This document shows positions 1-51,572 of a DNA stretch of 51,572 nt, one piece after another. The stretch covers positions 1-51,572 of the forward strand of contig NEWT02000022.1 in NCBI GenBank assembly GCA_002869925.2. Reading direction: 5' to 3'. The position numbers and the translations under genes are program-made. The stretch's first letter is position 1. Each line of letters begins with the position of its first letter. The DNA comes from Nitrospira sp. CG24A. Lineage in GTDB: Bacteria > Nitrospirota > Nitrospiria > Nitrospirales > Nitrospiraceae. A model generated the notes under the pieces. The model had not been told where the DNA came from. It did no database searches and saw nothing but the letters and a program-made list of their open reading frames with translations.

Positions 1-95
1 GAATGGATCTTGGCGAACGGAAAATACCCTCCAGTGCTTCCGAGCCTCTGAGCGATGCGAGAACGCCGCTGGCGGACTTTTTCAGCATCCGGCTA
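1..95 (-). repeat. Dispersed intergenic repeat, copy A (edge)
   Basis: The block at about 53-90 (gatgcgagaacgccgctggc followed by a pyrimidine-rich stretch and cagcatcc) recurs almost unchanged at 47967-48003 and, more diverged, at 48782-48817. Read on the minus strand the element starts with a TAG that is the stop codon of lgt (93-95), then runs CCGGATGCTGAAAAAG and on through a short CGCC/GGCG hairpin. The far part of the element is weak in this copy or lies outside the window. Confidence 0.75.
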
Positions 96-905
96 AGATT
101 TGGCCTGAATCAAGGCCCGCCGCTGATAGCCGATGGCAAGCATGACGACTCCCACGACGATCATAGGTAAGGAGAGGAGTTGGCCCATGGAGAAAGATCC
201 AAGGATAAAACCGAGGTGGGCATCCGGTTCGCGAAAGAATTCTACGATCATTCGACAGACACCATAGCCGGTGATAAAGCTCCAGAAGAGGGTGCCTGGC
301 GGCGGGGTGGTTTTGGAGATGACCCATACCAGCGTAAATAAGAACACACCTTCGAGTCCTGCCTCATAGAGTTGCGAAGGATGTCGGCAGGCAGGCCCTC
401 CACTCGGAAATACCATACACCAGTCGACATCGGTGGCTCGGCCATACAACTCTCCATTGATGAAGTTGCCGATTCGTCCGAACCCGAGCCCGATCGGTGT
501 GACGGCTGCTGCTAAGTCTGCGACCTGGTAGGTGGGAATACCCTGCCGTTGGCTGAACCAAACCAGGGCAACGATGGCGCCGAGCAGGCCGCCGTGGAAG
601 GACATGCCCCCTTCCCAGACTGCCACGATACTGGCTGGATGCTGGATATAGTAAGAAAAATTATAGAAGAGTGTATAGCCGAGTCGTCCTCCGATAAATA
701 ACCCGAATGCAGCCCACACGACCATGTTGTACACCTGATCCTTGGTCATGGCGAGGCCCCTCGACTCCACTCGACGTTTGATCAGAAAATAGGCACAGGC
801 CAGTCCGATGAGATACATCAGACCATACCAGCGAAACTGCAAGGGTCCCAGCTCAAAAAAGACCGGGCTGATGTTGGGGAAGGGGATCGCGTGCAACCAA
901 GTCAT
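93..905 (-). CDS. lgt: Prolipoprotein diacylglyceryl transferase
   Basis: Inner-membrane enzyme that moves diacylglycerol from phosphatidylglycerol to the lipobox Cys of prolipoproteins, the first step of lipoprotein maturation. The 270 residues match the family length and hold about seven hydrophobic segments. The Lgt signature GRIGNFINGELYG lies at 143-155, with the arginine at the position of the essential E. coli Arg143; His103 in MSFHGG matches the essential E. coli His103, and RHPSQLYE follows at 174-181. The gene is transcribed alone leftwards. Its TAG stop coincides with the first bases of a dispersed repeat, so the repeat probably forms the mRNA 3' end. Confidence 0.97.
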   Translation of the reverse strand: MTWLHAIPFPNISPVFFELGPLQFRWYGLMYLIGLACAYFLIKRRVESRGLAMTKDQVYNMVVWAAFGLFIGGRLGYTLFYNFSYYIQHPASIVAVWEGGMSFHGGLLGAIVALVWFSQRQGIPTYQVADLAAAVTPIGLGFGRIGNFINGELYGRATDVDWCMVFPSGGPACRHPSQLYEAGLEGVFLFTLVWVISKTTPPPGTLFWSFITGYGVCRMIVEFFREPDAHLGFILGSFSMGQLLSLPMIVVGVVMLAIGYQRRALIQAKS

Positions 906-1238
906 GAATGCCTCATGTGGCGTATTGGCAGATAATAGGTGAGGGTGTTCATCATTGCAAGCACGAGAGCGGCTCGCGAGGAATCGCTTCTAGCCCTTTC
1001 TCAGAGCCATTCCGGGAGGCCTACCGCGTTCGGCTGTTGGATTTCTGTCACGACTGTGTTGCGACCTGTGAGGAAAACGCAACGAAAAACTGATGGGCGT
1101 TCATCAACGGAACCGTGCTGTGAAAAATTTGGGGAAATGTTCAGAGTTTTGCTCTGGCATGTTTTCTGCTGAAGAGAACAGGTGAGTGTAGGTGTCGGCG
1201 ATCACATTCTTCCTATAACCGTTTCGAGGAGGTTCACC
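906..1238. other. Intergenic region, no gene seen
   Basis: Spacer between lgt (leftward) and the YtxH gene (rightward), so it should hold two divergent promoters. I see no clear -35/-10 pair, hairpin or small ORF with a convincing ribosome binding site. The short ORFs here lack recognisable composition. Confidence 0.5.
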
Positions 1239-1499
1239 ATGTCAGACCAGAAGCATACGGTATCAACGGTCGCAGCGTTGGTGGCAGGTGGGGCGGTGAT
1301 CGGAGCCGGGATTGGATTACTCTTCGCACCAAAAGCGGGGGCCGAAACTCGGCGTGATGTCGGTCGCTATGCCAAAAAAGCTCAAGTGCAAACGACTCGA
1401 TGGAGTCGGGCCGTCCAATCCGGCGTGAAAGAAGCGATGGATCACGGTAAGTCTTTCAGTCATACAGAGGATGAGAGACCCCGGATTGAAGCGGCATAA
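1239..1499 (+). CDS. YtxH-domain protein
   Basis: Small 86-residue protein of the YtxH family, a group of membrane-anchored stress or general proteins of unknown biochemical role. A glycine-rich hydrophobic segment at about 9-30 (AALVAGGAVIGAGIGLLFAP) leads into the typical KAGAETRRDV junction, followed by a basic amphipathic helix that probably lies in the cytoplasm. The ATG at 1239 is chosen because GAGGAGG lies 6 bases upstream; an in-frame extension to 1182 has no such site. It stands alone between lgt and tRNA-Leu. Confidence 0.8.
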   Translation: MSDQKHTVSTVAALVAGGAVIGAGIGLLFAPKAGAETRRDVGRYAKKAQVQTTRWSRAVQSGVKEAMDHGKSFSHTEDERPRIEAA

Positions 1500-1629
1500 C
1501 TGGATCAATCGGCTCAGTGATCAAGTCTGTGGCACACATAGCCTGGTCTCAGACTGTGTGTGCCGACAGCCGCAACCTTGACCCACCTAGACCTCGATGT
1601 TAAAGTCCCGCCACTGTGCGGCCTCTGCT

Positions 1630-1719
1630 GCCGGAGTGGCGAAATTGGCAGACGCAAGGGACTTAAAATCCCTCGGGCTTAAACCGCCCATGCCGGTTCA
1701 ATCCCGGCCTCCGGCACCA
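1630..1719 (+). tRNA. tRNA-Leu (anticodon UAA)
   Basis: A 90-nt class II tRNA. The acceptor arms GCCGGAG and CTCCGGC pair over 7 bp and are followed by discriminator A and a genome-encoded CCA. The anticodon stem AGGGA/TCCCT encloses the loop CTTAAAA with anticodon TAA at 1664-1666. A long variable arm (CGGGCTTAAACCGCCC region) and the GGTTCAATCC T-loop are present. Confidence 0.97.
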
Positions 1720-1923
1720 GAAATACGAAGTTGGGTTTGCTGCACGGCCTGCTCATTTTAACCACCTCTCCTCCTAAAGCCCTCCTGTCGTACCTACGCC
1801 TTCGCGCATGGCGACCTTACGGTGCTGCCACGTACGGACTATGGCCGGGATCGATTTGATTGAACGAGATTCAGAGTTGTTGATTGCGTCAGGAGTGAGG
1901 CGAACCTTGATTCGGATAGGTTT

Positions 1924-2310
1924 CTAGGCCCGGATGAGAAGATGATCAAGTAGAGCAGGTTCTTCCGTGTCCTTGGCGGCAGGGGGATCGATAAATTGCT
2001 TCAATCTCATCCGGTCATTGGGGCTCACCTGGATCATCTCCACAGCCACCCAGTGCTCGTGAACTCTTCTGACCTCCGCGAGTCTGATGTCTATAAATGC
2101 ATCCTCGCCTTCTAACCATAATTGGACTTTCACAAAATCCCCTGTCCTTAGGTGATCAGGGGTGGAGAGCTTACAACCACCTTCTATGCGTTCGAGGACG
2201 CATCCGTCGGCTTCAAGCTGCTTATTGGCATTCGCGAGGACACAGTCAATCGTAAACTTCGGACTATCCCACCAGGCCCACCACGTCTGTTGTTTCCCTT
2301 GATCCATCAT
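1924..2310 (-). CDS. PilZ-like domain protein
   Basis: A 128-residue soluble protein. Residues about 20-108 show the alternating beta-strand pattern of PilZ domains, including a strand-turn around LRTGDFVKVQLWLEG, a second strand IRLAEVRRVHEHWVAVEMI, and a closing helix NDRMRLKQFI. The two classical c-di-GMP-binding motifs (RxxxR and D/NxSxxG) are not obvious; GGCKLST occupies the place of the second. It may therefore be a non-binding PilZ relative. The start is ambiguous between two adjacent ATG codons at 2310 and 2307. It stands alone. Confidence 0.55.
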   Translation of the reverse strand: MMDQGKQQTWWAWWDSPKFTIDCVLANANKQLEADGCVLERIEGGCKLSTPDHLRTGDFVKVQLWLEGEDAFIDIRLAEVRRVHEHWVAVEMIQVSPNDRMRLKQFIDPPAAKDTEEPALLDHLLIRA

Positions 2311-2872
2311 CTTGTGTGGATGGTAGAGCGACGGCGACGGCGTGGCTATACCTCAAGAGGTGGGGCTTACTGAGAAGATCGTCCGTGGGCCACTGTCTAG
2401 GCTTCCTGTATTTCCTCATCGCGTAGTGAACCTGTGTATTCCGTAGGTTCGATCGTGCGCCCTCAATGAACTGACCTGTAGCCGCACCTGAAATGATAGG
2501 GCTCCCGCCGCAAGCTACCAAGTGTTCGATCAAGGAGGATAAGTAAAGTGGGGTAAAAGGGCTTATTGAGACATAGCGCACAATATCCTTGAACGCTTCT
2601 GGTACAATCGCCTGCCTGGGCGATCTGCGCACAGATAAGCGAATCTGTTGCTAGAATGAGTCTTCAGGCAGGAGGATTGTGGTGTCCCGCCAGCCATGTT
2701 GCAATGACCCGTCTTGAATAAGATGGGTGAGCGTTCTCTCACATCAATGCGCAATATGGCGGACTGGTTTTTCCTGTTCGGTTGAATGAGACTATTCGGA
2801 TGGCAAGAGCTCGATCCAACGATTGGATGAATCAGAGAAATACGAAAGCCAACGAACGAGGAGGATACAGAT
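2311..2872. other. Intergenic region, no gene seen
   Basis: About 560 bases between the PilZ-like gene and the DUF423 gene. The overlapping ORFs on either strand show no family resemblance and no good ribosome binding site. A GAGGAGG-type site near its right end belongs to the DUF423 gene. Confidence 0.5.
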
Positions 2873-3286
2873 ATGACAGGTCGGTCATCCGCGCAGCGAT
2901 TCCTGGCGCTTGGGAGTATCCTTGCGGGACTTGGCGTCGCCGCCGGCGCCTTTGGCGCCCATGCACTCAAGGACATTCTCGATCCGCCGATGCTCCAAGT
3001 ATTCGAGACCGCCACACGGTATGTAATGTACCACGCGTTTGGGCTGTGCATCGTGTCGTGGGCCATCGATCGGTACCCCGAACAGCGCCTTGAAAAGTCA
3101 GGATGGCTCTTTCTTATCGGCATTCTTCTTTTTTCAGGCAGCCTGTACGTGGTGTCCCTTGCAGGTATCCGGTGGATGGGAGCCGTGACTCCGATCGGTG
3201 GGTTGGCCTTTATGACCGGCTGGCTCCTATTAGCTTGGGGAGTCTGGCGGGATGCGCGCACTCGTTCTGTGAACCGTACGTCTTAA
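2873..3286 (+). CDS. DUF423 family membrane protein
   Basis: A 137-residue inner-membrane protein of the DUF423 family (YgdD-like; function unknown). The sequence shows four hydrophobic segments and the hallmark start of the family, a small-residue-rich first helix ending GVAAGAFGAHALK, followed by the conserved FETATRYVMYHAFGL. A long minus-strand ORF lies over this gene and is a shadow. GAGGAGG sits upstream of the ATG. There are no co-directional neighbours, so it is probably monocistronic. Confidence 0.92.
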   Translation: MTGRSSAQRFLALGSILAGLGVAAGAFGAHALKDILDPPMLQVFETATRYVMYHAFGLCIVSWAIDRYPEQRLEKSGWLFLIGILLFSGSLYVVSLAGIRWMGAVTPIGGLAFMTGWLLLAWGVWRDARTRSVNRTS

Positions 3287-3423
3287 CGGCGGTGGGGGCC
3301 TGGCAGGGATGGTGAGTAAAGAACCCCGCTCTTCCGAGCAGGGCATCCTGGCAGATCTTGGTACACGAATTGGATTGAGGTTGTCTCCCCCTGTGTGTTC
3401 AGCCAGGGTCGAACGCAATTCTG

Positions 3424-4389
3424 TTAGGGCGTGCATCCGGCTGTTCTTTTTCCGCTGATCGACCCCCAGCCTCCTTGGGAGTTCGCAAAGCTCCCTTCAA
3501 GCCGTTGTCCTTCTTTGCTGAACTGCAGACTGTCCTCTTGGACTTGACCATTCGCTTCCCAGCGTAAGTAGACGTTTTCGCCCAAGACGATCATTTCCGC
3601 GAGACCTGGCGGAGTGGACTGCGTCTGTCCTGATGGTGGAAAGAGCAGCGAGAGTTTTTGCTCTTGATGATTATGCTGATGATTATGAATGATCCATTGC
3701 CATGTCCCACAGAGCCGGGCCTGACCACGAAGCCCACGCACCCGATCCTTCCAGCTCCGTATTCGATCCCATTCATGGTGGATAGCCTGCATGGCGTCCA
3801 CTTCCAGGCGAGCGGCTCGTTCCAAAGTGGTGACCATTATAAGCTTGTCCTGATCTCCCCTGGCCCATTCCGGGGAGGCCAGTACCTCTGACAGTTCATT
3901 CAGTGTGTCATGCCAGGGTGTGTTCCCTTGTTGATCGAGCCAGGCTCTGGCTTGAGGAGAACCAACTAGTCCCTCGGTCACAGGTGCGAGCTGGCGATCT
4001 CTCACAGCCTGCCTCACGGTCCAGGCGAGACGCCAAACGGCTAGGCCGCGCATCAATCGATGAACGGCTGCAGTCAGGTCCGGCAGCAGGAGTTCATTGG
4101 CAAGTTTGATCGGCAAGGGGTTCGTCCCTAATGTCCTGGCCGCATCGCTCATCTGGAGCGCGGGGCCGATTGCTGATACAAATAAAGTGCTGGCACCCTT
4201 GTCAGACTCTATCGTGGCTAACTGATCGGAATGAGCGCGAATGATCGATGGGAAATTGGGGATGGAGCTCGAAAGGGATTCTTCCGCTTTGGCCGTGGAC
4301 CAGGTTCCGAATAGAGAGAGAGCCACTATGGCAAGGGCGAGACTGATTCGTGATAGGGCAGATCGAACTAAGCGGATGTGATTGTACAT
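3424..4389 (-). CDS. Exported protein of unknown function
   Basis: A 321-residue protein I do not recognise. Residues 1-36 form a typical Sec signal peptide (positive n-region, LALAIVALSLFG core, AKA cleavage site). The middle is alpha-helical and tryptophan-rich (WRLAWTVRQAVRD, HHEWDRIRSWKDRVRGL). The C-terminal 90 residues look like a beta-rich fold, including GTWQWIIHN and LEGSFANSQGGWGSISGKR, which resembles lipocalin-like or DUF-type exported domains only loosely. Probably periplasmic. It is transcribed away from the IS3 remnant. Confidence 0.7.
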   Translation of the reverse strand: MYNHIRLVRSALSRISLALAIVALSLFGTWSTAKAEESLSSSIPNFPSIIRAHSDQLATIESDKGASTLFVSAIGPALQMSDAARTLGTNPLPIKLANELLLPDLTAAVHRLMRGLAVWRLAWTVRQAVRDRQLAPVTEGLVGSPQARAWLDQQGNTPWHDTLNELSEVLASPEWARGDQDKLIMVTTLERAARLEVDAMQAIHHEWDRIRSWKDRVRGLRGQARLCGTWQWIIHNHQHNHQEQKLSLLFPPSGQTQSTPPGLAEMIVLGENVYLRWEANGQVQEDSLQFSKEGQRLEGSFANSQGGWGSISGKRTAGCTP

Positions 4390-4665
4390 CGCATTACTCT
4401 ACCGTGCCTCCACCCATATCCTCAAGCGGTCGCATTATTCTCCGTAGAAATCCGACAGTCCGTCCTCCTGTGGTGGTGATGTGTGCGTGGACATCGGACG
4501 ACACAACGACTGTCCTCTCTTCACACTAGTCTTAAGCGATCGGCAAGGATTTTGTTGACATGGAGCTTCTATTCACAATTTGAAATGATTCTTGATGGTG
4601 AGAGGTGGATCCGGTTGGTTGGACAGTGTAGACCATTGCTTAAGTGGCGCCCGGTGGATTGCTGA

Positions 4666-5502
4666 CTACGCGACTGTCCGCCGTGTCGTCAGATTGTCGC
4701 AGTACACCTGATCAGGCGTGCGGCCGTCACGCGCCGATGCGGTCGGGTCTGGTTGTAGAACATCAGATAGCGCTCCAATCCCTGATGTGCAGCGCTGACG
4801 GTGTCTTGCGCGTGCAAATAGCCTCCTCATATTTAATGCTCTTCCAGAGTCGCTCGACGAACACGTTATCTCGCCAGCAGCCTTTTCCGTCCATGCTGAT
4901 CTGAATGCCGTGGTAGGTTAGGCGCCCCGTGAACTTTTGGCCAGTGAACTGGCACCCTTGGTCGGTGTTGAAGATCTCGGGGCAGCCATACTGCATGATC
5001 GCCTCCCGCACCGCGTCGAGGCAGAAGTTCGTCGTCAGCGTATTGGAGAGCCGCCAGGCGAGCTACTCGGCGACTCGCCCCAGTCCAGGACGGCGAAGAG
5101 ATAGAAGAGATACATGAAGCCTCGCCGCATGGGAATGTAGGTCATATCCGCCGCCCAGACGTGGTTCGGGCGACCGATGTCCAGACCGCACAGGAGATAG
5201 GGGTAGGTCCGATGGGCCGGATGCCGTTGCGTGGTGCAGGGCTTGCGATACACGGCCGTGATCCCGATGCGCCGCATCGGGTGGTCACGGCGCCGTCCAA
5301 TGGCAGGCCCCTCGCGCCGAAGCACATCGCGTCGCATTCGGGCACCCGCAAACGGATACTGCAGATGGAGTTTGTCGATCCGCCGCATCAGGGTCAGCGC
5401 GGTGTCAGAGATCGGCCGTGGTTGGTCGTAGGCCGTCGCCCGAGAGAGCCCGAGGAACTGATATTGCCGGACGATGGGCAAGGGGTGCGTGGGATCAATC
5501 AT
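4666..5502 (-). pseudogene. IS3-family transposase orfB, frameshifted
   Basis: Remains of the DDE integrase-type transposase. The first part (from the ATG at 5502) shows LGLSRATAYDQPRP and the HVWAADMTYIPMRRGFMYL block holding the first Asp. After two closely spaced frame changes near 5082 and 5065 the reading continues as REAIMQYGCPEIFNTDQGCQ (second Asp) and GKGCWRDNVFVERLWKSIKYEE (Glu region). Further frame breaks near 4820 and 4745 precede DGRTPDQVYCDN and a stop at 4666. At least four frameshifts make it inactive. Confidence 0.85.
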
Positions 5503-5796
5503 CGCTTTGCGCTCAGGACGCCCGCCTTGCTGAGCGCGCCTTCTGAAAAATCATTCTCCAAGGCCAGTTGCCCGATCTTCGCGTGAAGCGTCTTGAGATC
5601 CGCGTCTCTGATGGAGCCTTCGTCCCGCCAAACACGCCCGCAGCTCGTGCCAGCAATTGTTGCTTCCACTCAGTGACCTGGGTGGGGTGGACGCTGAAGT
5701 GCTCGGCCAATTCCGTCAGCGTCTTGTCGCTGTGAAGGCTGCCACGGCCACCTGCGCCTTAAAGGTGGCCCCATGATTCCGTCTCGTGCGTTTCAT
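5499..5796 (-). pseudogene. IS3-family orfA (helix-turn-helix), frameshifted
   Basis: The start MKRTRRNHGATFKAQ at 5796 is the usual OrfA opening. One base is missing near 5737, after which the frame resumes as DKTLTELAEHFSVHPTQVT, the helix-turn-helix. A second break near 5612 restores SIRDADLKTLHAKIGQLALE and the stop TGA at 5499-5501, which overlaps the orfB ATG in the way normal for this family. Confidence 0.85.
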
Positions 5797-5953
5797 CGCC
5801 TCGCTCCTTTGGAGCGCCACCTCGCGGTGGCATTGGTGAAGCCAGGCGACCACTTATCATACTGTCAGAATTTCCGGAGCCCCCTCTGAGAGAGTCTGAT
5901 GACACTGCGAGAGAGTAAGGTATGGACATCTGTAAATGGGAAAGCGGTAGGCC

Positions 5954-5985
5954 GAGGCTAGTCTTTTCCTGATAAGACCAGCCTC
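5954..5985 (-). terminator. Possible terminator of the serS-tRNA-Ser unit
   Basis: A 12-bp inverted repeat (gaggctagtctt at 5954-5965 and aagaccagcctc at 5974-5985, one G-U pair) with an 8-base loop lies downstream of tRNA-Ser in the minus direction. No clear T-tract follows, so the assignment is tentative. Confidence 0.4.
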
Positions 5986-6055
5986 TTGCTACTTTGTGGT
6001 TGTTTTGGGATACCAGTACCAAAACTTTTCACGGTCATAACCCAACTCGTGCCAT

Positions 6056-6145
6056 TGGCGGAGGGGGCGAGATTTGAACTCGCGGACCCCTTGCGAGGTC
6101 TCCAGTTTTCAAGACTGGCACGTTCGGCCACTCCGTCACCCCTCC
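6056..6145 (-). tRNA. tRNA-Ser (anticodon UGA)
   Basis: A 90-nt class II tRNA. The acceptor arms GGAGGGG and CCCCTCC pair over 7 bp, then discriminator G and an encoded CCA. The anticodon stem CCAGT/ACTGG encloses loop CTTGAAA, with anticodon TGA at plus-strand positions 6109-6111. The long variable arm and the GTTCAAATC T-loop are intact. It lies 69 bases downstream of serS on the same strand. Confidence 0.97.
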
Positions 6146-6214
6146 AGATCACCCGTCACCCGCCTCGAAGCCAGTATGAATATCCTTGGAGGCGGGAAAA
6201 TACTCTCGAGTATC

Positions 6215-7501
6215 TCATTCTTTCCTGATCCGCTCCACTCCGCCCATGTAGTGGCGCAATACCTCCGGTATCAAGATGCTTCCATCTGGTTGCTGATAGT
6301 TTTCGAGGACGGCCACGAGTGTGCGTCCGACGGCCAGCCCAGACCCATTAAGCGTATGAACAAACTCTGTTTTTGCAACGTTCTTCTCGACGGTGCCTTT
6401 ATATCGAATACTGGCCCGTCTGGCCTGAAATGCTTCAAAGTTGCTGCAGGAGGAGATTTCTCGATAGTGGTTCTGGGAAGGAAGCCAGACTTCGATATCG
6501 TAGGTCTTCGCCGCGGAGAATCCCAGATCGCCGGTGCAGAGGGTGACCACTCGGTAATGAAGTCCTAACCCTTGTAAGATAGCTTCGGCATGGCTGGTCA
6601 GCCGCTCCAGTTCCTCATACGACCGTTCAGGCATTGTAAACGCGACCAACTCCACTTTGTTGAATTGGTGGAGGCGAATGAGTCCTCTGGTGTCCTTTCC
6701 ATAGGATCCTGCCTCGCGGCGAAAACAAGGGGTGTAGGCGGTATACCTGATCGGCAGCGCACTCTCAGTGAGTATCTCGTCGCGGTGGAGATTGGTCACC
6801 GGAACTTCGGCAGTCGGAATCAAGAAATAGTCTTCGTCCCTCAGGCGAAAGAGATCTTCCTCGAATTTTGGTAACTGACCGGTTGCAGTCATGCTTGACC
6901 GATTGACCAGGAATGGCGGCAGGACTTCCCGATAGCCGTGTTGTGTCGTGTGAAGGTCGAGCATATAGTTAATGAGTGCTCGTTCGAGTCGCGCACCGGT
7001 ACCGGTTAGAACAGCAAACCGTGCGCCGGAGATCTTCGCTGCACGGTCGAAATCAAGAATGCCGAGGTCTTCACCTAATTCCCAATGGCTCTTGGCCGGT
7101 GTAGTCAACACGGGCGGGGAGCCCCACCTGCGCGCTTCCTGGTTGTCGCCCGCGTCTTTCCCTGTCGGGACCGACGAATGCGGAAGATTTGGGATACGGA
7201 GATTCAGATCGGTAAGGGCTTCTTCAACATTCCGTAGTTCATCTTCGATCGTCTTAATCCGTTCGCCGACGGCCTTCATGGCCGCCATGCAGGCATCTGC
7301 TGATTGCTTTTCTCGCTTCAGCTTGGCAACCTTGTCCGACCCCATTTTTAGCTCATGGCGAAGTTGCTCGGTTTGGCTTGTCAAGGTGCGACGTTGTTCG
7401 ATCAGCGTGCGCAGCTTGTCCCAGGGGATATCGTTGCCGCGGCGGCCAAGCTGTTCCTTGGTAGCGTCTAAATTATCGCGAAGCGTGCGGAGGTCGTACA
7501 T
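6215..7501 (-). CDS. serS: Serine-tRNA ligase
   Basis: Class II aminoacyl-tRNA synthetase charging tRNA-Ser in the cytoplasm. The 428 residues match the family. Residues 1-110 form the antiparallel coiled-coil arm that grips the long variable arm of tRNA-Ser. Motif 2 appears as [20 protein letters not shown] and motif 3 as [18 protein letters not shown]. The ATG at 7501 starting [10 protein letters not shown] is chosen because this is the normal family start; an 18-residue extension upstream is possible but unlike the family. A tRNA-Ser gene follows immediately on the same strand, so enzyme and substrate may be co-transcribed. Confidence 0.97.
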
Positions 7502-7632
7502 GATAAATATTCCCGAAAGCGGCTGAAATCTAGCATCGAGGTAGGGGTTAGTCAATCAATCGCGCGGTGATATCCACTCGGAATGCGGGGTTTCCCGTTG
7601 ACAGGAGCGGGTGGATCGAGGACGATACTGCG

Positions 7633-8646
7633 ATGCGCACGGTGATGAATCCACCTAATCCATTCGAGTCACAGCACCGAGATCTCTTAGAGCCTGCTCC
7701 CCATGTGCCGCTGCAGATGTTTGAAGATGCGACCCGTGACATTCTGAGCCGGAATGACAGTCCTGATCTGCCGTTTCGATGGAGCCTCAACCCTTATCGG
7801 GGCTGTTTCCACGCGTGCGTCTATTGTTATGCCAGACGGACGCATGAGTACTGGGGATTTGGCGCCGGGACAGATTTTGAGTCCAAGATCATGGTGAAGC
7901 GAGAGGCCCCGGCCTTGCTCAGCCGGATGTTCGAGAAGCCTACATGGAAAGGCGAATTGATCCTATTCTCGGGGAATACCGATTGTTATCAACCCCTGGA
8001 AGCCTCACTAGCATTGACGCGGAGCTGTCTAGCCGTCTGTGCTGAATATCGGAATCCAGTCGGAATTATCACCAAAGGGGTATTGGTGCTGCGTGATGTA
8101 GATATCCTGTGTCGGTTGCAGGAGGAGGCGTCGGTTCGTGTCTACTTCAGCATACCATTTTCAGATGATGAGGTCGCGCGCAAGGTTGAGCCTCATGCGC
8201 CATCAAGCCGGAAACGCTTTGAAGCGATGGCGACATTGGCGAACGCTGGGATTCCCACCGGCATCTCGCTGTCGCCAATCATTCCAGGTCTCAATGATGA
8301 GGATGTGCCTAACCTATTGGCCCGAGCGAAACAAGCCGGGGCCGTAGAGGCGGTGGCGACGCTCTTGCGTCTGTCTGGCCCTGTGGAGCCGGTGTTCGTA
8401 GAACGAATGACTGCGGCGTTTCCAGACCGAATCGCCAAAGTTATGAATCGGATTCGAGATGTGCGTGGTGGAGCGATCAGCGAGAGTGCCTTCTTCGAAC
8501 GCCATCGCGGTGTCGGCCCTTATTGGAGCATCATCGAACAATTGTTCGAAGTCTCCAGGCGCAAGGCCGGATTATCGGCAATGTGCGACGTGGCGATCCC
8601 TGATACCTTTCGTAGGCCAGGGATTGGGCAAACTGTCCTATTTTGA
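7633..8646 (+). CDS. Radical SAM protein, PA0069/Rv2578c (SplB-like) family
   Basis: A 337-residue radical S-adenosylmethionine enzyme of unknown substrate. The cluster-binding motif CFHACVYC places the three cysteines at 58, 62 and 65. The block FRWSLNPYRGCFHACVYCYA is the hallmark of the PA0069/Rv2578c group, which is annotated as SplB-like but lacks proof of photoproduct repair. The start MRTVMNPPNPF is taken because members of this subgroup open this way and GAGGA lies upstream; a GTG at 7567 would add 22 residues. Divergent from serS. Confidence 0.88.
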   Translation: MRTVMNPPNPFESQHRDLLEPAPHVPLQMFEDATRDILSRNDSPDLPFRWSLNPYRGCFHACVYCYARRTHEYWGFGAGTDFESKIMVKREAPALLSRMFEKPTWKGELILFSGNTDCYQPLEASLALTRSCLAVCAEYRNPVGIITKGVLVLRDVDILCRLQEEASVRVYFSIPFSDDEVARKVEPHAPSSRKRFEAMATLANAGIPTGISLSPIIPGLNDEDVPNLLARAKQAGAVEAVATLLRLSGPVEPVFVERMTAAFPDRIAKVMNRIRDVRGGAISESAFFERHRGVGPYWSIIEQLFEVSRRKAGLSAMCDVAIPDTFRRPGIGQTVLF

Positions 8647-8674
8647 CGCAAGAGGGCACGGAAGGGAGTAAAGG

Positions 8675-9043
8675 ATGAAACATAACCCTGGATTCCTCAA
8701 ATTGGTCAATGAGACACGAGTGCGAGTCAAGGAATCTACGGTGGCGCAGGTGAAGGCTCGGCTCGATAGTGGTGAGGCGCTGCACTTTCTCGATGTGCGG
8801 GAGGATCACGAATTTGCGATGGGTCATGCGAAAGGCGCTTGCCACCTAGGAAAAGGGATTATCGAACGGGACGTGGAAACGCTGATCCCTCATAAAGAAG
8901 AGGCGATTGTGCTGTACTGCGGAGGTGGCTACCGGTCGGTTTTAGCTGCGGATGTGCTTCAGCACATGGGCTACACGAATGTGGTGTCGATGGATGGGGG
9001 AATCAAAGGCTGGCGGGATGCAGGCTATCCGATAGCACAGTGA
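8675..9043 (+). CDS. Rhodanese-domain sulfurtransferase
   Basis: A single-domain rhodanese of 122 residues. The active-site loop CGGGYRS carries the catalytic Cys82, preceded by the family marker FLDVREDHEFAMGHAKGA (residues 38-55). It probably carries persulfide sulfur in the cytoplasm. It lies 28 bases behind the radical SAM gene on the same strand, so the two are likely one transcript, ended by the hairpin over its stop codon. Confidence 0.93.
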   Translation: MKHNPGFLKLVNETRVRVKESTVAQVKARLDSGEALHFLDVREDHEFAMGHAKGACHLGKGIIERDVETLIPHKEEAIVLYCGGGYRSVLAADVLQHMGYTNVVSMDGGIKGWRDAGYPIAQ

Positions 9044-9071
9044 TGGGACCTCGGGCGGCTGAGGTCCCATC
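9042..9071. terminator. Hairpin between convergent genes
   Basis: Perfect 11-bp inverted repeat, gatgggacctc at 9042-9052 and gaggtcccatc at 9061-9071, with an 8-base loop. It overlaps the stop codon of the rhodanese gene and precedes the ompH stop on the opposite strand, so it may end both transcripts. No strong T-tract is present on either side. Confidence 0.6.
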
Positions 9072-9083
9072 GTGGTCGGGGGG

Positions 9084-9647
9084 TTATTTGCTGTTGACTC
9101 GATCGAATTCTTTGATCACTTGATCGGTTAAATCGACGGCGTCCTTGTTGTAGATGACGATTTTCACCGTTTGTTCGCTGCCTTTATCGACGACAAGGGC
9201 AAACCCGCTTTTTTCCGCCACGGTCTTCGTAGCCGAAGAAATTTTCTTCATATACTCGTCGACCAATTCCTTCTGTTTCCCCTGTAGTTCCTGATTAAAC
9301 TCCTGCGCGCGTTTCTGGTACTCCTGGACCTTGGTACGGAACTGGGTTTCTTTTTCTTTCTTTTCCGTATCGCTTAACTTCGCAATTTGCTCCTTGAGCG
9401 TCTTTTCTGTGTTGCGCAAATCCTCTTCATCTCCGGACAACAATTTCTGCCTGGTGGTCACATATTCTTTGAGCCCATCCAAGGCTTTTTTCCCTGCTTT
9501 CGATTTTTCTAATACAGCCTGAGGATCGACCACGCCCATCTTGAAGGTCTCTGCAGCCTGTACAACAGAAAGAGAAATGAGCCATAAGATGCCCGCTGCG
9601 GCTAAGGGGAGGGTGATTCGCCCCCAGAAGATTCCCATTGTATGCAT
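9084..9647 (-). CDS. OmpH/Skp-family periplasmic chaperone
   Basis: A 187-residue exported protein. Residues 1-32 are a signal peptide ending near VVQAAE. The mature part starts MGVVDPQAVLEKSKAGKKAL, the conserved OmpH opening, then a long charged coiled coil (about 55-135) that would form the tentacles of the jellyfish-shaped Skp trimer, and a closing beta strand FALVVDKGSEQTVKIVIYN. Known members hold unfolded outer-membrane proteins in the periplasm. AAGGAG lies upstream of the ATG. It is not next to bamA or lpxD here, unlike many Gram-negatives. Confidence 0.9.
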   Translation of the reverse strand: MHTMGIFWGRITLPLAAAGILWLISLSVVQAAETFKMGVVDPQAVLEKSKAGKKALDGLKEYVTTRQKLLSGDEEDLRNTEKTLKEQIAKLSDTEKKEKETQFRTKVQEYQKRAQEFNQELQGKQKELVDEYMKKISSATKTVAEKSGFALVVDKGSEQTVKIVIYNKDAVDLTDQVIKEFDRVNSK

Positions 9648-9970
9648 AACACGCGCTCCTTGTTGATAAACACGGCAATAGCGTAGTGGATGCGAGAATA
9701 GCTGGGGGGCCAGACTCTGTCAAGGGATTGGACTTCGCGGGAGCGGGTACGCTGCAGAAAAATCATGTAGGCGCGCCAATGTGACACTTGTTGGACTGTC
9801 CGGCATGCCGAGCGCGGATTTTGCCAGACGATAAGAAAATCTGTTCGAAAATCCTTGAGACATGAATACTGTAAGGCTAAAGATTTGAGAAGAAGAGCCT
9901 CCGGCAACCCTGCGTTTCACAGTTCTCAATCATGATAGGAAATGAAGCGAGGAATTTGTTCTGCACTCGG
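9648..9970. other. Intergenic region, no gene seen
   Basis: About 320 bases between ompH and the HD-GYP gene, both leftward, so it should contain the ompH promoter. I see no convincing gene, hairpin or repeat. Confidence 0.5.
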
Positions 9971-11479
9971 CTAGACGAAGTATCGACTGGTATCGAACTT
10001 GTGTTCAGTATTGTCGATGAGGCGGACGATGTCGCATCGATACTCGCCGGAATCGTCCTTCTCATGGAGGTCGATTTCACGGCCATTGTCGATGGCAGTC
10101 CCGTTCGAGTCCGAGATGATCTTGACATAAGGATGTTCCGCATCGGCTGGATCGGCGGCTGGCTTCAGCACGACGGCAAGTTCGTTCGTATCGAGCAGAA
10201 CAAGACTGCCGATCGGAATGATTCCAACGCAGGTCATGAAGAGTTTCATCAAGGTGCGGTCGAAGGATTTTCCTGTTTTCCCAAACATAAATCCAAGTAC
10301 TTTTGACGGGGAGATCGGTTCGCGTCGGTAGACTCGTGAGGATGTCATCGCGTCATAACAGTCGGCTATCATAAGAATGCGGCCGGTCATCGATAGCTTC
10401 CAAGGGGCGTTCAACTTGGGATAGCCTGAGAAATCTAAGTTCATGTGGTGTTCAAAGGATGCCGCGGTCATACGTCCAGGCAAGGTGGTAATACTCCGCA
10501 TGCTGGTCAGGCCGAGCACGCCTTCGGTCGGATGATTCCGCATCATTTTCCACTCATCGTCCGTGAATTCACCGGGTTTATTGAGCACCTCCATGGGTAT
10601 ATTGGTTTTCCCCAAATCGTGAAATAAGGCAGCCAAGCCGAGATCGGCCAGTTCGACTTTCGGATAGCCGGCTCGGTTCCCCAGGGCCATCGAAAGCAAC
10701 GAGACGTTGACGGAATGGTTGTGGGTGTATTGGTCATGGCAACGTAACGTCGTCAGCCCCAACAACGAAGCCTCATCGCTCATCATGAGGTCGACGATGC
10801 TTTGGATTGCGCGCTTCGCTTGCTTGAACCCGATCGTGCCTTTCTCGCGGGAGTCTTGGGCGAGCTTACCGACTGCAGCCGCGGCGTTCGCATAGCGTGT
10901 TTTGGCCGTGGCTTTGCCTCGAAGGACACGTCGCTGTTCTATATCAATTCCCTTCACAGCATTCTGTTCAAGTGCGGTTTGTAATGTCGAGATGGAACTG
11001 GCCGACGCATCGAAGTTCGCAAGTTGGAAGATAAATTCTCGGATGCCCTGTGAGGTTGTTTCAATCGAAAATGAAATCCCCCCGATATTCCAATGATTCA
11101 ACGTGTCGATTACCGTGGAAAATACGGGCATCTGCGCCGCGGTGACTTTCAGATGGCGTTGACCGAAGAAGAGAAAATCATTCTGAAGGCGGATGGAGAT
11201 CGGTTCGTCGTGGGCTAAAGTCCTAATCACCGTCAACGCGCTGTCGACAGGATTATCCAGTGCTGCATTGGTGCGTCCATGGAGTCTGGACATCTTGAGC
11301 AGAATGCTGATCTGTGTCACCAGTTGGGCGCCCAGCATTAAAACTTGCTGGTCGTAGATATCACCCGCTTCCGAACCCTTCGCGACCTTCTTGGTCAGCG
11401 ACTTCTCATGGGTCAAAATCGGTTGAGTCGTTGAGGCTGAAGAAGTTGTCGGATTGGGCGCGCGCAATGGTTCAGCCAT
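9971..11479 (-). CDS. HD-GYP domain protein
   Basis: A 502-residue cytoplasmic protein, probably a c-di-GMP phosphodiesterase or a degenerate sensor. Residues about 40-180 form an N-terminal domain shared with the next gene upstream. The HD-GYP part follows: HNHSVNVSLLSMALG (254-268), HDLGKTNIP (287-295), NHPTEG (315-320) and EHHMNLDFSGYP (343-354). The consensus of the last motif is HHERxDGxGYP, so the Glu is Met here and DG is DF; activity is therefore uncertain. A C-terminal tail of about 100 residues has unknown fold. It lies 30 bases after the HEAT-repeat gene, so they form an operon. Confidence 0.88.
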   Translation of the reverse strand: MAEPLRAPNPTTSSASTTQPILTHEKSLTKKVAKGSEAGDIYDQQVLMLGAQLVTQISILLKMSRLHGRTNAALDNPVDSALTVIRTLAHDEPISIRLQNDFLFFGQRHLKVTAAQMPVFSTVIDTLNHWNIGGISFSIETTSQGIREFIFQLANFDASASSISTLQTALEQNAVKGIDIEQRRVLRGKATAKTRYANAAAAVGKLAQDSREKGTIGFKQAKRAIQSIVDLMMSDEASLLGLTTLRCHDQYTHNHSVNVSLLSMALGNRAGYPKVELADLGLAALFHDLGKTNIPMEVLNKPGEFTDDEWKMMRNHPTEGVLGLTSMRSITTLPGRMTAASFEHHMNLDFSGYPKLNAPWKLSMTGRILMIADCYDAMTSSRVYRREPISPSKVLGFMFGKTGKSFDRTLMKLFMTCVGIIPIGSLVLLDTNELAVVLKPAADPADAEHPYVKIISDSNGTAIDNGREIDLHEKDDSGEYRCDIVRLIDNTEHKFDTSRYFV

Positions 11480-11509
11480 GAAGAATATCCCTTACCCGTC
11501 CTATCATAA

Positions 11510-13261
11510 CTATGTTTTTTGGGGATGTTTGCTGATTCCGACTAGTATTGTGGCGCAGGCCTGTTTGACTGCTGATGTGCCTTTAATTGCTCCGGTTTCA
11601 AGGGCGACTTGGGCGGCGGGCGTGCCGAGTTTTCCAAGAGCGTCGGTCGCCATGAGGGCCAATTCCTCCCGTTTTTTCCGGTTCGTCCATCCCCACTCGG
11701 TCAACAGGCTGGTCCAGTAAGGGACCGCTTCATCGCCGGCCGTTGCGCGTATCCCATGAAAGATGTTCCGTCGCTCTGCCGGAGGACGATCACCGAACGT
11801 TTCGGCAGTGACAAGGGGTTCCCAGTGCGAAAAAGGAGCGGAATAGTTGCCTGTGAGCAGCAATTTAATCGCCGCAAGCCTGACGCCTTCGTCAGGATCA
11901 TTCAGCATATGGATGAATTTCGTTGCCGCCCCGCTCGGTCGTAATACGGCAAGAGTCTTGATCACTTCACGCCTGATCAGTGGATCGGGATATCGCAGGA
12001 TTTTTTCCACGTTGTCCGCGAGCCGTGGGTTATTCCATCGAGTGATAATCAATAAAAGGTTTCGAACGAACGTGGGCCGGCGATCTGTGAGATGCTTGAC
12101 CAAGATATCGGGAGTGCTTTTCGCCAGTTCCATCAACGCATTCACGACGAGGGTCTGATGCGCCGGCTGTTCTAGATTGCCGAGCAGCATGCAGAGTGCA
12201 GGGACAGCGGTCGGTTGCATCATGAAAAAAATGGCCGATAATCCATCTATATGAGGATGCTCAGCGGTATTCAAAAACTTCTCGATCAGGGCAATTATTT
12301 CATGGGTCCCAAGTTGTTCGAAGAGATGTCGAATTTTCTGCTTGTGTGCCGCTGTAAGATCGGAGCGAAACGCGTCGGCTTTGGACAGGAGCTCCAATAC
12401 GTGTTCCGCCGTCGCCCAGTGACCATCTTGGATGAGCGACTTGAGTATGCTGTCGTAGACCTCGAACAGCTTGTCCAGAAGATCTGGAGATTGCTCGGAA
12501 GAGAGGATGGCCGTCAACGTATCGAGGATGTATAGTACGTTGTTACGGCTCGATTCTGCTGCAATCTCTTGGGCCAAGGCCGTCAGTTCCAGTTCCGAAA
12601 CTTCATAGCCCGTGACGCCGGAAGCGAAGCGTGTTTTTTGTTGCTGAGCACCCTGTTCCGCCTTGGCGTCTTTCGCGTTGGCATCGGCAATGATTTCTCG
12701 CAACGAAGTCTCAAGCGGGGCTGCTCCTTGAGGGGTCAGCACGTCATCGAGATCGGAAATCTTCATGACCTCGTCGGCGGTGACGATCGTCAGCGTCGGC
12801 AGGTTTTTTTCCCAAAGGCGGGTCACAATGTCGTCGTCCTCTGTGCCGGCGGTTCCGACGGTGTTCCACAGGGCGTCAAAGAAAAACAGCATGTCGTCGC
12901 TTGAAATGTCCTGATGGAAGGTGATTTCCCGAATGCCGTCGCTATAGAGTTTGAAGGCGAAGTTTTCGCTCGCCTCTCCGGTTTGAGAGCCGTAGACGAG
13001 CTCCTCCTTGAAGTACAGGCCTTCTCGTTGGACTACGAAAGTCAGGGTATCGTATCGAGTCAAATGTGACGTAAGCTCTGTGTAAAATTGCTCAAAGAAT
13101 TTTCCAGCGACACTATTACCTTGGCCAAAAGTCCTGAGATTCTTCGCCGCTCGATCGAGCGATTTGAGGAGCTGGGTGACCGAGGTCAGTTCAGGGTTGA
13201 TGTTCTGCCTCGCAGCGATGGCAGCTGTCATCATGTCTTGAGCCGCAGAGAGGTCCGACAT
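11510..13261 (-). CDS. HEAT-repeat protein with shared N-terminal domain
   Basis: A 583-residue soluble protein. Residues about 20-140 carry a helical and beta domain (LTFVVQREGLYFKEELVYG, YSDGIREITFHQDISSDDML) that parallels the N-terminus of the HD-GYP protein downstream. The rest is alpha-solenoid: HEAT-like repeats are clearest at the C-terminal half, e.g. VEKILRYPDPLIRREVIKTL, FIHMLNDPDEGVRLAAIKLL and MATDALGKLGTPAAQVALE. Solenoids of this kind act as protein-binding scaffolds. The operon with an HD-GYP gene points to a c-di-GMP-linked signalling role, which is inference. Confidence 0.82.
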   Translation of the reverse strand: MSDLSAAQDMMTAAIAARQNINPELTSVTQLLKSLDRAAKNLRTFGQGNSVAGKFFEQFYTELTSHLTRYDTLTFVVQREGLYFKEELVYGSQTGEASENFAFKLYSDGIREITFHQDISSDDMLFFFDALWNTVGTAGTEDDDIVTRLWEKNLPTLTIVTADEVMKISDLDDVLTPQGAAPLETSLREIIADANAKDAKAEQGAQQQKTRFASGVTGYEVSELELTALAQEIAAESSRNNVLYILDTLTAILSSEQSPDLLDKLFEVYDSILKSLIQDGHWATAEHVLELLSKADAFRSDLTAAHKQKIRHLFEQLGTHEIIALIEKFLNTAEHPHIDGLSAIFFMMQPTAVPALCMLLGNLEQPAHQTLVVNALMELAKSTPDILVKHLTDRRPTFVRNLLLIITRWNNPRLADNVEKILRYPDPLIRREVIKTLAVLRPSGAATKFIHMLNDPDEGVRLAAIKLLLTGNYSAPFSHWEPLVTAETFGDRPPAERRNIFHGIRATAGDEAVPYWTSLLTEWGWTNRKKREELALMATDALGKLGTPAAQVALETGAIKGTSAVKQACATILVGISKHPQKT

Positions 13262-13444
13262 ATGATTATTCGTACTGGGAACTCACGGTTTGGTCAAGAA
13301 AATCATCAGTTTTGATACACCCAGAGGCGGGAAGGGCAGAGGGGGCAGTCGGTTGTCCTCTACGGTTGCAACTCAGTAATGTAGCGCTCACGTTGACCAC
13401 AATGAGGAAATATCAGGGGGGCATATGCGTCAAGGGATGTGTGT

Positions 13445-14071
13445 ATGATGATCGTCTGTTTTGGCGATAGTCTGACGTCAGGATTTCAGTCCCCGACCCC
13501 AGAGAATCCGACGGGGAAGGAGATGCCCTATGGGTACTACTTGCAGGAGTGGTTAGGGGATTCAGTCGAGGTCCAAGTATGCGGGGTGTGTGGTGAACTT
13601 ACAGGAGAGATGGCGCTACGGTTTGGGCACGATGTCTTGCAGCAACAACCAAGTCATGTGGTCTTGCTAGGGGGAACCAATGATTTGGGCTGGAACGCAC
13701 AGCCGGTGGAGATCATGAGGAATCTGGTGAAGATGTATGAATCGGCTCGAGCCGCACAGGTCGTACCGATTCCAGTGACGGTACCTTCCATTCGAGTGGA
13801 TGTTGCCGGTGGAGGGCCTGATGCAGAGGCCTGGATCGGGCAGCATCTGTCCCGTCGTACTCAACTGAATAGCTGTATCCAAGAATATGCTCTCGTCAAA
13901 GGCCTTCCCTGGATCGATCTGTTTACTGCTACGATAGAATCGGAGACGGGCCAGCTCGCGGCTCAATATTCCAACGATGGGCTGCACCTGACGACAGGGG
14001 GGTACCGGCTGTTAGCCCGGTTACTCTATGACCAGGTGTTTGCGAAGGCGTTTCCACGAGTGCAGGAATAG
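13445..14071 (+). CDS. SGNH/GDSL hydrolase
   Basis: A 208-residue esterase or lipase-like enzyme. Block I is FGDSLTSG with the nucleophile Ser9, the block III Asn is in GGTNDLGW, and the Asp-His pair lies in SNDGLHLTTGGYR near the C-terminus. There is no signal peptide, so it is cytoplasmic. The ATG at 13445 is chosen because AAGGGA is 7 bases upstream; GTG at 13439 or ATG at 13448 are possible. It ends 4 bases before the thioredoxin-like gene, so the two are one operon. Confidence 0.88.
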   Translation: MMIVCFGDSLTSGFQSPTPENPTGKEMPYGYYLQEWLGDSVEVQVCGVCGELTGEMALRFGHDVLQQQPSHVVLLGGTNDLGWNAQPVEIMRNLVKMYESARAAQVVPIPVTVPSIRVDVAGGGPDAEAWIGQHLSRRTQLNSCIQEYALVKGLPWIDLFTATIESETGQLAAQYSNDGLHLTTGGYRLLARLLYDQVFAKAFPRVQE

Positions 14072-14075
14072 GGCA

Positions 14076-14390
14076 ATGATTGTTGATGTGACGGATCGGG
14101 ACTTTGACTCTGTCGTTGAACAGTCAATGGTTCCGGTGTTGGTTGAGTTTTGGAAGCCAGGATGCGGGAATTGTCGAGCACTGTTGCGTGAACTCGAAAA
14201 GCTTGAGGTGGACGCGACCGGCAAGGTGCTGATCCTGAAAATGAATGTCGAGGAAAACTTCCAGATTCCTGCGGAGCTGGAAGTTCGCTCATTACCGGCG
14301 TTGGCTCTCTATTGCCAGGGAGCGTTCGAGAGGTTTATCGGTGGGATGGGAACCAGTGAGGAAATTCTCAAGCAGTTGCGACTGATATGA
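14076..14390 (+). CDS. Thioredoxin-family protein
   Basis: A 104-residue thioredoxin fold. The redox motif is WKPGCGNC with Cys30 and Cys33; the standard WCGPC is altered to GCGNC, so this is a divergent member. The cis-Pro region LEVRSLPALALY and the strand VLILKMNVEENF agree with thioredoxin. The ATG at 14076 follows the SGNH stop with a GGAATAGGG site in between. An in-frame start further upstream would overlap the SGNH gene and is less likely. Confidence 0.88.
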   Translation: MIVDVTDRDFDSVVEQSMVPVLVEFWKPGCGNCRALLRELEKLEVDATGKVLILKMNVEENFQIPAELEVRSLPALALYCQGAFERFIGGMGTSEEILKQLRLI

Positions 14391-14399
14391 CCTGAATGC

Positions 14400-15944
14400 T
14401 CACAAGGTCCGCCAGGTTCGTCCATCCTTTTCAATGAGCCGATCAGCCTCGACCGGCCCACAGGACCCTGCTTGGTATTCAGGCAGCCATCGCAACCCTT
14501 GCCGCTGCCATCCTTCTAGAATCTTTGTCACCCAAGCCCAGGATGCTTCAACGGCGTCACGTCGCATGAACCGGGAGGCATCACCGGCCATCACATCGAG
14601 AAGCAATCGCTCGTAGGCCTCTGGTGATGGCCGTCCGAAGACATCGCTGTATTGAAAGTCCATTTCTACCGGGTGCGTTTGTGCGCGCGTGCCCGGCACG
14701 CGCGAAACGATGCGGAGAGAGAGGCCTTCCTCAGGCTGGATACGTAACGCCAACACGTTCGGCGGTTGAGGCTGTTGTGCGTTGGTGTTGAACAGGATGT
14801 GCGGGATATCCTTAAATTGTACCGCGATCTCGCTGGCGCGATGAGGGAGTGCTTTCCCGGTGCGCAGATAGAAGGGCACGCCGTCCCAGCGCCAATTTTC
14901 CACGAAACATTTGAGTGCGACATAGGTTTCGGTTTTGGAATCGGGATGAATTCCGTTCTCGCGGCGATATCCTGGGATGGGCGTGCCATGGGCTGTTCCT
15001 TCACTGTATTGGGCTCTGACGGTGACGTGTTCAACATCCTGATCGGTAATAGGCCTGAGACAGCGGAGGACTTCCATTTTCGCGTTGCGCACCACATCCG
15101 GATCAAGCGAGTAGGGGGGCTCCATCGCAACTAAACAGAGCAGCTGCAGCATGTGATTCTGTACCATGTCGCGCAATGCGCCGGCTTCTTCGTAATAACT
15201 CGCTCTGGTCCCGACGCCTTCCGCTTCGCTCACCGTGATCTGCACATGATCGATATACTTGTGGTTCCAGATCGGCTCGAAGATGCTGTTGGCGAACCGG
15301 ACGACCATCAAATTTTGAACCGTTTCTTTTCCGAGATAATGGTCGATGCGGAAAATCTGCGATTCGTCAAACACGCGTCCTGTTACGCGGTTGATGGCCT
15401 GGGCAGAAACCAAATCACGGCCGACCGGCTTTTCGACGATGATGCGGGCGTACGGTGTATGCGATTCCGGCTTCGTGGCTAATCCAGCTTGCTCAAGCCC
15501 CTCACACACCGATGCAAATGAACTCGGGGGGATGCTCAAATAGAAAATTCGGTTGCCGGGTAACTGTAGATTACGTTCTATGTCTTCTGCACGGGTTTTC
15601 AACCTGGTGTAGGTGTTCGGGTCATCATTTCCTCCCGACACATAAAAGAGGTGTGGCGCAAAGTCTTTCCACGTGTCCTCTGCCAAGGCTTGCCGAGAGT
15701 GTGAGATGACGCCGTCTCGAACTGCTGCGCGAAACTCCTCGTCGGTCATCGAGGTACGGCCCAAGCCAATCACGGCATAGTTCGGAGGAAGGAGCCCATC
15801 CAGGAGTAAGTTATAGAGGGCAGGAATCAGACGCCGACGCGCCAAATCGCCGGAACCGCCGAAGATGACGAGGGTACAGGGTTCGACAGGAGGAATCGTT
15901 TCCTGTGAAGGCTTAATATCGATACGTGAGCTATTCGGTGGCAT
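14400..15944 (-). CDS. zwf: Glucose-6-phosphate 1-dehydrogenase
   Basis: Oxidises glucose 6-phosphate to 6-phosphogluconolactone with reduction of NADP, the entry to the oxidative pentose phosphate pathway. The 514 residues are full length. The nucleotide-binding loop is GGSGDLARRRLIPALYNL (about 29-46) and the substrate and catalytic block is RIDHYLGKETVQNLMVVRFA. GGAG lies 5 bases before the ATG. It follows gnd by 12 bases on the same strand, so zwf and gnd are co-expressed. Confidence 0.97.
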   Translation of the reverse strand: MPPNSSRIDIKPSQETIPPVEPCTLVIFGGSGDLARRRLIPALYNLLLDGLLPPNYAVIGLGRTSMTDEEFRAAVRDGVISHSRQALAEDTWKDFAPHLFYVSGGNDDPNTYTRLKTRAEDIERNLQLPGNRIFYLSIPPSSFASVCEGLEQAGLATKPESHTPYARIIVEKPVGRDLVSAQAINRVTGRVFDESQIFRIDHYLGKETVQNLMVVRFANSIFEPIWNHKYIDHVQITVSEAEGVGTRASYYEEAGALRDMVQNHMLQLLCLVAMEPPYSLDPDVVRNAKMEVLRCLRPITDQDVEHVTVRAQYSEGTAHGTPIPGYRRENGIHPDSKTETYVALKCFVENWRWDGVPFYLRTGKALPHRASEIAVQFKDIPHILFNTNAQQPQPPNVLALRIQPEEGLSLRIVSRVPGTRAQTHPVEMDFQYSDVFGRPSPEAYERLLLDVMAGDASRFMRRDAVEASWAWVTKILEGWQRQGLRWLPEYQAGSCGPVEADRLIEKDGRTWRTL

Positions 15945-15956
15945 AGGGCTCCAGGG

Positions 15957-16850
15957 TTATCGGCGAACCGCGTGGCCGCCAAAGGCATTGCGCAACGCGG
16001 CCAACATCTTTTCCGCAAAGGATTCGCTCTGTCTCGATCGGAATCGAGTAAACAATGCCGTCGTGAGTGTCGGGACTGGCACATCCTTCTCTATCGCATC
16101 AGCGATCATCCATCGGCCCTCACCGGAATCTTGCACATAGCCCTTCAACTGTTCCAGCCGCGGATCCTCTTTCAAGGCACCGGCCGCCAGTTCCAAGAGC
16201 CAGGAGCGGACGACGCTGCCGTGCATCCAAAGGTCTGCGATCTTGGCGAGATTGAGCTTGTAGTCGCTTTTCGCCATCAGCTCAAAGCCCTCCGCATATC
16301 CCTGCATCATGCTATATTCGATTCCGTTATGCACCATTTTCACGTAATGTCCCGCGCCGACTCCGCCGACGTGAGCCCACCCTTGTTCGGGCGCCAGTGT
16401 TGTGAAGATCGGTGCGAGTTGTTTCACGGGCGCCTCGTCGCCGCCGACCATCAGGCAGTAACCGATTTTCAACCCCCAGATGCCTCCGCTGGTTCCCGCA
16501 TCGACATAATGAAGCTGTTTTTTCTTGAGGTCCCCGGCCCGTCGAACATCGTCGTGAAATCTGGTGTTGCCGCCATCGATGACCGTGTCGCCAGGGTGAA
16601 GCAGCGCCGCAACGGCCTGAACGGTTTCCTCCGTCGGCGCGCCGGATGGGACCATAATCCAGACTGCGCGTGGGCCTTTGAGTTGGCCGATGAGATCGGC
16701 TAACGAAGAGGCACCGATGCAGCCAACACTTTCGGCCTGTTTGATCAGCTCTGCGGATCGATCGTAGACCACCACCCGATGCCGGTCACGTTGTAATCGA
16801 GTGACCATGTTCATGCCCATTTTCCCAAGTCCGATAAACCCGATTTCCAT
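15957..16850 (-). CDS. gnd: 6-phosphogluconate dehydrogenase (decarboxylating), short form
   Basis: Converts 6-phosphogluconate to ribulose 5-phosphate. At 297 residues it is the short YqeC/GntZ-like form, not the roughly 470-residue enteric form. The Rossmann loop GLGKMGMNMVTRL is at 7-19 and the substrate motif VDAGTSGGIWGL follows at about 136-147; the catalytic Lys lies in GAGHYVKMVHNGIEY. AAGGAG precedes the ATG by 5 bases. It is first in the gnd-zwf operon. Confidence 0.95.
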   Translation of the reverse strand: MEIGFIGLGKMGMNMVTRLQRDRHRVVVYDRSAELIKQAESVGCIGASSLADLIGQLKGPRAVWIMVPSGAPTEETVQAVAALLHPGDTVIDGGNTRFHDDVRRAGDLKKKQLHYVDAGTSGGIWGLKIGYCLMVGGDEAPVKQLAPIFTTLAPEQGWAHVGGVGAGHYVKMVHNGIEYSMMQGYAEGFELMAKSDYKLNLAKIADLWMHGSVVRSWLLELAAGALKEDPRLEQLKGYVQDSGEGRWMIADAIEKDVPVPTLTTALFTRFRSRQSESFAEKMLAALRNAFGGHAVRR

Positions 16851-17098
16851 AGCGACTCCTTCTTTTAGGATACTGAAAAAATCTGGCTGTGTCCGGCAAG
16901 GCTCAGGTTAGTGACTCAATGAGTCCGATCTTCGCGTTCCCGTGACCTGAATTTAAGCCTACACCAGAAGTGGTGGCCTTGCCTGAGGCTATCGCAGAAA
17001 GCACGATTGACCCTAGGCCTTGGCCTTTCTTCACGCCAGAAAAATGAATGGCCCACACCGTATACAACCGCAGTCAGGCAACCGATTCGGGAGTCCTG

Positions 17099-17884
17099 TC
17101 AGTCGATCCTGGCAGGATTCGGTATGTCCTTAAAAAGCGTATCGGCAAGATCGCGGCCAAAGTTGAGTCGTTCCGGTAAAGTCGCGGCAGTCAAGAACCG
17201 CCCGGCTAAGTCACCCAACCCCGCATCGCGGGAGGCGATGAATTTTGGCGCGTCGCTTGGTGCGGTCAGCCAGAAGCCCCGTAGCCGGAAGAATGCGGTG
17301 ATAATGTCATCGAAGAAGATCGAGAGGAGATACTGGGCAGTAGCCGGCTTATCTGCAAGATCTCTTGCTTTTCCTAATACATGGAAACATTCCGCTTTCA
17401 TCCGAATCTGTTCATTAATGCTGACAGGAGGCGGCCCTTGTCGGAATCGTTGGTTGGCGCGGTCGATCACCCTGGCCCCGATGTTGTCGTGATCGAAGAG
17501 GATGCGGGCTTTCCGCAAGAGAGACGGGAGGCGCGGCGAGTAGGGAAGGTCCTCCTCAAATTCCTGGTGTCCGCGATAGCGGATGTCGGCGAGGCGGTCG
17601 GCAACGCGAACGATTTCGTGGCCGTCGGCTTGTCCTTTCACGAGTGCAATGAGGTCGATGTCGCTGTGCGCCGTAATCGCGCGTCGAACGCTGGACCCCA
17701 CTAGAATGACCGTGACGAGATCGCCTCCGCGGCGGCCACGAACGTGGCGCAAGGCCACTGTGACAAGTTCTTCAAACCCCGGCTCTTCGATCGGGTCCGG
17801 CTGTTCAGGCGGTTCCGGTATCGCCAGGAGTTCTGCCTGCAATTCTTCTGATGTCGGGGTAGGGTGGGTGGCGGGGCTATCCAT
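17099..17884 (-). CDS. Nucleotidyltransferase-domain protein
   Basis: A 261-residue protein with a Pol-beta-type nucleotidyltransferase core at about 40-100: VGSSVRRAITAHSDIDLIAL gives the GS and DxD metal-binding motif. The C-terminal 130 residues are helical (QIRMKAECFHVLGKARDLA, YLLSIFFDDIITAFFRLRG) and could be a substrate-recognition helical domain like that of kanamycin-type transferases or HEPN proteins; I cannot decide which. The proline-rich first 35 residues are probably disordered. It starts 2 bases after the stop of the 75-residue gene, so they are coupled. Confidence 0.75.
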   Translation of the reverse strand: MDSPATHPTPTSEELQAELLAIPEPPEQPDPIEEPGFEELVTVALRHVRGRRGGDLVTVILVGSSVRRAITAHSDIDLIALVKGQADGHEIVRVADRLADIRYRGHQEFEEDLPYSPRLPSLLRKARILFDHDNIGARVIDRANQRFRQGPPPVSINEQIRMKAECFHVLGKARDLADKPATAQYLLSIFFDDIITAFFRLRGFWLTAPSDAPKFIASRDAGLGDLAGRFLTAATLPERLNFGRDLADTLFKDIPNPARID

Positions 17885-17886
17885 GT

Positions 17887-18114
17887 TTAGGCTCCCTGTA
17901 TGCGCTGAATGTGTTGTGGGAGCGATTCCAGCCAGTCCTCGAACGGTTGGTCTGCATCAACGGTAATTTCCAACTTGCCATTGGTCAATCGCCTGACGAC
18001 ACCTGGACTTTCCGGGGACAACGGGATTTCAACCCACTCGCGGCTCAGCCCAAGAGAGTCGGTGACCCCAAGGATTCGGCTGATATGTGCGAACGATACC
18101 ACGTCGATCGGCAT
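17887..18114 (-). CDS. Small protein of unknown function
   Basis: A 75-residue protein, unrecognised. It is acidic with alternating beta-like segments (ISRILGVTDSLGLSREWVEI, NGKLEITVDADQPFEDWL). The ATG at 18114 is preferred because GGAGA lies 4 bases upstream; an upstream ATG would add 16 residues. Its stop is 2 bases from the nucleotidyltransferase start, which suggests the two proteins work together. Confidence 0.6.
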   Translation of the reverse strand: MPIDVVSFAHISRILGVTDSLGLSREWVEIPLSPESPGVVRRLTNGKLEITVDADQPFEDWLESLPQHIQRIQGA

Positions 18115-18246
18115 TGAGTCTCCACTGCGCGGCATTCTAGATTTCAGTGCGATCAGTGTCAATGAGAGGATGCCCGTCCCTTTGTGATGATACGCGGTTT
18201 TCTTGCCACGGCCGATGGCCAGGGGAAGGAAGCGCGGGGCCAGAGG

Positions 18247-19278
18247 CTAGCCTCCCAACACACGGATAAAGATTGTGCAGGCTTCCTCGACCATGGCACT
18301 GGAGATATCTAAATGGGTGACGGCACGAAAACTGTTCTCGCCGATAGCATTGATTAAGAGCCCCTCCTGTTTTAATGCGGCCACGATGGCTGAGGGGCTT
18401 AGGCGGTGGCCGATCACTCCAAATATGACGATGTTCGTATCGACATCTTGAGGAGTAATCTTGACCGAGGGAATGTGCTGTAGCTGTCGCGCCAGCCGCT
18501 TGGCATGGTCATGATCTTCTTTCAGTCTCCCAAGATTATGCTCGATCGCATAGATGCCAGCCGCTGCGAGGACGCCGGCCTGCCGCATGGCGCCGCCGTA
18601 CATACGCCGAAAACGTTTGGCTCTATCGAGCAGAGTCAGATCATTCATTAATAAGAGTGAGCCGGCCGGCGCCCCCAGTCCTTTCGAGAGACAGACCGAC
18701 AGGGTGTCAAAATGCTGGGCATACGAGGCTGGCGGTAGGGTGGTGGCCGCGATGGCATTGAACAGCCGTGCGCCGTCCAAATGCATGGGGATGCCATGGG
18801 TGGACGCCACTGTTCGAATCCGTTCAATTGTCGCGAGGGGATAAATTGTCCCGCCGCCGCTGTTATGGGTGTTTTCCAGACAGATCAGCCCCGTTTGAAC
18901 TGTGTGTGGTTCTTTGGGGCGTATGGCTGCCTCAACCTGATCGGATGAAATGAGACCGCGGTTCCCTTGGACCCAATGAAGCTGTACCCCTGCCAGTGCT
19001 CCGGCCGCACCCTGTTCATATCGGACGATATGCGCGGTGTGTTCGACGATGACTTCTTGGCCTGGTTGTGTGTGGAGGCGAATGGCAAGTTGATTGCCCA
19101 TCGTGCCGGACGGCACGAAGAGCGCGGCCTTTTTCCCAAACATCGCGGCCGCCATCTCTTGAAGACGATTGACGGTGGGATCTTCACCGTAGACATCGTC
19201 TCCCACGTCCGCACGTGCCATGGCTTGTCGCATGGCGTCAGTGGGTTTCGTAACCGTATCGCTGCGCAGGTCGATCAT
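18247..19278 (-). CDS. ltaE: Low-specificity L-threonine aldolase
   Basis: PLP enzyme that cleaves L-threonine or L-allo-threonine to glycine and acetaldehyde. The family opening [13 protein letters not shown] is at 1-13, the PLP phosphate region is [12 protein letters not shown] (54-65), the cofactor Asp is in [11 protein letters not shown] (165-175) and the Schiff-base Lys199 sits in [11 protein letters not shown]. The 343 residues match the family when the ATG at 19278 is used; the longer ORF adds 84 unrelated residues. The gene is monocistronic and divergent from the ProA-like gene. Confidence 0.95.
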
Positions 19279-19621
19279 GAGGCGTTCGTGAGCATACCAC
19301 AAGATTGATTGTGTGTATGGGGCATACTTGAAAATTTTCTCTGTAGAGAGAGAATTGGTCGCGGCAGGATGCGGTGTGTAGGGAGTGGTGTCGTGACGTG
19401 TTTTCATCGGCGGCAATATCTGGACGACGAATAGACCGGCGCTCTCGTCGATCTTGCGGTCAATGTCAGACGAGATTGATGCAGGCCTTGCGATTTCGGC
19501 GCGCGCAGTCGGACGTATCTGATCGCCCATCCCCTGCTTTACGTGAAAAAAAACCGCATGCTATAGTCCACTGTCGATTGTGCCGTAATGACGGTGTAGC
19601 CTCACGTTTACGAGGGTTCAC
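19279..19621. other. Divergent intergenic region, no gene seen
   Basis: About 340 bases between ltaE (leftward) and the ProA-like gene (rightward), presumably holding both promoters. Only a run of A residues near 19548-19553 stands out. Confidence 0.5.
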
Positions 19622-20986
19622 ATGCATGAAGTTCCAGTGAAGATTTATCTCGATAGACTATTGAAAGACTGTAAAAATACCGCGAGGTCACTCGCGCTTC
19701 TCTCCGGCCCGGTCAAAGAGAAAGCCCTACGTGCGATGGCTGATCGATTAGCGGTCGACGAAGAAAAGATCCTTGCGGCGAACGAAAAAGATGTGGATGC
19801 GGTTGGGAAATCCTTCGAGGCTGATGTCATCAAGGATCGGATGAAGGCCGCCGTGGCCCGCTTGCGTATGACGGCGAGCGATATTAAGGAGATGGTGGAT
19901 CGTCTTCGCCTGATCGCAGATCTGCCGGATCCGGTTGGTGCTGTCACCTCGCGAGGCGAACGACCGGACGGACTACAAGTAAGTCGTGTCCGCGTTCCGA
20001 TCGGGGTGATCGGGGTGGTATCGGAACTGAGTCCGCTCATTACCGTGGAGTCGATCGCACTCTGCTTTAAGTCTGGCAACTTATGCGTCTTTCGTGGCGC
20101 TCCGGAGTGGGGTCTGACACAGCAGGCAATTGGAGGTGGGCTCCGCGAAGCCGCGGAGCAAAGTGGGGTGTCGGCCGGCGCATGGATTATCATCGAGCGT
20201 CCTGAAAAAGAGGTGGCAGTCGAGCTGATTCGGGCGGGAAAAAGTCTTGATGCGATTATCCCGCGAGGCGGGGCAGGTCTCAGAAGATCCGTTGTGGAGC
20301 AGGCGAAGATGCCGGTGCTGTGCCACGACGGGGGGCTCACACAGATGTACGTAGATGCCGACACGGATCTGCCGATGGCTCAGAATGTGGCGATCAACTC
20401 CAAGGTACAGAAGGCTGTGGCATCGAACTCGCTCGATACGCTACTGGTGCAACAGGTGATTGGGCGGCAGTTTTTGCCGCCGCTGGTGAACCGTATGCTC
20501 GAAGAATTTAAGGTCGAGGTTCGGGCCTGTCCGAAGACCATGGCCCTCATGGGACAAATGGCGATGACTGGACATGCCTCGATCATTCCGGCGAAAGAGC
20601 AGGACTGGGATACCCAGTTTCAGTCGCCTGTATTAGCCGTTAAAATGGTTGCGGATCTGGATGAGGCGTTGGCGCACATTGTGGCGCATGGCCCATGTCT
20701 CACCGCCGTCATTGCCACTACGAGCTATGAGTCGGCTTTGCGATTTACACGGGAGGTCGATGCTAGCGCGGTGTTCGTCAATGCGTCGTCTCGGCTCAAT
20801 GCCGGTGACAGCTACGGGATGGGAGCCGATGTCGGGCTCAGTGGCTCACGTCTTCATGCCAAGGGCCCGATCGGTCTTGAGCAGTTGACCTGTGAAAAGT
20901 ATGTTGCTTTTGGCTCGGGCCAGTTACGCTATCCGCATCCGGTGCCGGAGGCGTATTTTGACGCGATCATGCTGAAGAGGCCGTAG
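19622..20986 (+). CDS. ProA-like protein lacking the catalytic Cys
   Basis: A 454-residue homologue of glutamate-5-semialdehyde dehydrogenase (ProA), the NADPH-dependent reductase of proline synthesis. The whole length aligns with ProA: the N-terminal helices, RVRVPIGVIGVVSELSP, LIPRGGAGL-like IIPRGGAGLRRS, and the ending VGLSGSRLHAKGPIGLEQLT. Three conserved sites differ. The catalytic Cys of the CNxxETLLV motif is Ser268 (ASNSLDTLLV). The GVCHIYVD motif is GLTQMYVD. The HGxxHSDAI signature is HGPCLTAVI. It is therefore unlikely to be a normal ProA, and a genuine proA should exist elsewhere. GAGGG lies 6 bases before the ATG. Confidence 0.85.
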   Translation: MHEVPVKIYLDRLLKDCKNTARSLALLSGPVKEKALRAMADRLAVDEEKILAANEKDVDAVGKSFEADVIKDRMKAAVARLRMTASDIKEMVDRLRLIADLPDPVGAVTSRGERPDGLQVSRVRVPIGVIGVVSELSPLITVESIALCFKSGNLCVFRGAPEWGLTQQAIGGGLREAAEQSGVSAGAWIIIERPEKEVAVELIRAGKSLDAIIPRGGAGLRRSVVEQAKMPVLCHDGGLTQMYVDADTDLPMAQNVAINSKVQKAVASNSLDTLLVQQVIGRQFLPPLVNRMLEEFKVEVRACPKTMALMGQMAMTGHASIIPAKEQDWDTQFQSPVLAVKMVADLDEALAHIVAHGPCLTAVIATTSYESALRFTREVDASAVFVNASSRLNAGDSYGMGADVGLSGSRLHAKGPIGLEQLTCEKYVAFGSGQLRYPHPVPEAYFDAIMLKRP

Positions 20987-21126
20987 CCGCCTGCTGAAAA
21001 CGTTCCCCGGATTCGGTCTCAGTCGTTTGAGCCGCTCAACGTGCCCTCACCGAGTAGGTTTCGTGGCTCGCACTCCTGCACGCCTCGCTGGAAACCGCTT
21101 TGACCTGGCATGTCGGGGCTCCAACG

Positions 21127-22314
21127 ATGATCAACAACGCACTCCTACAATCGCTCCACTCGCACATGGCCCGGTGGGGTCTCAAGCGGTTTACGTCTGA
21201 CGAGGACTATTTCGCTTGGCAGCGGAAGCAGCTGTCTTCTGCGGATCTGATTCAGCTCAGACGAGTGGTTGAACGAAAGCAGGAAGGGGAGCGTCGGGAT
21301 GACGTTGCTTTCTACGACCTGATTGCTCAGCCGCAGATTCTTCTGGTCCTCTACAGTCAGCGCTATGAGTACTATATCGAGGTCGGTTCACGTGTGGCGG
21401 CACGTCTCGGAGATGCGGCCCACATCCTCGACTTCGGCTGTGGAGTTGGAATTCTGACAACCTTCTATGCGGCACAATACCCTGAGAAACAGTTTGTCGG
21501 GGTCGATCGTTCACCGGCATCGATTGCGGTCGCACGGGAGAGAGCTCAAGGGCTTGGCCTGGACAATCTCCGGTTCGAGTGTGCCGATGTCGAGTTGCAA
21601 ACCATTGCGGGACCGCATGATCTAATTGTTGCTACCCATTCGCTGGTGCAGGCTGAGCAGGACCCGGGGATTCCAAGTCACAATTGGCAGACGTTCGACC
21701 GTACGCATGATTCGAAGCAGCAGGCCCTGTTTGAGCAACGAACGGGTCTCGACATGCGGCTGGATCGGCTCAGCGCGTTGCTAGCCCAGAAGGGCCGCAT
21801 GATCGTATTTGAGAAAACCCGTCAGTTGGCAAGACGAGTTCCATTACAGCGGGCCCTGACCGCACGAGGGCTGTGGCTGATCGAGCAGCCGGAAATAGTT
21901 CGATACCGGCTCGTCGAGGAAGTGGCTGACGACGGTCCGTTCTATCTGTTGGGGACTGAAGCGGGGAGTACATTTCACTGGGATGAATTGCCGGAGCCAG
22001 ACGAAGGTTCGCCGTGCGATCCCATGCAGTTTAAGACTCATGCCACCGACCAGGACGCACCGCTCTATGAGAACCATTGGCCTTCCGCACAGGGTGTTTG
22101 GGAACAGCTTCACGAGAAGCGTCTGCTCAAAGAAACAGCGCGTCAGGAGCCGGATGGTCGTCAGTTGCATGTCGAACTCGGGCAGGCAGAGGAGGGAGTC
22201 TATTTGTATTGTGCGAATACCTTTGATCAACGTCAGCTGGTTATTGTCGAACCAGCTCGCGCACTCATGCTGGAGTCGTACTATCAGCAGATTGTGAATG
22301 GTGCATCCGACTAG
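21127..22314 (+). CDS. SAM-dependent methyltransferase
   Basis: A 395-residue protein. The class I methyltransferase core lies at about 90-190: motif I is ILDFGCGVGILTTFYA, the acidic end of strand 2 is VGVDRSPAS, and FECADVELQ marks motif II-III. The N-terminal 80 residues are helical and the C-terminal 180 residues form a separate region with no family I recognise. The substrate is unknown. The ATG at 21127 is used; an alternative in-frame start at 21100 adds 9 residues. It overlaps the convergent toxin gene by 4 bases. Confidence 0.8.
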   Translation: MINNALLQSLHSHMARWGLKRFTSDEDYFAWQRKQLSSADLIQLRRVVERKQEGERRDDVAFYDLIAQPQILLVLYSQRYEYYIEVGSRVAARLGDAAHILDFGCGVGILTTFYAAQYPEKQFVGVDRSPASIAVARERAQGLGLDNLRFECADVELQTIAGPHDLIVATHSLVQAEQDPGIPSHNWQTFDRTHDSKQQALFEQRTGLDMRLDRLSALLAQKGRMIVFEKTRQLARRVPLQRALTARGLWLIEQPEIVRYRLVEEVADDGPFYLLGTEAGSTFHWDELPEPDEGSPCDPMQFKTHATDQDAPLYENHWPSAQGVWEQLHEKRLLKETARQEPDGRQLHVELGQAEEGVYLYCANTFDQRQLVIVEPARALMLESYYQQIVNGASD

Positions 22315-22583
22315 GAGCCGATACGATGATCTCTCTGCGTGCTGCATTTGATAGACAGCACGAGGAGTTCTTGCCCTCGAATGACGTAGATAACCCGATA
22401 GCTGTCCTCGCGAATCCGATAGAGATGCTCCAGGCCCTCGACCTTCGTGGCGCCGGTGGGATTGGGGATGGAGCGGAGTGCAAGGAGCCGTTTTGCGAGA
22501 AGTGTTCGAAGAGGTTTACCCAATGCCTCGAGTTGTTGTTCGGCTGGAGGGGCTACAAAAATTGTGGAGACGGTCCGGTGCAA
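22311..22583 (-). CDS. RelE/ParE-family toxin, altered C-terminus
   Basis: A 90-residue mRNA-interferase-like toxin paired with the Phd-type gene just upstream. The core PAEQQLEALGKPLRTLLAKR and GLEHLYRIREDSYRVIYVI is typical RelE/ParE. After VLSIK the family normally continues with a short KVGHRxxVYR-like tail; here the frame gives CSTQRDHRIGS, so a frameshift near 22345 may have altered or killed it. The start TTG directly follows the antitoxin stop. The gene overlaps the convergent methyltransferase end by 4 bases. Confidence 0.72.
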   Translation of the reverse strand: MHRTVSTIFVAPPAEQQLEALGKPLRTLLAKRLLALRSIPNPTGATKVEGLEHLYRIREDSYRVIYVIRGQELLVLSIKCSTQRDHRIGS

Positions 22584-22838
22584 TCACACCCCCAATTCTT
22601 TCAATATGGCATCAAGAGCCCGAGCCCCTTTTTTGTTCGCTTGAGCGAGAGCTTCGCGGGCATCGACGAGGTCGATACGGTTTTCTAGCGCCTCTAGGAG
22701 CCGGAGATCATTGATGGGGACTACGGCGGCGACCGCTCGGCCACGTCTGCGTAACAGCACACGTTCGTTGCCGAACGCCGCACGGTTGATCGCATCGGCA
22801 AACTCCTCTCGCTCCTTGTTGCCCGAAGGATTTCCCAT
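22584..22838 (-). CDS. Phd/YefM-family antitoxin
   Basis: An 84-residue antitoxin. The N-terminal part FADAINRAAFGNERVLLRRR and GRAVAAVVPINDLRLLEALE is the Phd/YefM fold that dimerises and binds its own operator; the C-terminal part ARALDAILKELGV would wrap the toxin. GGAGG lies 5 bases before the ATG at 22838, which excludes the 50-residue longer reading. It is first in a two-gene operon that is normally autorepressed. Confidence 0.85.
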   Translation of the reverse strand: MGNPSGNKEREEFADAINRAAFGNERVLLRRRGRAVAAVVPINDLRLLEALENRIDLVDAREALAQANKKGARALDAILKELGV

Positions 22839-23043
22839 GGCGCACCTCCAGAGACTGTATCCGATCACAGATAGATCGGTCGACTGGTGTAAGCTGTACA
22901 GTGGGTGGGTGGCGAAGTCAATCGATGCAAAAATGTGAGTGGCCCATTCCAATTCTTGCGTAATTGGGATATGAAGAGGGGGCGGCAATCATGTCGCAGT
23001 CCGATATTATTCATCTGTACAGCAGCAGTAGAGGAGACACTCA

Positions 23044-23142
23044 ATGGCTAAGGGTATGACGCAGAAAAAAACGACCAAGAAGAAACCAGCCAAGAGCATG
23101 ATGGAAAAGCGCGCAGACAAGGCTGCCAAGAAACGAGGCTAA
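23044..23142 (+). CDS. Small lysine-rich protein (32 aa)
   Basis: ATG at 23044 with GAGGAGA 8 bases upstream opens a 32-residue ORF beginning MAKGMTQKKTTKKK and ending KAAKKRG, stop TAA at 23140. Nearly half the residues are basic. Similar tiny basic proteins may bind nucleic acid or ribosomes, but no function is known. The strong ribosome binding site is the main support. Confidence 0.6.
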   Translation: MAKGMTQKKTTKKKPAKSMMEKRADKAAKKRG

Positions 23143-23277
23143 CGTAGCCGTCGTTTAGTCATTCCGACCGAATCCACTTCCACTCTGCCCATCGACGTGG
23201 GTCAGGTAGCAAGCCGCACACGTTGATGGGCGCGCGCCATGGCCTTCACACCGCCGGGCTATAGACTCGTGCCCTCA

Positions 23278-23454
23278 TCACTTCTTCCGGTAGACGTTCA
23301 GTCCAACTTTCTCCTCACGGTTTGGAATGGTCACATTCCCCTCCGTTGAGGCAATAATAATTGTTTTCCCAGAAGCCGAGGGACCGAACGTTTTAGATAG
23401 ATCGACCGTAATGGTCAATGTCGTTCCTTCGACCGTCATTTCCACGTTTTTCAT
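23278..23454 (-). CDS. Small protein of unknown function (58 aa)
   Basis: ATG at 23454 preceded by GAGAGG; stop TGA at 23278. The protein starts MKNVEMTVEGTTLTITVDLS and ends EEKVGLNVYRKK. It alternates short beta strands with threonine-rich turns, and TFGPSASGKTIIIASTEGN is the middle. It looks like a compact beta-sheet protein. No family is recognised. Confidence 0.6.
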   Translation of the reverse strand: MKNVEMTVEGTTLTITVDLSKTFGPSASGKTIIIASTEGNVTIPNREEKVGLNVYRKK

Positions 23455-23577
23455 GATGGTAGCCTCTCAGTGATGGACAGAGTATACGCACATGCGTATG
23501 AGGAAAGTCATGGTGCAACCTGTATCTCGATCAGCAGAGGAAGTCAATCGACTGGCGCGCTTGGTAGATTTCATCCG

Positions 23578-23982
23578 TCACCCTCCAGCAAACACAGGAC
23601 GAAAACCGGCGCTGGTCAGGATACGGGCAACGGTCTCGCGTTGGTCGCCCTGAACCTCAATCCGTCCTTTCTTTACCGTGCCCCCGGCGCCGCACGATTG
23701 CTGCATTTTTTTGGCGAGAGCCTCTTTCTCAGTCAGACTGATGCCGAGAAAGCCTGAGATGACCGTTACGGTTTTGCCGCCTCGGTGGGCGGTCTGGCGA
23801 ACGATATTCACTCGTCCGCGAGGTTTCTTTGATGCCGCTTGCTTCGAATCAGTCTGGGCAAGGTTGCTGATATCCTGCCGTTCGCGTGGAGTGGGTGGTA
23901 GCTCGATATTCTGCAGGTAAGCAAAAGGACTGGCCCAAGGGGCCGGCTCACCACTTGTAGGAATGCGCTTCTTTTTTTCCAT
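23578..23982 (-). CDS. SUI1/eIF1-family protein (YciH-like)
   Basis: A 134-residue protein with a SUI1 domain at about 50-132. The motif RGGKTVTVISGFLGI and the following KKMQQSCGAGGTVKKGRIE and VQGDQRETVARIL match the bacterial YciH group, relatives of eukaryotic eIF1 that affect start-codon selection. The N-terminal 50 residues are a basic, proline-rich extension. ATG at 23982 has AGGA upstream; a start 7 residues earlier is less likely. Confidence 0.9.
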   Translation of the reverse strand: MEKKKRIPTSGEPAPWASPFAYLQNIELPPTPRERQDISNLAQTDSKQAASKKPRGRVNIVRQTAHRGGKTVTVISGFLGISLTEKEALAKKMQQSCGAGGTVKKGRIEVQGDQRETVARILTSAGFRPVFAGG

Positions 23983-24026
23983 CGCTACTTCCTCTTGCCG
24001 CATACTGCTCCGGCGGTTCCGCCATG

Positions 24027-24584
24027 TTACCCAAACGAGCTCGCGGCATCTTTCACGATCGTCAATTCAATGTGGGCCGTGGTCTCTCCCTCCGTCATCC
24101 AAATGTGTCTTTCTTGAATGGTACATTGCAGCTCCATGCTGGGATGCGCCAGTTGAGCTAACGCTCGGCTTCCCTCCAGTGGAAGATTCATCACGGTCAG
24201 ATTATCCAACCGTCCGAGTGTAGCCAGATTCTTCTCCCACCATTGATCCGCGCCGCGCCCGCCGTAGGTATAGACATAGACCTGTTTCGCCCGGCCGCAG
24301 GCCTGGCGAATAGATTTCTCATGTGGCTGGCCCACCTCTATCCAGATATCGATGGCGCCCGTCAAATCCTTGACCCAGAGGGCAGGTTCCTCTTCGGCGC
24401 TTACCCCTCGACCGAATGACAAGGCTTCATGCGCGTGTAGTGCAAACGCACACAGTCGGACCATCATGCGCTCGTCTGTCTCGGATGGATGGCGGGCCAG
24501 CGTGACGGCATGATCCTGATAATACTGGCGATCCATGTCGGAGATGTGTACGGTTGCTTTAAAAATTGTCGCGTTCGAGGCCAT
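24027..24584 (-). CDS. YaeQ-family protein
   Basis: A 185-residue YaeQ protein, a PD-(D/E)XK nuclease-like fold of unclear function in bacteria. Family blocks are ATIFKATVHISDMDRQYYQD, LARHPSETDERMMVRLCAFAL, the acidic strand GAIDIWIEVGQPHEKSIRQA, and QVYVYTYG. Length matches the family. It is encoded 44 bases upstream of the SUI1 gene in the same direction. Confidence 0.93.
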   Translation of the reverse strand: MASNATIFKATVHISDMDRQYYQDHAVTLARHPSETDERMMVRLCAFALHAHEALSFGRGVSAEEEPALWVKDLTGAIDIWIEVGQPHEKSIRQACGRAKQVYVYTYGGRGADQWWEKNLATLGRLDNLTVMNLPLEGSRALAQLAHPSMELQCTIQERHIWMTEGETTAHIELTIVKDAASSFG

Positions 24585-24645
24585 GGGTCTGTGGTTCCTT
24601 GATTCCAGACATGTTCACGTGAAAGGAGCGAGCCAGTTCGCTCCT

Positions 24646-24876
24646 TTAATCTTTATACGCGATGTACCACCCTTCAACTCGCTCCCGTGCCCAGGGTGTT
24701 TTCCGGAGGAATGTGAGGCTAGATTTTACGCTGGGGTCGTGGAGAAAACAGCGGATCGGGACCCGACGCCCCATCTCGGCCCACCCATACCGCTCGACGA
24801 GTTCTTTGATAATGGTCTCCAGAGTAATTCCGTGCAATGGATCGCGGGGATGGGAGGTCGATGATGGTTGGGTCAT
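24646..24876 (-). CDS. VF530-family (DUF2132) protein
   Basis: A 76-residue small protein. [20 protein letters not shown] and [20 protein letters not shown] followed by PWAREKVE-like [12 protein letters not shown] are the family signature, which covers almost the full length. Members are described as DNA-binding proteins by structure. It heads a leftward cluster with YaeQ and SUI1, with 61 and 44 base gaps. Confidence 0.9.
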
Positions 24877-25331
24877 GAGCGGTGCACTCCTGGGGGCAAG
24901 GCTACACGTTGGCGGGGAGTTCTACAAGCGGCTTTGGGAGGTGGAGGATTAGCCCGAGGTGAGGCGACTCCGGTTACGGACCCATCATCAGTGTTTGTGC
25001 TGGCTTCGTTGACGACGTTTCCGCTTGAGTAGGTATATCAGGCATGCCTCTCCCCTGCAACCTTGTAACCCGCGCATCGGATTGCTGAAATGAGAAGAGG
25101 GCAATGACTAGTGGCACACAGCGGGTGGTCATAGGCAAGAGCCATGGGCGAAGAGAATACAGCATGAGAGAGAAGCGATGGACCTATCCCTGATGGCTAG
25201 AGCAGGGAGGAATTGGCAAGCGCATCGTGTTTGTCCGTCCTGTCATGTTTGTCTGGCTTGTCTGAGTGATGGAAACAGACCAGACTCACCAGATCCGCTG
25301 GGCAAACTATGACCAGCCAACCGAAAGTCGT
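24877..25331. other. Intergenic region, no supported gene
   Basis: About 455 bases. A leftward 63-residue reading at 24974-25165 with a hydrophobic start is possible but has no good ribosome binding site and no family resemblance. I see no repeat or hairpin. Confidence 0.45.
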
Positions 25332-25661
25332 CTATGTCTTCCGTTTGAGCATATCGGCGAGATGGGAGAACGGTGTGAAAGTCGACGATCGATCTTGCTC
25401 TCGACTGGGAGGTATCTCTCTGGATGGGGATGTCACCTGGTTCCGCTGGTGCTCATTGTCGTGACAGTAGAGACAGAGTAATTCCCAGTTGCTTCCATCC
25501 GGCGGATTGTTATCGTGGTTGTGGTCTTTGTGATGAACTGTGAGCTGGCTCAGCTTTTTGCCATCAAATTCTCGCCCGCAATGCGCACAGATCCAGGGAA
25601 ACATTTTGAGCGACTGTTCTCGATAGGTCTGTTGCAGTTGAGTCTGGTCTCGGTGTGCCAT
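25332..25661 (-). CDS. HNH endonuclease, YajD-like
   Basis: A 109-residue HNH nuclease. Two zinc-binding pairs, CAHC and CLYC, frame the HNH core: the catalytic block is LTVHHKDHNHDNNPP and the second half is GSNWELLCLYCHDNEHQ. The E. coli YajD protein has the same layout. It acts on nucleic acid but the biological target is unknown. The C-terminal 30 residues are variable. It stands alone. Confidence 0.88.
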   Translation of the reverse strand: MAHRDQTQLQQTYREQSLKMFPWICAHCGREFDGKKLSQLTVHHKDHNHDNNPPDGSNWELLCLYCHDNEHQRNQVTSPSREIPPSREQDRSSTFTPFSHLADMLKRKT

Positions 25662-25785
25662 GTAAGCCTCGACGTGGAAGATTGCACGTTCCGGAGAGGT
25701 TTTTCAGAACGGTGCAGGCTCATGCGTTGTCCATGCAGCCCTCGAAGCCCGAGATTCGATCGTTCGCCTGGCAGCAGGTCTGCGG

Positions 25786-26088
25786 CTATATGAGTTGCGT
25801 GCAGGGCCAACAGAAAACCCGGACGGCTGGTTTGACCCATCCGGAGCGTTGGGCCTCTGTACACCAGGCTTTGACCGCATCGGCGACCTTGTCGCGTTGA
25901 GCGGACTCGAGCGAAACCAAAATCACACTATTTCCCCCTGCGTAGAACGAGATCCCTTCCGTCGATCCCGACTGTCCTGTTCCATGTGCGCCAGGGAATT
26001 CGGTATAGGCTGTGACCGCGCAGGTTTGCAGTATCTCATGCACGCGTTCTTTCAGCGAGGTGCGAAACGCGATCATCAACATGTCCAT
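25786..26088 (-). CDS. P-II-like (PG0541-type) small protein
   Basis: A 100-residue ferredoxin-fold protein related to the P-II-like proteins encoded beside transporters. The strand MLMIAFRTSLKERVHEILQT, the loop FPGAHGTGQSG, and the strand NSVILVSLESAQRDKVADAV fit this group. No transporter gene is next to it here, which is unusual for the family. ATG at 26088 is chosen because GAGG lies about 9 bases upstream; TTG at 26094 is less likely. Confidence 0.7.
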   Translation of the reverse strand: MDMLMIAFRTSLKERVHEILQTCAVTAYTEFPGAHGTGQSGSTEGISFYAGGNSVILVSLESAQRDKVADAVKAWCTEAQRSGWVKPAVRVFCWPCTQLI

Positions 26089-27150
26089 GGGCAACCTCAG
26101 TACAGATAATCTTTGACTATAGCAGGTCTCTGACGAATCTTGAAAGCACGATAAGAATTATCATGGAGAAAGGCCTGTGGGCCATCACTATTTTCTTATG
26201 GTTGGCCGTAGGCACAGGCATACTGGAGAACGGGAACATGAGGCTAGGGTGGTGCTCTTAGCCAAGCACAATAGGTAAGCGCGTGCCTGTGCAGACTGCC
26301 TCATAGATGTTCGGCATAGGGGCGTAGGTTGTTGGGAGTTTGTTCTCTGTGCCAAGGTCGAAGTATTTGGTGCGTGCAATCGACTGGGCATGACGCAGAG
26401 CCCCGCATGGCAATCAGGAACGGTGAGCATAGTCCTGCCAGATAACCTGTGATCCCGAGGTGATAAGCCTTGGTACGGGATGTGTCGAATCTTCCACTCA
26501 CTCAATTACTCAAGGCTTAAAAAACAATCTGATCGAGATGAGAGTGCCGTAGCGCGCGATGTCAGCGCTGATACTGAGCGATGTGTCCTTGAGCGGATTC
26601 AACGGCACCTGAGCGAATTATTCGATTGGGGAAACACCAAATTGCGCTCTGTATGGAGAGGCCTACAGGCATACATATACACTGAGGCACGCCAGGCACA
26701 AATATGCCGGAAGAGTTTCCCTGCATGTGTGATGAGTGGAAACTATTGGTCACGATTTGAGCTGAATTGATCATACAAGTCATGTAGTTGTGAAGATTAA
26801 TTGTCACTATTCCTCATCCACAAGTCGTAGGAAATCATATTGTTCAATGACGGTTTTCTCGTGGCACATGAGTTGCTCATAGCTAGGTCCGACAACCTTC
26901 AGCGTCACGCCACCGGACAGCTTTTGAAGACCAGGTCAGTCGATTGGCGAAATGACCTAAGGCTATATGACAGTGCAGATGGTCCATCGAATGGATGAAT
27001 CGAGTGTCATGCTTCACGAATGTGTAAGTACAGCACTCATGCGATGAAGGCTGCTGGATACAGACTAATCGCCCGGTAACCTGCGACGCCCTCCATCACT
27101 ACTGACAGATTACACGCATGATAGTGAGTGGACTAAGTTGTCCCAAAAGA
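26089..27150. other. Gene-poor region
   Basis: About 1 kb with no supported gene. A 32-codon reading from 26163 to 26261 starts with a hydrophobic stretch (AITIFLWLAVGTGI) and might be a small membrane peptide, but it lacks a good ribosome binding site. The right end should hold the promoter of the glycoside-hydrolase-like gene. Base composition is lower in G+C than around it, as in accessory or decayed DNA. Confidence 0.4.
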
Positions 27151-30123
27151 ATGGAGTATATTGTGCAATCTAGGACAAGAACAGTTCTTACATCAGTCGC
27201 GGTGCTGTGTCTGACGATAGTTTTTGGCACGTCGCCTCTCCTCGCTGAATCCAGTCCAGCCATTGGGCCGTTGACAGTCCATCCGACAAACCCACGGTAC
27301 TTTGCCGATCCGACAGGGCGCGCGGTGTATCTCACCGGCTCACATACGTGGTCCAACCTGCAAGATAGTGAGACGAGCGCCTTCAACTACACGAGCTACC
27401 TCGGACTTCTTCAGGCCAACCATCATAATTTTATTCGTCTCTGGATTTCTGAGTCCCCTCAAGCCGACGCCGGATTGATGCCCGCCCCAGGATTTGTCGC
27501 CGGCGCTCCTTGGTATAAACGGGCGTCGCCGTTGCCGTATGCCAGGACGGGACCTGGGAATGCAGCTGACGGCTTGCCCAAGTTTAGCCTCAATCAGTTC
27601 GATCAAGCCTATTTTGATCGCTTGCGGTCACGAGTGATTGCTGCCCGCGATCAGGGGATATATGTTGGCATCATGTTGTTCAACTTTCAGACGGCCTGGA
27701 ATGCCAACGAGACCCTCCCCAATCGAAACGTCTGGCGCTATCATCCCTATAACACCACCAACAACGTCAGCGGGGTCAACGGCGACCCGAACGGTAACGG
27801 CAACGGAGAAGAGACCCATACGCTCCAAGTGGCGGCTGTCACTCAAGCGCAAGAAGCGTACGTCAAGAAAGTGATCGACACCGTCAACGATCTCGATAAC
27901 GTGATGTATGAGGTGTCGAACGGAGATACCGCCGGCGATCCCGCCTGGCAATTTCACATCATCAATATCATCAAGACCCACGAGGCAGGAAAACCGAAGC
28001 AGCACCTTGTGGGCATGACCGGAGCTGAGAAACTCAGTAATAGCCTGCTCATGACCAACCCCGGCGACTGGACCTCCTTCGCCGCAACGACCTACAACAG
28101 TTCGACGGATCATTACACCAGTAACCCTCCGGCGACCGATGGTACGAGAGTCAGTATTCTGGATACCGATCACATCGGGTACTCGCTCTTTCAGAACGAT
28201 GCAGCGTTGACACGTGGCTGGGTCTGGAAAAGTTTCACGCGGGGGCACCATCCCATTTTAATGGAAGACAATACTGGTTTTTCTGGCTGGGCAGCCGGAC
28301 GATCGGCTATGGGCCACACCCAATCCTATGCGTCACGGATGAACCTGGCCGGCATGACTCCGCTGAACAGCCTTTCCTCTACAAGCTATTGCTTGGCGAG
28401 TGCTGGGCAAGAGTATCTTGTCTATCAACCTGCAAACGGACCGTTTACCGTCAATGTTGCCGGTGGAGCCTACATCTATGAATGGTTCAATCCCGTGGCA
28501 GGGACCATTGCAGGGACTGGGACTGTTGGGGCCGTAGGAGGAGATCAATCTTTTACACCGCCCTTTAGCGGGCCAGCGGTGCTTTTTCTCAAAGCCAGCG
28601 GCGCCACACCTCCGGCGACACCACCTGTCGCGTCTCCGGTTGGTCATTGGAAGCTGGACGATGCAAATGGATTAATCGTTGCCGATGCATCGGGCAATGG
28701 TCTAGCGGGAGCCTTGGTGAACAGGCCTGTATGGACCAGTGGCTGGCTCGGCGGTGGCCTCAGCCTGAATGGCACAAATGACTATGTTCAAATTCCAAAC
28801 CCAGGCCCACTCTCCCCACAAAAGCTGACCCTGTCTCTCTGGGTTAATCCCTCCAGCTTTGCCAATGCCAGCGGATCCTCCATGCTAGCCAATGTGGGAA
28901 TCCGCGACGGAAGCGATGGGTCCTATGGGTTGGCGATCGATACGGCCGGTCGGCCCGTGGCGATGTTAAGCATTGGCGATGGTGAAGGGAATACCTTCTC
29001 CCTCAAGGGCTCAGCTCTCACCGTGGGGCAGTGGAGCCACCTGGCCATGACCTATGATAACGCGACATTGAAGCTCTACGTCGATGGGGTCGCCGCCGAT
29101 CACCTGTCGATCAACCGTGTGCGAACCACGAGTCCTGCGCCGCTGGTGTTTGGGAGGGGAGGCGATGCCGCGCACTATTATAAAGGCATGCTCGACGACG
29201 TTCAGCTCTATAGTCAGGCTTTGAGTGCGGCGGACATTGCCGTGCTTGTGGGGAGCGCGTCTCTGCCCTCGCCGGCATCACTGCCAGCGACCTCGCAACC
29301 ACTGGCTGGTGCAGTGACGCCATTAGCTGGGCTCTCGTCATTGGCCGGGGTTTCGTCTCTGGCCGCAGTTTCTCCACTGATCGTAGATTCATCGCAGACG
29401 TTTTCTCTCGCAGCGGTAACTACCTATAAGGCCTCAACCGATTTCTCAGGAGTGCAAGGACAGCGCGGCTGGTTCTACCGCGATTCGGCAGGTCGGAACA
29501 TGACCTATAATTCCACCACGAGAATATGGCAGGGGGCTGAGACCTATTTGAGACTATGGGGCGGCAATAGTCATCCTGGAAATGGTGCAGATGCCGTACG
29601 ACGCTGGGTGGCGCCATCCGCCGGCACCATCCAAATTACCGGAAATGCCAGCCATGGCGCATCTACTGGAGGGGTCACCGTCTCGATTCGTAAAGGTAGC
29701 ACCATTCTTTGGCAACAGGCCCTGACAACCAGCACTTCCTACAACGTGACGACAACCGTCACGGCCGGTCAAGCGATCGATTTCCAGACCAACCGCGGGG
29801 CCGACGGCAACAATAGTAATGACACAACTGTCTTTGATCCAACCATCACGCTCACGACGGGTGGGACCGCGCCACCGCCACCATCTGGAGGAGGATCCGC
29901 GATCGTGTCATGGAACGCCAACACAGAATCAGATCTTGCAGGCTACCAGGTTTTTTATGGCACGAGTTCACGCAACTACCCCAACTCGATCAGTGTAGGG
30001 AAAGTGACGTCTGCCACAATCACTGGTCTGACGGTCGGGACGACATACTATATCGCCGTAAAGGCGTTAGATACGAGCGGGAATCTCAGTGGGTTTTCTG
30101 CCGAAGTAACCAAACGGCCCTAG
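27151..30123 (+). CDS. Large secreted modular glycoside-hydrolase-like protein
   Basis: A 990-residue exported protein. Residues 1-35 are a signal peptide. About 40-470 form a TIM-barrel-like domain of the DUF4038/apiosidase-like type: VYLTGSHTWSNLQD, HHNFIRLWISES, with possible acid residues in MYEVSNGD and ILMEDNTGF. About 500-700 is a LamG/concanavalin-like domain (WKLDDANGL, ADASGNGLAGALVN, LDDVQLYSQALSAADI). An alanine-serine-leucine-rich linker follows, then a beta-sandwich domain and a C-terminal fibronectin type III domain (TVGTTYYIAVKALDTSGN). It probably cuts or binds a cell-surface or extracellular polysaccharide. ATG at 27151 gives the best signal peptide; 27118 is an alternative. 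Confidence 0.8.
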   Translation: MEYIVQSRTRTVLTSVAVLCLTIVFGTSPLLAESSPAIGPLTVHPTNPRYFADPTGRAVYLTGSHTWSNLQDSETSAFNYTSYLGLLQANHHNFIRLWISESPQADAGLMPAPGFVAGAPWYKRASPLPYARTGPGNAADGLPKFSLNQFDQAYFDRLRSRVIAARDQGIYVGIMLFNFQTAWNANETLPNRNVWRYHPYNTTNNVSGVNGDPNGNGNGEETHTLQVAAVTQAQEAYVKKVIDTVNDLDNVMYEVSNGDTAGDPAWQFHIINIIKTHEAGKPKQHLVGMTGAEKLSNSLLMTNPGDWTSFAATTYNSSTDHYTSNPPATDGTRVSILDTDHIGYSLFQNDAALTRGWVWKSFTRGHHPILMEDNTGFSGWAAGRSAMGHTQSYASRMNLAGMTPLNSLSSTSYCLASAGQEYLVYQPANGPFTVNVAGGAYIYEWFNPVAGTIAGTGTVGAVGGDQSFTPPFSGPAVLFLKASGATPPATPPVASPVGHWKLDDANGLIVADASGNGLAGALVNRPVWTSGWLGGGLSLNGTNDYVQIPNPGPLSPQKLTLSLWVNPSSFANASGSSMLANVGIRDGSDGSYGLAIDTAGRPVAMLSIGDGEGNTFSLKGSALTVGQWSHLAMTYDNATLKLYVDGVAADHLSINRVRTTSPAPLVFGRGGDAAHYYKGMLDDVQLYSQALSAADIAVLVGSASLPSPASLPATSQPLAGAVTPLAGLSSLAGVSSLAAVSPLIVDSSQTFSLAAVTTYKASTDFSGVQGQRGWFYRDSAGRNMTYNSTTRIWQGAETYLRLWGGNSHPGNGADAVRRWVAPSAGTIQITGNASHGASTGGVTVSIRKGSTILWQQALTTSTSYNVTTTVTAGQAIDFQTNRGADGNNSNDTTVFDPTITLTTGGTAPPPPSGGGSAIVSWNANTESDLAGYQVFYGTSSRNYPNSISVGKVTSATITGLTVGTTYYIAVKALDTSGNLSGFSAEVTKRP

Positions 30124-30603
30124 GGCTCGTTTCGAGCATTTCCTCATGCCGTCCTCAGAGGGATAGGTCAAGCGTATGGCTTGACCTATCTCAATAGGGG
30201 ATAACGTATCTCCCTATCTTGTGAACATGTTTCACATCAACGAGATTACACAATCGACTGCTTCGTTGATTTCTTTACCCATGTAAAGCCAGTCACCGTC
30301 TGTATAGGACTGCGACCCTTTTCTTGTGCCGGGTGGTGAGGGAGAGTGCGTGGTCTCGATGGAGATTGGCGCATCATGATGTTCGGGTTATTTTCACCGG
30401 TAATGTTGACCAGGGATTCAGGATAACGGCGTTGCAAACAACCTGGTTTCACCAGATCACATCGGCTACGTGTCGAGAGATCTCGAAGGTGTCATCGGCG
30501 TAAAGCACCAGTGCTCGGAGGTATGTATTCATTTTCTGTTTTTCAGGAGTTAGCCTGCTTCCACCTTTGCGGTGTAAGGCCGCTCCTCCCTCCCTTTTAC
30601 TAG
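30124..30603. other. Intergenic region, hairpin only
   Basis: Holds the hairpin described at 30162-30190 and otherwise no recognisable gene. Its right part joins the IS5-type remnant and may include further unrecognised decayed DNA. Confidence 0.45.
30162..30190 (+). terminator. Hairpin after the glycoside-hydrolase-like gene
   Basis: Perfect 12-bp inverted repeat, gataggtcaagc at 30162-30173 and gcttgacctatc at 30179-30190, with a 5-base loop, 38 bases after the stop. No T-tract follows, so it is a stabilising hairpin or weak terminator. Confidence 0.6.
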
Positions 30604-30990
30604 GTTCTGTTGACATTAACTTGATCAAAAAGTAACTAAAACCGCGAGCTGAATGAACGACAGGAAGGAGCGCGGTCTTGGCGTACCGTATTGTCACCAG
30701 ACGGAAATACGTGAGGTACCCACACATCAATTCTACTAGATTGGACTCCTTGTACAGCGTGTTGTCGTAGTCGCGGAGGACTGTACGGTTCGACCTCGTG
30801 GGATCATCGCCAAGGCTCCGGTCTGTTGAATCCATTTGACCAGTTCATCCGCATCATAGCCCTTCGGGATGGGCAACCCTTGTCTGCCCACCGCGTCGAC
30901 TTGCCAAAGTGTTCAAATTCTGTGGCGGTCGCGAAGGTCATCTGGGCGCCTCCTTGCTGGGGGGAGAGCCGTTTTCTGCCACAGCTCACC
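30604..30990 (-). pseudogene. IS5-family transposase remnant
   Basis: C-terminal part of an IS5/IS427-type DDE transposase spread over frames. In the 5' to 3' direction of the gene: WADKG, then GYDADELVKWIQQTGALAMI after a frame break near 30863, then RSNRTVLRDYDNTLYKESNL after another near 30804, and a degraded end (YFRLVTIRYAKTA). No N-terminal part is found and no matching terminal repeat could be located, so only a truncated fragment remains. The end near 30604 (ggttctgttgacatt on the plus strand) may be the old left tip. Confidence 0.78.
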
Positions 30991-31290
30991 GGCAGAAAGA
31001 AAATGTATTCAGACGTTCCTCGGATGTGTCTCCTCGACGAGGGAGCTTATGCACGTGACGCAAGTGTGTAGATGTGAACAGCGAAAACGAATTCGCTGTA
31101 TCGTGCTTTAAGCAGTATAGATATAGGTCTATTCACCATCAGGTATTCACCTACATTTGCCATGGAAGCATCTCATGGCAGTGTAAGGGATTGTCTGATA
31201 GTGCGCACAGCTCACTTTTAGTATAGTACAGGCTGTCCTCCGTCTTTTAGGCAAGATACACCATTCGAGATGCAATGATGCAGATCTGAG
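30991..31290. other. Upstream region of the receiver-domain gene
   Basis: Contains a 7-bp inverted repeat, tgccatg at 31158-31164 and catggca at 31174-31180, which may be an operator or hairpin, and an A+T-rich stretch (ttttagtatagta near 31216) that could be part of a promoter. No gene is seen. Confidence 0.4.
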
Positions 31291-31782
31291 ATGAGACTCA
31301 TGGAAGGTAAATCTCATGATGGGCCGCTCGGTGCAACGGAGGTCTCGTCCCTGGATGGCTTGTCACACTCACAGAGGACGAATGGCAAGTTATCTGTGAG
31401 TCATGGGGAAACGATTTTGGTTGTAGAGGACGATCCAGGCCTTCGGACCATGGTGGTTATGTTGCTCCGATCGCAGGGCTACCAACTGCTTGAGGCATCG
31501 CATCCGGTCGAGGCGGAATCGCTAGTCCGGGACTGCATCGATCCAATCCATCTAGTCCTGATGGACGTCACGCTGCCGGGACTCAATGGCTATGAACTGG
31601 CTCGTATATTATTAGACATCCGGCCGTTTCCTGCCATGCTGTTTGTTTCCGGCTATGAGCAGGACTTCTTCGACTTAGACCGGACAGTCTGTGTTAAGAG
31701 TGAATTCCTATTAAAGCCCTTTGGGCTAAATGTTCTCGTTACAAAGATTCACGAGCTATTGGAAACTGTTCAGCCTGCATGA
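31291..31782 (+). CDS. Single-domain response regulator (CheY-like)
   Basis: A 163-residue receiver protein without an output domain. The acidic pocket is VVEDD (44-48), the phosphoacceptor is Asp92 in LVLMDVTLPGLNG, the switch Ser is in LFVSGYE (Ser120) and the conserved Lys142 is in LLKPF. A 40-residue N-terminal extension of unknown role precedes the domain. No histidine kinase lies nearby, so it is an orphan, possibly an output-less relay in a phosphotransfer chain. Confidence 0.88.
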   Translation: MRLMEGKSHDGPLGATEVSSLDGLSHSQRTNGKLSVSHGETILVVEDDPGLRTMVVMLLRSQGYQLLEASHPVEAESLVRDCIDPIHLVLMDVTLPGLNGYELARILLDIRPFPAMLFVSGYEQDFFDLDRTVCVKSEFLLKPFGLNVLVTKIHELLETVQPA

Positions 31783-32424
31783 TTTATGAAGGTGTGTTGC
31801 GAAAGCGTGCAGGTGCGGTGCGAGACGGGCAGCCGGAGACGTGAAGCCCTGAGGCTACGAGTGTAGTATGTCGAAGGGCTGAATGCCGAGATTGCACTTC
31901 ACTGGCGCGTATCCGAGCTTGCAGTAGGAGCTTCATGAATTATGCGGGTTAGGAAGGGGAAACATCTTGTGCGATGTGAAACGTTGAATCAAGTAGGCCG
32001 GGTTGCCATATAGCCTCGACTGATGCCTGGCGGCACCTAGAAGCGCTGTCGTCATTTCCCGCCTCAAAACTCGGACTAAAACGTTGCATCAGAGGATCCG
32101 CTCCGATTTTCTTATAACATGTTTCTGTCTGGATCTGCGTCATTATACACTGCTGGTCTTTAGAACGTGTTCGTACGGTGCGAGGTGGGTAGAGGATGAC
32201 GAGGTGTCAGCCTTCACGTTCGTGGGGGCCGAGCTGCTCCACCTCGACCAATAGGCATGATGGTCTACATGACAGTCTGAAATTTTGATGGCCTAGGCCA
32301 GTAGGTCCAGAAGGGAGACGTGCGTCCCACCTTCAAAAACTAAGATTTTTCAACAGCAAGACCATAGTTTCGAACGCAGACCCTTGTTTCACCGATCTTG
32401 TCTCCTGAGGACAAGGTGGCTGAC
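31783..32424. other. Intergenic region, no gene seen
   Basis: About 640 bases. A leftward 64-residue reading at 31949-32143 has no ribosome binding site or family match. I see no repeat with a clear function. Confidence 0.45.
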
Positions 32425-32667
32425 TTATGATGGAGCTGTGGAAGGGGACGTAGAGCCATCGGAGGGGTGGGGTAAGGTTCCATCAAGGGTTTCATCGAGG
32501 ATTCGAAGAGACTCATTGAGGAGGTCTGCTGCGCAGTGTAGCGTCACGTGAATTTGTTGGAGCGCTTCTTCCCACCGCTCTTCCTGGTATAACGATTGAA
32601 ACCGGCGATGATGTTCCTCCACGATCGCTTGCTTCGCGTCCAACATAAGGCTATCGACAGCAGTCAT
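32425..32667 (-). CDS. Small protein of unknown function (80 aa)
   Basis: Unrecognised helical protein, MTAVDSLMLDAKQAIVEEHH then RFQSLYQEERWEEALQQIHV and a Ser/Pro-rich tail. The first 60 residues look like a helical hairpin. ATG at 32667 is chosen because GGGAGG lies 4 bases upstream; a start 20 residues earlier is unlikely. It stands alone. Confidence 0.6.
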   Translation of the reverse strand: MTAVDSLMLDAKQAIVEEHHRRFQSLYQEERWEEALQQIHVTLHCAADLLNESLRILDETLDGTLPHPSDGSTSPSTAPS

Positions 32668-33085
32668 AACGCCTCCCTTTCGTATAGTCGAGGGGGCACG
32701 ATAACAAATCTTGTCTTTCAACAGCAATGATACGAATGGGTGGGTCAGTGAGCGACGCGATCCTAATCCGGGAAGTGAGATCCCTCAGTAGCGATTAACG
32801 CGTTCCCTCTCGCGTTGTGCCTCTGGACTGGCCTTTTATGTGATTTTTTATGAAGTGCCATACAACCTATGGGTTAGCGTCACTGAACGCGACGTCAAAA
32901 AAGAAGGCCTGGTGACTGCTCACGCGAACGCCGCAGTACCTCTATCTCTTATTCTTTTTTTCATCTAAACCCTCAGATTCGTAGGCCTTCCAGAAGACTC
33001 GCATGACTCTGTGCGGCATAGAGTTTACAGAATATTTACACGGAATTGACAGGATTGGAATGTCCTCCAGGTAGGCTGGAGACAC
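32668..33085. other. Intergenic region containing a Pho box
   Basis: About 420 bases between divergent genes. The only clear signal is the TTTACA-type repeat at 33024-33051 described separately. The rest shows no gene or repeat. Confidence 0.5.
33024..33051 (+). promoter_or_regulatory. Pho-box-like repeat upstream of the PsiE-like gene
   Basis: Three hexamers TTTACA (33024-33029), TTTACA (33035-33040) and TTGACA (33046-33051) repeat exactly every 11 bp, 35 bases before the GTG start. The 11-bp spacing and TTnACA core are those of PhoP/PhoB boxes. Similar repeats lie before pstS and the porin. Confidence 0.65.
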
Positions 33086-33613
33086 GTGATCGCACCAATA
33101 ATACAAACCACAATGGAACAGGCTCTTTCGAACAGTTGGTCCAGGCGATTCAGGGCTTTGTCGACGGCCTCTGACATCACCCGGGTTTGGGAAGCAGGTA
33201 CGCGATTGATCCTGAGTCTGCTGACCTTGACGATTCTCCTTGGTTTGGCAGGCGGGGTGGTGAAGACATTTCTCGACCTACGGCTTCTCCTCTCTGCCAA
33301 CGTCGAAGTGGCCCTACGTCAGGTATTGGTCGACACATTGACACTATTGGCCGTTGTCGAAGTGTTGAAGACCACCCTCGCCTACTGCTCTGAGGGGCGC
33401 GTCAGAGTTACCTTTATCATCGACACAGTCCTTGTCGTGATGTTGACGGAGGTTATCTCGCGCTGGTTCACGGGGGGAGAGTGGCCTCAATTTGCGATAC
33501 TGGGCGGCATCTTACTGACGTTAGGTCTCCTGCGCATCGTGGCTGTCCGATATAGCCCAGCTCCAACGACGCTCTCGCAACAGGCCAATCAACTGGGCCT
33601 CTCGTTTTCATAA
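33086..33613 (+). CDS. PsiE-like phosphate-starvation membrane protein
   Basis: A 175-residue protein of the phosphate-starvation-inducible PsiE family. Four hydrophobic segments lie at about 40-62, 78-96, 108-128 and 137-155, with VEVLKTTLAYCSEGRVRVTF in the central loop. The function of PsiE is unknown. The GTG start is taken because CTGGAG lies just upstream; ATG at 33113 is possible. The Pho-box-like repeat and the nearby pst genes support regulation by phosphate. Confidence 0.8.
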   Translation: MIAPIIQTTMEQALSNSWSRRFRALSTASDITRVWEAGTRLILSLLTLTILLGLAGGVVKTFLDLRLLLSANVEVALRQVLVDTLTLLAVVEVLKTTLAYCSEGRVRVTFIIDTVLVVMLTEVISRWFTGGEWPQFAILGGILLTLGLLRIVAVRYSPAPTTLSQQANQLGLSFS

Positions 33614-33631
33614 TTTCACCAGGAGGTAGCG

Positions 33632-33898
33632 ATGTCTATCAATGCACTTCTTGAATCAGTTCCTGAGGCTCATCCTATACGAGGCGAACAGCATTATACC
33701 GATACCATTACGGCGACCATTCTTGACCACCTCGATGAGCAGACAGTGATCAGCCTGGATTCGCTCGTCTGCCTCATGCCTCAACACACGTGGAATCAAA
33801 TTTTTCAGGCCGTCGATCAACTCGCCCGATCCAATAAGATCGTGCTTCGCCGACACCGATTCGACTACATGCTCTTCTCGACCAATTTTGTGGCATAA
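33632..33898 (+). CDS. Small protein with possible winged-helix fold
   Basis: An 88-residue protein, unrecognised. The C-terminal 60 residues (ATILDHLDEQTVISLDSLVC, HTWNQIFQAVDQLARSNKIV then LRRHRFDYML) have the helix-helix-strand pattern of a winged helix-turn-helix, as in small transcription regulators. CAGGAGG lies before the ATG and the gap to the PsiE-like gene is 18 bases, so the two are one transcript. Confidence 0.65.
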   Translation: MSINALLESVPEAHPIRGEQHYTDTITATILDHLDEQTVISLDSLVCLMPQHTWNQIFQAVDQLARSNKIVLRRHRFDYMLFSTNFVA

Positions 33899-34013
33899 CC
33901 ACATCGTGCCGATCCGCTAGAGCGTACCGCACTTGCGATGAGCCTGCTGTGCGGCAGGGAGTCGCTCTGACGCGTTTTGTCGAGGAATAACCAATCTGAA
34001 GAACCTGGAACGC

Positions 34014-34709
34014 TCAATCTTGAGCAAGACTTTCTTTGGAAGGTCCTGGCGGAGTGGTATGACGGATGATCTTGCCCTCCACGAGATAGACGACGAGCTC
34101 GGCAATGTTGGTGGCATGATCGGCCATCCGCTCGAGGTATTTGGCAATGAAGCTCAAGCGAATAGCGCGTGAAATCGTGCGCGTATCCTCCAACATAAAT
34201 GACAGCAATTCTCGGAATATCTGTTCCATCAGGTCATCAACGTAGTCGTCGTCCGCGAGCACCTTCCTGGCGAGCTGAGCATCATCCTTCACGAATGCAT
34301 CAATGCTGTGTTTCACCATCATCCGCGCCATATTGCCCATCATAGGAATATCGATGTAGGGCTTGAGCTGTGGCTCTTCGTTCAGCTCGATTACCCGCTC
34401 GGAGACATTCTCCGACAAGTCGCTGATTCGCTCGAGTTCGGTGGCGATTTTCATCGCGGTCGTGACCAACCGTAAGTCTCGCGCGGCAGGCTGATGGAGG
34501 GCGAGTAACCGAATACTCTCTTCGTCGATTTCTACATCCAAGGCATTGATCTGATGGTCCCGCTCGATGACCTCGCGAGCGAGGGCTGAGTCTCTCGTCA
34601 CCAGCGCGGTGAGGGCTTGATCGATCTGATCTTCCGTCTGCGCAGCCATTCGCAGGAGCTTGGTCTTCAAGTCGGCAAGTTCTTCGTCAAAGTGGCGCTG
34701 TGTCATCAT
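34014..34709 (-). CDS. phoU: Phosphate transport system regulator PhoU
   Basis: A 231-residue all-helical PhoU with two three-helix repeats. The metal-binding-type motif ERISDLSENVSE lies in the first repeat and LERMADHATNIAELVVYL in the second. PhoU signals phosphate sufficiency from the PstSCAB transporter to the PhoR/PhoB kinase pair, keeping the Pho regulon off. Start at ATG 34709, 2 bases after the pstB stop, because the longer reading overlaps pstB. It ends the pst operon. No phoR or phoB gene is in the window. Confidence 0.95.
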   Translation of the reverse strand: MMTQRHFDEELADLKTKLLRMAAQTEDQIDQALTALVTRDSALAREVIERDHQINALDVEIDEESIRLLALHQPAARDLRLVTTAMKIATELERISDLSENVSERVIELNEEPQLKPYIDIPMMGNMARMMVKHSIDAFVKDDAQLARKVLADDDYVDDLMEQIFRELLSFMLEDTRTISRAIRLSFIAKYLERMADHATNIAELVVYLVEGKIIRHTTPPGPSKESLAQD

Positions 34710-34711
34710 CG

Positions 34712-35581
34712 TCACCCAAATCGTCCAGTGATATAGTCTTCGGTCTGCTTCTTTGAAGGTGTAGTAAAGAGCTGTTTCGTGAGTCCGAACTCCACGACTT
34801 CGCCAAGGTACATGAACGTTGTCCAATCGGACACCCGCGCTGCCTGCTGCATATTGTGAGTGACAATCACGACCGTCAAATCCTGCTTCAAGGAAAAGAG
34901 CAGCTCTTCTATTTTTGCAGTAGCGACGGGATCCAACGCCGAGCAGGGTTCGTCCATCAGCAAGACATCCGGTTTGACCGCGAGTGCGCGGGCGATGCAG
35001 AGCCGTTGTTGCTGTCCTCCGGAGAGACCGAAGGCGCTGACGTGGAGCCGATCTTTCACTTCATCCCACAGCCCTGCGCCCTTGAGCCCCTCTTCTACAA
35101 TTTGATCCAGTTGGCCACGGTTCTTGATTCCATGGAGACGCGGCCCATAGGCCACGTTTTCATAAATCGATTTCGGAAAGGGGTTCGATTTCTGAAAGAC
35201 CATTCCAACCCTTTTCCTCAGATCGGTGATATCCACATCGGGGCCGTAGATATTCATGCCGTCAAGCAGCATAGTGCCTTCTAATCGAGTACCTTCAATC
35301 AAGTCGTTAAGCCGATTGAGGCAGCGCAACAAGGTAGATTTTCCGCAGCCGGACGGCCCAATGAACGACGTGACCTGATTTTGGACAATGTTCATATCGA
35401 TGTTGAAAAGCGACTGGCGGCTTCCGTAAAAAAAGTTTACCTGATTCAAGGTCAGTTTGACGGCGTGAGCCTTGGAATTGTGGTCAGAAGACTGGTGAGG
35501 ACTGTTCTGCACATTAAGCCTCTGTGAGTCGAGCCCGTGTGAGTGGAACGACTGCTGTGGCAAAACAGGAGTCGGGGGCAT
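34712..35581 (-). CDS. pstB: Phosphate ABC transporter ATP-binding protein
   Basis: ATPase of the high-affinity phosphate importer PstSCAB. Walker A is GPSGCGKST (75-83), the signature is [10 protein letters not shown], and Walker B is [13 protein letters not shown]. The protein is 289 residues; the first 38 are a poorly conserved extension, so the start could be later. GGAGG precedes the ATG. It is followed by phoU and preceded by pstA in the same operon. Confidence 0.97.
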
Positions 35582-35592
35582 AACGTTCCTCC

Positions 35593-37239
35593 TTAGAGTA
35601 CAGATCCCGCATACTTCTTGCGCAAGTGGTTGCGAAGGACAATCGCCGTCAAATTCAACAGCACGACGACGGTGATCAATACGAGAGTCGTGATATAGAC
35701 CATTGGCTTCGCGGCTTCCACATTGGGCGACTGGAATCCCACGTCGTAAATATGAAATCCCAGGTGCATGAACTTTCGATCGAAGTGGAGAAAAGGCCAG
35801 GAACCGTCTATCGGGAGCGACGGCGCAAGTTTCACGACCCCTGTGAGCATAAGCGGCGCCACTTCCCCAGCCGCCCGAGCCATCGCCAAAATCAATCCAG
35901 TCAGAATGCCCGGCAAGGCTGAGGGTATCACGACTTTGAGCATCGTTTCCAACTTGGTTGCGCCAAGCGCCAATGATCCTTCACGAAATTCTCTGGGCAC
36001 GGCGGCCAGCCCTTCTTCTGTGGAGACAATGACCACCGGCACTGTAAGTAAGGCCAGCGTCAGGGACGCCCAGAGAATACCGCCGGTGCCGAACGTCGGG
36101 GTCGGAAGTCGTTCAGGAAAGAAAAGCTGGTCGAGGGTTCCGCCGACGGCATACACGAAAAAGCCGAGTCCGAACACACCGAAGACAATCGAGGGCACGC
36201 CTGCGAGATTGTTGACGGCAATTCGTACAAGCCGAACCATGACGCCTTGCCTGGCATATTCTCGCAGATAGAGCGCAGCAAGCACGCCGAAGGGGACGAC
36301 GACGAGGCTCATGATGATGACCATCATAACCGTACCGAAAATAGCCGGGAAAATGCCGCCTTCCGTATTCGCTTCTCGAGGCTCGGTGCTGAGGACATCC
36401 CAGACATTCGTGAGATAGATCCAGCTCTTGTGCATCAGGCCCATCTCGTTTGGCCGAAGGGCGCGAATAATCTGCCCGATCGGAATCTGTTTTTCTCGTC
36501 CGTTTGCATCCACCATCAGAGCAGAGTATTCATTAAATTGTGTGCGCAGCGTGTCTAGTTCCAGGGTTTTTTCCTGGTAACGGGATTCAGCATCAGCGAC
36601 CTGGGCTTTGAGGCTCTCGATTTTCCCTCTATCCCTTGTATCGGGGGTGGAGGCGTTCATTTCAAGCGCGCGAATCTTCAGTCGGGCCTGCTCGATGTCC
36701 GCGTTCATCGCGCCGATCTCGACTCTCTCGATCCGTGTGATCCGTTGATGAAGGGCATTGGTGCTGTCGATCAGTGGAGCCAAGGCAATCCACCCACTGT
36801 CATTCCCTTCCGCCTGAAGCGTCTCTCCTTTGTAGATCGCCTTGATCCTGGCATACATGTTGCCCCATTCGCGGCGTTCCAAGAGCACGACGTCTGTCGG
36901 ATAGGCTTGCGACACCACTTGATCGTCATTGACCCATTTGAAATCGAGTCCATAGATGTCGCGATTCCCGATCTTGACCCGAAGGCGGCTTTTCCCTTCG
37001 GGACGATCCGATGTGACAGAGCGAGGGATGACTTCGCGTCCAGCCAGTTGCCCCATCACGCGTTGTTGATCTTTCAGGGTGAGTTCGACGATGTCCGAGG
37101 TCCAGAAGTATCCCAAGCCGTTGATGGCGATCAACAGCAACAGCCCGAAGACCATGAGCAGGGATACCGAGACGCCGGCGGCGCATCCCCAGATGAAGAT
37201 GTTGCCGGAGGCGAGGATGTTATTGAATGAGGTGCGCAT
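35593..37239 (-). CDS. pstA: Phosphate ABC transporter permease PstA, long form
   Basis: A 548-residue version of the inner-membrane permease. One transmembrane helix at about 13-37 precedes a periplasmic region of some 250 residues with a coiled coil ([40 protein letters not shown]). The C-terminal 260 residues are the usual permease with the EAA-type loop [20 protein letters not shown]. The long extension is known in gammaproteobacteria and some other phyla. The ATG overlaps the pstC stop as TAATG. Confidence 0.95.
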
Positions 37240-39527
37240 TAGAACTGGCTATATTTCGTCCGCAACCGTTGCCGAATGATTTCTGCCACGGTGTTGATCA
37301 GAAAGGTAAAGATAAATAAGAGCACGGCCGCCAAGAATAAGATGCGATAGAGTGTGCCTCCGTAAGGGGCTTCTGGAATTTCTACGGCGATATTGGCCGA
37401 TAACGTGCGAAAGCCATTGAAGAGGCTCCAATCCATAATAGGGGTGTTTCCCGTGGCCATGAGGACGATCATCGTTTCTCCAATGGCCCGGCCAAAGCCG
37501 ATCATGAGCGCAGAAAAAATTCCTGGACTTGCCGAGACAAGCATGAGCTTGACCAGGGTTTGCCAGCGGGTGGCTCCCAGTGCAAGAGACCCGGCGATCA
37601 AATGTCGTGGGACGTTGGACAAGGCTTCCTCGGAAATACTGAAGATGATCGGAACGATCGCAAAGCCCATCGCACACCCCACCACAAGGGCATTTCGTTG
37701 GTCGTACCGGAGTCCCCAATGGGTGGCGAACCAGGCTTTATAGTCGGTTCCGAACAGGAACGACTCGATCGACTGGTTCAAGCCCAGACAGACCACGACG
37801 GCGCCGATGATGATGGGAATCAGGACAAACGATTCCATCCCAGGGCGAAGACGGCGAATGAGCACGGCTGGGAGATATTGCCAAAGAATTGACGCGACTG
37901 CGACGCTCACAGGCACAACCACAATCATGGCGACCATCGCAGGAAAAATCCGTTCGAGCGCAGGGGCCAGCCACAAGGCGGCCAAGAATCCCAGGATGAC
38001 GGTCGGGAGCGCGGCCATGATCTCGATAGTCGGTTTGATCTTGGCTCGGAGATCGGGGTGCATGAACATCGACGTATAGATGGCGCCTAACAGGGCCAGA
38101 GGTACTGCGACCAGCATGGCGTAGAGCGTCCCCTTCAGCGTGCCGAAGATCAGCGGGAGGAGGCCGAATTTCGCTTCAAAATCGTCGGCGCCACTGGAGG
38201 ATTGCCACACATGTGCCGGTCCCTCATAGCCTTCGTACCAGACAGGCTTGAACAGAGTTGCAAGGGTCGTCTCCGGATGAGGGTTGTGAATCGCATAGGT
38301 GAGTAATTCTCCCTGATCGGTAAGAGCCACGGCTCCATCGGCTTTGGGAGAAAATGTTAGGGTGCGAATCGACTGCCCGTTCCCTGGAAGCTTCAGTACA
38401 GTCTGTGCTGAAGTGGAGTAGTGGACAAACAGATTGCCCTGCCTATCGCCGGTGATAAATCCTTTATCGCGAAGCGATGGAGAGACCACGGTGACGGGAG
38501 AGGAATGCGAGTCGAACCGATGAATCTGTTGAAAGCGAGTGAGCGAACTTTCTTGAGCTTGCCGAACCGGCATCCAGACTGAGACGTCGCCGCCGCTGCT
38601 GCCGATGGCCAGCGACCGATCTCCGATCAAATAGGACAGGGCTGTGACTGACGCGCCGGCCTGAGTGACGGGAATGGTTTCGGTCAGACTCGGCTGGGCA
38701 CCCTCTCGCACATCGTAGCGATAGAGGTTCCCGGCAGCGGTTCCAATCGACAGTGTTTCGCCACGGCTGTCAAAAATCAAAGCGGTGACAGGTTCAGCGC
38801 CGTGACCGGTCAGTGCAACAGGGGCGGGCGAGGACGATGGAGCGCTGTACCACAGGCGTCCTTGATTTGTCAGGGCTGCGGCGAGAATGCCCTGATCCGT
38901 TGGCTGGTAGGCCAAACGAATAATCTGCTCTTTAGCGGGAGTCAATTGTGCCGGGGGACCAAGGATGACCGTTGGAACGATGTGGCGTACCCCTGCTTCG
39001 AATCCGGCGGTGAATTCGATCGTCACAGGAATGAGGCGGCCATCGTCCGTGCCGAAAGCGAATCGATTGCCGGCCCCTACTGCTCGAGCGATGGCGGTGA
39101 TGGAGATTGTATCCAACCCTGGAGGAAGATCACAGGTGATCGGTGCGCCGGATTGCGCATTGAAGAAGCGGATCTGGTGATCGGATCCTGCCGTGAGTTG
39201 ATAGATAATCTCTTGATATTCATCCATTCCGACCAAGCTGGATTGAGGGAGGACGCTCGGTGGAGGGGCGCTGGCTACGTGTCCGGTCTGCGTTGCGTGA
39301 GGAGGAAAAAATACGGGAGCGACTTCTTTCACCAAGAAAATAAAGATACCGATAATGCTCAGGATGACGGCAATCCCACCGATGGTGATGACGACTTGAG
39401 CCAACCGGTCGAACATGCGACGCCACATCACTGCGGCTGAGTGTCTCGATATCGCCGGCGGGGGCGCAGAGCCATATACCCCTGCCGCAGGGGAGGGAAC
39501 CAGAGCAGGATGGGGTTCGCTACTCAA
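37239..39527 (-). CDS. pstC: Phosphate ABC transporter permease PstC with beta-propeller insertion
   Basis: A 762-residue PstC. One helix at about 38-62 is followed by a periplasmic WD40-like domain of about 370 residues ([59 protein letters not shown]). The permease core occupies the C-terminal 310 residues with [20 protein letters not shown]. The start is a TTG that overlaps the pstS stop; a later start is possible. The propeller could help dock PstS, which is inference. Confidence 0.93.
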
Positions 39528-40512
39528 GTTTCTTGAGTTCCTTCTGGGTCGTGTCGGCCTTCAGCGGGAAGAATCCGTCCTTGACCACGACTTGCTGCCC
39601 TTCTTTGCTATAGATGAATTTGATGAACTCTCCAACGATCGGATCCAATGGTTTATTGGGCTCCTTGTTGACATAGAGATAGAGGTGCCGCCAGAGCGGA
39701 TAGGACCCATTATCCGCATTTTGTTGGTTGGCCTCATGAAACGGCATGCCCTCTTTCTCCGCCAGTGGAACGGCGCGCACGTTCGACGTGAGGTATCCAA
39801 TGCCGCTATAGCCGATGCCGCTTTGATCTTCGCTTATGCTTTGGACGACAGAGGCTGACCCAGGCTGTTCCTTGACTTCATCCTTGTAATCTCCATTCTT
39901 CAGCGCATGCTCTTTGAAGAATCCGTAGGTGCCAGAGGCTGAGTTCCGTCCATAAATACTGATGGGAATATCGCCGAGGCCGTCTTCCACGCCGGCCTGT
40001 TTCCACACCTGAATATTTTCATTGTGGCCCCAGCGTCGGCTCTTCGAAAAAATTGCATCAACCTGTGCCATGGTGAGTCCTTTGACCACATTGTCTTTGT
40101 TGACGTAGACGGCCAGGGCATCGATGGCGACTGGAAATGCGGTTGGTTTATATCTGAATTTTCTTTCGAAGGCATCCATCTCAGTATTCTTCATCGAGCG
40201 GGACATCGGTCCAAGTTGCGCGGTGCCTTCGATCAAGGCTGGAGGAGCCGTGCTCGATCCCTTGCCTTCGATCTGAATTTTGACGTTAGGATATTGTTTG
40301 CGAAATCCTTCAGCCCAGAGCGTCATAAGATTGTTGAGCGTATCCGAGCCGATGCTGTTGACATTGCCGGACACCCCGCTGACTTTGACGTAGCCTTTCA
40401 AGGCTGGATCGAGCTTGATCGCCTCATCGGCATAGGCCGATGGGATTCCCGACGCAAGAGCACCAAGAAGTGCGACGCACCACAGGCTGGACCTGGCGAA
40501 AAATGTATTCAT
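39520..40512 (-). CDS. pstS: Phosphate ABC transporter substrate-binding protein
   Basis: A 330-residue periplasmic binding protein. Residues 1-28 are a signal peptide ([14 protein letters not shown]). The phosphate-binding sites are in [15 protein letters not shown] and the later [22 protein letters not shown] lies 5 bases upstream of the ATG at 40512, which is used instead of a start 5 codons earlier. It is first in the operon pstS-pstC-pstA-pstB-phoU. A four-fold 11-bp repeat lies upstream. Confidence 0.96.
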
Positions 40513-40552
40513 TGAAGCTCCTTTCATTATCCATATAAGAATGGTCGCCTTC

Positions 40553-40591
40553 TGTTACCAAGGCATTACACGCATGTTACAGCAGTGTTAA
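40553..40591 (-). promoter_or_regulatory. Pho-box-like repeat upstream of pstS
   Basis: On the minus strand, TTAACA, GTAACA, GTAATG and GTAACA follow each other at an exact 11-bp spacing with 5-base gaps (plus-strand positions 40586-40591, 40575-40580, 40564-40569, 40553-40558). The last repeat ends 40 bases before the pstS ATG. This is the layout of PhoP/PhoB boxes. Confidence 0.75.
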
Positions 40592-40669
40592 CTCCCCTGA
40601 TACTTCTGCTGGTTCCAAACGATTGAGCTGGAGAGACGGGCAGTCTGCCGCCCCTCCCAGAGATAATCG

Positions 40670-41965
40670 TTAAAAATTCCACTGCAGTTGAGTACGGATT
40701 ATCTCCCCATCGCGTATGGGATAGGGCGCGTTTTGAGTATCGGTGCGTTTCATCCAGGCATAGGCAATGGTGAATTCCAGCGCCTTGCTGAATTGGTATT
40801 CCAAGCCAACTTCCAATTCCCGGACGACATTGAACGGTGAATTGGTTCGGTGCTTCTTTCCGCCGTTGTATTCTTGCCAACGGATGTAGGGAATAGCATC
40901 GTTCCACTTATACATGGCTTGCACATATCCGCCTTGGAGCGAGCCTTCCTGAAGGGCTGTTTGCGTGGCATTCAGTTCCGGGCCTCGGCCCCAGTTCCAT
41001 TCCGCCTGGAGACCGAAGGGTTGAGGATACAGCACGAAATGTGCGCCGATGCGCTCGTCGTTGATATTCCCGCCATCCGGGCGCGTGGGAGTTACGGCGC
41101 CGATCGCACCGTTATTGACATTGATTAACCCGCGGTACGCATCCACTCCGACTTGCACGATTTGCCCATAGGGCAATTCGAATGGGTAAGTGGCATGCAG
41201 TACGACATGTTTATTGTCATTGGCTTCCGTGACATTGATGGTCTGACCGTTATACACCCCGACGCCTAAAACGCCATAGTCTCCTGACCCCTTGAGGCCT
41301 TTTTCAATCAGGTTTTTGAACACTTTTCTGGTCTCAACCGGTGTGTAATAGAGAAAGAATCCGAGGTCGCGCTCTCCTTGCACCGCACTATTGATGGCGT
41401 CTGTTCGGTCGAATGCGAGTCGATTTTGGCTGGATTGTAGACTTTCAAACCCGAACGGGACCTTCGATTGTCCTGCTCGAATACGAAACTCCTTATCCTT
41501 CGACAGGAACGGTAGGAAGATATCGGCATAGGCATCTCGGAGTTGGGCGAAGTTATTATTGCCGGTTCCTGAGGTGGCCCCAAAATCCGGCTGAAAGTAA
41601 ATGGACAGCCAATCGGTGATATCACCGGAGATGACGAGGCGGACACGGCGGAGCAGGAAGCCTGTATTATTTCCGATGGAGCTATCGTACTCGCTCCGCA
41701 GATCGTTTTCGTCGGTCAGATAATTAAACCGCATTTGCGTATAGCCACGGATGGCGATCTTGTCGTACCAGTTTTTGAGCTGAGCGCGTGCTTGAATAAC
41801 GGCTTCATCCTTTTCATGGTCGGCTTTGGTCTTGAGCCATTCTTCTTTCGTGATCTGCCCTTTCTCGTAGAGGATGTCCTCGATGCTGGCTTGGGCACTG
41901 TTGGCCTGAGCGATCAACCCAAGGCCGATCACGCAGGCGACGGTTGCGAACCACAGTCGTCTCAT
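40670..41965 (-). CDS. Phosphate-selective porin, OprO/OprP family
   Basis: A 431-residue outer-membrane porin. A signal peptide covers about 1-26 (GLGLIAQANSAQA). A short coiled-coil-like region (KAD...AVIQARAQLKNWYD) is followed by the beta-barrel: RGYTQMRFNYL, FLLRRVRLVISGDI, WLSIYFQPDFG and a final aromatic residue (QLQWNF), as expected for outer-membrane insertion. OprP members import phosphate or polyphosphate. It lies upstream of pstS with a Pho-box-like repeat of its own. Confidence 0.92.
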   Translation of the reverse strand: MRRLWFATVACVIGLGLIAQANSAQASIEDILYEKGQITKEEWLKTKADHEKDEAVIQARAQLKNWYDKIAIRGYTQMRFNYLTDENDLRSEYDSSIGNNTGFLLRRVRLVISGDITDWLSIYFQPDFGATSGTGNNNFAQLRDAYADIFLPFLSKDKEFRIRAGQSKVPFGFESLQSSQNRLAFDRTDAINSAVQGERDLGFFLYYTPVETRKVFKNLIEKGLKGSGDYGVLGVGVYNGQTINVTEANDNKHVVLHATYPFELPYGQIVQVGVDAYRGLINVNNGAIGAVTPTRPDGGNINDERIGAHFVLYPQPFGLQAEWNWGRGPELNATQTALQEGSLQGGYVQAMYKWNDAIPYIRWQEYNGGKKHRTNSPFNVVRELEVGLEYQFSKALEFTIAYAWMKRTDTQNAPYPIRDGEIIRTQLQWNF

Positions 41966-42034
41966 TCAATTACCTCCATTTCTTCTGTTGGGGCCTACCG
42001 ATTGTCTTACGTGGGCGGGAAGGTAGCTCTAACA

Positions 42035-42073
42035 GATAATGGGGAGATGACAGCGGTGTTAAAGAATTGTTAA
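42035..42073 (-). promoter_or_regulatory. Pho-box-like repeat upstream of the porin
   Basis: On the minus strand, TTAACA (plus 42068-42073) and TTAACA (42057-42062) are 11 bp apart, followed at the same spacing by the weaker GTCATC (42046-42051) and ATTATC (42035-42040). It lies 70-100 bases before the porin ATG. Confidence 0.55.
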
Positions 42074-42109
42074 TTTCGAATGGAGGTTCGAAGGATTTCG
42101 AGCAGGCAG

Positions 42110-43057
42110 CTAGAGGACGCGGTAGTAGAGTAGAGAACTTGCTCCTGTATTCTGGTCGCGCTGGAGCACTGCGGTCGCGTTTCTGGTCACTTCGTTCACG
42201 CGCACCGACATGCGAGCCAAGAAGAGATCGCTCTTGACGTCGTACAGATTTTGGGCACGGAGTTCTTTCCCAATATCTGCAAAACTACTCACGCGATCCA
42301 AGTCTTGAATGGTTTTGAAGGGGCGCGATATGGCAATGTCCGCAGCTACGCCTTGCGTAATGCTTGGATCGAGCGCCTGAAGGACAAAGGGGTCTGCGGT
42401 GTTCAGATTCAGCTTACTTTGTCCTTCTTGAGGATAGACGGTCACCAGCTTTGAGAGCTTTGCCATGATGTCTGGAGTCATCCCTTTAATCAGGCGCAAT
42501 TCTAAAAGTGTCTGCAGAGGAGCATTGGCCGCCCGGTAAGGGGGACGCAGCGTTTGGTAGTAGAGGCTTTCTGCTCCGGCAGGTTCCGGCGTCTCGTCCT
42601 GATCCACCCAATCGACGATGGCATCCACCAGATCCGGCTTGATCTGCAACAGATCGAAGAGCCGTTTGACTCTCTGGACCCTCGCTTTCTTGGCAATGGG
42701 GTCACCGGCCGCTGCCAGGTCGTTCAGGTTCAGCTTGCCCCGTTCATCCTCGATCTGGGCGGTCAGCAGGCCGTCACCGATGACATAATTTTTGATGGGA
42801 AGAGCCCACAAATCAGTGGGGGCATCGAAGAACTGGCCCGCTTTCCTGTCTTTGGCAAGGTCTTGCTGTAAGGTGCCACGGGCTGCCTGTACTGCGGCAC
42901 GCGCGAGCACCGTGGCTTTGAAGTTGTCGCGAAAGGCCGCGGCGTCACGGTATTCTCGCCTCGCCTCGGCGTCGAACTCAAGAATTAGCGCAACGAGGAG
43001 GGCGAGAACCAGGAGGGTAAGAAGAAGGGCGATACCACGTTCATCAGACCTTCGCAT
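42110..43057 (-). CDS. gspK: Type II secretion minor pseudopilin GspK
   Basis: A 315-residue GspK, the large pseudopilin at the tip of the type II secretion pseudopilus. The prepilin start is ERGIALLLTLLVLALLVALI, with Leu and Ile in place of the usual Phe and Glu at positions after Gly, as GspK proteins lack the E5. DERGKLNLNDLAA and the helical SAM-like region with IVDWVDQDETPEP are conserved. It overlaps gspM by 14 bases. It is last in the operon. Confidence 0.93.
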   Translation of the reverse strand: MRRSDERGIALLLTLLVLALLVALILEFDAEARREYRDAAAFRDNFKATVLARAAVQAARGTLQQDLAKDRKAGQFFDAPTDLWALPIKNYVIGDGLLTAQIEDERGKLNLNDLAAAGDPIAKKARVQRVKRLFDLLQIKPDLVDAIVDWVDQDETPEPAGAESLYYQTLRPPYRAANAPLQTLLELRLIKGMTPDIMAKLSKLVTVYPQEGQSKLNLNTADPFVLQALDPSITQGVAADIAISRPFKTIQDLDRVSSFADIGKELRAQNLYDVKSDLFLARMSVRVNEVTRNATAVLQRDQNTGASSLLYYRVL

Positions 43058-43592
43058 AGGTCACGATTCTCAGCGTTGCGTCAAGATTGACGGGATTATC
43101 GTATTTCGGTTTGATTTGCAGATGATGCACTTGAACGTCATAGGGTGCCCGTTCGATGGCCGCCAGCAGCGCGAGGAGCTGAGGAAGCGACACGCCATCG
43201 ACCCGAAGATCGACCGCGGTTTCCTGATAGCCCTCGACGACAGTAGCGGCCTGCGGCTGCAGGCCGACGATGCGATCGCGAATCTGTGCCGTCGTCGTTG
43301 CTTCTTCCATGAACGCCAGCAGCGAAAACTGGGCCGGGGGGCTCGGCATGCGTTGTTCAACTTTGGTGATACGCGCCTGCTTGACCACGTACTCCTGCGC
43401 GACAAGTGCGAGTTCCTGACTGTCTTTCGCTTTCCGCTTCGCGTGCCGATCGAGCTTGTCGATCGAGGCCATGAGCGGATCGACGATCAGGAGAAAGAGG
43501 AGTGCGGCTATAACCATGGCGCCGCCGGCCGCCACGATGATGCGCTCGCGCTGCGAGAACTGCTGCCATCGTTCTTTCAGCATCTGCATCAT
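43044..43592 (-). CDS. gspM: Type II secretion assembly protein GspM
   Basis: A 182-residue inner-membrane protein. One transmembrane helix ([18 protein letters not shown], about 21-38) follows the cytoplasmic [14 protein letters not shown], then a coiled coil and a ferredoxin-like periplasmic domain. GspM partners GspL in the inner-membrane platform. It overlaps gspL by 4 bases (stop-start). A diverged second copy of this gene's 5' part is at 50914-51332. Confidence 0.92.
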   Translation of the reverse strand: MMQMLKERWQQFSQRERIIVAAGGAMVIAALLFLLIVDPLMASIDKLDRHAKRKAKDSQELALVAQEYVVKQARITKVEQRMPSPPAQFSLLAFMEEATTTAQIRDRIVGLQPQAATVVEGYQETAVDLRVDGVSLPQLLALLAAIERAPYDVQVHHLQIKPKYDNPVNLDATLRIVTYAKV

Positions 43593-45163
43593 GGCCGTTG
43601 CACCGTATAGGTGAGGCGAAACACGACTTGGTTCGGCCCAGCTCCGACGCGGGTATCGCTGATGGATACATCATGGAGAGTCTCGTTCGCCATGAAGGAC
43701 TGCTTAATCTTCTCAACCGCATCGAACGTCGTGGTTTCTGCTTCCAAATGGATGCTCGTCCCGTCGATCGTCAATTCCCGTATCTTCAACGGGACGCCCT
43801 GGGGCACATGTTTCACGAGTTCTGCCAGGCCGGCCAGAACGTTATAGCGCGCACCGTCGACGATCGAGAGACCTTTTTCCAGCTGCGACACTCGATAACG
43901 CGCCTGGTCTAATTCATCACCCGGGTTTACGCCGGGACCAAACGTTTGCTCATATTGCGTCTGGAGTCCGAGCTTGAGGTCTTTGACCGTAGAATCTTTG
44001 AGGGCAACGCGTACGGCGAGATCTCCTAATACGAGAAGAGCCAGAATCAGTCCTCCCCATAGAGCCAGCCGTCGATCCCGTTTGGACACTTCCGTTGTGT
44101 CCGATGCGGCATCGCTGCTGGCTTTGAAGTCCAGGGCCAGATTCGATCCTGCCAGCCTGGATTTCCAGCGTGGGCGGACAATGTTTGGATGGATCGACAA
44201 TCCAAACGCGATGGAAAACGCGCGTGGGCAACTCGATCCAAATCCTTGCCGTGGGCCGACCGGGAGTAAGCCGAGTTGCTGCGCCATATGCCCGCTGAGT
44301 TCTTTCAATTTAGACCCGCCGCCCGATACCCAACAATGAGTCAGCCGTTGATGGGCTGCGTTTTCGTAGGTATGGAGGGAGACGCGTAACTCTTTCATGA
44401 CCGGTTCAAGCCAGGTCTCGATTTCCTGGACAGCCATGGCCCGCTTTCGCCGTTCCGCTTCGGCGAAGCTGCAGGCATAGCGCACGGCGAGCGCATGGGT
44501 GAGATGATTCCCTCCCCACAGCACAGTTCGTAACAACACGGGACGACCTTCGTGCACGAGACATAAGGTTGTCTTCGAGGCTCCGACGTCGATGATCGCC
44601 ATGTCGCCGGGGACCTGGGCGCCTTCCTCTTTCAGAAACTGGCTGACAGAAAACAAGGCCATCCCGTCAACCGTGATGACAGAGGGGTTGAGATCGGCGG
44701 AGGCCATAAACCGCAAATGTTCGGCAATTTTGGCTTTGGGTGCTGCGGTGACCAGCACGTCGGACCCTTTGGCCTTTGCCTGTCCTTCCAGGGATTCTCG
44801 CGCCGGTAATAACAGGCTTCCGACGGTGACGTCCTCCAAAGGCATGGGAATCAGGTTTTCCATTTCGAACGGGACAATCTGCGCCAGCTTGGACGCATCT
44901 CGAAAGGGAAAGGAGAGGGTTCTGACAAATACATCCTGGCAGGGGAGCGCCGTGACGATCTCTCCACTGCCGTACAAGCCATGCTGCCAGAGAAAATCTC
45001 TGAGCATGCCCGCGCGATGAGCGGGCTCCGACTGTTCCGGTCGCCCATAGGGAAGGGGCCGGTGGAAATACTCGACCGATTCACGCCCGCTCAAGCGGCG
45101 GCGGAACCGCACGGCCTTCAAGGCCGTTTGCCCGATATCGAGCCCAACACATTCAGCAATCAT
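43589..45163 (-). CDS. gspL: Type II secretion platform protein GspL (PilM-PilN type)
   Basis: A 524-residue protein combining an N-terminal actin-like PilM domain (GLDIGQTALKAVRF, PFEMENLIPMPLEDVTVG, AIIDVGASKTTLCLVHEGRP, and CWVSGGGSKLKEL) with a transmembrane helix at about 370-388 and a C-terminal PilN-like periplasmic domain (LKIRELTIDGTSIHLEAE). GspL recruits the GspE ATPase to the membrane. ATG at 45163 is chosen over a TTG two codons upstream. Confidence 0.9.
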   Translation of the reverse strand: MIAECVGLDIGQTALKAVRFRRRLSGRESVEYFHRPLPYGRPEQSEPAHRAGMLRDFLWQHGLYGSGEIVTALPCQDVFVRTLSFPFRDASKLAQIVPFEMENLIPMPLEDVTVGSLLLPARESLEGQAKAKGSDVLVTAAPKAKIAEHLRFMASADLNPSVITVDGMALFSVSQFLKEEGAQVPGDMAIIDVGASKTTLCLVHEGRPVLLRTVLWGGNHLTHALAVRYACSFAEAERRKRAMAVQEIETWLEPVMKELRVSLHTYENAAHQRLTHCWVSGGGSKLKELSGHMAQQLGLLPVGPRQGFGSSCPRAFSIAFGLSIHPNIVRPRWKSRLAGSNLALDFKASSDAASDTTEVSKRDRRLALWGGLILALLVLGDLAVRVALKDSTVKDLKLGLQTQYEQTFGPGVNPGDELDQARYRVSQLEKGLSIVDGARYNVLAGLAELVKHVPQGVPLKIRELTIDGTSIHLEAETTTFDAVEKIKQSFMANETLHDVSISDTRVGAGPNQVVFRLTYTVQRP

Positions 45164-45318
45164 CGACAACTGTGAGTGCTCCGTATTTCCATTATGCCCG
45201 GCCGGGATATTTCGGGAACGTGTACAACATGTGAGGCACTGAAGACCATTGAGGTTACGTGGAGCGATCGTCTACGTCTGTCTCGCATGATCTGTCTTTC
45301 GCGCACACTGCACGCCTG

Positions 45319-46218
45319 TTAGAGGGCGACCCGCGCCTGTATAATCGGTCCTACAAGTTTGAACGTCAAGGGGGCTCCTGGCTGGAACGGTGGCAACGAG
45401 AGGCTCGCCGCTTTTTGGGCGAACCCGGCGCCTGGAATCACCGTGACTGTGAGATCGAGAAGACTGTGTTGCAGAGGTTGCCGCAACGTCACATGTCCCT
45501 GGGCTGAAAACGATCCGTCCACGCCGTCTCCTTTCAAGTCCGTGACGTCGCAGATGCCGTCGCGGCAGGCGAACACAGCATGGATCTGGTTAAATGTGAG
45601 CGAAGAATTCGCGGGGGTGTTGGGCGCGATCCGTTCGACGACGAGATCCTTAATCTCAGCCTTCACAGTTCCTTCCCCATTAAGGGCAGCTTGTGCGCCT
45701 TGTGTGGTATCCCAGCGATGTACGAAGTCTCCCTGTATTGTTCCTCGGCTCACGTAGGGTTTCAGCACTGTTGTCAGATCCATCTGCTGGAGGTGGCCTT
45801 TGACGGTCAGAGGACCCTGTAACGACCATGCGGTTGAGGTCAGGGATCCAGAGGCTCGTCGCACTTCTGACTGCGCGACTCCCGGCAGCTGCAGGGTGTA
45901 CTCTACCACTAGTTGGCCTAAAATTGCCTGAAAGACTCCAATTCCCGCGCGTGCGGTTCCAACGGAAATCGTTCCGATTGTCGGTCCAGTGAGGACCAGA
46001 TCGCGCCACTCGATGGCCGCGGGTAGTCCCACTGACCAATCTGCCGCGCGAACCTCCAACCCGCTCGTTCGATTGAATTCGGTCAACAGTCGATGCTGGA
46101 GCAGACCATAGGGAAAGGTCAGGAACAGAAATACAATGAAGCAGGCCAGCGAGGCCAGTCCCCACCCCAATGGGCCTTTACGTGTCACTGTCGCAAGCCA
46201 GGGGAAAGGCCACGTCAT
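45319..46218 (-). CDS. gspN: Type II secretion protein GspN
   Basis: A 299-residue GspN-like protein. A short cytoplasmic start (MTWPFPWLATVTRKG) and a transmembrane helix (ASLACFIVFLFLTFPYGLL, about 22-40) precede a beta-rich periplasmic domain with repeats such as LEVRAADWSVGLPAAIEWRD. Its ATG overlaps the gspJ stop as TAATG, so the two are translationally coupled. Between gspJ and gspL is not the usual gspN site. Confidence 0.85.
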   Translation of the reverse strand: MTWPFPWLATVTRKGPLGWGLASLACFIVFLFLTFPYGLLQHRLLTEFNRTSGLEVRAADWSVGLPAAIEWRDLVLTGPTIGTISVGTARAGIGVFQAILGQLVVEYTLQLPGVAQSEVRRASGSLTSTAWSLQGPLTVKGHLQQMDLTTVLKPYVSRGTIQGDFVHRWDTTQGAQAALNGEGTVKAEIKDLVVERIAPNTPANSSLTFNQIHAVFACRDGICDVTDLKGDGVDGSFSAQGHVTLRQPLQHSLLDLTVTVIPGAGFAQKAASLSLPPFQPGAPLTFKLVGPIIQARVAL

Positions 46219-46838
46219 TATGACGCCCCTATCGCGACCCATTGGCGAACCGTCACGGGCTCCTCTTTCCCTTGGAGCAGTGTCAGCTCAAGTAAGATCG
46301 CTTTAGGTGTGCCAGGCTTTCCTCGACTATCCCACTCATCCAGCCAGAGCCGGCTCTTTCCGTCGTAATAACGCACATTGAACCCTTTCACTTTGGTGGC
46401 AAGCTCAACTTTTTCAATGGATTCGTCTGTCAGACTAAAGAGATTTCTTCGGGAAAATCGAAGGAGACGATCGCCTTCTCTGGTGTAGACGATACGGACC
46501 AGCTCGGTATCTTTGGCCGAATCCGCCCCTCGAAACTGGCCCATCGTGAGAAAGGCGACCGAATCTGCCGGTTGACCGTCCCGCTGGTCGTTGATCCCCA
46601 TCCAAGGGCCGGTTGCACGACTCTCGCTGACTGCCAGCTCATCAATCATAAGGCTTAACGTACGGCGAACGATTTGCTCATCAGCTGATTTCGCTCGTGC
46701 TGCGTCCATCGCGCTTGTCGTCACATAGAGAGACCCGAAGACTAACGTGGCCATCATGGCGATGAGAGAGACCGCCAATAGGATTTCGATCAGGGTAAAT
46801 CCCTTTTCAGAACCCTGTGGCGCTTGTCGAAAAGACAT
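46218..46838 (-). CDS. gspJ: Type II secretion minor pseudopilin GspJ
   Basis: A 206-residue pseudopilin. The prepilin peptidase site is KGFTLIEILLAVSLIAMMAT (about 12-31) with Glu5. The beta-sheet part contains LVRIVYTREGDRLLRFSRR and FNVRYYDGKSRLWLDEWDS. It overlaps gspI by 32 bases. Confidence 0.93.
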   Translation of the reverse strand: MSFRQAPQGSEKGFTLIEILLAVSLIAMMATLVFGSLYVTTSAMDAARAKSADEQIVRRTLSLMIDELAVSESRATGPWMGINDQRDGQPADSVAFLTMGQFRGADSAKDTELVRIVYTREGDRLLRFSRRNLFSLTDESIEKVELATKVKGFNVRYYDGKSRLWLDEWDSRGKPGTPKAILLELTLLQGKEEPVTVRQWVAIGAS

Positions 46839-47223
46839 AGGTGCTGACCTCGACCCTTTCTTCTATTTCCCCTCTCGGCCAGAGAACCTGAATCTTAATC
46901 TCCCGCACGACTGGTAATGGTGTGGGCGAGACGATCCGTTTCCATCGATAATTCGCCGGGCGATTCGTCATCTCGGGAGTGGCTTGAGACCCCAGCGGGG
47001 TCGGCAGAAATTCTCCGCCTGTTTCGCCAAGGGGTAAGAGGGCGCCCAACTCCGTCTCGACCAATTTTTCCTGTGCGAGGATCGTGGCTGTCGTGAGTTC
47101 ACGGGCTCTCGCATGCAGGTCGAGATCCCAATTGCGCAGCCCTAATAAGATCGGCAGCGCCAGCGCGAGAATGCCGAGCGCAATCAGTACCTCCAATAAT
47201 GTGAACCCCTGTTCACTCCTCAT
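46807..47223 (-). CDS. gspI: Type II secretion minor pseudopilin GspI
   Basis: A 138-residue pseudopilin. The cleavage site is QGFTLLEVLIALGILALALP (about 5-24) with a five-residue leader. LAQEKLVETELG and the closing WPRGEIEERVEVSTYV strand agree with GspI. It lies 25 bases after gspH. Confidence 0.93.
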   Translation of the reverse strand: MRSEQGFTLLEVLIALGILALALPILLGLRNWDLDLHARARELTTATILAQEKLVETELGALLPLGETGGEFLPTPLGSQATPEMTNRPANYRWKRIVSPTPLPVVREIKIQVLWPRGEIEERVEVSTYVFSTSATGF

Positions 47224-47248
47224 AGACGCACACTCGGTGGTGACACAG

Positions 47249-47869
47249 TCAAGGTTGGCGCGAATCCTTCACGACTTCGGTCATTTTGAGTAATGGCTTC
47301 ACTCGATCGAGAATGAGAAGCGGCGTAGGGGGGGGAGGGTCGATCCGTTCATCGCTCATTCGAATGGCTCCTGTCACCGGCTCAATGGCGATGGCCAGAA
47401 GGTTGTTGCGTGTATCCACCAAATGCATCGTCATCGGATCGATCCTTCCTGAGGGGTAGAAGGACAGATCGACCCGACCGGAGCTTTTTATCACCTGACC
47501 GACCACCATATCTGAGATACGAAAGGGGGCCGGAAGGTGTAATGGTGTGGCCCATGTGGGGTGTTCGATCGGCACTTTTTCCTGGTCCCCATCCAGGATC
47601 ATTAGCCAATAGACCCCTCGGTCAATATCGACGTACAGTCGGAGTGGCTTCTGGGTCACCATGGACAGGTCTTGGAGGGATCGTACCGTTCGGACCATCT
47701 GTCGCCCGACAGACCCCAGGTTTTCTTCCAGCGAAATGCGAGGCAGCACGATGCCGAGTAACCCGACGAATAGAAATAAGACGATGATGATTTCCAGAAT
47801 GGTGAACCCACGTGTGGAGCGTAAAGCGTGAGGGGTGAGGGGTGGGGGGTGTCTTTCACCGGATGACAA
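47249..47869 (-). CDS. gspH: Type II secretion minor pseudopilin GspH
   Basis: A 206-residue GspH. The prepilin site is RGFTILEIIIVLFLFVGLLG. A proper ATG is missing just upstream: a TTG at 47869 gives a leader of about 20 residues with a basic proline-rich sequence, and the long open reading upstream runs into the repeat element, so it is not coding. VGRQMVRTVRSLQDLSM and LSFYPSGRIDPMTMHL are conserved GspH features. The start is uncertain. Confidence 0.85.
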   Translation of the reverse strand: MSSGERHPPPLTPHALRSTRGFTILEIIIVLFLFVGLLGIVLPRISLEENLGSVGRQMVRTVRSLQDLSMVTQKPLRLYVDIDRGVYWLMILDGDQEKVPIEHPTWATPLHLPAPFRISDMVVGQVIKSSGRVDLSFYPSGRIDPMTMHLVDTRNNLLAIAIEPVTGAIRMSDERIDPPPPTPLLILDRVKPLLKMTEVVKDSRQP

Positions 47870-47880
47870 GGAGTTGTCCC

Positions 47881-48008
47881 GCAGGACGCTCAAAAATGCT
47901 GTCCAGGAAGGCCGCAGCAAATGAAGATCCGAGGCGTACCCTCTGGGGTACGTTGAGGGTCTGAACGATGCGAAAACGCCGCTGGCGGCCTTTTTCAGCA
48001 TCCTGCTA
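47881..48008 (-). repeat. Dispersed intergenic repeat, copy B
   Basis: Fills the gap between gspH and gspG. Read on the minus strand it starts with the gspG stop TAG and GCAGGATGCTGAAAAAG, then the CGCC/GGCG hairpin, GACCCTCAACGTACC and the complementary GGTACG, and ends near GCGTCCTGC. It resembles copy A and, less closely, copy C. Confidence 0.85.
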
Positions 48009-48569
48009 TTCCTTATCCAGATTCCAATTGTTGATATCGGCATTGATGCCTTCGCCGCCTGTTTCGCCATCGGTGCCGAGCGAGATAACATCGTACTCAC
48101 CTCTCAGGCTAGAGGTCTGCCCGGGATTCTGAATGGGAGTCTGACTGGGACTAAAATACTTGTAGGGGTTTCCCCAGGGATCTTCCGGGAGTTTTTGAAT
48201 ATACCCTCCGAGTTTCCACTTCTTGGGGACGACTCCCACCGAAGGTTTTTCGACCAGAGCTTTTAGCCCTTGTTCAGTCGTGGGATAGATACCGTTGTCG
48301 AGCTTATAGAGCTGCAAGGCGCCTTCGATATTTCGGATTTGAACTTTCGCCGCAGTGCGTTTTGCGTCATCGGTCCGCCCCATGATGCGAGGGACGACCA
48401 AAGCTGCGAGGATCGCGAGAATGGCCACCACGACCATGATTTCGATGAACGTGAAGCCAGCATCGCCCCTGCAGGCACGGGGAGTGAGGCGCAAGGCAAG
48501 GGAGCCTCGGCGCCTGCGTGTGCTGTTCCACAAGGTCCATATGTTCTCAGCCCAGGCTCGTCCACTCAT
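48006..48569 (-). CDS. gspG: Type II secretion major pseudopilin GspG
   Basis: A 187-residue major pseudopilin. The processing site is AGFTFIEIMVVVAILAILAA. The leader is unusually long (about 37 residues, arginine-rich: STRRRRGSLALRLTP), where 6-10 is normal. The mature protein has NIEGALQLYKLDNGIYPTTE and the calcium-binding-type end YDVISLGTDGETGGEGINAD. GGAGG lies 5 bases before ATG 48569. Confidence 0.93.
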   Translation of the reverse strand: MSGRAWAENIWTLWNSTRRRRGSLALRLTPRACRGDAGFTFIEIMVVVAILAILAALVVPRIMGRTDDAKRTAAKVQIRNIEGALQLYKLDNGIYPTTEQGLKALVEKPSVGVVPKKWKLGGYIQKLPEDPWGNPYKYFSPSQTPIQNPGQTSSLRGEYDVISLGTDGETGGEGINADINNWNLDKE

Positions 48570-48696
48570 CGAACACCTCCCGTTAGACTCGGTACCGATC
48601 ATCTTCCAGTAATCGTTACTCTAGTAGGCTGCGGAAAGACCATTTCAGAGGATAACACTCCGAATGTGCCCTCGCGTGATACCACAACGGAATATT

Positions 48697-48822
48697 CCTG
48701 GAGGAGACTCAAAAGGCCGTCAGCAAGGCGCATCGAGTGAAAGCCCGAAGCGTCCCTCCAGGGTACGTTGAGGGTCTACACGATGCAAGAACGAAGCTGG
48801 CGTGATTTCCAGCTTCCTGCTA
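48697..48822 (-). repeat. Dispersed intergenic repeat, copy C
   Basis: In the gap before gspG. It shares ggtacgttgagggtct with copy B and has the more diverged block cgatgcaagaacgaagctgg. The gspF stop TAG (48820-48822) is again at its edge, followed in the minus direction by CAGGAAGCTGGAAATCACGC. Confidence 0.75.
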
Positions 48823-50058
48823 GCGCACCATTTGTCCCATCTCAAAGATGGGCAACAAGATTGCTACCACGATACAGAACACCAAGATACCCATGGCCAG
48901 GATCATAATGGGTTCCAAGAGAGAGGTAAATCGTGTAATAACCCGATCGACTTCTCCATCATAAATATGGCCGATGCGGCGCAGCATCTCTTCCATTTCG
49001 CCGCTGCGTTCACCGACTGCGATCATGTGCGTGACCAGCGCAGGAAATTCTCCGCTCCGCTTCAATGGCTCGGCAATCGTTTCCCCTTCCCGTATATTCT
49101 GTCTCGCCCCCTCGACGGCATACTCGAGAACGCGATTGTTCATCACACGTTTTGCGACGTCCATGGCATCCAACAGTTGCACACCGCTCGCCAGCATGGT
49201 AGCCATTGTGCTCGTAAGCCGAGAGATGGCGACCATACGGGCTACCTCGCCCATCAATGGCATCTTCAAGAGCCATCGGTCAGCCGTGAGCTGCCCCGCT
49301 TCTGTTTTTAACGCCCGGCGTGCCGCCCACACTGTGATACCCACCCCACCAAGTATCACCGCCCAATAGTCGGCAAGAAAATGGCTGATGCTCATCAGTA
49401 CGACGGTCGGCCAGGGGAGGGCCTGCTTCAAGCTCGTAAAAACGGCGGTGATTTTTGGCACCACAAAGGTCATGAGGAAAAACAGCACCGTGACGCCGAC
49501 GATCAGCATCAGGGCCGGATAGAGCACGGCATTCGTCACTTTATGCTTGAGCGCCAGCTGTTTTTCCAGAAACTCTGCAAGGCGGAAGAGGATCTGATCC
49601 AACGCTCCGCTGGCCTCGCCGGCGCGCACCATATGCACATAAATCTGAGAAAACTCTCGTGGATAGCGCTCAAGCACGGCGCTATAGGATGCTCCTCCAC
49701 GAATCTCTTCACGGATATCGGCCATGAGACTCTTCACGGATTTCTTCTCGGTTTGATCCACCATCACTCCGAGCGCCTCGACGAGCGGTAGGCCTGCGAC
49801 CAGTAATGTCGCCAGCTGCCGGGTCATCATCGCCACGTCGGTTGTGCTGAGAGCAGGAGACCGCCCGATTCCAGTAGTGGATCGTCCCGATGTGTTAGTG
49901 GATGAGGTGGTTGTGGCCAGGCCTTGTTCCACCATATCGGTGGGAAATACGCCGACCTTCCGCAACTTGACGCGCGCGACCTTGGGGCTCTCGGCATCGA
50001 TGATGCCGGCCGCAGTTCCACCGTCGTTTCGATAGCCTTTATATTGATAGACAGGCAT
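48820..50058 (-). CDS. gspF: Type II secretion inner-membrane protein GspF
   Basis: A 412-residue polytopic platform protein. The first 60 residues hold the cytoplasmic start MPVYQYKGYRNDGG; two repeated GspF domains follow (TTDVAMMTRQLATLLVAGLP and ISRLTSTMATMLASGVQLLD). Three hydrophobic segments lie near 175-200, 222-242 and 380-405. GAGGG lies upstream of the ATG. It couples the GspE ATPase to pseudopilus assembly. Confidence 0.95.
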   Translation of the reverse strand: MPVYQYKGYRNDGGTAAGIIDAESPKVARVKLRKVGVFPTDMVEQGLATTTSSTNTSGRSTTGIGRSPALSTTDVAMMTRQLATLLVAGLPLVEALGVMVDQTEKKSVKSLMADIREEIRGGASYSAVLERYPREFSQIYVHMVRAGEASGALDQILFRLAEFLEKQLALKHKVTNAVLYPALMLIVGVTVLFFLMTFVVPKITAVFTSLKQALPWPTVVLMSISHFLADYWAVILGGVGITVWAARRALKTEAGQLTADRWLLKMPLMGEVARMVAISRLTSTMATMLASGVQLLDAMDVAKRVMNNRVLEYAVEGARQNIREGETIAEPLKRSGEFPALVTHMIAVGERSGEMEEMLRRIGHIYDGEVDRVITRFTSLLEPIMILAMGILVFCIVVAILLPIFEMGQMVR

Positions 50059-50100
50059 TGGCTAGCCCTCATTATTCATGACGGTTCGTCGCGAAATCAC

Positions 50101-50220
50101 GGAGCCGCGTCGAGAGACCAGCGCGCGGAGCCGTAAGGACCCGATGCGTACTCGTGTAGTACGTTGAGGGTCCGAGGGGCGAGCCCGCTGGCCGAAGGCT
50201 CGTCGTAGCAGCTGATCGAT
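50101..50220 (-). repeat. Dispersed intergenic repeat, copy D (diverged)
   Basis: Between gspE and gspF. It shares tacgttgagggtc (50159-50171) and the flanking gcgtac with copies B and C; the remaining sequence is diverged, including a cgagcccgctgg / gccgaaggctcg hairpin-like arm. Only a relationship to the family, not a full copy, is claimed. Confidence 0.4.
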
Positions 50221-50253
50221 GATTGTAGCAGAAGCGTTCATGAGTAATGCGGG

Positions 50254-50913
50254 CTATATCTCAACTTCCTGCTGGGTAATCCGCATTAATTCTTCGGTCG
50301 TGGTGATTCCGTGGAACACCTTGTCCGCCCCTTCGTCCTTCAAGGTCACCATCCCCTTCGCCGTCGCGGCTTGACGGATCAACCCCGAGTCTGCCTTGTT
50401 GCCGATGAGGCGGCGGATCTCATCGTCCAGCACAAGGAGTTCAAAAATACCTGTTCGGCCTCGATAGCCGGTTTGAGAACAGGCAGGACATCCGGCGCCA
50501 CGATAGAAGGTGGGACGCATTCTTGGCGGGACGATCCCGAGGCGAATCAGTTCTTCATCGTCAGGATGATAGGGCTGCTTGCAGTCCGAACAGACCTGTC
50601 GTAACAGTCGTTGGGCTAAGACGGCGACCACCGAGGAGGCGACGAGAAACGGTTCGATGCCCATGTCGATCAATCTGGTGGCGGCGCTTGCGGCATCGTT
50701 GGTATGGAGTGTCGAGAAGACGAGGTGACCTGTGAGCGAGGCATGAATGGCAATTTCAGCAGTTTCACGGTCGCGGATTTCGCCGATCATGATGACATCA
50801 GGATCCTGCCTGAGAATAGACCGCAGCCCTGCGGCGAACGTCAGATTGATTTTGGGATTGACCTGCATCTGGCCCACGCCGAGCAGTTGGTATTCCACGG
50901 GATCTTCGACCGT
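50254..50913 (-). pseudogene. gspE: gspE, 3' part only (C-terminal ATPase fragment)
   Basis: The last 219 residues of the type II secretion ATPase. It opens in [20 protein letters not shown], with the Asp box region and Walker B ([20 protein letters not shown]), the His box ([14 protein letters not shown]), and the four-Cys zinc finger (CSDC, CPAC). The N-terminal part with Walker A is missing. Immediately upstream the sequence changes to a copy of gspM on the same strand, so the ORF that continues to 51462 is a chimera of the gspE frame and an antisense-type reading of gspM'. A complete gspE may have been disrupted or wrongly joined. Confidence 0.9.
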
Positions 50914-51332
50914 AGGAGCTGGGGTAGCGTCACGCCGTCGAGCCGTAGATCGACAGAAGTTTCTTGATAGCCCTGGACGACCATAGGGGCCTGTGGCTGC
51001 ATGCCGACGATTCGATCGCGGATCTTCACGGACGTCGTTGCTTCCTCCATGAACGCCAACAAGGAAAACTGGGCGGGCGGGTTCGGCATGCGCTCTTCGA
51101 GCTTGGTCATGCGAGCCTGTTTCACTGCGTAATCCTGCGCCAGGAGTGCAAGCTCTTGGCTGTCCTTCGTCTTTTTCCGCGCCTGCCGATCGAGCTTGTC
51201 GATCGACGCTAAGAGTGGGTCGACAATCAGCAAAAAGACCAACGCTGCTGCCAATATGGCGCCCCCCGCAGCCACGATGATGCGCTCGCGTTGTGAGAAC
51301 TGTAGCCACCGTTCTTTCAGGACTTGCATCAT
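50914..51332 (-). pseudogene. Second copy of gspM, truncated at its 3' end
   Basis: The first 140 residues are close to the GspM at 43044-43592: [38 protein letters not shown] and [20 protein letters not shown]. After LPQLL the homology stops and the gspE fragment begins. No insertions or deletions are seen against the first copy (constant offset of 7740 bases). Confidence 0.9.
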
Positions 51333-51572
51333 GGCCGTTGCACCGAATAGGTGAGGCGAAACACGACTTGGTTCGGCACAGCCCCGACGCGGGTATCGCT
51401 GATGGACACGTCGTGAAAGGCCTCATCCGTCTCGAAGGCCTGCTTGATCTTCTCCACCGCATCGAAGGTCGTCGTTTCCCCCTCCAAGTGGACGTCTGTC
51501 CCGTCGATCGTTAAGTCTCGAATCTTCAATGGGACGCCCGGCGGCATATGCTTCACCATTTCCGCAAGGCCA
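51329..51572 (-). CDS. gspL: Second copy of gspL, C-terminal part (runs off the edge)
   Basis: The last 81 codons or so of a second GspL: the PilN-like segment [20 protein letters not shown] and [20 protein letters not shown]. It overlaps gspM' by 4 bases as in the first copy. The start is outside the window. It differs from the copy at 43589-43832 by many substitutions. Confidence 0.88.

Follow-up and report, generated by a model that had tools for sequence, protein, structure and literature searches.

The repeat that adjoins the stop codons of lgt, gspG, and gspF in Nitrospira sp. CG24A is identified here, with a probability of about 0.9, as a non-autonomous MITE that is putatively moved in trans by a DDE transposase of the IS5/IS1182 type, inserts at and duplicates YTAR tetranucleotides, and leaves a stop codon in place when it lands on one. 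This reading draws on comparisons at the level of sequence, which establish the ends of the element, the duplication of its target, filled sites with their exact empty counterparts, unaltered C termini of the genes concerned, and insertion sequences that match it in ends and target. The points of interest are the way in which a duplicated CTAG keeps the stop and the excess of copies in one orientation.

Genome, samples, and copies in the window

The window (the whole stretch analyzed, 51,572 nucleotides) is contig C15 of a 3.36-Mb, 40-contig assembly (genome label G000), whose nearest named relatives are Nitrospira sp. RSF11 and RSF6 (gspF protein identity of 97 and 96%, respectively). Counts for this genome come from unbiased stretches that include the window and total 851,572 bp (~852 kb), and those for a second species come from one 400-kb stretch. 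Genes were called with a home-made hexamer model, which left 23% of the sequence non-coding, above the likely value, and element ends were detected by pattern with a limit of 3 mismatches.

A complete copy of 195 bp (48625..48819, minus strand; left end 48819, right end 48625), delimited by comparing filled with empty sites, lies 3' of gspF (48820..50058, minus strand), the gene for the type II secretion inner membrane protein (TIGR02120, above cut-off). It is bordered by a CTAG target duplication recognized from sequence and ortholog comparison, with the left copy at 48820..48823, where 48820-48822 on the minus strand is the gspF TAG stop, and the right copy at 48621..48624. The copy after gspG (47881..48005, minus strand; nhmmer, 116 bits) runs from the left end to the internal right arm, the far right arm having been lost, and follows the gene for the major pseudopilin (48006..48602, minus strand; TIGR01710; TAG stop at 48006-48008, flank ATAG). 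The copy after lgt (1..92, minus strand; nhmmer) is cut by the contig end, position 1 of the window falling within it, so that the assembly breaks at the repeat; lgt itself (93..905, minus strand; TIGR00544) has its TAG stop at 93-95 with the flank TTAG, and a complete element copy is present at the same lgt gene end in relative L186. The identities of lgt, gspG, and gspF are backed by NCBIfam equivalog models. All three genes do end, as the preliminary description had it, with a TAG at the start of the element, directly followed by C(A/C)GGATGCTG or CAGGAAGCTG. A probable, strongly diverged fourth copy occupies 20984..21103 on the plus strand (nhmmer, 25.9 bits over 20991-21103), where the gene at 19622-20986 ends at the TAG of 20984-20986 and is followed by CCGCCTGCTGAAAACG.

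The element encodes no protein, is 165-278 bp long, has ends of the form CAGG(A/C)TGC(T/G)GAAAAA, and contains an internal hairpin of 125 nt. Its terminal inverted repeats are CAGGATGCTGAAAAA on the left and CAGGCTGCGGAAAAAC on the right, plus variants, and the right end is lost in many copies. The arm at 47881 and 48697 was considered as an element end and rejected, being an internal inverted repeat for which just 1.5% of cases have a YTAR flank. This arm had first been taken as the right end, but the true one is ~75 bp further on, and ~75 bp of the gspF copy had been missed. A 16-nt end, GCAGGATGCTGAAAAA, has 338 genome-wide matches at ≤2 mismatches versus 2 for the reversed pattern. It is present in 32/32 Nitrospira genomes, with about 13 to 300 matches each; further genera of the family have it as well, and its occurrence across the phylum is sporadic.

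Insertion into pre-existing stop codons

Comparison with orthologous genes is most direct at gspF. In L116, the filled site consists of CGCTAG, a 201-bp element, and CTAGAGGCAGTGATC, compared with CGCTAGAGGCAGTGATC at the empty site in L108; L141 is likewise empty. Both in the window and in L101, the 195-bp copy stands between CTAG and CTAG, and the empty relatives have a single CTAG and an unchanged protein end. One event common to several species probably accounts for the gspF insertion. At the gspG site, the element is absent from the close relatives L101 and L141. In copies that retain both ends, the two 4-bp flanks match each other but vary from copy to copy (CTAG, CTAA, TTAG, and ATAG), and of 13 paired ends, 6 are identical over 4 bp and 4 more have one mismatch. 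The flanks represent a YTAR-type target-site duplication.

Across 43 gspF, 41 gspG, and 25 lgt orthologs, presence or absence of the element makes no difference to the C terminus, and orthologs that lack the element stop at the same codon, whether TAG, TAA, or TGA. It follows that insertion took place into a stop that already existed, and because CTAG or TTAG is duplicated on insertion, a full copy remains beside the gene and the stop survives. The element gives no stop to a gene previously without one; the stops found at element ends come from the target and not from stop recognition. The preliminary description, which had proposed that the element inserts at a stop codon or that its end forms one, was right about insertion at stops, whereas the notion of a newly supplied stop gives way to one in which the existing stop is rebuilt by CTAG/YTAR duplication. 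Its proposed comparison with relatives lacking the copy showed the same C-terminal codon, an empty CTAG site, and a mobile element. Truncation of genes by the element was a separate candidate and was rejected, as the C termini match those of orthologs without it.

Insertion sequences with the same ends

A genus-wide search for DDE transposases identified insertion sequences that are 1318-1378 bp long, have CAGGCTGCGGAAAAAC or CAGGCTGTTGACAAAC as their ends and CTAG or TTAG as flanks, and encode proteins combining DUF772 with DDE_Tnp_1. The transposases of G020 and G021 score above the NCBIfam IS5_4 cut-off (NF033581); for the other three tested, the top score is to IS1182, below its cut-off, and L167 among them just reaches the IS5_4 cut-off. 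The right end of one MITE copy is identical to the end of the G021 insertion sequence in 18/18 bases, and G020 and G021 (sister species) carry the same-end autonomous partners in the lineage. On the evidence of the ends, an IS5_4-type transposase would be the one that moves the MITE. The incomplete assembly of the own genome yielded no insertion sequence that has exactly the CAGGCTGCGGAAAAAC end, but there is one related insertion sequence, with ends CAGGCTGTTGACAAAC. The own-genome insertion sequence (G000:C22) itself occupies the TAG stop of a gene for a YghX-like hydrolase, and the family match of this hydrolase extends nearly to the protein end. The bodies of the MITE and of the insertion sequences share no similarity apart from the ends, and the MITE is therefore not a simple deletion of the insertion sequence copies found.

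In the reading preferred here, the IS5/IS1182-type DDE transposase, acting in trans, would put the MITE into a YTAR site of 4 bp, for the most part CTAG, and duplicate that site. CTAG and TTAG are scarce in coding sequence but arise wherever a codon ending in C or T precedes a TAG stop. When the element lands at such a stop, the duplicate on the gene side retains the stop, the protein is unaltered, and the insertion survives, while insertions within genes are lost.

Over-use of stop codons

In the ~852-kb sample, the left end lies exactly at the stop of the upstream gene in 40/98 copies, a number that describes copies rather than independent events and surviving insertions only, compared with 0.08% expected at offset 0 for random non-coding positions. 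The stop at the left end is usually TAG, the first base of the element being the G in that reading, and 5 more genes in the same sample continue for another 11 bases and use the TGA within GCTGA. For the internal right arm, just 1/79 cases there coincide with a stop (left versus right, Fisher p=2e-11), and in the second species, 9/38 left ends and 0/24 internal right arms are at stops. The preliminary judgment that three unrelated genes would hardly end in one element by chance is borne out by these figures, and the distances of copies to stops, which it had asked about, are not random in either species.

Several of the left ends away from stops are positioned immediately upstream of a Shine-Dalgarno sequence whose gene points away (for example, G000:C31 64387, 146113, and 174467), so that the left end tends to touch the border of functional sequence on the gene-start side too. 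In the window, a left-end-like TTAGGATACTGAAAAA at ~16865 (plus strand) precedes the reverse gene 15957-16850, being 15 nt from its start and adjoining its Shine-Dalgarno sequence.

Among free non-coding YTAR sites, 181/1257 (14%) are stops, a share that missed genes could lift to perhaps 20% by our estimate, and with random orientation ~7-10% of left ends would be expected to face a stop. The observed figure for YTAR-flanked left ends is 29/50 (binomial p about 1e-16 against 10%), stops being about 5-7 times over-used relative to the available YTAR sites; 11 left ends are at stops with non-YTAR flanks, such as ATAG or GTAG. Choice of YTAR alone was considered as the explanation of the whole stop excess and is rejected by this census. 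In tandem gaps, the left end is directed towards the upstream stop in 31/43 cases (p=0.005), and few copies (4/60) occupy divergent gaps. The arms of the hairpin share the same departure from consensus 27 times versus 4.6 when shuffled among copies (maximum 12 in 2000), the folding of the gspG copy reaches z = -4.1 against shuffles, and the consensus is laid out on both strands as A-tract, GC stem, loop, GC stem, and U-tract (AAAAAG-stem-loop-stem-CUUUUU).

All of these features, from the stop excess and the orientation bias to the co-varying arms and the strong hairpin, are what would be expected if the element had been selected as a portable gene end, in which a stop and a strong hairpin with A- and U-tracts act together as a putative terminator or protector of the mRNA 3' end and copies adjoining stops help the host. 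We consider this possible, although not probable. Copies stand among the co-directional genes of the gsp cluster, in which strong termination would have polar effects, they are absent from closely related species, and co-variation of the arms can also be produced by correction of the hairpin at the DNA level. A terminator scan over 47700-48900 reported none in the element, a result explained by the loop limit of the scan (3-8 nt), which excludes this hairpin. The fuller version, in which the Nitrospira family as a whole is such a gene end, with the stop kept by CTAG duplication, the hairpin as putative terminator or 3'-end protector, and orientation selected genus-wide, is a shade more doubtful. 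Selection for an mRNA 3' end is a possible cause of the orientation bias and the co-varying arms. More broadly, the stop excess, the orientation, and the co-variation suggest selection for either a harmless position or a 3'-end hairpin; the excess and the co-variation fit either survival at harmless sites with DNA-level hairpin correction or selection of a 3'-end hairpin. For a MITE that duplicates YTAR, over-use of stops beyond target supply may reflect the harmless position, probably together with some benefit of a strong hairpin after the stop.

It is also conceivable, but improbable, that the transposase or integration complex recognizes the context of translation termination or of transcript 3' ends beyond YTAR itself. 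The stop excess above YTAR supply, which includes ATAG and GTAG stops, would accord with such recognition, as would the report that IS5 needs DNA features beyond the tetranucleotide (PMC5493358). However, 58/98 left ends lie away from stops, the use of stops on two sides fits target choice plus survival, and only survivors are seen.

A REP/BIME element moved by a RAYT (Y1) transposase, with a GTAG tag that yields stops by chance, is very improbable: the element is a short palindromic repeat of high copy number, a published report credits GTAG REPs with frequently supplying TAG stops (PMC3733652), and the genome has three Y1_Tnp matches, but 4-bp target duplications contradict this reading, the ends are common to DDE insertion sequences, no element end adjoins any of the three Y1 genes, and in place of a 20-40 bp hairpin with an unpaired GTAG tag there is an element of 165-278 bp whose YTAR flank varies among copies. 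Hence, of the initial label "REP- or MITE-like," the MITE part is retained on the basis of the target duplication and IS5/IS1182-type ends and the kinship with REP/RAYT finds no support, the suggested search for a RAYT-type transposase flanked by the repeat having found none at the three Y1_Tnp loci.

Relation to known repeats

The YTAR-duplicating MITE has known counterparts. MITEPsy1 of Pseudomonas syringae, which is IS5-related and derives from ISPsy2, is likewise short and non-coding, has inverted-repeat ends with a CTGAAAAAGCC core, and duplicates 4 bp, CTAG or YTAA, its transposition having been observed (PMC3189936). It differs in being 100 nt long, with 6 copies, terminal GGAAGG.., and no stop-codon association reported there, whereas the Nitrospira element measures 165-278 bp, exceeds 100 copies, and carries the 125-nt hairpin. 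E. coli IS5 belongs to the same DDE transposase family and duplicates Py-T-A-Pu, most commonly CTAG, a scarce tetranucleotide (PMC5493358), but has another end sequence, while the Nitrospira partners score IS5_4 (NF033581) or below-cut-off IS1182. GTAG-tagged REPs resemble the element in being palindromic, in lying between genes, and in often contributing a TAG stop through their ends (PMC3733652); unlike it, they are 20-40 bp long and RAYT-linked, the Nitrospira element being longer, with a target duplication and a DDE-type partner. SPRITE of Streptococcus pneumoniae is similarly a small dispersed repeat with a terminator-like structure (PMC10969869), with no shared sequence known. Given the reports on IS5, MITEPsy1, and GTAG REPs, there are precedents for this kind of element as well as for the idea that a repeat provides a stop; no paper on this MITE family in Nitrospira was found in the open literature, subscription journals being outside the scope.

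What emerges is a simple rule for repeats that end genes precisely, in that a duplicated target containing a stop lets a transposon enter the last codon with the protein unchanged. The same should hold for any IS5-like element that targets CTAG or YTAR, and many gene-end repeats called REPs may therefore be explained in this way. In addition, a strong, co-varying hairpin stands directly after many gene stops in the main nitrite-oxidizing genus, where effects on transcript ends are testable.

Other repeats were observed at the same sites and in the window. After the gspF stop, L104, L105, L106, and L109 retain the first 25-50 nt only (the left arm, GCAGGAGGCTGAAAAAGTCCGCCAGC), the remainder having been replaced, as though the left arm persists longest. 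In relatives without the element (L108, L112, L114, L117, L118, L123, and L127), the stops of the same genes, gspF and gspG, are followed by other intergenic repeats, which are of low complexity and belong to the types GTGATGAGTGATG and GGTCATTGGTCATC. The window also contains a 300-nt direct repeat, at 43174-43473 and 50914-51213, whose two copies are 79% identical.
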